Positions 1 to 32,723 of a DNA stretch of 32,723 nucleotides are shown piece after piece (position 1 is the stretch's first letter; each line of letters opens with the position of its first letter). The stretch is taken from NCBI RefSeq assembly GCF_000185305.1, contig NZ_GL622200.1:1769295-1802017 (forward strand), read 5' to 3'. The notes beneath the pieces were generated by a model that was given only the letters and a program-made list of their open reading frames with translations, did no database searches and was not told where the DNA came from. This DNA is from Aggregatibacter segnis ATCC 33393 (lineage in GTDB: Bacteria; Pseudomonadota; Gammaproteobacteria; Enterobacterales; Pasteurellaceae). A program made the translations under genes and the position numbers.

Positions 1-21
1 TTTGCATAAGCAAGGTTGCGG

Positions 22-51
22 ATTATAAGTAAAGTTTCCATTTATCGTCAA
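22..51 (-). promoter_or_regulatory. Strong sigma70 promoter reading out of the left edge (probable rrn P2)
   Basis: On the minus strand TTGACG (46-51) and a perfect TATAAT (22-27) are 18 bp apart, with an A/T-rich tract resembling an UP element just upstream (about 52-75). It points away from hemG and out of the window. In E. coli hemG is followed by an rRNA operon, and tandem strong promoters with UP elements are typical of rrn, so I infer that a 16S gene lies just to the left. No rRNA sequence is visible here. Confidence 0.55.
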
Positions 52-94
52 GAAAAAATTTATTTATTTTTTCTCCCTTGCGGTGCGGAGCGGT

Positions 95-122
95 ATTATA
101 GGGTTCAAGATAAATGGATCAA
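95..122 (-). promoter_or_regulatory. Upstream tandem sigma70 promoter (probable rrn P1)
   Basis: On the minus strand TTGATC (117-122), a 16-bp spacer and TATAAT (95-100) are followed by the GC-rich stretch ACCGCTCCGCACCGC. A GC-rich discriminator after the -10 is characteristic of stringently controlled rRNA promoters. It lies about 70 bp upstream of the second promoter at 22-51 and points the same way. Assignment to rrn is inference. Confidence 0.5.
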
Positions 123-171
123 GTAAATTTTTGCATTTTCTTATCGATAGATTAGAAAAGATACAATTCGC

Positions 172-684
172 TTATTTTAGCTGCAAAAACGCCTCAGAAA
201 ATGACCGCACTTTTTGCCAGTCCGTATATTCGATCTCTTTCGTTGGATCTGTTTCGCCTCCCGTAATTCGCATAATGAACTGAATCATAATACGATCAAA
301 GAAATTGTAGCGTGGATAAAATAGCGCACCGGCAAATACAGCTGACATTGTCGGTTTCCAGGTGATACGCTGTAAAAATTTACGCACATAAATATTCGTC
401 TCTGGTGTCGACTTTTCGGGTTTTCGTGCAGTCAAATTGACCCCGAAGAAGGCTGTAGTTTTTTGGTTCAAAAGTGCGGTGTGTTTTTCCAACGTTTTAT
501 AAAGCGCTTTATTAAAATGCCCATAACGGATCGAGGCTCCGATAATAATGCGATCATAATTAGCCAACTCATACATATCGGTAATTGACTTCACATCAAC
601 ATTTTCGTGAATAATTCCTGCAATGTAGTTGGCTATTTTTTTAGTTTGTCCATCACGAGTGGAATATAAGATAAGTGTTTTCAT
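172..684 (-). CDS. hemG: Menaquinone-dependent protoporphyrinogen oxidase HemG
   Basis: The 170-residue flavodoxin-like protein oxidises protoporphyrinogen IX to protoporphyrin IX in haem synthesis, passing electrons to quinones at the inner membrane. The N-terminus [14 protein letters not shown] is the FMN phosphate-binding loop of the family. IGASIRYGH, LTARKPEKSTPETN and GGETDPTKEIEYTDW match E. coli HemG closely (181 residues there). The start is the ATG at 682-684, which overlaps the trkH stop as TAATG, suggesting translational coupling. The frame stays open upstream to 771, but that part is antiparallel to nothing in the family and lies inside trkH. The order yigZ-trkH-hemG is as in E. 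coli. A USS (204-213) lies within the coding sequence. Confidence 0.95.
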   Translation of the reverse strand: MKTLILYSTRDGQTKKIANYIAGIIHENVDVKSITDMYELANYDRIIIGASIRYGHFNKALYKTLEKHTALLNQKTTAFFGVNLTARKPEKSTPETNIYVRKFLQRITWKPTMSAVFAGALFYPRYNFFDRIMIQFIMRITGGETDPTKEIEYTDWQKVRSFSEAFLQLK

Positions 685-2147
685 TAGGATTTCCAAAATG
701 CCGGTGTAAATAAGACTAACAGTGAGAAAATTTCCAAGCGCCCACAAACCATAGTTAAAGTGAGGATCCATTTGGCGCTATCGGGAATACTGACGAAATT
801 GCTACTCACCGAACCAAGACCCGGTCCGAGGTTATTTAAACAGGCAATAACCGCGTTAAACGCATCGAACGTTTCAACGCCACAACTGATAACCCCCAGT
901 AAGCACGCCACAAAAACCAGTAAATAGGCAGAAAAGAACGCCCAAATACTTTGTATCACTCGTTCATCAAGGACTCGTTTGCCCAGTTTGATGGGGTACA
1001 CTAAATTCGGGTGAATTAAGCGTTTAAGTTCACGTTTTCCTTGTAGCGAAAGAACCAAGATTCGTATGACCTTTAAACCACCACCTGTAGAGCCTGCACA
1101 TCCGCCAATAAAAGAAGCAAATAAAAGTAGAATAGGCAAAAATAATGGCCATTGGTCAAAGCTAGATGTGGTGTAACCTGCTGTCGTTGAAATCGATACG
1201 GATTGGAAGGCAGCTTGCTCGAGATTCTTGAAAGTCCCATCAAAATGATGATTGGTTAATAACATAAAAAAGCAGATCGTCACCAAAGCGATCTGAATAA
1301 ACATAAAGAAACGAAATTCCGGATCGCGAAAATAACTCACAAAAATATTCCGTTTACCAAGATTAGAAAACGCATTGAAGTGCAGCGCATAGTTACAAGC
1401 AGAAATCAGTAAAAAAGCAACGGTAATAAGGTTGACGGCCGGACTATTAAAATACGCCATACTGCTATCATGTGTCGAAAAACCACCGATAGAAACGGTA
1501 GAGAAGCTGTGGGTAATCGCATCAAAAGGTGACATGCCCGCGAGCCAGTAGGCAAAGGCACAAAGTAGAGTTAAAGAAGCATAAATAAGCCACAAAGTTT
1601 TAGCTGTTTCGGCAATACGTGGACGCATTTTGTTTTCTTTAAGCGGCCCTGAAATTTCCGCCCGATAAAGAGACATACCACCGATGCCTAATAAAGGAAT
1701 GATCGCCACCGCTAATACAATGATCCCCATTCCACCAAGCCATTGTAATAACTGGCGATAGAACAAAATCGCTTTCGGCAGATTATCTAACCCAACAATA
1801 TTTGTTGCGCCGGTGGTTGTTAAACCGGAAAAAGCTTCAAAAAAGGCGGAAGATACCGTTAAATCCGGATTATCAGAGAGAATAAAAGGAATGGCACCGA
1901 GGCTTCCCATAACAACCCAAAAAGCCACAACAATTAAAAAACCTTCCCGCGAACGCAATTCTTCCTTATGTTCATGACAGGCCCACCAAAGAATCGCACC
2001 GGCAATCGCACTCATCACAAAGGATTGAATAAAGGCTTTACCGCCGCCGTCACCGTATAATAACGCAACAAATGCAGGCAATAACATAGTGCAGGAAAAG
2101 CACATCACTAAAATTCCGACGATGCGTAAAATGGATAAAAAATGCAC
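684..2147 (-). CDS. trkH: Trk potassium uptake channel subunit TrkH
   Basis: This 487-residue integral membrane protein is the K+-translocating subunit of the Trk system and works with cytoplasmic TrkA, which is not in this window. It has many hydrophobic helices and the repeated pore/selectivity segments of the family, for example [32 protein letters not shown] and LNNLGPGLG. The C-terminus [17 protein letters not shown] is nearly identical to that of E. coli TrkH (483 residues), so the length is normal. It lies 12 bp after yigZ and overlaps hemG by one base, indicating one transcript. Confidence 0.96.
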
Positions 2148-2159
2148 TAAAAATCTCTC

Positions 2160-2771
2160 TTATTCTATTTTTACTAAACCTAACTGCCCTGCGAATCGTT
2201 CCGTTAATGCTTGCTGAAAAAATGCGAATTTATCGGGGCGAATCGCCAAACGTAACCTAACCTGAGCCTGAAAATCTTGTTCCAAAATCAACACCGCATG
2301 GTGCTCACATAACGCCTGCAGTCCGCTAATCTGTGGATAATCGCACCGCACTTCATAATGTGCATAGTTCACTTTCATGTCAGTTTCCAACAATTTTAAT
2401 GCTTGTTGAACCCCACTACTATAAGCGCGAACCAATCCGCCGGTGCCCAACAAAATACCGCCATAATAACGCACCGTCACCGCACTGATTTCACCCAATC
2501 CACTCCCTTGCAACGCGGCTAACATCGGTTTTCCGGCAGTACCGCTCGGTTCGCCATCATCAGAAAATCCAAATTGTTGAGAATCATTCGGACTACCGGC
2601 AACAGCTGCCCAACACCAATGACGCGCACTTGGATGCAATGCCTTAATTTCCGTCCAGAACGCTTTTGCTTGCTCTAAACCTTCCGTATGTTGCAAATAA
2701 GTAATAAAACGGCTTTTTTTAATTTCTTCGGAAAAATCTACCGCACTTTTGGGAATTCGGTATTCAATCAT
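2160..2771 (-). CDS. yigZ: IMPACT-family protein YigZ
   Basis: The 203-residue protein has an N-terminal UPF0029 domain and a C-terminal EF-G-like fold, as in E. coli YigZ and eukaryotic IMPACT. Signature stretches are EEIKKSRFITYLQHTEG near residue 15, FSDDGEPSGTAGKPML near residue 70 and AVTVRYYGGILLGTGGLVRAY near residue 98. The biochemical role in bacteria is not established; the eukaryotic relative affects translation control through Gcn2. It is the first gene of the yigZ-trkH-hemG transcript and is divergent from tusA across 86 bp. Confidence 0.92.
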   Translation of the reverse strand: MIEYRIPKSAVDFSEEIKKSRFITYLQHTEGLEQAKAFWTEIKALHPSARHWCWAAVAGSPNDSQQFGFSDDGEPSGTAGKPMLAALQGSGLGEISAVTVRYYGGILLGTGGLVRAYSSGVQQALKLLETDMKVNYAHYEVRCDYPQISGLQALCEHHAVLILEQDFQAQVRLRLAIRPDKFAFFQQALTERFAGQLGLVKIE

Positions 2772-2857
2772 ACGTTTGATGCGCTTAAGGAATTTTGCTG
2801 ATTTTGTATCATACTTTCTGTATTATATCCCGTAATTTTTCCTAATAAACAACAAAG

Positions 2858-3097
2858 ATGGATAATATCAAAATCACCCAAACACTTGATACGATTGGCT
2901 TACGTTGCCCGGAACCGGTCATGTTGATACGCAAACATATTCGCCATTTACAAGAAGGCGACGTACTGCTAATGCTTGCTGATGATCCGGCAACGACTCG
3001 GGATATTCCTAGTTTCTGCCAATTTATGGATCATACTTTGCTACATAGTGAAACCGATCAAATGCCTTATCGCTATTGGGTGAAAAAAGGAAAATAA
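2858..3097 (+). CDS. tusA: Sulfurtransferase TusA
   Basis: The 79-residue TusA carries persulfide sulfur from IscS to the TusBCD relay for 2-thiouridine synthesis at the tRNA wobble base, and to other thiolation pathways. The motif [17 protein letters not shown] contains the catalytic cysteine at about residue 17. [16 protein letters not shown] and the ending [10 protein letters not shown] match E. coli TusA (81 residues). It is a single-gene unit, followed by a USS inverted pair that probably ends its transcript. Confidence 0.95.
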
Positions 3098-3106
3098 CCC
3101 AAAACA

Positions 3107-3152
3107 AAAGTGCGGTTGATTTTAAAAACATTTCTAAAACCCACCGCACTTT
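3107..3152. terminator. Inverted USS pair between convergent tusA and ribB
   Basis: AAAGTGCGGT (3107-3116) and its complement ACCGCACTTT (3143-3152) can form a 10-bp stem with a loop of about 26 nt. It sits between the converging ends of tusA (+) and ribB (-). Inverted USS pairs serving as terminators are well known in Haemophilus-group genomes. The loop is long and there is no strong T run, so efficiency is uncertain. Confidence 0.5.
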
Positions 3153-3166
3153 CCATCAAAGATTCA

Positions 3167-3811
3167 TCACAAATTTTGTTGTAATTTATACTCAACTAAA
3201 TCTTCAATTGTCACCACTGCGTAGCCAAACTTTTTCGCAAATTCAACAATCTGTGGTGCTCTTGCCATAGTGCCGTCATCATTCGTGATTTCACAAATCA
3301 CCCCGGCAGGTTTAAAGCCGGCAAGACGAGCTAATTCAACTGACGCTTCTGTATGCCCGCGACGTTCTAGCAGACCACCATTTGCCGCACGTAATGGAAA
3401 CACATGACCCGGACGGTGTAAATCTGCCGGTTTTGCGCCATCGGCAATCGCTGTTTTAATCGTTGTCACGCGATCTGCTGCCGAAACACCGGTGGACACG
3501 CCTTTCGCCGCTTCAATCGTCACCGTAAACGCCGTCTTATTCACGCTGGTGTTATCAGACACCATCGGTGGCAAGGCTAATTGTTGGCACAATTCATCCG
3601 TGATACATAAACACACAATACCGCTACCATAACGAATTAACATCGTCATTTGTTCGGGAGTAATGGTTTCTGCCGGGAAAATCAGATCGCCTTCATTTTC
3701 ACGATCTTCATCATCAAGAACAAGCACGCCATGACCTTGTTTAAAGGTATTGATCGCGTTAATAACACGTTCTTCTGCAGTGCCGAATTGGGATAATAAT
3801 GACTGATTCAT
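3167..3811 (-). CDS. ribB: 3,4-dihydroxy-2-butanone-4-phosphate synthase RibB
   Basis: The 214-residue protein converts ribulose 5-phosphate to 3,4-dihydroxy-2-butanone 4-phosphate and formate, the four-carbon donor for riboflavin. Catalytic acidic stretch [13 protein letters not shown] near residue 26 and [10 protein letters not shown] and [14 protein letters not shown] match E. coli RibB (217 residues). It is the stand-alone enzyme, with no GTP cyclohydrolase II fusion. I chose the ATG at 3809-3811 ([10 protein letters not shown]) because it aligns with E. coli and has AAGGA just upstream. The frame runs open to 3895, but that stretch is the riboswitch leader. An FMN riboswitch precedes it. 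Confidence 0.96.
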
Positions 3812-3923
3812 AGTAAATTCCTTCGTTAAAACTTGAGATACCAGAACCAGGGCTGATGAGGGAGTGCTGCCAATACAAATTGCATATAACAACAAGAGCG
3901 ACCTAATAAATTAAGTCACTAAA

Positions 3924-4063
3924 ATTCTCTTTCATCCAGACTTTAACTGTCGGCTTTGGAATTACACCAAATCTGCTGACTTTGCCTATAAAGGCAAACG
4001 CTCGTGGGCTTTATGTCTAAACATATTTACCACCGGTAGGGAATTTCGCCCTGCCCTGAGAAT
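3924..4063 (-). promoter_or_regulatory. FMN riboswitch (RFN element) in the ribB leader
   Basis: Read on the minus strand, the region contains the conserved RFN blocks: GCGAAATTCCCTACCGG, GCCCACGAGCG, AGATTTGGTGTAATTCC, AAAGCCGACAGTTAAAGTC and TGGATGAAAGAGAA. The closing stem pairs ATTCTC (4058-4063 complement) with GAGAAT (3924-3929 complement). FMN binding lowers ribB expression. Between the aptamer and the ribB start, 3812-3923 holds no clear T-rich terminator, so control at translation is more likely than attenuation; that is inference. Confidence 0.95.
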
Positions 4064-4071
4064 GCGGGCAC

Positions 4072-4100
4072 AGTATAGCGCAAAGCAAATGAAGAAAAAA
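4072..4100 (-). promoter_or_regulatory. Probable ribB promoter
   Basis: On the minus strand a -10 of TATACT (4072-4077) would start transcription near 4065, almost exactly at the first base of the FMN riboswitch closing stem (4063). The -35 region is only a T-rich stretch (about 4095-4100). The fit to the riboswitch start is the main support. Confidence 0.5.
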
Positions 4101-4151
4101 TGTTTTTATTTAGAGCTGATTTGCATACAATAGCGCAAATCATTCACCAAA

Positions 4152-5574
<1,423 letters not shown>

Positions 5575-5586
5575 ATTAGAGAGACT

Positions 5587-6273
5587 ATGATTTTATTTGC
5601 AGGCGATCCCCATGGCAGTTTTGACCACCTTTATCCGTTCATCAAAGAACATAAGGATGTGGCATTGGTCATTCTTGGCGATTTACAACTCACCACCCCG
5701 GAACCGTTGGAGAAACTGGCGCAATATGCGGATCTTTGGTTTATTCACGGCAACCATGACAGTAAAACCGTTGCTGCCTTTGAATCCCTTTGGGGAACAG
5801 AATGGCATACGCGCAGCCTACATGGTCGGGTACAAGAAATTCAAGGGAAACGCATCGCAGGACTTGGCGGCGTGTTTCGTGGGCAAATCTGGATGCCACC
5901 AAACAAACCGCTTTTCTTTGACCCAATTCATTATTGCCAATATTGTCCACAAGAAAAAATCTGGCGCGGCGGTGTGCCGTTACGTCACCGCACCTCGATT
6001 TTCCCTTCAGATATTGAAGTGTTAGAGCAACAACAAGCCGACATATTGATTTGTCATGAAGCACCAAAACCGCATCCATCAGGTTTTGCCATCATCAATC
6101 AACTGGCTGAAAAAATGGGCGTCACACAAATTTATCACGGCCATCACCACGAAAATTTTCAATATACAACACCGGCACAACAAGGTTATCAAATTATCAA
6201 CGTAGGATTTCGCAGCTTATGTGATATACAAGGAAACTACCTTCATATCGGCGTTGATGACCGAAATTTATAA
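5587..6273 (+). CDS. Calcineurin-like metallophosphoesterase
   Basis: The 228-residue cytoplasmic protein carries the metal-binding motifs of the calcineurin-like phosphoesterase fold in order: GDPHG (6-10), LGD (30-32), GNHD (55-58), a CHEAP motif near residue 160 and HGHHHE near residue 186. All expected metal ligands are present, so it should be active. The substrate cannot be read from sequence. It begins 12 bp after nadR and is probably co-transcribed with it. That could hint at nucleotide or cofactor phosphate metabolism, but this is only association. Confidence 0.8.
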   Translation: MILFAGDPHGSFDHLYPFIKEHKDVALVILGDLQLTTPEPLEKLAQYADLWFIHGNHDSKTVAAFESLWGTEWHTRSLHGRVQEIQGKRIAGLGGVFRGQIWMPPNKPLFFDPIHYCQYCPQEKIWRGGVPLRHRTSIFPSDIEVLEQQQADILICHEAPKPHPSGFAIINQLAEKMGVTQIYHGHHHENFQYTTPAQQGYQIINVGFRSLCDIQGNYLHIGVDDRNL

Positions 6274-6384
6274 TTTTGGCAAAAATCCCCCAAAATCTGA
6301 CCGCACTTTGCATAAAAGCTATTTATTTATAGGTCGTATAGGGTTATTTTATGTTACCTACTCGTTTACTTTTTAGGATTTTTT

Positions 6385-7608
6385 ATGTTGTTAAAAAATA
6401 AAACCTTAGGCAGTGCCTTAATTATCGCAGGAACCTCTATTGGCGCCGGCATGTTAGCCATGCCATTAACCTCTGCCGGCATTGGCTTCGGCTTTACTGC
6501 CGCCTTGTTGTTCGGGCTTTGGTTACTTCTCGCTTACAGCGGATTGTTGTTTGTAGAAGTGTATCAAACCGCACAACGTAAAGATGACGGTGTCGCCACC
6601 TTAGCAGAAAAATACTTCGGCATGCCAGGGCGCGTCATTTCTACGGTCTCTTTGTTTGTTCTCCTTTACGCCTTATCGGCTGCCTATATGACCGGCGGTG
6701 GTTCATTATTAGCTAACGTGTTACCGGCAGATTTATTCGGTTCAAATGACAACACGCTAAAAATCTCGATTCTTGCTTTCACTGTGCTTCTTGGTGCCTT
6801 CGTGGTTATTGGTACTAGCGGCGTTGATGGCATTACCCGTTTACTCTTTTCCGGTAAAATCATCATCTTCATTCTTGTATTAGCCATGATGTTGCCACGC
6901 ATCAGCCTTGAAAACCTCATGGAAAAACCATTGGATTATGCATTGATTTTATCCGCCGCCCCGATTTTCTTTACCTCTTTCGGTTTCCACGTGGTCATGG
7001 GCAGCATCAATAGCTACTTAGATGGCGATGTAAAACGTTTTAAAAACGCCATTATTATCGGCACATCCATTCCATTAGTTGCCTACTTATTATGGCAGCT
7101 CGCGACTCACGGCATTTTAAGCCAACGTGAATTTGTTGCCGTGTTAAAAGACAACCCAACGCTCACCGGCTTAATCAACGCCACTAAAGCCCTTACCGGC
7201 AGTTTGAGTAATGTATTAAGCGTCTTTTACTCTCTTGCCTTAATCACCTCTTTCTTGGGCGTGGCATTAGGTTTATTTGAAGGACTCAACGATTTATTCA
7301 AACGTGCCAAAATGCCGGCAAACAGAATCAGCTTAACCATCACCACCTTTATTCCGCCGTTGCTGTTCGCCCTGTTCTATCCAAATGGGTTCTTGGCAGC
7401 TCTAGGTTATGCCGGTTTATTGTGTGCTTTCTACTGTCTCATTTTACCTATCGGATTAGCATGGCGCACAAGAAAACACTATAAAAATTTACCTTATCGT
7501 GTTGCCGGTGGAAACATCACGTTGGTCGTTGCTTTGCTTATTGGAATTTTAATTATTGTCATCCCATTCCTAATTCAAGCAGGCCTCCTACCGCAAGTTA
7601 TCGGCTAA
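6385..7608 (+). CDS. tyrP: Aromatic amino acid permease, TyrP-like
   Basis: This 407-residue, roughly eleven-helix inner-membrane protein belongs to the hydroxy/aromatic amino acid permease (HAAAP) family. The N-terminus LGSALIIAGTSIGAGMLAMP matches the substrate-binding first helix of E. coli TyrP. It probably imports tyrosine by proton symport; tryptophan is possible, since TyrP, TnaB and Mtr are close relatives. Start ATG at 6385 follows AGGATTTTTT. It has its own 111-bp upstream region with a USS (6300-6309) and ends at a strong USS-hairpin terminator. Confidence 0.85.
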   Translation: MLLKNKTLGSALIIAGTSIGAGMLAMPLTSAGIGFGFTAALLFGLWLLLAYSGLLFVEVYQTAQRKDDGVATLAEKYFGMPGRVISTVSLFVLLYALSAAYMTGGGSLLANVLPADLFGSNDNTLKISILAFTVLLGAFVVIGTSGVDGITRLLFSGKIIIFILVLAMMLPRISLENLMEKPLDYALILSAAPIFFTSFGFHVVMGSINSYLDGDVKRFKNAIIIGTSIPLVAYLLWQLATHGILSQREFVAVLKDNPTLTGLINATKALTGSLSNVLSVFYSLALITSFLGVALGLFEGLNDLFKRAKMPANRISLTITTFIPPLLFALFYPNGFLAALGYAGLLCAFYCLILPIGLAWRTRKHYKNLPYRVAGGNITLVVALLIGILIIVIPFLIQAGLLPQVIG

Positions 7609-7620
7609 AAAACAAATAAA

Positions 7621-7661
7621 AAAAGCACCGCACTTAGTGAAAAAGTGCGGTGCTTTTTTAT
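7621..7661. terminator. Bidirectional USS-hairpin terminator
   Basis: AAAAGCACCGCACTT (7621-7635) pairs perfectly with AAGTGCGGTGCTTTT (7643-7657) around a seven-base loop, followed by more T residues. A runs precede and T runs follow, so it works for tyrP (+) and for the converging merR-type gene (-). One full and one near-full USS make up the stem. Confidence 0.93.
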
Positions 7662-7672
7662 GGCGTTTCAAA

Positions 7673-8080
7673 TTATTTTATCGGTCTGAACTTCGCATGG
7701 CTACGCTGTAAGATCTGCAGTAAATTCTGCTGTTCCGACTCGCCACATTGCTGTTTTAATTGCAACAAATTCATGCGTAAATGCTGTAATCGGTGAATAT
7801 GCTTAGCGATGTCTTGAATATGTCGATCGAGTAATTGATTAATTTCTGTTTTTTGTTGTTCCGATGCAGTGCCCAAACTCAAGAGCAATTTGATTTCTTC
7901 CAGGGACATGTCCAAAGAACGGCAGTAACAAATAAATGACAAGCGCTGCACATGTTCGTCCGTGTATAAACGGAAACCACCCGCAGAACGCAACGGGCGT
8001 GGCATGATGCCTTTTTGTTCATAAAATCGAATGGCATCCACACTACAACCAACCGCTTTGGCTAACTTCCCTATTTTCAT
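7673..8080 (-). CDS. MerR-family regulator, CadR/PbrR-like
   Basis: The 135-residue regulator has an N-terminal winged HTH (KIGKLAKAVGCSVDAIRFYEQKGIM, residues 2-26), the R-LY-EH segment near residue 36, and a long dimerisation helix near 85-110. It resembles Cd(II)/Pb(II)-responsive CadR/PbrR proteins, including CRSLDMSLEEI (first metal cysteine) and LKQQCGES (second). The third cysteine expected a few residues later is not seen (QNLLQIL). Metal specificity is therefore uncertain. No metal exporter lies beside it, so its targets are elsewhere. Confidence 0.82.
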   Translation of the reverse strand: MKIGKLAKAVGCSVDAIRFYEQKGIMPRPLRSAGGFRLYTDEHVQRLSFICYCRSLDMSLEEIKLLLSLGTASEQQKTEINQLLDRHIQDIAKHIHRLQHLRMNLLQLKQQCGESEQQNLLQILQRSHAKFRPIK

Positions 8081-8119
8081 CTCATCTCCGTAAAAACGCC
8101 TGAAAAAGACACCGCACTT

Positions 8120-8431
8120 TTATGACTCAGGAAGAAATTCTGGGTTAATGTAAAAAATTAACTCGGTAATTTCCGGCAAATGCTGCTGAATAACGCCCAA
8201 TAATGCCTGTTGGCGAAACAAAAAACTTTGGCGAACCATGGCATTGGCCACCTCAATACGCAAACTCTGTTGTTCAATATTGGCAATACGATACAACCCG
8301 GCAAATTCCACGGGAAAGAACGCTTTCATTTGCTGATTTAGTTCATTCAGTCGAACGCCTTTTTGCATCATTTTCGCCAATGGCGAATCTTGCAATAAGG
8401 TGTGAATATTGATCGGTTTTTGATAACGCAT
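8120..8431 (-). CDS. dciA: DUF721 / DciA-like protein
   Basis: The 103-residue small basic protein has the DUF721 pattern, with a hydrophobic core such as LRIEVANAMVRQSFLFRQQALL. DciA proteins are the ancestral loaders of the replicative helicase DnaB. The dciA gene typically lies next to secM-secA in gammaproteobacteria, as here, divergent from secM. It is shorter than many DciA proteins and consists of little more than the KH-like domain. Function rests on family and context. Confidence 0.75.
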   Translation of the reverse strand: MRYQKPINIHTLLQDSPLAKMMQKGVRLNELNQQMKAFFPVEFAGLYRIANIEQQSLRIEVANAMVRQSFLFRQQALLGVIQQHLPEITELIFYINPEFLPES

Positions 8432-8522
8432 TGCCTTGTTTTCCGCTTCTCCGCCCTAATATTTATGACATTGTAGCGAAATTCCGCTACAATACCGACA
8501 ATTTTTTGATAGTGAAATCCTT

Positions 8523-8840
8523 ATGATTATTTCCAACAAAAGCAAACACAATTTTTGGTCGCGACTGCTCCTCGGCATGCTGGCGATTTTTGTTTTGCCC
8601 GCTACGCAGGAACTGAATTATCCCGCCGCTGTTGGTAATGAAAACTATCAAAATACGCAACAGCAAAATGCGCCTCAAATTTTAACAGCGGTGTCTTTAT
8701 TACAACAAACCCGCCAGCAACAATTTCAACCGCAACATGCCTTACCGGCAGTTGAAATTCTCTCCCAAAACGAACCGCACTTTTCGCGTTCACCGTTTAT
8801 TCCTCATGCACCAATTCGTGCAGGGCCGGTATTCATTTAA
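8523..8840 (+). CDS. secM: SecM-like secretion monitor with variant arrest peptide
   Basis: The 105-residue protein is encoded immediately upstream of secA. It has an N-terminal signal/hydrophobic segment (about 12-30) and the C-terminal stretch [16 protein letters not shown] (87-102), followed by VFI. E. coli SecM stalls the ribosome with F-x4-WI-x4-GIRAGP. Here the F, I and IRAGP positions are kept, but W is F and the first G is P. SecM stalling when export is slow raises secA translation. The protein is shorter than E. coli SecM (170 residues), with a brief low-complexity Q-rich middle. A USS at 8774-8783 encodes part of the C-terminal region. Confidence 0.9.
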
Positions 8841-8863
8841 CCTCGATTGTCTTATTTATTCCG

Positions 8864-8884
8864 TCGTTTAATGTCATTAAACGA
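8864..8884 (+). promoter_or_regulatory. Hairpin in the secM-secA intergenic region
   Basis: TCGTTTAAT (8864-8872) and ATTAAACGA (8876-8884) form a perfect 9-bp stem with loop GTC, 24 bp after the secM stop codon. In E. coli a secM-secA hairpin hides the secA ribosome site until SecM stalling opens it. Here the visible stem ends about 20 nt before the secA ribosome site, so an equivalent role would need a different fold. Confidence 0.55.
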
Positions 8885-8917
8885 TTTCATTTATCTGTTT
8901 TTAAAAAAGAAAGAATT

Positions 8918-11626
8918 ATGCTTAGAACTATTGCAACTAAAATTTTTGGCAGCCGTAATGATCGTGTTTTACGTCGCCTCAATAAAATCGTCGTTAAAAT
9001 TAATAAACTTGAACCGGAATACGAAGCGCTAAGCGATGAACAACTCAAAGCCAAAACAGCGGAATTCCGTGACCGTTTAGCACAAGGCGCAACCTTGGAA
9101 AGTTTAATGCCGGAAGCATTCGCGACCGTGCGTGAAGCCAGTAAACGTGTGCTTGGCATGCGTCATTTCGACGTGCAACTTATCGGCGGTATGGTGCTTA
9201 ACAGCCGCTGTATCGCGGAAATGCGTACCGGTGAAGGGAAAACCTTAACCGCGACGTTGCCATGCTATTTGAACGCGTTACCGGGCAAAGCCGTGCATGT
9301 GGTTACCGTGAATGACTATCTTGCCCGCCGAGATGCGGAAACCAACCGTCCATTATTCGAATTTTTAGGCCTGACTGTCGGCGTAAACGTGCCGGGCATG
9401 TCACCGGAAGAAAAACGCGCAGCATACGCAGCGGACATTACTTATGCCACCAACAGTGAGCTAGGCTTTGACTATTTGCGTGACAACTTGGCACACGCCC
9501 CACAAGAGCGTTTTCAAAAAGATCTCTACTATGCTTTAGTGGATGAGGTGGACTCCATCTTAATTGACGAAGCGCGTACGCCGTTAATCATTTCCGGTCA
9601 GGCAGAAGACAGCTCCGAACTGTATATTGCTATCGACAAGTTGATTCCTGTCTTAATTAAACAAGACAAGGAAGATACCGAAGAATATCAAGGTACCGGC
9701 GATTACACGTTGGATTTAAAAACCAAACAAGCTTATTTGACCGAACGTGGGCAAGAAAAATGCGAACAATGGTTAATTGAACATGGGTTCATGAAAGACA
9801 CCGAATCCCTTTATTCACCGTCTAAAATTTCTTTGTTACACCATGTGATGGCGGCATTGCGCGCTCATACCTTATTTGAACGTGATGTGGATTACATTGT
9901 AAAAGATGGCGAGATTGTTATCGTAGATGAACACACCGGTCGTACGATGGCAGGTCGTCGTTGGTCGGACGGCTTACACCAAGCCATCGAAGCCAAAGAA
10001 GGGGTTCGCATTCAAAGCGAAAACCAAACTGTCGCCTCTATCACTTACCAAAACTACTTCCGTTTATACGAGAAATTAGCGGGAATGACCGGTACGGCGG
10101 ATACGGAAGCCTTTGAATTCCAAAAAATTTATGGCTTAGAAACCGTGGTCATTCCGACCAATCGTCCGATGATCCGTGACGATCGCACTGATGTGATGTT
10201 TGAAACAGAAGAATACAAATTCAACGCCATTATTGAGGACATCAAAGATTGTGTGGCCCGTAACCAACCGGTGTTAGTGGGAACAATCTCTATTGAAAAA
10301 TCCGAATTACTCTCTAATGCGTTGAATAAAGCTGGCATTAAACATAATGTGTTGAACGCCAAGTTCCACGCACAAGAAGCGGAAATCGTCGCTAATGCAG
10401 GGTATCCGGGAGCCGTCACTATCGCCACCAACATGGCGGGTCGTGGTACCGATATCGTGTTGGGAGGTAACTGGAAAGCGGAAGTGGATAAACTAGAAAA
10501 TCCAACGCCGGAACAAATTGAGGCAATCAAAGCCGCATGGCAAGAACGCCATAACATTGTAAAACAAGCCGGTGGCCTACACATTATCGGTACTGAACGC
10601 CACGAATCCCGTCGCATCGACAACCAGTTGCGCGGTCGTTCCGGTCGTCAAGGGGACCCGGGTTCTTCCCGTTTCTATTTATCCTTGGACGATGCGTTAA
10701 TGCGTATTTACCTCAATGAAGGCAAACTTAACATGATGCGCAAAGCCTTCAGCCAACCTGGCGAGGCCATGGAATCCAAGCTGTTGGCAAAAGTCATTGC
10801 CTCCGCACAAGCTAAAGTGGAAGCACACAACTTCGATGGGCGTAAAAACTTACTTGAATTTGATGATGTGGCAAATGACCAACGCCATGCGATTTATGAA
10901 CAACGCAATGAATTGTTAGAAAATGACGATATTTCTGAAACCATCGATGTGATTCGTCAGGACGTATTCAACAGCGTTATCGATCAATACATTCCGCCAC
11001 AATCACTTGAAGAACAATGGGATGTGCCGGCATTGGAACAACGTTTAAAACAAGATTTCGCGCTGGATTTACCTATCACCAAATGGCTGGATGAAGACAA
11101 TCATCTGCATGAAGAAACCTTGCGTGAGCGTATTATTCAAGCGGCTACTGATGAATATAAACGCAAAGAAGAATTGGCCGGTGCACAAACCATGCGCAAT
11201 TTTGAAAAAGGCGTAATGTTGCAAACCCTAGATGAACTTTGGAAAGAACATTTATCTGCGATGGATCACCTACGCCGTGGTATTCATTTACGAGGTTATG
11301 CACAAAAAGATCCGAAACAAGAGTACAAAAAAGAGTCTTTCCAAATGTTTACCGAAATGTTGGATGCCTTGAAATTAAGCGTGGTCACCACCTTAAGTCG
11401 CGTTCAAGTTCGCACACAAGAGGAAATGGAAGAAGCAGAACGTTTACGTCAAGAATTGGCGCAACGTGAGGCGGCAGCAATGCAGTATCACAATGAAGAA
11501 TCACAGGATGAACAAGGCGCTCAAAATGCGGTAGAAGAACACCATAAAATCGGGCGTAATGAACCTTGTCCATGTGGTTCCGGTAAAAAATACAAACATT
11601 GCCACGGCAGTCGTGCCAGACATTAA
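8918..11626 (+). CDS. secA: Preprotein translocase ATPase SecA
   Basis: The 902-residue motor pushes unfolded preproteins through SecYEG. Visible signatures are Walker A MRTGEGKT near residue 102, Walker [15 protein letters not shown] near residue 209, TGTADTEA near 393, the motif V region [11 protein letters not shown] near 508, the [15 protein letters not shown] motif VI region, and the C-terminal zinc motif [17 protein letters not shown] that binds SecB. The length equals E. coli SecA (901). The start codon is preceded only by a weak AAGAAAG, consistent with SecM-controlled translation. Confidence 0.98.
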
Positions 11627-11638
11627 TTGGAAATAAAT

Positions 11639-11684
11639 AAAAGTGCGGTTAGAAAAACAATTAAATTTTTAACCGCACTTTTTT
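11639..11684. terminator. Inverted USS pair terminator after secA
   Basis: AAAAGTGCGGTT (11639-11650) pairs with AACCGCACTTTT (11671-11682) over 12 bp with a 20-nt A/T-rich loop, ending in a T run on the plus strand. It separates secA from mutT. mutT follows closely, so read-through would link them. Confidence 0.85.
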
Positions 11685-11711
11685 CATGAATATTCAGTGA
11701 AGGATAAAAAA

Positions 11712-12110
11712 ATGAGGAAGCCGCTTGTACAGGTTGCAGCTGGGATTATTCGAAACGAATTCGGTCAAATTTATTTAACCCAACGCTTAGAAGGACAAGA
11801 CTTTGCTCAGTCCCTAGAGTTTCCTGGCGGTAAAGTTGATAAAGGGGAAACACCGGAACAGGCATTAAAACGGGAACTAGAAGAAGAAATCGGTATTGTG
11901 GTACTCAATGCACAGCTGTTTGAGCGTTTTGAATTTGAATACCCAACCAAAGTAATTTCTTTCTTTTTTTATCTGGTAGAAGAATGGGTTGGCGAGCCTT
12001 TTGGGCGTGAGGGACAAGAAGGTTTCTGGTTGGCACAAAACGAACTGGATGCCGGCCAATTCCCTCCGGCAAATGCCAAACTCATTCAACGTTTATTAGC
12101 CGAATCTTAA
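11712..12110 (+). CDS. mutT: 8-oxo-dGTP diphosphatase MutT
   Basis: The 132-residue Nudix hydrolase removes 8-oxo-dGTP from the nucleotide pool and so prevents A:T to C:G mutations. The complete Nudix box runs from G40 to I62 with E46, R54, E55, E58, E59 and G61. FPGGKV before it and the overall length (E. coli MutT 129) fit MutT itself. Start ATG 11712 has AAGGA at 11700; the upstream in-frame GTG (11697) overlaps that ribosome site. The secA-mutT order is as in E. coli. Confidence 0.94.
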   Translation: MRKPLVQVAAGIIRNEFGQIYLTQRLEGQDFAQSLEFPGGKVDKGETPEQALKRELEEEIGIVVLNAQLFERFEFEYPTKVISFFFYLVEEWVGEPFGREGQEGFWLAQNELDAGQFPPANAKLIQRLLAES

Positions 12111-12118
12111 CTCTCACC

Positions 12119-12150
12119 CATAAAAAAGACCCAACATATGTCGGGTCTTT
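12119..12150 (-). terminator. Rho-independent terminator of the small secreted-protein gene
   Basis: AAAGACCC (12125-12132) pairs with GGGTCTTT (12143-12150). On the minus strand the stem is followed by TTTTTTA, making it a terminator for the gene at 12171-12431. On the plus strand the stem is followed by A-rich sequence, so it gives mutT little termination. Confidence 0.8.
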
Positions 12151-12170
12151 GAAAAAAACAAAAAGCTGGA

Positions 12171-12431
12171 TTATTTGCCCATTGCCGCTTTAACTTGTTT
12201 TAATTGTTCAGTTGCTTGGGAGCAAGCTTGCTCTTGTGCAGCTTCTGGCAAAGCAGATAATTGTTGTTTGCTTGCGTCATATTGTTGTTTCAACATCGCT
12301 TGTTGTGCTGCAGGTGCTGCACTCACAAAAGAATCGATTTCAGCAAAATATGCTTCGCAGCTTTTAGATAAGCCAGCAGATGCGGACATTGCAAAACCGG
12401 ATAATAATACTGCAACTAATAGTTTTTTCAT
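12171..12431 (-). CDS. Small secreted protein, DUF5339-like
   Basis: The 86-residue protein begins MKKLLVAVLLSGFAMSASA, a clear Sec signal peptide with a likely cut after ASA. The mature part of about 67 residues is Ala/Gln-rich and helical with two cysteines (SKSCEAYF and EQACSQAT) that could form a periplasmic disulfide. It resembles small DUF5339 proteins common in Pasteurellaceae; the function is unknown. I start at the ATG at 12431, which has GGAG seven bases upstream, rather than the ATG that overlaps this site or those further up. Confidence 0.75.
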   Translation of the reverse strand: MKKLLVAVLLSGFAMSASAGLSKSCEAYFAEIDSFVSAAPAAQQAMLKQQYDASKQQLSALPEAAQEQACSQATEQLKQVKAAMGK

Positions 12432-12531
12432 TTTTTTCTCCATAATGGTTTGAAAATATCGCCTCAAGTCAGGCGACAGCCTATTATACGAATTTTAGCG
12501 ATAAAAGAGAAACAATAATAACCATTAGGCA

Positions 12532-13572
12532 TTATGAGGTAGCACAAAACTCAATGGACAACACTTCCAGTTGCTGCCAAATATCATCATTAAATTCTTG
12601 TTTTGCGCTACGCTCAACTTCCGCAAGCTGTTGACAGAAAAGATAAAGTTTACGGTAAGTTAAACGTTGGACGGCTTGCGTAAACAACGCCCGGCGGTTC
12701 TGCCATACTTTTAAACGATCAAAGTGTTCACGCAGCTGAGAAGTAGGTAATAACGAATCAAGCGATGGCCGTTGCCCAGTTTTGCTAAGTTCCAATAATG
12801 TCATTAAATCCCGCTGCAACGTGCGTAATAAAACAATCGGCTGAACATCTTCCTCTTTTAAACCATTTAAAATCCGGCAAGCGCGACTTGCTTTCCCTGC
12901 CAGCATGGCATCCACCCATTGAAACGGCGTAAATACCGAGGACTGCTCCACCACGCTATTAACACGAGCAAACGTCAATTTATGATCAGGATACAATAAA
13001 TCCAGTAATTGCAGCGTTTGTTTGAGTGCTAAGAGATTATTTTCATAACTATAACAAAGCAACTGTACCGCTTCCTGCTCAATACTTAACCCCAACGATT
13101 TTGCCCGATTAACCACCCAGCGAGGCAGTTGTTCCGCATTTGGTGTTTGGCAATTAATGACGATAGCTTGCGGTTCATATTGGTTAGCCGCTACGAACCA
13201 TGCTTGTTTTTCCATAGTTTTGGTCAACTTAGCAAAACGAAACACCGGCAACACATCAGGCGTCAGTAAAGAGATAAACTCTGATAGTTTGTTTTGTAAA
13301 AGTGCGGTCAAATTTTCAGGTAAATCTAATACGATAATCTGCTTATTGAAAAATAAGCCCATAGATTGCACCTGCTCGAACAAGTCATTCCAATCGGTGG
13401 AGGCATTAATTTCCAACTGGATTTTTTCATCAAATAGCGCTTTCATTGCCGCTTGTTGAATAGCATCCAGGCTTTCTTCAATTAATAACGGATCTTCCCC
13501 CACTAAAAAATAGAGCGCAGCTAATTTGCGCTCTAACGAAGGGATAAGTTGCTCAGGAAATAAACGGTTCAT
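12532..13572 (-). CDS. holA: DNA polymerase III delta subunit HolA
   Basis: The 346-residue clamp-loader subunit opens the beta sliding clamp. N-terminal segment LYFLVGEDPLLIEESLDAI near residue 20, then NCQTPNAEQLPRWVVNRAKSLGL and QWVDAMLAGK and VLLRTLQRDLMTLL match E. coli HolA (343 residues) along the whole length. It overlaps the lptE stop as TAATG (13570-13574), so the two are translationally coupled, as in the E. coli leuS-lptE-holA operon. A USS lies inside at 13299-13308. Confidence 0.95.
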   Translation of the reverse strand: MNRLFPEQLIPSLERKLAALYFLVGEDPLLIEESLDAIQQAAMKALFDEKIQLEINASTDWNDLFEQVQSMGLFFNKQIIVLDLPENLTALLQNKLSEFISLLTPDVLPVFRFAKLTKTMEKQAWFVAANQYEPQAIVINCQTPNAEQLPRWVVNRAKSLGLSIEQEAVQLLCYSYENNLLALKQTLQLLDLLYPDHKLTFARVNSVVEQSSVFTPFQWVDAMLAGKASRACRILNGLKEEDVQPIVLLRTLQRDLMTLLELSKTGQRPSLDSLLPTSQLREHFDRLKVWQNRRALFTQAVQRLTYRKLYLFCQQLAEVERSAKQEFNDDIWQQLEVLSIEFCATS

Positions 13573-14075
13573 TATTTCGGTTGGATTTGATGTTGCAAGG
13601 CAACCATTTTATTCATTAACTGACGAGCCGCTTGCTCACGCATGTCTTGCCAAATCACCTCTTTTTCCGAAGATTTCGCCAAGGCTGCTCGAGAATAATC
13701 AAAGAACGTACGATTCACTTTAGTCGAAATTGAGAAAGCCTCTTTATTTGGCAATTTCACACTAGCTTCCACATCTAAAACTAAGAGTTTTTCTGCTTCA
13801 CGACCTTGCTTAAAAATAGAAACCACATGCTCAGATGTCGTTGTCTTATTCAAACGTAAAACCGGCACACCCGCCTTAGCTTCCACCAAATTAACGTTAT
13901 TCAACTGTAATTGACGACGCATCGACACCGCCATATCACTATAAGGATCGCTACTTTCCAAGTGTAAGGTTTGCAATTCTTGCGGAATCAATTCACCGTT
14001 TTGGAAATGAAATCCGCAAGCGGATAAAGCCAAAACACTGGCGGTAAGCAGTAAGGATTTGAGCTGTTTAAACAT
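13572..14075 (-). CDS. lptE: LPS-assembly lipoprotein LptE
   Basis: The 167-residue lipoprotein plugs the outer-membrane LptD barrel and helps insert lipopolysaccharide. The signal peptide ends in lipobox LSAC with the lipidated cysteine at residue 20, and CGFHF is typical of LptE. Start ATG 14073-14075 follows AAGGTGA; the frame is open to 14102 but that adds sequence overlapping the USS hairpin. It lies between leuS and holA, the standard arrangement. Confidence 0.92.
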   Translation of the reverse strand: MFKQLKSLLLTASVLALSACGFHFQNGELIPQELQTLHLESSDPYSDMAVSMRRQLQLNNVNLVEAKAGVPVLRLNKTTTSEHVVSIFKQGREAEKLLVLDVEASVKLPNKEAFSISTKVNRTFFDYSRAALAKSSEKEVIWQDMREQAARQLMNKMVALQHQIQPK

Positions 14076-14089
14076 AAAAATCACCTTAA

Positions 14090-14120
14090 AAATCGACCGC
14101 ACTTTGCTTCAAGTGCGGTC
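14090..14120 (-). terminator. USS hairpin between leuS and lptE
   Basis: GACCGCACTT (14095-14104) and AAGTGCGGTC (14111-14120) form a perfect 10-bp stem with a six-base loop. On the minus strand the stem is followed by GATTTTT. It has terminator form but sits inside an operon, 15 bp before the lptE ribosome site, so it is likely a partial terminator lowering lptE-holA relative to leuS. Confidence 0.7.
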
Positions 14121-14135
14121 ACGTTTTTGATTAGA

Positions 14136-16724
14136 TTACTGCGGTTTCACCACAACATTAAGCAACTTGCCGGCAACATAAATCACCTTAACGATTTGCG
14201 TTCCGTCGGTAAAGCGTTTGACGTTTTCATCGGCAAAGGCGATCGCTTTCACACTTTCTTCGTCTGCATCCGCAGCCACAGTGACTTTACCACGCACTTT
14301 TCCGTTCACTTGAATAACAATCAATTTTTCATCTTCAATCATCGCATCAGGATCCGCTTCCACCCAAGGAGCAAAGTCGATAATGTCTTGATTGCCCAGT
14401 TCTTGCCATAAACGGAAACAAATGTGCGGTGTAATTGGATAAAGCATACGCACGACAGCGCTCAAAGCTTCTGCCATCACTGCACGGTCTTGCTCATCAT
14501 CCAACGGCGCGCGGGTGAGTTTATTCATTAATTCCATGATTGCCGCAATCGCTGTATTGAACGTTTGACGACGACCAATGTCATCGCTTACTTTCGCAAT
14601 GGTTTTGTGGACATCACGACGTAAGGCTTTTTGAGCGCTAGAAAGTGCGGTCGGATTAACGGCTGCTTTTGTCGGATGTTTGCTGTATTCAAACACCAAA
14701 TTCCATACACGCGCTAAGAAACGTTTCGCGCCTTCCACACCGGATTCTTGCCATTCCAAGGTCATTTCTGCAGGCGAGGCAAACATCATGAACAAGCGCA
14801 CGGTATCCGCGCCGTATTTTTCCACCATTTCTTGTGGGTCAATACCGTTGTTTTTGGATTTCGACATTTTCGTCATACCGGCGTGTACCAACTCATGGCC
14901 TTCATCATCCACCGCTTTCACGATACGACCTTTGTCGTCACGCTCTAAAGTCACTTTGGTTGGTGAAACCCAAATACGTTCGTTAGTTGGGCTGGTGTAA
15001 TAGAACGCATCCGCTAACACCATGCCTTGGCACAGTAATTTATTTGCCGGTTCATCACTGCTCACCAAGCCAGCATCACGCAATAATTTATGGAAGAAAC
15101 GGAAATACAATAAATGCATAGTCGCATGCTCAATACCGCCGATATATTGATCCACCGGCAACCAGTAGTTCGCTTCTTCACTGTTTAACATGCCTTGTTG
15201 ATATTGCGGGCAAGTATAGCGGGCGTAGTACCAAGAAGATTCCATGAAAGTATCGAAGGTATCCGTTTCTTTTAATGCGGGTTTGCCTTGATAGGTCGTT
15301 TTCGCCCATTCAGGATCCGCTTTAATCGGGCTGTTCACACCGTTCATCACTACATCTTCCGGCAGAATGATGGGTAAATCTTCCATTGGCACCGGCACTA
15401 CATCACCGTTTTCCAAGGTTAACATTGGAATCGGCGCGCCCCAATAACGTTGACGGGAGACGCCCCAGTCGCGTAAACGGTAATTCACTTGGCGTTTGCC
15501 CACGCCTAATTTTTCTAATTTGTCGGCGATGCCATTAAATGCCGCATCAAATGGCAAGCCATTAAACTCAGCGGAATGAATCAGTTTGCCGTGTTCGGTA
15601 AAGGCTTGTTTAGTTAAATCAATTTCTTCACCGTTCATCGGTTCGATCACTTGTTTCACCGCCAAACCGTATTTTTGTGCGAATTCATAGTCTCGCTGAT
15701 CGTGCGCCGGTACAGCCATCACCGCGCCAGTACCGTAGTGCATTAATACAAAGTTCGCCACCCACACAGGCACTTGTTCACCGGTTAACGGATGCACTGC
15801 ATACAAACCGGTAGCCATACCTTTTTTCTCCATGGTGGCAATGTCCGCTTCCGCAACTTTAGTGTTTTTCGCTTCTTGAATAAACTCTGCTAATTCAGGA
15901 TTATTTTGCGCCGCAAGTGTCGCCAATGGATGAGCTGCCGCTACCGCCACATAACTCACGCCGTAGAACGTGTCCGGACGGGTGGTATAAACGACTAATT
16001 TTTCGTTGGTATCTTTAATATCAAAGGTGATTTCCACGCCTTCAGAACGACCAATCCAGTTACGTTGCATGGTTTTGACTTGATCCGGCCATTGTGGCAA
16101 GTCATCCAAGCAGTTCAATAATTGCTCGGCATAGTCGGTAATTTTAATAAACCATTGCGGAATTTCTTTTTGTTCCACCGGCGTATCGCAGCGCCAGCAA
16201 CAACCTTCATGCACCTGCTCGTTTGCCAAGACGGTTTTATCGTTCGGGCACCAGTTCACCGTAGAGGTTTTCTTATACACCAAGCCTTTTTTGTATAACT
16301 CGGTAAAGAACCATTGCTCCCATTTGTAATATTCTGGACGGCAAGTGGTCACTTCGCGATCCCAGTCATAACTGAAGCCCAACAATTGTAACTGGTTTTT
16401 CATGTATTCAATATTTTCGTAAGTCCATTTTGCCGGGGCAGTATTATTTTTTACCGCAGCACCTTCCGCCGGCAAACCAAACGCATCCCACCCCATAGGC
16501 TGCAACACGTTTTTGCCAATCATACGTTGATAGCGGGAGACCACATCGCCGATAGTGTAATTACGCACATGTCCCATGTGCAAACGACCGGATGGATACG
16601 GCAACATGGAAAGGCAGTAATATTTTTCTTTGTTGTTATCTTGTACCGCTTTGAAAGTTTTATTGTCCTGCCAGAATTTTTGCACTTCCGGCTCAAGCAA
16701 ATCAGGACGATATTGTTCTTGCAT
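14136..16724 (-). CDS. leuS: Leucyl-tRNA synthetase LeuS
   Basis: The 862-residue class I synthetase charges tRNA-Leu. It has the HIGH-type motif in [15 protein letters not shown] near residue 42, the zinc-type cysteines [10 protein letters not shown] and [10 protein letters not shown], the CP1 editing domain with [10 protein letters not shown] near residue 250, and KMSKSKNNG near residue 620. Length equals the family (E. coli 860). Start ATG 16724 has AAGGTGA upstream in nearly the same leader as lptE. A USS lies within at 14642-14651. Confidence 0.98.
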
Positions 16725-16842
16725 AAAAAATCACCTTAAAAATAGACCGCACTTTAGCGGGTTTTAACTTAGAAAATACGCCATAGAATAGCGTAAAATG
16801 GGGAAAAATAACAGGAAGTGCGGTGGGAATTTCGGATATTTT

Positions 16843-17475
16843 TTACGGCTTAACTTGGTGGCAAGCCTCATATAATGGCAATAAATCACGAATGCTTTCC
16901 ACAATAAATTGCGTCACATCTAATTTATCCAATTCCGCTTTTTCTACATTTCGCCCAATGCACCAAAAATCCGCCTCAGAACGCAAAGTTAAGTCTTTTG
17001 GGCTCAACTGGCTGACTTTACGGAAATCATCGTATTCGCTTTCATCACCACGCCAAATATCGAATTCGGCAAAGCGAGCAAAATCAACATGTTCGAGCCA
17101 TTGATTATATTGCTGCACGTTAATTTGTGAGCGATCAGCGCGATAACAATGCCAATCTAAACTCACCGATAAACGACGACGATTCAGCAACACCGACAAA
17201 ATCGCGGCGGAATTGAGGTTATATTCATATTTAAAATAGGCAAAGAAATGGCCTCGTACTTGCCAACCGTTCGTCCAACTTTCAATATGCGGCTTGGCAA
17301 AGGGCGTACCGAGTTCGGCAGCCACCTGCAAAATGGTGGCTTTCCACCGATCCCAATGGGCCTTGTAATCCGCCTTAATACGAGGAATGTCCTGCGGACA
17401 AAATTTCTTCATTTGGGCGAATTGAAAGAAGGGAATGTTGAAGAGATCGCACGCATCGGCATTAATGAAATTCAT
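16843..17475 (-). CDS. HI_0552-family protein of unknown function
   Basis: The 210-residue soluble protein has no signal peptide or membrane helix and is rich in aromatics (WTNGWQVRGHFFAYFKYEY, residues about 67-85). It matches my recollection of the HI_0552 family of H. influenzae, also encoded right after apaH there. It begins 8 bp after the apaH stop with GGAAG as ribosome site, so it belongs to the rsmA-apaH transcript. No catalytic motif is recognisable and the function is unknown. Confidence 0.75.
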   Translation of the reverse strand: MNFINADACDLFNIPFFQFAQMKKFCPQDIPRIKADYKAHWDRWKATILQVAAELGTPFAKPHIESWTNGWQVRGHFFAYFKYEYNLNSAAILSVLLNRRRLSVSLDWHCYRADRSQINVQQYNQWLEHVDFARFAEFDIWRGDESEYDDFRKVSQLSPKDLTLRSEADFWCIGRNVEKAELDKLDVTQFIVESIRDLLPLYEACHQVKP

Positions 17476-17483
17476 GATTCTTC

Positions 17484-18311
17484 CTAAAAATCACTGTAAT
17501 TTTTGACCGCACTTTGGGTGAAATAGCGCTTATCTTCCCAGCGCAACAGAGTGAGACGATTGTTCCAAACGCAACCGGTATCGAGGGCATAAATATTCGG
17601 TGGCGTGATTTCATCCACTAAGCTCGCCCAATGACCAAAAACAATATTTTCGGTTTGATACAGCGGATTGTCTAAAGCAAACCAGGGTGCAAGGTTCTTC
17701 GGTGCATCCTTGATGGGCTGTTTACACGCAAAATCGAGACGATGATCCCGATAGCAAAAACGCATGCGAGTAAAAGCATTAATAATGTAACGCAGACGAT
17801 CCAGTCCTTTTAAATTTGGCGACCAACGATCAGGCTGTTCCGAATACATATTTTCAATGAGATAGCGATAATCACCATAGCGCAGCACATTTTCCACTTC
17901 ATTGGCGCAGGCTTTGGCGGTTGCCAAATTCCAATCGGGCGAAATACCGGCGTGCGTCATGACGAAATTCAACTGTTCGTGGTGAATCAACAAAGGTTGT
18001 TGGCGCAGCCAGTGAATTAATTCAAAAAAATCCGGCGCGGCAAAAATCGGTGCAACACGATCACGAGGTTTGATTTTTTTAATGCCAAGTGCGGTGGAAA
18101 TTAAATGTAAATCATGATTACCTAAGACGGTGTAAGCGGCAGTTCCCAAGGATTTAACGAAATGCAGACATTCCAGCGATTTATCGCCCCGTGCCACCAA
18201 ATCACCGGTTAAATAAAGTGTATCTTGTGTTGGGTCGAATTTCACTCGATCCAATAACATCTGCAATTCGTCATAACAACCTTGTAGGTCGCCCACTAAA
18301 TATGTCGCCAT
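17484..18311 (-). CDS. apaH: Diadenosine tetraphosphatase ApaH
   Basis: The 275-residue protein hydrolyses Ap4A symmetrically to two ADP and also removes Np4A-type caps from RNA. It has the phosphoesterase motifs GDLQGCYDE (7-15), [11 protein letters not shown] near residue 35 and LGNHDLHL near residue 63, then THAGISPDW. Length matches E. coli ApaH (280). It follows rsmA by 15 bp. E. coli has apaG between ksgA and apaH; here it is absent. Confidence 0.96.
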
Positions 18312-18326
18312 TTTTGACCGCTCTTT

Positions 18327-19190
18327 TTAGTCTTCCGAATCCACCACATCCTCTTTGCTCACCTCTGCCGGTGGGTTATCCGCCAACCAGTTCGCTAAAC
18401 GGGCATAATCAGCAATGCTGAGATTTTCTGCACGTGCATTTAAATCGATATTAAGTGCGGTCAGATTTTCCGGTAAAAATAAGCCGGACAAGGCATTACG
18501 CAAGGTTTTGCGGCGTTGATTAAATGCTTGCGAACAAACGCGATTAAGCCAATATAAATCTTTCACCGGATGCGGCAATGTGGTATGCGGGATTAAACGA
18601 ACTACCGCAGAATCGACTTTCGGCGCAGGCTTGAAGGCACTCGGTGGCACTTCCAACACCGGCATCACTTGGCAGAAATATTGCGCCATGATAGTCAATC
18701 TTCCGTAAGCCTTGCTGTTTGGGGAAGCACATAGGCGTTTCACCACTTCTTTTTGCAACATGAAATGCATGTCTTGAATAATGTGATGATATTTAAACAA
18801 ATGGAACATTAACGGCGTAGAAATGTTATACGGCAAGTTACCAAAGACGCGCAATTTTTGCCCTTTCTCTGCCAAATGCTCTTGTTCATAAAGGGAGGAA
18901 AAATCAAACTGCATGGCATCGGTTTCGATGACATTGAGTTTTTGATGTAAAAACGGGTGATGACGTAAGCGTTCTGCCAAATCACGGTCAAGCTCTAATA
19001 CAGTCAAATGCTCCACCTGCTCCGCAACAGGTTCTGTCAGTGCCCCCAAGCCAGGTCCGATTTCCACTAAAAATTGATTGGCTTGCGGATAGATCGCTGC
19101 CACGATATTTTGAATCACATTGTTATCGTGCAAGAAATTTTGCCCGAACCGTTTACGCGCCGTATGGCCTAAATGCTTTTTTGAATTCAT
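18327..19190 (-). CDS. rsmA: 16S rRNA dimethyladenosine transferase RsmA (KsgA)
   Basis: The 287-residue SAM-dependent enzyme dimethylates two adjacent adenosines in helix 45 of 16S rRNA late in small-subunit assembly. Motifs: [11 protein letters not shown] near residue 12, [14 protein letters not shown] near 42 and the catalytic NLPYNIS near residue 117. The C-terminal extension is acidic ([12 protein letters not shown]). The ATG at 19190 has a weak ribosome site; a perfect TATAAT (19229-19234 complement) sits upstream in the terminator tail of surA and may be its promoter. Confidence 0.96.
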
Positions 19191-19235
19191 TGAATAAGAT
19201 CTTATAAAAATAACGAAAAGTGCGGTGTATTATAA

Positions 19236-19266
19236 AGCAAAATCCCGACCATTGGGTCGGGATTTC
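19236..19266 (-). terminator. Rho-independent terminator after surA
   Basis: AAATCCCGACC and GGTCGGGATTT (19240-19265 region) form an 11-bp GC-containing stem with a four-base loop. On the minus strand it is followed by TTTTGCTTT. It begins three bases after the surA stop codon. The same DNA overlaps a possible rsmA promoter. Confidence 0.9.
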
Positions 19267-19268
19267 CG

Positions 19269-20192
19269 TTAATTTATGTATTTAATGTTGGCTCGTTTAC
19301 GCAATGCTTGTACCCAGTCACGTGCCGAATCTTGCAATTGCTGATTGACGATTTGCTCGTAGGCTTTTTGACGATAAGCATCTTCTGTGCGGTCAGCCTG
19401 ACGGGTATTGGTCACTTCCAAAATATGCCACCCAAATTCAGTTTTAAACGGCGCACTAATCACGCCTTGTTTTGTTGTACGTACCGCTTTATTAAACGGA
19501 CCCACGTACATTTCAGGAAAAGCATAGCCTAAGCTACCGCCGTTAGCACCGGATAAATAATCTTTCGAATATTTTAATGCAGCATCGGCAAACGTTGTTT
19601 TGCCGGCAAGAATATCCGCACGGATTTGTTCAAGCTGTGCTTTGGCCTGTGCATCGTTTAATAACGGATTGAGTTTTAACAAAATATGACGCACTTCGTA
19701 TTGGGTATCCGTCAGTTTCGCCACGTTACCTTTTGCCTTAGCCTCCGCCAACATTTTTTTTGCTAATGCTTCAACCTGTTCACGAGAGACGTCAACACTT
19801 TGGCTAATTGCGCGATTACGTACTTCCGACATCATCAGTTGTTGTGCAATTTGTTGACGATATGCCGCATAACTAATGCCTTGATAATCAAGAGCATCAA
19901 GCAACTGACCGAAAGTTAAACCGTTTTGCGCTGCGATGCCTTCAATAATTTGATCCACTTGCGCATTATTAACGGAGACACCGGATTCTTTTACTGCCTG
20001 CGCAACCAAAATATCGTCAATCACTTTATCTAAAGCCGCTTGGCGATTACTTTTCTTCGTTAAAGCACTTTTTACTTGGCTTTCCAACACAGGAACGCCG
20101 TTTACTGTCGCAACCACTTTTTCCTCAGCTTGCGCATTTGCAATAAATGCCAAAAAACCAAGTGCGACAAACAAAACAGACTTCAAATTCAT
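19269..20192 (-). CDS. surA: Periplasmic peptidyl-prolyl isomerase/chaperone, SurA-like
   Basis: The 307-residue protein has a signal peptide (MNLKSVLFVALGFLAFIANAQA), an N-terminal chaperone region and a single parvulin domain (about 165-270; YEVRHILLKL, NGGSLGYAFP, FGWHILEV). E. coli SurA has two parvulin domains and 428 residues, so this is the one-domain Pasteurellaceae form. It probably escorts outer-membrane proteins across the periplasm. It lies upstream of rsmA-apaH, as surA does in E. coli, but pdxA is missing here. Confidence 0.88.
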   Translation of the reverse strand: MNLKSVLFVALGFLAFIANAQAEEKVVATVNGVPVLESQVKSALTKKSNRQAALDKVIDDILVAQAVKESGVSVNNAQVDQIIEGIAAQNGLTFGQLLDALDYQGISYAAYRQQIAQQLMMSEVRNRAISQSVDVSREQVEALAKKMLAEAKAKGNVAKLTDTQYEVRHILLKLNPLLNDAQAKAQLEQIRADILAGKTTFADAALKYSKDYLSGANGGSLGYAFPEMYVGPFNKAVRTTKQGVISAPFKTEFGWHILEVTNTRQADRTEDAYRQKAYEQIVNQQLQDSARDWVQALRKRANIKYIN

Positions 20193-20262
20193 CTTCGTTA
20201 ATATTCCGTTATAGGGTTGAAATTGTTGGTTAGATTATCAATTTTAATAAAGGTTCACAAAT

Positions 20263-20799
20263 TTATTTCGTTAATAACGCCACTTCGTAACATTGGTCAA
20301 ACTTCATGGTGCGCACCTGAATATTTTCACTACGACTGGTTGGTACGTTTTTCCCTACATAATCGGCACGGATCGGTAATTCACGATGCCCTCTATCCAC
20401 AAAAATCACCAATTCCACTTTTGCTGCACGTCCGAAATCCACTAACGCATCCAACGCAGCACGAATCGTGCGACCGGTAAACAGCACATCGTCCACTAAA
20501 ATCACTTCTTTATGTTGGATGTTAATAAAATCAGACGCACCACTATAAATCGGCACCTGTTCTTCTTGGGTCGGCTCAAGATCATCGCGATAAAAGGTGA
20601 TATCCAAATCAAAAGAAGGAAGTTCAACTTGCGTTAATTCTTTAATTTTATGTTTAATTAACGCCGCAATTTCCGCGCCCCGTCGTTTAATACCGACAAT
20701 GACCAAATTATCTAACGTATGATGTTTTTCAATTATTTCATGCGAAATACGAGAAATCGTTCTAAAAAACTGATTTTCATCAATAATGATTTTTTCCAT
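20263..20799 (-). CDS. pyrR: PyrR-like phosphoribosyltransferase
   Basis: The 178-residue type I phosphoribosyltransferase has the PRPP-binding loop VILVDDVLFTGRTIRAALD near residue 98, and VIVGIKRRGAEIA, ELPSFDLDITFYRDDL and VDRGHRELPIRADYVGKNVPTS, all typical of PyrR. In Bacillus PyrR is both a uracil phosphoribosyltransferase and an RNA-binding attenuator of pyr genes; whether this homologue regulates RNA is not visible. I start at the ATG 20797-20799 (MEKIIIDENQFF), which aligns with PyrR; the open frame extends to 20844 without a better site. surA follows after 70 bp. Confidence 0.87.
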   Translation of the reverse strand: MEKIIIDENQFFRTISRISHEIIEKHHTLDNLVIVGIKRRGAEIAALIKHKIKELTQVELPSFDLDITFYRDDLEPTQEEQVPIYSGASDFINIQHKEVILVDDVLFTGRTIRAALDALVDFGRAAKVELVIFVDRGHRELPIRADYVGKNVPTSRSENIQVRTMKFDQCYEVALLTK

Positions 20800-20972
20800 A
20801 AAATTAAAGCCACCCATTAAAACAATAAAAATGATATTTAACATAGCATAAATTCCATCGCTTTGCTCATATCAACTCCCCATTTTCTGACCTTAACATT
20901 AAGATAAATAAAAGAAAAAGTGCGGTCAGTTTTGGGATTATTTTAAAAAGTAAAAAAATATCGGAAAAATAC

Positions 20973-21002
20973 TTGCTTTTATTTATGTTCTCTTGCTATT
21001 AA
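20973..21002 (+). promoter_or_regulatory. Candidate asd promoter
   Basis: TTGCTT (20973-20978), an 18-bp spacer and TATTAA (20997-21002) precede asd by about 50 bp. The rest of the 252-bp gap 20800-21051 holds a USS (20917-20926) and AT-rich sequence; I see no lysine riboswitch in it. Confidence 0.45.
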
Positions 21003-21051
21003 TTACGCGCTTACACAACATATTTTCAATCTTATTTAGAAGGACAAACTT

Positions 21052-22164
21052 ATGAAAAACGTTGGTTTTATCGGTTGGCGCGGAATGGTTGGTTCCGTTT
21101 TAATGGATCGCATGCAACAAGAAAATGATTTTGCAAATATCAATCCGGTTTTCTTTACGACCTCTCAAGCTGGACAGCCTGCACCGACTTTCAGTGGAAA
21201 AGATGCCGGTACCTTAAAAAATGCATTCGATATTGAAGAGCTGAAAAAACTGGACATTATCGTGACCTGCCAAGGCGGCGATTACACCAACGAAGTTTAT
21301 CCGAAATTAAAAGCCACCGGTTGGAACGGCTACTGGGTCGATGCAGCATCTGCACTACGTATGGAAAAAGATGCGATTATCGTGTTGGATCCAGTAAACC
21401 AACATGTCATCAGCGAAGGCTTGAAAAACGGTGTAAAAACCTATGTGGGCGGTAACTGTACCGTAAGTTTAATGTTAATGGCATTAGGCGGTTTATTCGA
21501 GAAAGATTTAGTGGAATGGATCTCCGTTGCGACTTACCAAGCCGCCAGTGGTGCCGGTGCGAAAAACATGCGTGAATTACTCGTGCAAATGGGCGAATTA
21601 AACGGTGAAGTGAAAGGCTTATTAGCAGATCCGAATTCCTCTATTTTAGATATTGAACGCGCTGTTACCGCGAAAATGCGCGACAACAATTTCCCTATTG
21701 ATAATTTTGGTGCGCCTCTTGCAGGCAGCTTGATCCCTTGGATCGACAAATTATTAGAAAGCGGTCAAACCAAAGAAGAATGGAAAGGCTATGCGGAAAC
21801 CAATAAGATTTTAGGCTTAAGCGACGACCCGATTCCGGTTGACGGTTTATGTGTACGTATCGGTGCATTACGCTGCCACAGCCAAGCGTTCACCATCAAA
21901 TTAAAACGCGACATTCCACTGGCAGAAATCGAGCAAATTTTGGCATCACACAACGAGTGGGTGAAAGTCATTCCAAACGACAAAGAAAGCACCTTGCGTG
22001 AACTCACGCCGACTAAAGTCACCGGCACATTAAGCGTTCCGGTAGGACGTTTACGCAAGCTCAACTTAGGGCCGGAATATTTGGCGGCATTCACTGTCGG
22101 CGACCAATTATTATGGGGTGCAGCAGAACCAATTCGCCGTATCTTGGTGCAATTAGTAAAATAA
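21052..22164 (+). CDS. asd: Aspartate-semialdehyde dehydrogenase Asd
   Basis: The 370-residue enzyme reduces aspartyl phosphate to aspartate semialdehyde, the branch point to lysine, diaminopimelate, threonine and methionine. It has the NADP-binding N-terminus [15 protein letters not shown], the catalytic cysteine in [11 protein letters not shown] near residue 136, [12 protein letters not shown], and [18 protein letters not shown] with the catalytic histidine. It is nearly colinear with E. coli Asd (367). AGAAGGA precedes the ATG, and a strong terminator follows it. Confidence 0.98.
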
Positions 22165-22183
22165 TCTCTATTTTCTAAAAACA

Positions 22184-22214
22184 AAGGGCTGTTCAATACA
22201 GCCCTTCTTTTTAT
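22184..22214 (+). terminator. Rho-independent terminator after asd
   Basis: AAGGGCTGT (22184-22192) pairs with ACAGCCCTT (22198-22206) around a five-base loop and is followed by CTTTTTAT. It stands between the convergent ends of asd and the comEA-like gene. Confidence 0.93.
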
Positions 22215-22223
22215 CTTGGGAAA

Positions 22224-22838
22224 TTAATTAAAACGCACATGGGATTTCATTTTTTCTAATGTCGCATCGCCAATACCCGGAACTTTGGATAAATCACTGA
22301 GATTTTTAAACTTGCCATTTTTCTCGCGATATTCAATAATCGCTTTGGCTTTCGCTTCACCAATACCGGACAAACTTTCTAATGCCGCCACATCTGCTGT
22401 ATTAACATCCACTTTTTTACCTTGCGTCATTTGGGCTTTATTTTCCACTGCACTTTTTTCTTTCGCGGTGGATTTATCTTCCACCTGTGCTGGTTTGTCA
22501 TTGCGTAATTTGTCTTTTATCGCTTTCTTACCTTCTGCAACTTTTTCTTGAGTAACCTCTTTCGCCTCAGTCAACTTTTCTTTTGTTGCATCTTTAGCTT
22601 CGCTAAATTTCTCTTTGGTTGCATCCTTAGCTTCGCCGAATTTTTCTTTCGTCGTCTCTTTTACTTTCACTGCACCATTCTTTATTTTAGTACCAGCCAC
22701 TTTACTGTCTTCTTTCACAGTTTGCCATGCAGATTTTGCGCCTTCTTTCACTTCAGATAAAACACTTTCTTCCGCCAATGCAGTGGAGGAAACAGCAATA
22801 GCAACTGCTAACGCCAACAAAGATTTTAATGATTTCAT
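22224..22838 (-). CDS. comEA: ComEA-like helix-hairpin-helix protein with 11-residue repeats
   Basis: The 204-residue secreted protein has a signal peptide (1-22), a charged helical repeat region (about 31-114) and a C-terminal tandem helix-hairpin-helix domain (about 137-204; DVNTADVAALESLSGIGEAK and LSKVPGIGDATLEKMKSH). ComEA binds incoming double-stranded DNA in the periplasm during natural transformation. The HhH domain supports this. Start ATG 22836-22838 has AAGGAAG upstream; the frame extends to 22919 without another good site. Pasteurellaceae ComEA proteins I recall are about half this length, lacking the repeats. Confidence 0.85.
   Translation of the reverse strand: MKSLKSLLALAVAIAVSSTALAEESVLSEVKEGAKSAWQTVKEDSKVAGTKIKNGAVKVKETTKEKFGEAKDATKEKFSEAKDATKEKLTEAKEVTQEKVAEGKKAIKDKLRNDKPAQVEDKSTAKEKSAVENKAQMTQGKKVDVNTADVAALESLSGIGEAKAKAIIEYREKNGKFKNLSDLSKVPGIGDATLEKMKSHVRFN
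22497..22661 (-). repeat. Five 33-bp coding repeats (11-residue units) in comEA
   Basis: Residues 60-114 consist of five consecutive 11-residue units: KETTKEKFGEA, KDATKEKFSEA, KDATKEKLTEA, KEVTQEKVAEG and KKAIKDKLRND. Less regular units extend back to residue 31. The 11-residue period with alternating charges is that of LEA-like or apolipoprotein-like amphipathic helices. At the DNA level units two and three are almost identical, so unit number may vary by slippage. Confidence 0.9.
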
Positions 22839-22989
22839 GTTTTCTTCCTTTTTTACTAAATAAAAAGACGGCGAAAAAACACCGCACTTTTCTATAATAA
22901 ACACTTTTGTTAGAGCCAAAGATGTATTAAAAGTTCAAATAAAGAAAAAATCAAAACGGCTAAAATAAATTAATAATATTAATTATATT

Positions 22990-23034
22990 TACAAATTTGT
23001 ATTTAGTGATAATTTTTAAAGGTTCGCTTATACT
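22990..23034 (+). promoter_or_regulatory. Operator-promoter copy 1, upstream of cas10
   Basis: The palindrome TACAAATTTGTA (22990-23001) is followed, 33 bp after its centre, by TATACT (23029-23034) as -10. No good -35 is present 16-18 bp upstream of the -10 (GTGATA there). Transcription would start near 23041, giving a leader of about 24 nt with GGAG at 23056-23059. The same layout occurs at 29857 and 32649. Confidence 0.75.
23002..23024 (+). repeat. Left copy of a 20-nt inverted repeat flanking the type III locus
   Basis: TTTAGTGATAATT followed by TTT and AAAGGTT lies between the palindrome and -10 of the cas10 promoter. The inverted copy at 32672-32691 has the same 20 bases without the extra TTT. 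See the finding for possible meaning. Confidence 0.7.
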
Positions 23035-23064
23035 TCACTTAATATTTCGATACATGGAGTAATT

Positions 23065-25269
23065 ATGTCAGATCATACAATTTCTCTCGCTTTTTCAGTA
23101 TTGCACCATTATTTAAAGCTATTCGCTGAAAAACAAGAACCTCATTTGCCTCTTCCCTCTTTTCCGTCCCAATTCAAACAGGTTGATATATCTCCTTTCT
23201 TATCACAAGCTGAACACCTTGTTTTAGGTAAACAACCTGAATTAAAAGAAAGCAATAAACTGTTTAGTTTGTTTGAAAATATCAATCAAGAAAATAAAAA
23301 AACACAATTTTCTTATGATTTTCAACCACTTTCGCCGAATACTATTTTCCCGAAAAAAGAAGAAAACAACACCGCACTTTCAACACATTGGGATAAGTTT
23401 GTTCAAGCGATCGCAAAGATTCCTAAATCTCATTGTGATAACCCAAGTTTATGGCTAGATCATTTTGATACCGCAATGCAATGCTTCACTTGCAATTTGC
23501 CAAGTCCTTATAGTGATGACATTTCTTTCTATGATTTCACTAAAGCAGTCGCAGCGTTTGTGGTCGCACTCGCAGATCAAGAAATCAATAAAGAAGAGCC
23601 ATTTTTATTGATTCAAGGCGACTTTTTCGGCATTCAAGATTTTATTTTTTCCGGAGGCAGTGCTTCCAACAAAGGCGCTGCAAAAATCTTACGCGGGCGT
23701 TCTTTCCAAGTGTCTCTTTTCACCGAATTAGCCGCACTAAAAGTACTAAACGCCTGTCAACTGCCAACCACTTCTCAAATGATGAATGCCGCAGGGAAAT
23801 TTTTAATTGTTGCCCCAAACACCAAGGCAGTAAAAGAGGCAATCAAACAAGTTCAAGCGGAACTAAATCAATGGTTTATTAAAGAAACCTACGGATTAAT
23901 CGGGCTGGGTATCGCAGTTCAATCGGCAAAATACAGTGATTTTGAACAAAATCACTACGAAACATTAGTTAAAAAATTATTTGAGAATTTAGAAGAACAA
24001 AAACTCAAGCGGTTAGATTTAACGGATACCACGCAAAGCGTGCAAGAAGTTGAATATCCAAATGGTGTTTGTGAAATGAATAGCTTTTTCCCATCTCAAA
24101 AAGAAGAAGATTGTCCTACAATCGATGGTAAAAAAGTTAACTACTCTGTTATCTCTGAAGATCAAATTAATATTGGTAAATGGCTATCTAAAAAAGACAG
24201 AATTATCATTACAGATAATGAAAGTAAAATTCATAGCGATAGTGATACTAAAATTCTGAAATTACCAATTTTTGGTTTTAATGTAATTTTTACCGAAGAG
24301 GAAGAAGAAACCGGAAAATTCGGTTTGCATGTACATAAGATTCATCGCTTTTGGGATTTCTCATTACCAAAAAATACAAACAGTACCATTTGGAATGGAT
24401 ATGCCCGCCGTTATATCAACGCCTATGTTCCTTTTGATGATGAAGGAAAGATTGTTACTTTTGAGGATATTCAAGCTAGAGATGAAGGACAAAAAGCATT
24501 AATGACCTTAAAAGGTGATGTGGATAATCTTGGTACGATTTTCCAAAAAGGCATTCAGCCTGCCAACATCGCAAAAATGGCGGCGCTATCTCGCCAAATG
24601 AACCAATTTTTTAGTCTTTGGTTGCCGGCCTATTGCTCGGAACAAAGCCAAAATATGTACACCGTGTTTGCGGGGGGCGATGATTTCTTCTTAATCGGTC
24701 CTTGGTATTCTACACAAAAAGTGGCGCATGCAATGCAACAAGCCTTTGCACATTATGTGGCAGAAAATCCAGAAATTCATTTTTCAGTGGGAATGGTCAT
24801 GAGCAAATCCAATATTCCAGTGCCACGTTTAGGCGATTTAGCGGAAGAGGCATTGGAGAAAGCGAAAGGTATTGATAAAGGCAAAACTGTTTCTACAGCG
24901 GAAGGTAAAAATGCCGTGACAATTTTTAATCGGTCGGTGAAGTGGGCGGATTGGAAACAACTTTGTGGTTTAGAGGAAGAAATTCACCGCTTGGCAGACA
25001 CTTATAAAATTTCGACTTCTTATCTTTATTCATTAATTCGTTTATGTGAACAAGCCGCAAATACAGAAAATATTGAAAGCACCATGTGGCGCAGTCGTTT
25101 TTATTATAAAACAGTCCGATATGTGCTTGATAAAATAAAAAGAGAAGAAGATCGAAAAGATGCTTTAAAAGTACTTTCTGAAACATTAGGGAAAAATGGA
25201 ATTGAATTATATAAAATTAATTTTTCTATTCCATTATTTAACTACTTTTATAAAAAACGCAATATTTAG
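23065..25269 (+). CDS. cas10: Type III-A Cas10/Csm1, GGDD present, HD domain not recognisable
   Basis: This 734-residue large subunit of the Csm complex makes cyclic oligoadenylates when the complex binds target RNA. First palm domain: FLLIQGDFFGIQDFIFSGG near residue 183. Second palm: GDVDN (484-488) and the cyclase motif GGDD (537-540). The segment DDISFYDFTKAVAAF near 150 matches the usual linker before palm 1. The N-terminus, where Csm1 normally has an HD nuclease, shows only LHHYLKLF and no HD-type metal motif. Two cysteines (near 333 and 347) remain of the usual zinc-binding set. ATG 23065 has GGAG upstream. It carries a USS at 23371-23380. Confidence 0.95.
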   Translation: MSDHTISLAFSVLHHYLKLFAEKQEPHLPLPSFPSQFKQVDISPFLSQAEHLVLGKQPELKESNKLFSLFENINQENKKTQFSYDFQPLSPNTIFPKKEENNTALSTHWDKFVQAIAKIPKSHCDNPSLWLDHFDTAMQCFTCNLPSPYSDDISFYDFTKAVAAFVVALADQEINKEEPFLLIQGDFFGIQDFIFSGGSASNKGAAKILRGRSFQVSLFTELAALKVLNACQLPTTSQMMNAAGKFLIVAPNTKAVKEAIKQVQAELNQWFIKETYGLIGLGIAVQSAKYSDFEQNHYETLVKKLFENLEEQKLKRLDLTDTTQSVQEVEYPNGVCEMNSFFPSQKEEDCPTIDGKKVNYSVISEDQINIGKWLSKKDRIIITDNESKIHSDSDTKILKLPIFGFNVIFTEEEEETGKFGLHVHKIHRFWDFSLPKNTNSTIWNGYARRYINAYVPFDDEGKIVTFEDIQARDEGQKALMTLKGDVDNLGTIFQKGIQPANIAKMAALSRQMNQFFSLWLPAYCSEQSQNMYTVFAGGDDFFLIGPWYSTQKVAHAMQQAFAHYVAENPEIHFSVGMVMSKSNIPVPRLGDLAEEALEKAKGIDKGKTVSTAEGKNAVTIFNRSVKWADWKQLCGLEEEIHRLADTYKISTSYLYSLIRLCEQAANTENIESTMWRSRFYYKTVRYVLDKIKREEDRKDALKVLSETLGKNGIELYKINFSIPLFNYFYKKRNI

Positions 25270-25277
25270 GAGAAATT

Positions 25278-25661
25278 ATGGATCTTTCTAAAATTAAATT
25301 TCCAGCAGAAGCCGGCTCAGGTATTTTTGATTCTGTAGCAGAAAATGCAGCAAAAGAAATCAGAGATAGTAAAGTTAACAAAAAAACACAGATTAGAAAA
25401 TTCTATGATGAATTAATTATGTGGAATGAACGTGTTCAGCACTCTAAAATTTCAAAAGAAGAAAAATATATAGAATTAGAACCATTTATCAAAATGTTAA
25501 AAGCAAAAGTTACCTATGCAAAAGGGAGAGGACATATTGATGAAAAATTTCAAAGTATTTTCAATCATTGTATAGACCAAATTAAAGATGCCAAAACATT
25601 ACAACACGCAAAATTATTTATGGAAGCTGTAACAGGTTATTCTAGAGAATTAGAAAAATAA
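25278..25661 (+). CDS. csm2: Type III-A small subunit Csm2
   Basis: The 127-residue helical protein is the small subunit that lines the Csm complex opposite the Csm3 backbone. The pattern RKFYDELIMWNERV, FIKMLKAKVTYAKGRG and CIDQIKDAKTLQHAKLFMEA matches the Csm2 family, and the length is normal. AGGAG precedes the ATG, 8 bp after the cas10 stop. Confidence 0.9.
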   Translation: MDLSKIKFPAEAGSGIFDSVAENAAKEIRDSKVNKKTQIRKFYDELIMWNERVQHSKISKEEKYIELEPFIKMLKAKVTYAKGRGHIDEKFQSIFNHCIDQIKDAKTLQHAKLFMEAVTGYSRELEK

Positions 25662-25671
25662 GGGGTTGAAT

Positions 25672-26376
25672 ATGAAACTTAATAAAATTATTGAAATTAA
25701 AGCAAAACTAGTTTTACAAACTGGATTACATATAGGTAGTGGAAATAGTGAAATGCAAATTGGCGGAATTGACAGTCAAGTTGTAAGAAACCCTATTACT
25801 CGAGAGCCATATATTCCTGGTTCAAGTTTAAAAGGGAAAATCAGAACTTTGTTAGAATGGCTCTCAGGAGAGGTAAAAAATGAACCGTTAAGTTTAGGAA
25901 ACATAAAAGATATACATAACAAAGAAACGGTAAAAGATATTTTGCGTTTATTTGGATTTGCAGGTCATTCAGAAAATAATAAGGAGCTATGCGTAGAATT
26001 AAAAGCATCTCGTCTTTCTTTTTGGGACTGTTCTCTAAGTAAAAAATGGAAAAATGAATATAGTGAAGATGGCTTTATTATTACGGAAACGAAAAGTGAA
26101 AATACAATAGACCGAATCACATCGGTTACTACAGGTGGTGGTGTGCGCCAAACCGAACGTGTGCCAGCTGGTGCAGAATTTGATTTCAAATTGATGTTAC
26201 GCCAATTTGAAGGCGATAAACCGGAACTTCTCGATTTAGTGTTAAAAGGCTTAAAACTGTTAGAACTTGACAGTCTTGGCGGCTCCGGTTCTCGTGGTTA
26301 CGGTAAAGTGAAATTTACTGAATTAACGGTTGATGGCGAAGCTCGTAATTTAGACGACATTAAACCTTTCGAATAA
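25672..26376 (+). CDS. csm3: Type III-A backbone RAMP and RNase Csm3
   Basis: The 234-residue RAMP forms the helical backbone and cuts bound target RNA at 6-nt steps. TGLHIGSGNSEMQIGGIDSQ (17-36) includes the catalytic aspartate (D34), and PYIPGSSLKGKIRTLLEW and the glycine-rich LGGSGSRGYGKVKF follow. Target RNA cleavage should therefore be intact. I start at ATG 25672 with AAGGGG upstream; the TTG at 25666 overlaps that ribosome site. Confidence 0.95.
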   Translation: MKLNKIIEIKAKLVLQTGLHIGSGNSEMQIGGIDSQVVRNPITREPYIPGSSLKGKIRTLLEWLSGEVKNEPLSLGNIKDIHNKETVKDILRLFGFAGHSENNKELCVELKASRLSFWDCSLSKKWKNEYSEDGFIITETKSENTIDRITSVTTGGGVRQTERVPAGAEFDFKLMLRQFEGDKPELLDLVLKGLKLLELDSLGGSGSRGYGKVKFTELTVDGEARNLDDIKPFE

Positions 26377-26385
26377 GGTGATTTT

Positions 26386-27324
26386 ATGAAGTTATATCGT
26401 TTTACACTCACACCACAAAGTGCGATGGGAACGCCTTTGGTGGGCGATACCTTATTTGGTCAGCTTTGTTGGGCAGTGAGAAATCGTTTTGGTGAAGCAC
26501 GCTTAAGTGAATTACTTAAAGGTTATACCACACAACGCCCATTTATGGTGGTATCGGATGCTTTTCCAGAAAGTTTTTTGCCTTTACCGACTTTGCCATC
26601 AACGTTTTGGGAAACCAAAACAGAAACCGATCGCAAAAGCTTAAAAAAAGCCCAATGGGTCAAAATCACCGATACAGAAAAAAGCGCGGTGAAATTTTGG
26701 CAAGAATGTGCTTTACAAGCGAATTTTCAATTCAAAAAAGAAACTCAAGATCAGTTTCACAACACTATTGATCGCCAAACAAATACCACGGGTGATGGAC
26801 AATTTGCGCCTTATTCCACAGAACTAACCTGGTTTGGCGCACAACAAAAATTCGAGCTCTATGTTGTGTTAGATGAAAATCGCTTTTCATTGGAAGCGTT
26901 ACAAATAGTACTTCAAGATGTCGGAAATATTGGTTTTGGACGTGATGCCTCTATCGGGCTAGGCAAATTCCGTTGTGAAAATCCACAAGCCTTCGATTTT
27001 GCTCAACCGAATGCAAATTGCTATTTAACGCTAGCCAATTGTGCCCCGCAAGGTTTAGGTTTAAACAAGGAGTATTGCTACTACCAAATTACGACAAGAT
27101 TTGGTCGCCACGGTGACATTCAAGCGTTAAGCTCCAACCCATTTAAAAAGCCGATTATTTTGGCAAAACCAGCAGCCATTTTTACACCTGAAAACTATCA
27201 ACCCCGTTTATTTTTAGGTAATGGATTAGGCAATGTGTCTTATGCTCAACCAGAAGCCGTGCATCAAAGCTATGCTCCCGTCTTAAATTTATTTGTCGAT
27301 TTTGAACATAAGGATCACAAATGA
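26386..27324 (+). CDS. csm4: Type III-A RAMP Csm4
   Basis: The 312-residue Cas5-like RAMP caps the complex at the crRNA 5' handle and contacts Cas10. GTPLVGDTLFGQLCWAVRNRFG near residue 15 and DVGNIGFGRDASIGLGKF near residue 184, a glycine-rich RAMP loop, identify Csm4. It ends in a 4-base ATGA overlap with csm5. Confidence 0.93.
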   Translation: MKLYRFTLTPQSAMGTPLVGDTLFGQLCWAVRNRFGEARLSELLKGYTTQRPFMVVSDAFPESFLPLPTLPSTFWETKTETDRKSLKKAQWVKITDTEKSAVKFWQECALQANFQFKKETQDQFHNTIDRQTNTTGDGQFAPYSTELTWFGAQQKFELYVVLDENRFSLEALQIVLQDVGNIGFGRDASIGLGKFRCENPQAFDFAQPNANCYLTLANCAPQGLGLNKEYCYYQITTRFGRHGDIQALSSNPFKKPIILAKPAAIFTPENYQPRLFLGNGLGNVSYAQPEAVHQSYAPVLNLFVDFEHKDHK

Positions 27325-28949
27325 AACCATTTATACAAATCCACAACGTTTATTTAACCCCATTAAGCCCAATACATATTGGCTGCGGGGAAGATTTTGA
27401 GCCGACGAATTATGTCATTGATAATGAAACTTTATTTAATTTTGAACCTAGCCATTTAATGTTAAATGAGAGGGAGAGAACGAATTTGTTAAATGCAGTA
27501 AATAAAGATATTCTCGCTATTCATAATTTTTTCTCTAGTAACAAGAGTAAAATTATCCCCTTATCTCAGTATTTTAGTGCTATAACTAAAGGATTTGTAT
27601 CTGAGTATAATAAAAATATAGAGAACCCTGCTCACAAAGAGAAAAATGGAAATAAAGTTTTCAATCAACTACAAATTGAAAGAACTGCATATCTACCTTA
27701 CCAAGGTTTGGCATTTATTCCAGGAAGCAGTTTTAAAGGTGCTTTTACTACTCCAGTGTTATCAAAAAGACATATTGACAATGGCGGCAATCCTCTGATT
27801 AAACGAGAAAAGAAAACGTCTAAAACAGCGTTAAGTCTTATATCACAAAAAATAAATGAAGATTATCTATATAATATAAATAATCTTAAGAGCTTCGATG
27901 AAGTAAAAGAGAATTTTGCACATAATGAATTTAGAAGTATAAAATTCAGTGATTTTTCTCCTCTAAATAATGTACAAACCAAGATCTTTTACTGCTTAAA
28001 TTTTAATCGTGAACTAAAAAATGGGGAGAAAACATTTAATACAAAAATTGTACAGAGAAGAGAGAGCATCCTACCAGGTCAATATAGAGCATTTTCAGCT
28101 AATTTAAGCATATTAGATGATAAAGTTAATAAATTACTTTCATTGAATGAATACTTAACTATAAATGATTCATACTATAAAAAAATATTCATTGAAGAAA
28201 TGGAAGACCTAGTTGCTAAAGGTTTTGTTTCTCAAAATTATCTCAATGGTATATTAAATATAATTAATAAAGCTGGATTTTTAATTAGATTAGGTAAAAA
28301 TGGATCAGATAGTAAAGTTCTTAAAGGAAAAAATGTCGCCCAAATAGAGATTAAGCCTAAGAAAAATCAAGAGGTTTATTATCAAGACAAAGCTACAACT
28401 TATTGGCTTTCTGCGGACTCAAAAACACAAAAGAATAATCTTCTTCCCTTCGGTTGGGCATTAATTGAAGTTGATCCCACTACGGAAAATGAAGCCTTAA
28501 AAACGTGGTGTGAAGCTCAACCAAAATCAAAATTTGATCGTTCTGAAATTTTGGCGAAACGCGAAGCTCAAAAAGCGGAACAAGCACGCTTGCAAGCAGA
28601 AGCTGAAGCAAAACGCTTAGCGGAACAACAAGCAGAAAAAGAAAAGCTAGCATTGTTAGATTCGCTTTCGGACAATCAACGTTTAGTAGAAGCCAAGTTG
28701 GTTGAATGGAATTCTCAGGAAAGAAAACCATTTACGGTTTCACCTATTTTTAGTGAAGCCAAAAAATTGTTGGAAGATGCTCAACAATGGAATAAAGAAG
28801 ATCGTCATTATCTTTATGAAAAACTTGATCCAACAAAATCAAATGAAGGGTTACAAAAATATGTTGATGGCTTAAGTGGTTTCAGCAATTTAAAAGCAAA
28901 ATCAGCCGTAGAATTTAAAAAATTGCGTAACAAACTGGTGGCAGAATGA
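27321..28949 (+). CDS. csm5: Type III-A RAMP Csm5 with long helical C-terminal extension
   Basis: The 542-residue protein starts as a typical Csm5 (VYLTPLSPIHIGCGEDFEPTNY near residue 9; LAFIPGSSFKGAFTTPVL near residue 131). Csm5 caps the crRNA 3' end and recruits trimming nucleases. After the RAMP part ends (FGWALIEVD near residue 380), residues 407-449 form a charged Ala/Glu/Lys/Arg-rich coiled-coil-like helix (KREAQKAEQARLQAEAEAKR), followed by about 90 more residues. Most Csm5 proteins are about 340-400 residues. The middle of the gene is notably AT-rich. It overlaps csm4 and cas6 by ATGA. Confidence 0.92.
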   Translation: MKPFIQIHNVYLTPLSPIHIGCGEDFEPTNYVIDNETLFNFEPSHLMLNERERTNLLNAVNKDILAIHNFFSSNKSKIIPLSQYFSAITKGFVSEYNKNIENPAHKEKNGNKVFNQLQIERTAYLPYQGLAFIPGSSFKGAFTTPVLSKRHIDNGGNPLIKREKKTSKTALSLISQKINEDYLYNINNLKSFDEVKENFAHNEFRSIKFSDFSPLNNVQTKIFYCLNFNRELKNGEKTFNTKIVQRRESILPGQYRAFSANLSILDDKVNKLLSLNEYLTINDSYYKKIFIEEMEDLVAKGFVSQNYLNGILNIINKAGFLIRLGKNGSDSKVLKGKNVAQIEIKPKKNQEVYYQDKATTYWLSADSKTQKNNLLPFGWALIEVDPTTENEALKTWCEAQPKSKFDRSEILAKREAQKAEQARLQAEAEAKRLAEQQAEKEKLALLDSLSDNQRLVEAKLVEWNSQERKPFTVSPIFSEAKKLLEDAQQWNKEDRHYLYEKLDPTKSNEGLQKYVDGLSGFSNLKAKSAVEFKKLRNKLVAE

Positions 28950-29869
28950 TTCCAAATTCTTTCCCCATAGCCCGCTATCAATTTGATTTTGTTGTGAGCG
29001 AGCCGATTTTATTACCGGAATATTCAGGCTCCACCTTGCGTGGAGCCTTTGGTCGTGCTTTGCGGAAAATTTCCTGCATGACAAAACAAGAGGATTGCAA
29101 AGGTTGCCCACTTTATCGCACCTGCCCTTACACCAACATTTTTGAAACGCCCGCACCGACAGAGCATGAATTACAAAAGTTCAGTCAAGTGCCGAACGGC
29201 TATATTATTGAACCGCCAGCATGGGGAGAGCGACTTTATGCCGAAGGTGAAACATTAACATTTTCGCTTGTGCTATTTGGACGGTTGATTGAACAGCTCC
29301 CCCTCATTGCTTTTGCTTTCAAACGGGCTTTTGAATATAACGTCGGGCGGGGAAAGGCAAATTTACTTGATATAGCAAAAGTTGAGTCAAATTTAACCAC
29401 CCGACAATCCATTTTACAAAACGGAAATATCATCGAACATCAAAAAACAATCGAAATTCCGACCGCACTTGATAGCGTGGCACAAATCAAAATTGATACG
29501 CCTTTAAGGCTGCAAGAAAATGGCAAGCCTTTGCGAGTAAATGAGATTACGGCAGAACGATTTTTTATTTCTTTAGCCAAGCGCCTTTCCTTATTAAGCG
29601 AATTTCATTCTGAACCCTTGAATCTAGATTTTGGATTGCTAAAAAACCAAATCGAACAAATTCAAGATAATAAACATTTAAAATGGCAAGATTGGACGCG
29701 CTATTCCTCCCGCCAAGATCATAAAATGAAATTAGGAGGCGTCATCGGTCTGTGGCAATTCAACAATTTATCCCCTGAATTAGCCAAATTACTTTACATC
29801 GGGCAATGGCTACATTGTGGGAAAAATGCCACTTTTGGATTAGGCAAATATCGGATTACAAATTTGTAA
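28946..29869 (+). CDS. cas6: Cas6-family pre-crRNA endoribonuclease
   Basis: The 307-residue protein looks like the RAMP-type Cas6 of the PF10040 family. EPILLPEYSGSTLRGAFGRALRK lies near the N-terminus, and a four-cysteine cluster (C44, C51, C54, C60; CKGCPLYRTCPY) may bind metal. The C-terminal glycine loop GKNATFGLGKY (292-302) contacts RNA in RAMPs, and H290 precedes it. It should cut the CRISPR transcript to give crRNAs for the Csm complex. The start overlaps csm5 (ATGA). Its stop codon lies inside the 16-bp palindrome of copy 2. Confidence 0.88.
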   Translation: MIPNSFPIARYQFDFVVSEPILLPEYSGSTLRGAFGRALRKISCMTKQEDCKGCPLYRTCPYTNIFETPAPTEHELQKFSQVPNGYIIEPPAWGERLYAEGETLTFSLVLFGRLIEQLPLIAFAFKRAFEYNVGRGKANLLDIAKVESNLTTRQSILQNGNIIEHQKTIEIPTALDSVAQIKIDTPLRLQENGKPLRVNEITAERFFISLAKRLSLLSEFHSEPLNLDFGLLKNQIEQIQDNKHLKWQDWTRYSSRQDHKMKLGGVIGLWQFNNLSPELAKLLYIGQWLHCGKNATFGLGKYRITNL

Positions 29870-29901
29870 TTTCCAATCAGAAATAAACTACTTGTTAAAA
29901 T
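29855..29901 (+). promoter_or_regulatory. Operator-promoter copy 2, upstream of csx16
   Basis: ATTACAAATTTGTAAT (29855-29870) is a perfect 16-bp palindrome containing the shared 12-mer. TAAAAT (29896-29901) starts 33 bp after the centre. No good -35 exists. Transcription would start near 29908 with GGAG at 29920-29923 and csx16 ATG at 29930. The operator overlaps the cas6 stop codon (29867-29869). Confidence 0.75.
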
Positions 29902-29929
29902 ATGGTTTTAATTATTTAAGGAGAATGAT

Positions 29930-30220
29930 ATGACAACATGGTTTATTTCAAGACACCCCGGCGCGATTGAGTGGGTGAAGCAGCAAAACATTCAGATTAA
30001 TCGATTTGAAAGCCATTTAGATACATCACTGGTGCAAGCCAACGATGTAGTGATTGGCACGCTTCCGATTCATTTAGCAGCAGAAGTGTGCCAAAAAGGG
30101 GCAAAATTTTATTTTCTTTCTATTAATGTGACACCTGAACAACGTGGTATAGAATTAACTTGCAAACAATTAACTGAGCAACAATGCTCAATTCAACCAT
30201 TTAGAATTGAAAAATTATAG
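29930..30220 (+). CDS. csx16: Csx16 (VVA1548-family CRISPR accessory protein)
   Basis: This 96-residue protein belongs to the Csx16/VVA1548 family. TTWFISRHPGAIEWVKQQ at the start and NDVVIGTLPIHLAAEVCQKG and FLSINVTPEQRG are the family pattern. Csx16 occurs with type III loci and has been proposed to bind or degrade cyclic oligoadenylate, acting as a ring nuclease. That role is family knowledge, not visible in this sequence. AAGGAG precedes the ATG. It opens the second operon; the Card1-like gene follows after 8 bp. Confidence 0.88.
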   Translation: MTTWFISRHPGAIEWVKQQNIQINRFESHLDTSLVQANDVVIGTLPIHLAAEVCQKGAKFYFLSINVTPEQRGIELTCKQLTEQQCSIQPFRIEKL

Positions 30221-30228
30221 GCGTTTTT

Positions 30229-31371
30229 ATGCAAAAATATGATATTCATGTGTGTTTAGTGTCAGATCAAGCCGCACCAAACTTATTACCTATTTTGGAT
30301 AGTGAATTTAAACCTCAAAAAGCTGTTTTTGTTGTTTCTACAAAAGATGAAATTAAAGAAAAGGCAAATTCTCTTAAACTAGCATTTAAGCAAAACGACA
30401 TTGACGTAGATATTTTAGAGCTTTCTAATGAATTTGATTTCCAAAGTATGGAAACTGAACTATTTGATTTGTTATCAAGCTATGAAAATGAAAACATTGC
30501 ATTGAATGTAACTGGCGGAACAAAATTAATGGCAATCGCTGCTCAAAATGTTTTCTCTGGTGTTAAGCCTATTTTTTATATAAATACAAATAAAGAAGAA
30601 ATTATTTTTATTTCTAAAGAAAATGATAAACATATACCTGTACAAAAGTTAAACACCAAAACCTTAATTAATACTTATCTTTCAAGTTATGGAGTCAGTG
30701 TATTAAAAAACAAAGATGATTTTAACTTCTATAAACTAGGTGTATTTACCGAACGCTTTGTAAGAAGACAAGAAGATTATAAAGATATTATTTCAAAATT
30801 GAATTTATTAGCTTTTAATGCTTCTAATAGCAAACTAGAAACAAATTTCACAAACTACAGTAATGATCTTAAATTAATTCTGGAAGATCTTGCAGATGAA
30901 GATCTAGTAAGATTGAATGGTGATATCGTAGATTTTAAGAATGAACAGACAAGAAGCTTTTTGAATGGAAACTGGTTGGAATATTTTACTTATAAACAAG
31001 CTAACAGCATTGCAGATGTTATTGATGCTGATTGGAATGTAGAAGTAGTAAATTCAAAATATGAGAAAAACAAAGTTGGTGTGAATAATGAATTAGACGT
31101 TATCTTTATGGCAAAAAATAAGTGTCATATCATTGAGTGTAAAACGATAAATTTTGAAAATACAGAAAATAAGGATAAATTACAGAGCTATTTAGATAAA
31201 TTAAATTCCTTAAAAGGCTATGGCGGTTCATTAACAAAAGTTTGTTTAGTGAGTTTCTATGCAATACCCCAAAATATAAAACGTCGGGCAGAAAAAGATA
31301 ATATTGAGATCATTGATGATTATCGTATTAAAAATTTAAAAGAAAGAATTCAAAGCTGGATTAAAAAATAA
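30229..31371 (+). CDS. Card1/Can2-like CARF nuclease (DUF1887)
   Basis: The 380-residue protein has an N-terminal CARF domain with the ligand loop NVTGGTKLMAIAA (93-105) and a C-terminal PD-(D/E)xK nuclease: E251 (NGNWLEY), D290 (NNELDVIF) and E303-x-K305 (HIIECKT). This is the architecture of Card1 and Can2, which, when cyclic tetra-adenylate binds, cut single-stranded DNA and RNA or nick DNA. The active-site residues are intact. It probably supplies the DNase function that Cas10 lacks here. The ribosome site is weak (GCGTTTTTATG), so it may be translated at a low level. The stop overlaps the next gene as TAATG. Confidence 0.9.
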   Translation: MQKYDIHVCLVSDQAAPNLLPILDSEFKPQKAVFVVSTKDEIKEKANSLKLAFKQNDIDVDILELSNEFDFQSMETELFDLLSSYENENIALNVTGGTKLMAIAAQNVFSGVKPIFYINTNKEEIIFISKENDKHIPVQKLNTKTLINTYLSSYGVSVLKNKDDFNFYKLGVFTERFVRRQEDYKDIISKLNLLAFNASNSKLETNFTNYSNDLKLILEDLADEDLVRLNGDIVDFKNEQTRSFLNGNWLEYFTYKQANSIADVIDADWNVEVVNSKYEKNKVGVNNELDVIFMAKNKCHIIECKTINFENTENKDKLQSYLDKLNSLKGYGGSLTKVCLVSFYAIPQNIKRRAEKDNIEIIDDYRIKNLKERIQSWIKK

Positions 31372-32525
31372 TGAAAACCTACAACAAACGCATTTTACTC
31401 TCTGTCACAGGAAAGTCCCCTGCAGTTGTCACCGAAACACTTTATGCTTTAGTAACAGAAAAAAACTTTATTCCAACGGAAATTCAAGTAATTACAACAA
31501 TTGAAGGAAGAAATGAATTACTTTCCGCATTACTTGGCATTGAGGGCAAACGAAAAGGAGCTTTGCAAGAGTTTATTGAAGATTATGGCAGCCAATATGG
31601 TTTTGATCATATTCATTTTAATGAAGACTGCGTACATATTATTAAAGATACGAACGGTGAACAATTACCGGATATTCGCACACCAAAAGAAAACGAACAG
31701 GCCGCAAATAGCATTGTGCAGTTAGTCGGTAAATTGTGCCAAGATGACGAAACTCAACTACACGTTTCTATTGCTGGTGGGCGGAAAACCATGGGCTTTT
31801 TTATGGGTTATGCGCTGTCACTCTATGGGCGTGAACAGGATAGTCTTTCTCATGTTTTAGTGGATGAAGAATTTGAAACGTTGTCAAATTTCTATTATCG
31901 CAAACCTAAAGAATATCGTATCGTGAATGACCGAAATGGCAAGGAGCTAGACGCATCACAAGCTAATATTATGTTAGCCGAAATCCCTTGGGTTCGTTTA
32001 GGTTTAGGTGTGCCTGAAGATCTCAAACAACAAGCTATTTCTTATAGTGATTCGGTAAAAAATGCACAGGCATTGTTAGAAGCACCTTCGCTCACATTTC
32101 TTTCACCCATAGAAGATTGCCTTGTTACATTCGGTTCAAAAACAATCAAACTTGCACCAAGAGGCTATGCCTTGTTCTTAAGTCTTGTTATTGCGAAAAA
32201 GCAAGGCTGGAACGTTGGAACGGGGAATCGTGAAGAAGCTCGAACCATAGCGACTTATTTGAACATTTACAGCCAAATGAAAAATGACGTTGAAATGGAG
32301 AATCGCTTGAAAGGTGCTAACAACGATTTAAAAAATGTTTTATCGGAATCTCGTACCGATATTAATAAAAAAGTGATGGCAAGTTTTTCTTTAGGAAAGG
32401 GTGCAAAGAGTGCTTATATTCCATCTTCTAACCGTAAAACAGGCAATTATGAACTCAATATTCACTTAGATAATATTGATGTATCGAAAATAGAATCCGA
32501 TCTTAAACGACTAAAACTTATCTAA
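31371..32525 (+). CDS. NE0113-family CARF protein with winged-helix-like C-terminus
   Basis: The 384-residue protein starts with a CARF domain: RILLSVTGKSPAVVTETLYAL (7-27) and VSIAGGRKTMGFFMGYALSLY (132-152). This is the TIGR02584/NE0113 family, sometimes annotated as Csm6-type ring nuclease. I find no HEPN motif (R-x4-6-H), so RNase activity like true Csm6 is not supported. Residues about 245-372 look like an OmpR/PhoB-type winged helix: IKLAPRGYALFLSLVIAKKQG, then NRLKGANNDLKNVL as possible recognition helix, then a hairpin ending GNYELNI. It could degrade cyclic oligoadenylate, act as a signal-responsive regulator, or both. It overlaps the Card1-like gene by one base. Confidence 0.8.
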   Translation: MKTYNKRILLSVTGKSPAVVTETLYALVTEKNFIPTEIQVITTIEGRNELLSALLGIEGKRKGALQEFIEDYGSQYGFDHIHFNEDCVHIIKDTNGEQLPDIRTPKENEQAANSIVQLVGKLCQDDETQLHVSIAGGRKTMGFFMGYALSLYGREQDSLSHVLVDEEFETLSNFYYRKPKEYRIVNDRNGKELDASQANIMLAEIPWVRLGLGVPEDLKQQAISYSDSVKNAQALLEAPSLTFLSPIEDCLVTFGSKTIKLAPRGYALFLSLVIAKKQGWNVGTGNREEARTIATYLNIYSQMKNDVEMENRLKGANNDLKNVLSESRTDINKKVMASFSLGKGAKSAYIPSSNRKTGNYELNIHLDNIDVSKIESDLKRLKLI

Positions 32526-32529
32526 AATC

Positions 32530-32555
32530 AACCGCCCTTGTGGCGGTTTTCTTTT
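32530..32555 (+). terminator. Rho-independent terminator of the csx16 operon
   Basis: AACCGCC (32530-32536) and GGCGGTT (32542-32548) form a 7-bp stem with a five-base loop followed by TTTTCTTTT, five bases after the last stop codon. The last 198 bp of the window hold this terminator, an AT-rich stretch without repeats of CRISPR type, and operator-promoter copy 3. Confidence 0.9.
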
Positions 32556-32648
32556 CTAGAAATTTAAATTTCACTCCCCCACCCTTTTTCTTCAGCATGC
32601 TGTTTTCATAAAAAATAATGTGATGTTGAAAACCAAAAACTTTAAACA

Positions 32649-32693
32649 TACAAATTTGTAAAATCCTCAACAACCTTTAATTATCACTAAACT
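32649..32693 (+). promoter_or_regulatory. Operator-promoter copy 3, for a gene starting beyond the window
   Basis: TACAAATTTGTA (32649-32660) with TAAACT (32688-32693) beginning 33 bp after its centre, no good -35, and GGAG at 32713-32716. The window ends at 32723, seven bases after GGAG, so a start codon is expected at about 32724. The gene itself is not visible; it could be cas1, another accessory gene or a regulator. Confidence 0.7.
32672..32691 (-). repeat. Right copy of the 20-nt inverted repeat flanking the locus
   Basis: AACCTTTAATTATCACTAAA is the reverse complement of the element at 23002-23024, apart from three extra T in the left copy. It overlaps the -10 of copy 3. Confidence 0.7.
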
Positions 32694-32723
32694 AATACCA
32701 TCGAATTACACAGGAGAAACATC

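What the first reader, a model, noticed from the sequence alone, without database searches (positions are those of the whole stretch)
22990..32723. One palindrome plus -10 module repeated three times at exactly the same spacing in the type III locus
TACAAATTTGTA occurs at 22990, 29857 and 32649, and I found it nowhere else in the window. In all three, a hexamer of form TA-A-T (TATACT, TAAAAT, TAAACT) starts exactly 33 bp after the palindrome centre, putting the centre at about -45.5 from the expected start. GGAG lies 63-66 bp from the palindrome start and the ATG follows at 73-75 bp. All lack a good -35. A rough composition estimate (60% AT) gives well under 0.1 chance copies of this 12-mer in the window. 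Fixed spacing to a promoter without -35 suggests a dedicated activator; a repressor is also possible. This would coordinate the Csm core, the signalling cassette and a further gene as one regulon.
Basis: seen in the sequence. Interest (0 to 1): 0.88.

Follow-up and report, generated by a model that had tools for sequence, protein, structure and literature searches.

The report
CRISPR immunity's own promoter switch
A short mirror-image DNA word sits at one fixed distance from the start of the gene blocks of a bacterial RNA-targeting immune system, and comparison across many bacteria suggests that a sensor protein of that same immune system reads it to switch the system on.

Summary
TACAAATTTGTA occurs three times in the 2.01-Mb genome, all in this type III-A CRISPR locus, each with a -10 hexamer 39 bp after its first base. 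Three near-copies just beyond the window have the same geometry, two of them leading into unknown genes followed by cas2-cas1-cas2. Of 13 intact Csm loci in the family, 12 carry the motif; 46 of 58 sites have TANNNT at exactly +39, without a -35 signal. A scan of 74 non-family Csm1 loci recovered GCAAGCTTGC at the same spacing; in 17 of 50 such sites an ATG follows the -10 by 6-7 nt. The best candidate regulator lies in the window: the NE0113-family CARF protein (31371-32525). Its C-terminus resembles OmpR/PhoB winged helices. Among 30 well-flanked non-family loci it is in 14 of 14 with the motif, and 0 of 8 loci lacking it have the motif. Most likely it is a cyclic-oligoadenylate-sensing activator of the whole locus, itself included. 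DNA binding, ligand and sign are inferred. NE0113 as a regulator was predicted in 2014; my searches found no report of the site.

The parts
22990..23001 (+). palindrome TACAAATTTGTA, csm1 promoter
23029..23034 (+). -10 hexamer TATACT (+39 from palindrome start)
23056..23059 (+). GGAG ribosome-binding site of csm1
23065..25269 (+). csm1/cas10
   Evidence: TIGR02578, E 9.3e-176
25278..25661 (+). csm2
25666..26376 (+). csm3
   Evidence: TIGR02582
26386..27324 (+). csm4
   Evidence: TIGR01903
27321..28949 (+). csm5
   Evidence: PADLOC Csm5, E 2.3e-21; NCBIfam Csm5 below its cut-off
28946..29869 (+). cas6
   Evidence: PF10040, PADLOC Cas6
29857..29868 (+). palindrome TACAAATTTGTA, csx16 promoter, inside the 3' end of cas6
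29896..29901 (+). -10 hexamer TAAAAT (+39)
29920..29923 (+). GGAG ribosome-binding site of csx16
29930..30220 (+). csx16 (VVA1548 family, a cA4 ring nuclease family)
   Evidence: TIGR02620; activity of the family from passages of PMC12409355
30229..31371 (+). card1/can2-like CARF nuclease
   Evidence: PF23400 and PF09002
31371..32072 (+). NE0113-family protein, CARF part (candidate sensor)
   Evidence: TIGR02584, E 3.5e-69
32073..32525 (+). NE0113-family protein, C-terminal part resembling an OmpR/PhoB winged helix (candidate DNA-binding domain)
32649..32660 (+). palindrome TACAAATTTGTA, promoter of the next gene (beyond the window)
32688..32693 (+). -10 hexamer TAAACT (+39)
32713..32716 (+). 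GGAG ribosome-binding site

Best explanation
The palindrome is the operator of a type III-A-specific activator, centred at about -45.5 of promoters that have a -10 but no -35. It governs the csm1-cas6 unit, the csx16-card1-NE0113 unit, the next gene(s), and the unit(s) leading to cas2-cas1-cas2; the CRISPR array leaders do not carry it. The activator is most likely the NE0113-family protein of the locus: a CARF domain that senses cyclic oligoadenylate made by Csm1/Cas10 upon target recognition (probably cA4, because Card1 and the cA4 ring nuclease Csx16 share its operon), fused to an OmpR-type winged helix. A CARF dimer would present two winged helices to the palindrome and help RNA polymerase use the weak promoter. 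Since NE0113 lies in a unit with this operator, the circuit would be self-amplifying, and Csx16 would switch it off by degrading the ligand. Shown: motif, geometry, conservation, co-occurrence, winged-helix resemblance by profile. Inferred: binding of this DNA by NE0113, activation rather than repression, ligand dependence, operon limits.
For: Genome-wide the exact word is only in the locus. 46 of 58 sites in 13 family loci have TANNNT at exactly +39; background rate 0.022 per position. 12 of 13 intact Csm loci have it. NE0113 is found in 11 of 140 family genomes, and all 11 belong to the 12 motif-bearing loci; the one intact Csm locus without the motif, G112, also lacks NE0113. De novo palindrome scan over 74 non-family loci: 4 loci at offset 33, 1 at 34, 1 at 47, none at the other offsets from 14 to 59 (in L153 and L156 the two sites point opposite ways). 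50 CAAGCTTG sites in 33 of 74 loci with the -10 at 32-34, offsets preset. In the 41 non-family loci with NE0113, 25 have a site (at most 1 mismatch) at offset 32-34, against 1-7 at eight other offset windows. Well-flanked non-family loci (30 of 74): NE0113 in 14/14 motif+ and 8/16 motif-, one-sided p 0.0022, the strongest of the 12 families tested there. In 17 of 50 sites an ATG of an open frame lies 6-7 nt after the -10, i.e. at the expected start. Further NE0113 genomes: 3 of 5 have exact-consensus sites at offset 32-34, 0.02 expected; in one 5.1-Mb genome the single GGCAAGCTTGCC is 39 bp before a -10 of a Cas2-like gene. NE0113 C-terminus: 25 of 29 PDB hits are by name response-regulator-type DNA-binding proteins, best E 0.0048; HHalign 86% against OmpR-type domains, at most 0.75% against 25 other families. 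2014 prediction that NE0113 regulates transcription (PMC4012209, passages).
Against: G032 has two motif sites but no NE0113. 16 of 41 NE0113-bearing non-family loci show no site within one mismatch, and 5 of 33 loci without a detected NE0113 do (many contigs are short). G371 has no site and G434 only near-matches. GGCAAGCTTGCC is absent from 4 of 7 NE0113 genomes, where the palindrome, if present, differs. When family and non-family loci are pooled (87 loci, with a loose rule that also counts G112 as motif+), Cas2 (p 2.3e-6) and Cas1 (3.4e-6) clusters associate with the motif more strongly than NE0113 (2.2e-5); over the 74 non-family loci they are significant but weaker. Loci share ancestry, so association is not causation. 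In G038 the NE0113 frame looks disrupted near its end. Winged-helix E-values are modest, the best local matches cover only the first third of the domain, and no structure was obtained. The conserved core CAA-NN-TTG is short for two winged helices side by side. NCBI names TIGR02584 a ring nuclease, so it may do something else.
Confidence: 0.67

Rival explanations
1. A different activator, encoded elsewhere on the chromosome or another Cas protein such as a Cas2, binds the palindrome; NE0113 is only a fellow traveller.
For: G032 keeps the motif without NE0113. NE0113 association is confounded by locus ancestry. Cas1 and Cas2 clusters associate more strongly than NE0113 in the pooled 87 loci, and Cas1, Cas2 and Csx16 also associate in the 74 non-family loci.
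Against: Of the 12 families tested, only Csm1-5 and NE0113 are in all 14 well-flanked motif+ non-family loci; Cas1 is in 9 and the Cas2s in 10 and 9. Outside type III loci the exact word is at chance level: 42 of 75 copies in 140 genomes lie elsewhere, against 60 copies of the reversed control (my hand sums), so a host factor would need a regulon made almost only of this locus in many lineages. Similarity of the NE0113 C-terminus predicts the motif (AUC 0.91, N-terminus 0.84, ancestry not corrected).
Confidence: 0.2
2. The palindrome is a repressor operator (NE0113 or another protein), released on infection.
For: Regulators of defence loci are often repressors (general knowledge); the site (-51 to -40) lies within the footprint of RNA polymerase (recalled).
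Against: Promoters have no -35 signal, so they should be weak without help; the spacing is nearly invariant (46 of 58 at one offset), which a repressor does not need.
Confidence: 0.13
3. Not regulatory: conservation by recent descent of one mobile locus, coding constraint in cas6, or AT-rich chance.
For: One site overlaps cas6 codons; loci share ancestry.
Against: Csm1 identities to the window copy are only 53-69% in the 11 relatives aligned while palindrome and spacing stay fixed; sites stand before different genes with unrelated spacers between palindrome and -10; a GC-rich version with the same offset occurs in non-family loci.
Confidence: 0.03

Closest known systems
Csa3 (archaeal CARF-wHTH transcription factors)
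   Same: CARF sensor fused to a winged helix, encoded in a CRISPR locus, regulating CRISPR genes; cA4 recognition reported (abstract beginning of PMC8699464 in the listing; passages of review PMC9704534).
   Different: Csa3 is often found with type I-A systems (PMC9704534); here it is bacterial type III-A, an OmpR/PhoB-like winged helix, one fixed -45.5 operator before several units, and the regulator inside its own regulon.
NE0113 family (PF09623 / TIGR02584)
   Same: The candidate regulator is a member; the family was predicted in 2014 to regulate transcription directly (PMC4012209, passages).
   Different: No target site, regulon or promoter geometry found for it in the searches made.
CARF protein MM_0565 of Methanosarcina mazei
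   Same: By title, a CARF protein that affects transcription of a cas1-type gene (PMC7465815, seen in the listing only).
   Different: Archaeal, casposon-linked; not read further.
OmpR/PhoB-type DNA-binding domains (KdpE, PmrA)
   Same: Sequence-profile resemblance of the C-terminal domain.
   Different: No receiver domain; a CARF sensor instead. OmpR-type proteins usually bind direct repeats (recalled), here the site is palindromic.
Class II-type activator-dependent promoters
   Same: Activator site just upstream of the -35 position, poor -35, fixed spacing to the -10.
   Different: Centre at about -45.5 rather than the -41.5 typical of CRP (recalled).

Membership tests
NE0113 / PF09623 / TIGR02584 | profile score above the curated cut-off | tested here: met
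   153.8 bits vs 23; 233 vs 80.65
NE0113 / PF09623 / TIGR02584 | no C-terminal catalytic effector domain | tested here: met
   Pfam finds only Cas_NE0113 in the window protein, residues 16-233; the rest resembles a winged helix
CARF-wHTH transcription regulator (works like Csa3) | CARF domain | tested here: met
   PADLOC CARF5 models, E 4.1e-127 and 4.8e-113; the better one is labelled CARF_TM, a membrane form, which I did not test
CARF-wHTH transcription regulator (works like Csa3) | winged helix next to CARF | tested here: met
   profile evidence only, modest E-values, no structure
CARF-wHTH transcription regulator (works like Csa3) | sequence-specific binding to CRISPR promoters | not testable with these tools
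   co-occurrence only
CARF-wHTH transcription regulator (works like Csa3) | binds cyclic oligoadenylate | not testable with these tools
   inferred from the conserved SIAGGRKTMGF stretch and neighbours Card1 and Csx16
Csa3 family proper | sequence membership in Csa3 | tested here: not met
   Pfam Csa3_N only at E 0.16 in 1 of 35 relatives, not in the window protein
Activator-dependent promoter | good -10, poor -35, fixed activator-site spacing | tested here: met
Activator-dependent promoter | transcription start at the predicted place, need for the site | tested here: inconclusive
   17 of 50 non-family sites have an ATG 6-7 nt after the -10; no RNA data

The most novel reading that the evidence does not exclude
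Bacterial type III-A CRISPR systems carry a built-in cOA-to-transcription feed-forward loop: NE0113, a CARF-winged-helix activator, senses the cyclic oligoadenylate made on infection and switches on interference, signalling, adaptation and its own gene through one fixed-geometry operator (TACAAATTTGTA / GGCAAGCTTGCC at -45.5), with Csx16 as the off switch. This regulon is ancient: sites are found in Pasteurellaceae, beta- and gammaproteobacteria and at least one Nitrospira bin.
Probability: 0.45. Interest if true: 0.88.

Novelty: new variant of a known kind. Interest (0 to 1): 0.8.

Why it matters
How bacterial type III CRISPR systems are switched on is little known. A cis-element with fixed geometry, shared by several lineages and linked to a CARF-winged-helix protein, gives a concrete testable answer: infection-made cyclic oligoadenylate may drive transcription of the immune locus itself, spacer acquisition genes included. 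It also assigns a likely function and DNA target to a CARF family that NCBI names a ring nuclease, and the operator can be used to find regulon members (such as the unknown 119- and 284-aa genes) in other genomes.

Tried and rejected
Host-wide regulator with a core site: exact words outside type III loci look like chance (42 elsewhere against 60 for the reversed control in 140 genomes, hand sums). I examined 22 of the loci fetched for scattered hits: 7 have TANNNT at +39 in one orientation; 3 of the 7 precede csm1 relics (G123, supported by a weak Csm1 match; G021 and G053 by eye) and one is the intergenic region of an HxlR-like regulator and an epimerase-like gene (named by eye) with a longer palindrome.

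A regulator gene shared by the family loci: clustering of frames of at least 40 aa gave no gene shared by most loci besides cas, CARF and Csx16 genes, apart from two clusters of short frames (12 and 9 loci) that in this genome lie on the CRISPR arrays. The 119- and 284-aa genes occur in only 4 of the 16 fetched family stretches and have no Pfam, NCBIfam or PADLOC match. The clusters were not annotated, so a regulator family found in a few loci could be missed.

The exact Pasteurellaceae 12-mer outside the family: no TRCAAATTTGYA in 74 loci, nor a 1-mismatch form with the -10 at +39; the related palindrome was found only by the scan.

Literature: TACAAATTTGTA gave 2 irrelevant papers (one passage of PMC11001641 read; the other seen in listing only). 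NE0113 gave 3 papers (passages of PMC4012209 and PMC5438186 read; PMC3045334 seen in listing only). Other searches. The 2020 CARF survey (recalled) is not held (one search tried a guessed id for it).

Rows dropped before counts: one search left out G011, G112 and G113, one G006 site upstream of its locus, one G114 site past 19 kb, sites with under 25 bases upstream, and used the G000 continuation only to 10 kb past the L004 start (one 1-mismatch site beyond was not counted). One search kept the best 80 of 174 relatives. 'full' uses 30 of 74 loci (at least 4 kb before and 9 kb after the csm1 start). One search compared 26 clusters, one of them NE0113 itself, with proteins cut to 300 residues.
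Full report
What was checked. The three copies of TACAAATTTGTA are exactly where reported, and there are no others in the window or in the 2,010,295-base genome (the reversed control word occurs 0 times). In each, a TA...T hexamer starts 39 bases after the first base of the palindrome. With one mismatch allowed the genome count (11) does not exceed the control (15), though two of the extra copies lie in this locus. The third start codon lies outside the window and in a withheld stretch, so it was not seen.

The locus. The window holds csm1-csm5 and cas6, then csx16, a Card1-like CARF nuclease and an NE0113-family CARF protein. Further along the chromosome come two CRISPR arrays, a 119-aa and a 284-aa gene of unknown family, and cas2-cas1-cas2. 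In that continuation are three more sites: TACAAACTTGCA (a diverged duplicate of the third site), TACAAATTTGCA before the 119-aa gene and TGCAAATTTGTA before the 284-aa gene. All three have a -10 at exactly +39 (TAAACT, TATGAT, TATTAT), so 6 of 6 sites of this locus share the geometry. The repeated leader before the two arrays shows no such site in the sequence read.

Relatives in the same family. Of 140 genomes, 13 hold a Csm1 over the curated cut-off. Stretches of 20 kb around it were read. Twelve of 13 loci carry the motif (TRCAAATTTGYA, at most one mismatch); G112 has none near its cas genes. csm1 has a site upstream in 11 of 13 (in G049 about 390 bp before the listed start), and csx16 in all 11 loci where it follows cas6, 10 of them with the site inside the cas6 3' end. 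In 13 loci (12 intact plus the decayed G009) there are 58 sites; TANNNT occurs at +39 in 46, while the next best of 68 offsets has 9. The rate elsewhere in these sequences is 0.022 per position. Spacers between palindrome and -10 are not conserved, and no -35 is detectable (best match 3.07 of 6 against 2.99 shuffled). By my hand sums the exact 12-mer occurs 75 times in the 140 genomes and the reversed control 60 times; 26 of the 75 lie in the 12 intact loci, which are under a thousandth of the DNA. Decayed loci keep it too: G009 has four exact copies, and three further genomes have it before csm1 relics (G021 and G053 judged by eye, G123 with a weak Csm1 match).

Beyond the family. Csm1 relatives were fetched from a named genome collection, the best 80 of 174: 6 are from the family (for example Actinobacillus porcinus, Avibacterium sp. 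21-586, Caviibacterium pharyngocola), 74 are by title mostly beta- and gammaproteobacterial, with some Nitrospira and others. TRCAAATTTGYA is absent from those 74. But a scan with no sequence assumption (perfect 10-base palindromes recurring in a locus with TANNNT at offset k from the centre, either orientation) peaked at k=33: 4 loci, all GCAAGCTTGC, with 1 locus each at k=34 and k=47 and none at other offsets from 14 to 59. The same scan of the window and family stretches gives 8 at 33 and 1 each at 18, 19, 24, 32 and 34. For palindromic CAA-NN-TTG 10-mers in the 41 loci with NE0113, TANNNT occurs 27 times at k=33, 9 at 34, 5 at 32, and 0-4 at any other offset; in the 33 loci without a detected NE0113 the counts are 2, 2 and 1. 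The consensus is GGCAAGCTTGCC; many sites stand before NE0113, csm1 or (by eye) cas2. Among 50 CAAGCTTG sites, 17 have the ATG of an open frame 6 or 7 nt after the -10, the expected +1, which suggests leaderless messages and independently supports the -10 assignment.

Who reads it. NE0113 is found in 11 of 140 family genomes, all 11 motif-bearing. Of the two intact Csm loci without it, G112 has no motif and G032 has two sites, a real exception. Outside the family, with at least 4 kb upstream and 9 kb downstream of the csm1 start (30 of 74 loci), NE0113 is in 14 of 14 motif+ and 8 of 16 motif- loci, and none of the 8 loci without NE0113 has the motif. Over all 74 it is 25 of 30 against 16 of 44 (one-sided p 5.8e-5), the strongest of 12 families; Cas1 (0.0021), Cas2 (0.0041 and 0.0099) and Csx16 (0.010) associate more weakly. 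Against this, when the 13 family loci are pooled in (87 loci, frames clustered, loose rule that counts G112 as motif+ for a distant near-match), Cas2 and Cas1 clusters rank above NE0113 (2.3e-6 and 3.4e-6 against 2.2e-5). I read that as the family loci, which nearly all carry cas1/cas2 within the fetched stretch, adding weight to those genes, but ancestry is not corrected in either analysis.

Further test. The motif rule used above was derived from the same loci, so five further NE0113-bearing genomes were examined: three have exact-consensus sites with the -10 at 32-34 (GACAAGCTTGYC), one (G434) only near-matches, one (G371) none; 0.02 sites were expected from shuffles. GGCAAGCTTGCC itself is in 3 of 7 such genomes: three of four copies in G504 lie on the csm1 contig, the one copy in G371 has no -10 and is on another contig, and the only copy in the 5.1-Mb genome G388 is 39 bp before a TATGCT and a Cas2-like gene (by eye), about 16 kb from csm1.

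Is NE0113 a DNA-binding protein? Its last ~150 residues match no Pfam family. A profile of 34 such regions against the Protein Data Bank gives 29 hits up to E 10, of which 25 are by name response-regulator-type DNA-binding proteins (KdpE, PmrA/BasR, RstA, PhoB and the like; OmpR/PhoB class recalled), best E 0.0048; the match covers the start of that fold. Profile-profile alignment to 21 OmpR-type domains gives 86% locally (31 columns) and 69% globally (90 columns), against at most 0.75% for 25 other families of the loci and 0.2% for the NE0113 N-terminal part. Motif presence follows similarity of this domain (AUC 0.91; N-terminus 0.84; 18 motif+ of 29; ancestry not corrected). In the family the putative recognition helix (by eye) and the operator centre (AT instead of GC) both differ from the rest. 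No structure model was obtained.

Known context. A 2014 survey, read in passages, predicted that CARF families lacking effector domains 'such as Csa3 and NE0113' regulate transcription directly (PMC4012209). A review read in passages names Csa3 as the only experimentally characterised non-nuclease CARF effector as of 2022 (PMC9704534). Csx16 is reported as a cA4-specific ring nuclease (PMC12409355, passages). My searches gave no report of this operator or regulon; most subscription journals and preprints were not covered.

Judgement. That the palindrome with fixed spacing is a real regulatory element of type III-A loci: about 0.95. That NE0113 reads it: about 0.74 (lowered by a point on restating). 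That it activates: about 0.85. That cyclic oligoadenylate controls it: about 0.55.

Noticed in passing
chromosome just beyond the window (L004:3569-3928 and 4017-4871): Two unknown genes (119 and 284 aa) between the arrays and cas2-cas1-cas2, each with its own motif promoter in the window's genome; found in 4 of the 16 fetched family stretches and without Pfam, NCBIfam or PADLOC match.
   Followed up: partly
L004:4887-5171 and 6263-6550: Two Cas2-family genes flank cas1; many fetched family loci repeat this cas2-cas1-cas2 arrangement.
   Followed up: no
L061, L062, L068, L071, L074: Several loci have motif promoters in tandem 84-106 bp apart, so that the first could make a short leader RNA before the second promoter.
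   Followed up: no
29857-29869: The csx16 operator is written into the last codons of cas6 (...ITNL-stop in the window) in 10 of the 11 family loci that have csx16 after cas6 (coordinates).
   Followed up: partly
L112, L114, L117, L127, L153 and others: 17 of 50 non-family operator promoters appear leaderless (ATG 6-7 nt after the -10), several at NE0113 and Cas2-sized frames.
   Followed up: yes
L049:1501 and L056:1501: An HxlR-like regulator and an epimerase-like gene (named by eye) flank a longer palindrome that contains TACAAATTTGTA with a -10 at +39/+40; probably unrelated.
   Followed up: partly
L038:1501 and L039:1501: By eye, TACAAATTTGTA forms the loop of a hairpin (CCCCA...TGGGG or TGGGA) in two same-genus genomes; probably a chance occurrence.
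   Followed up: no
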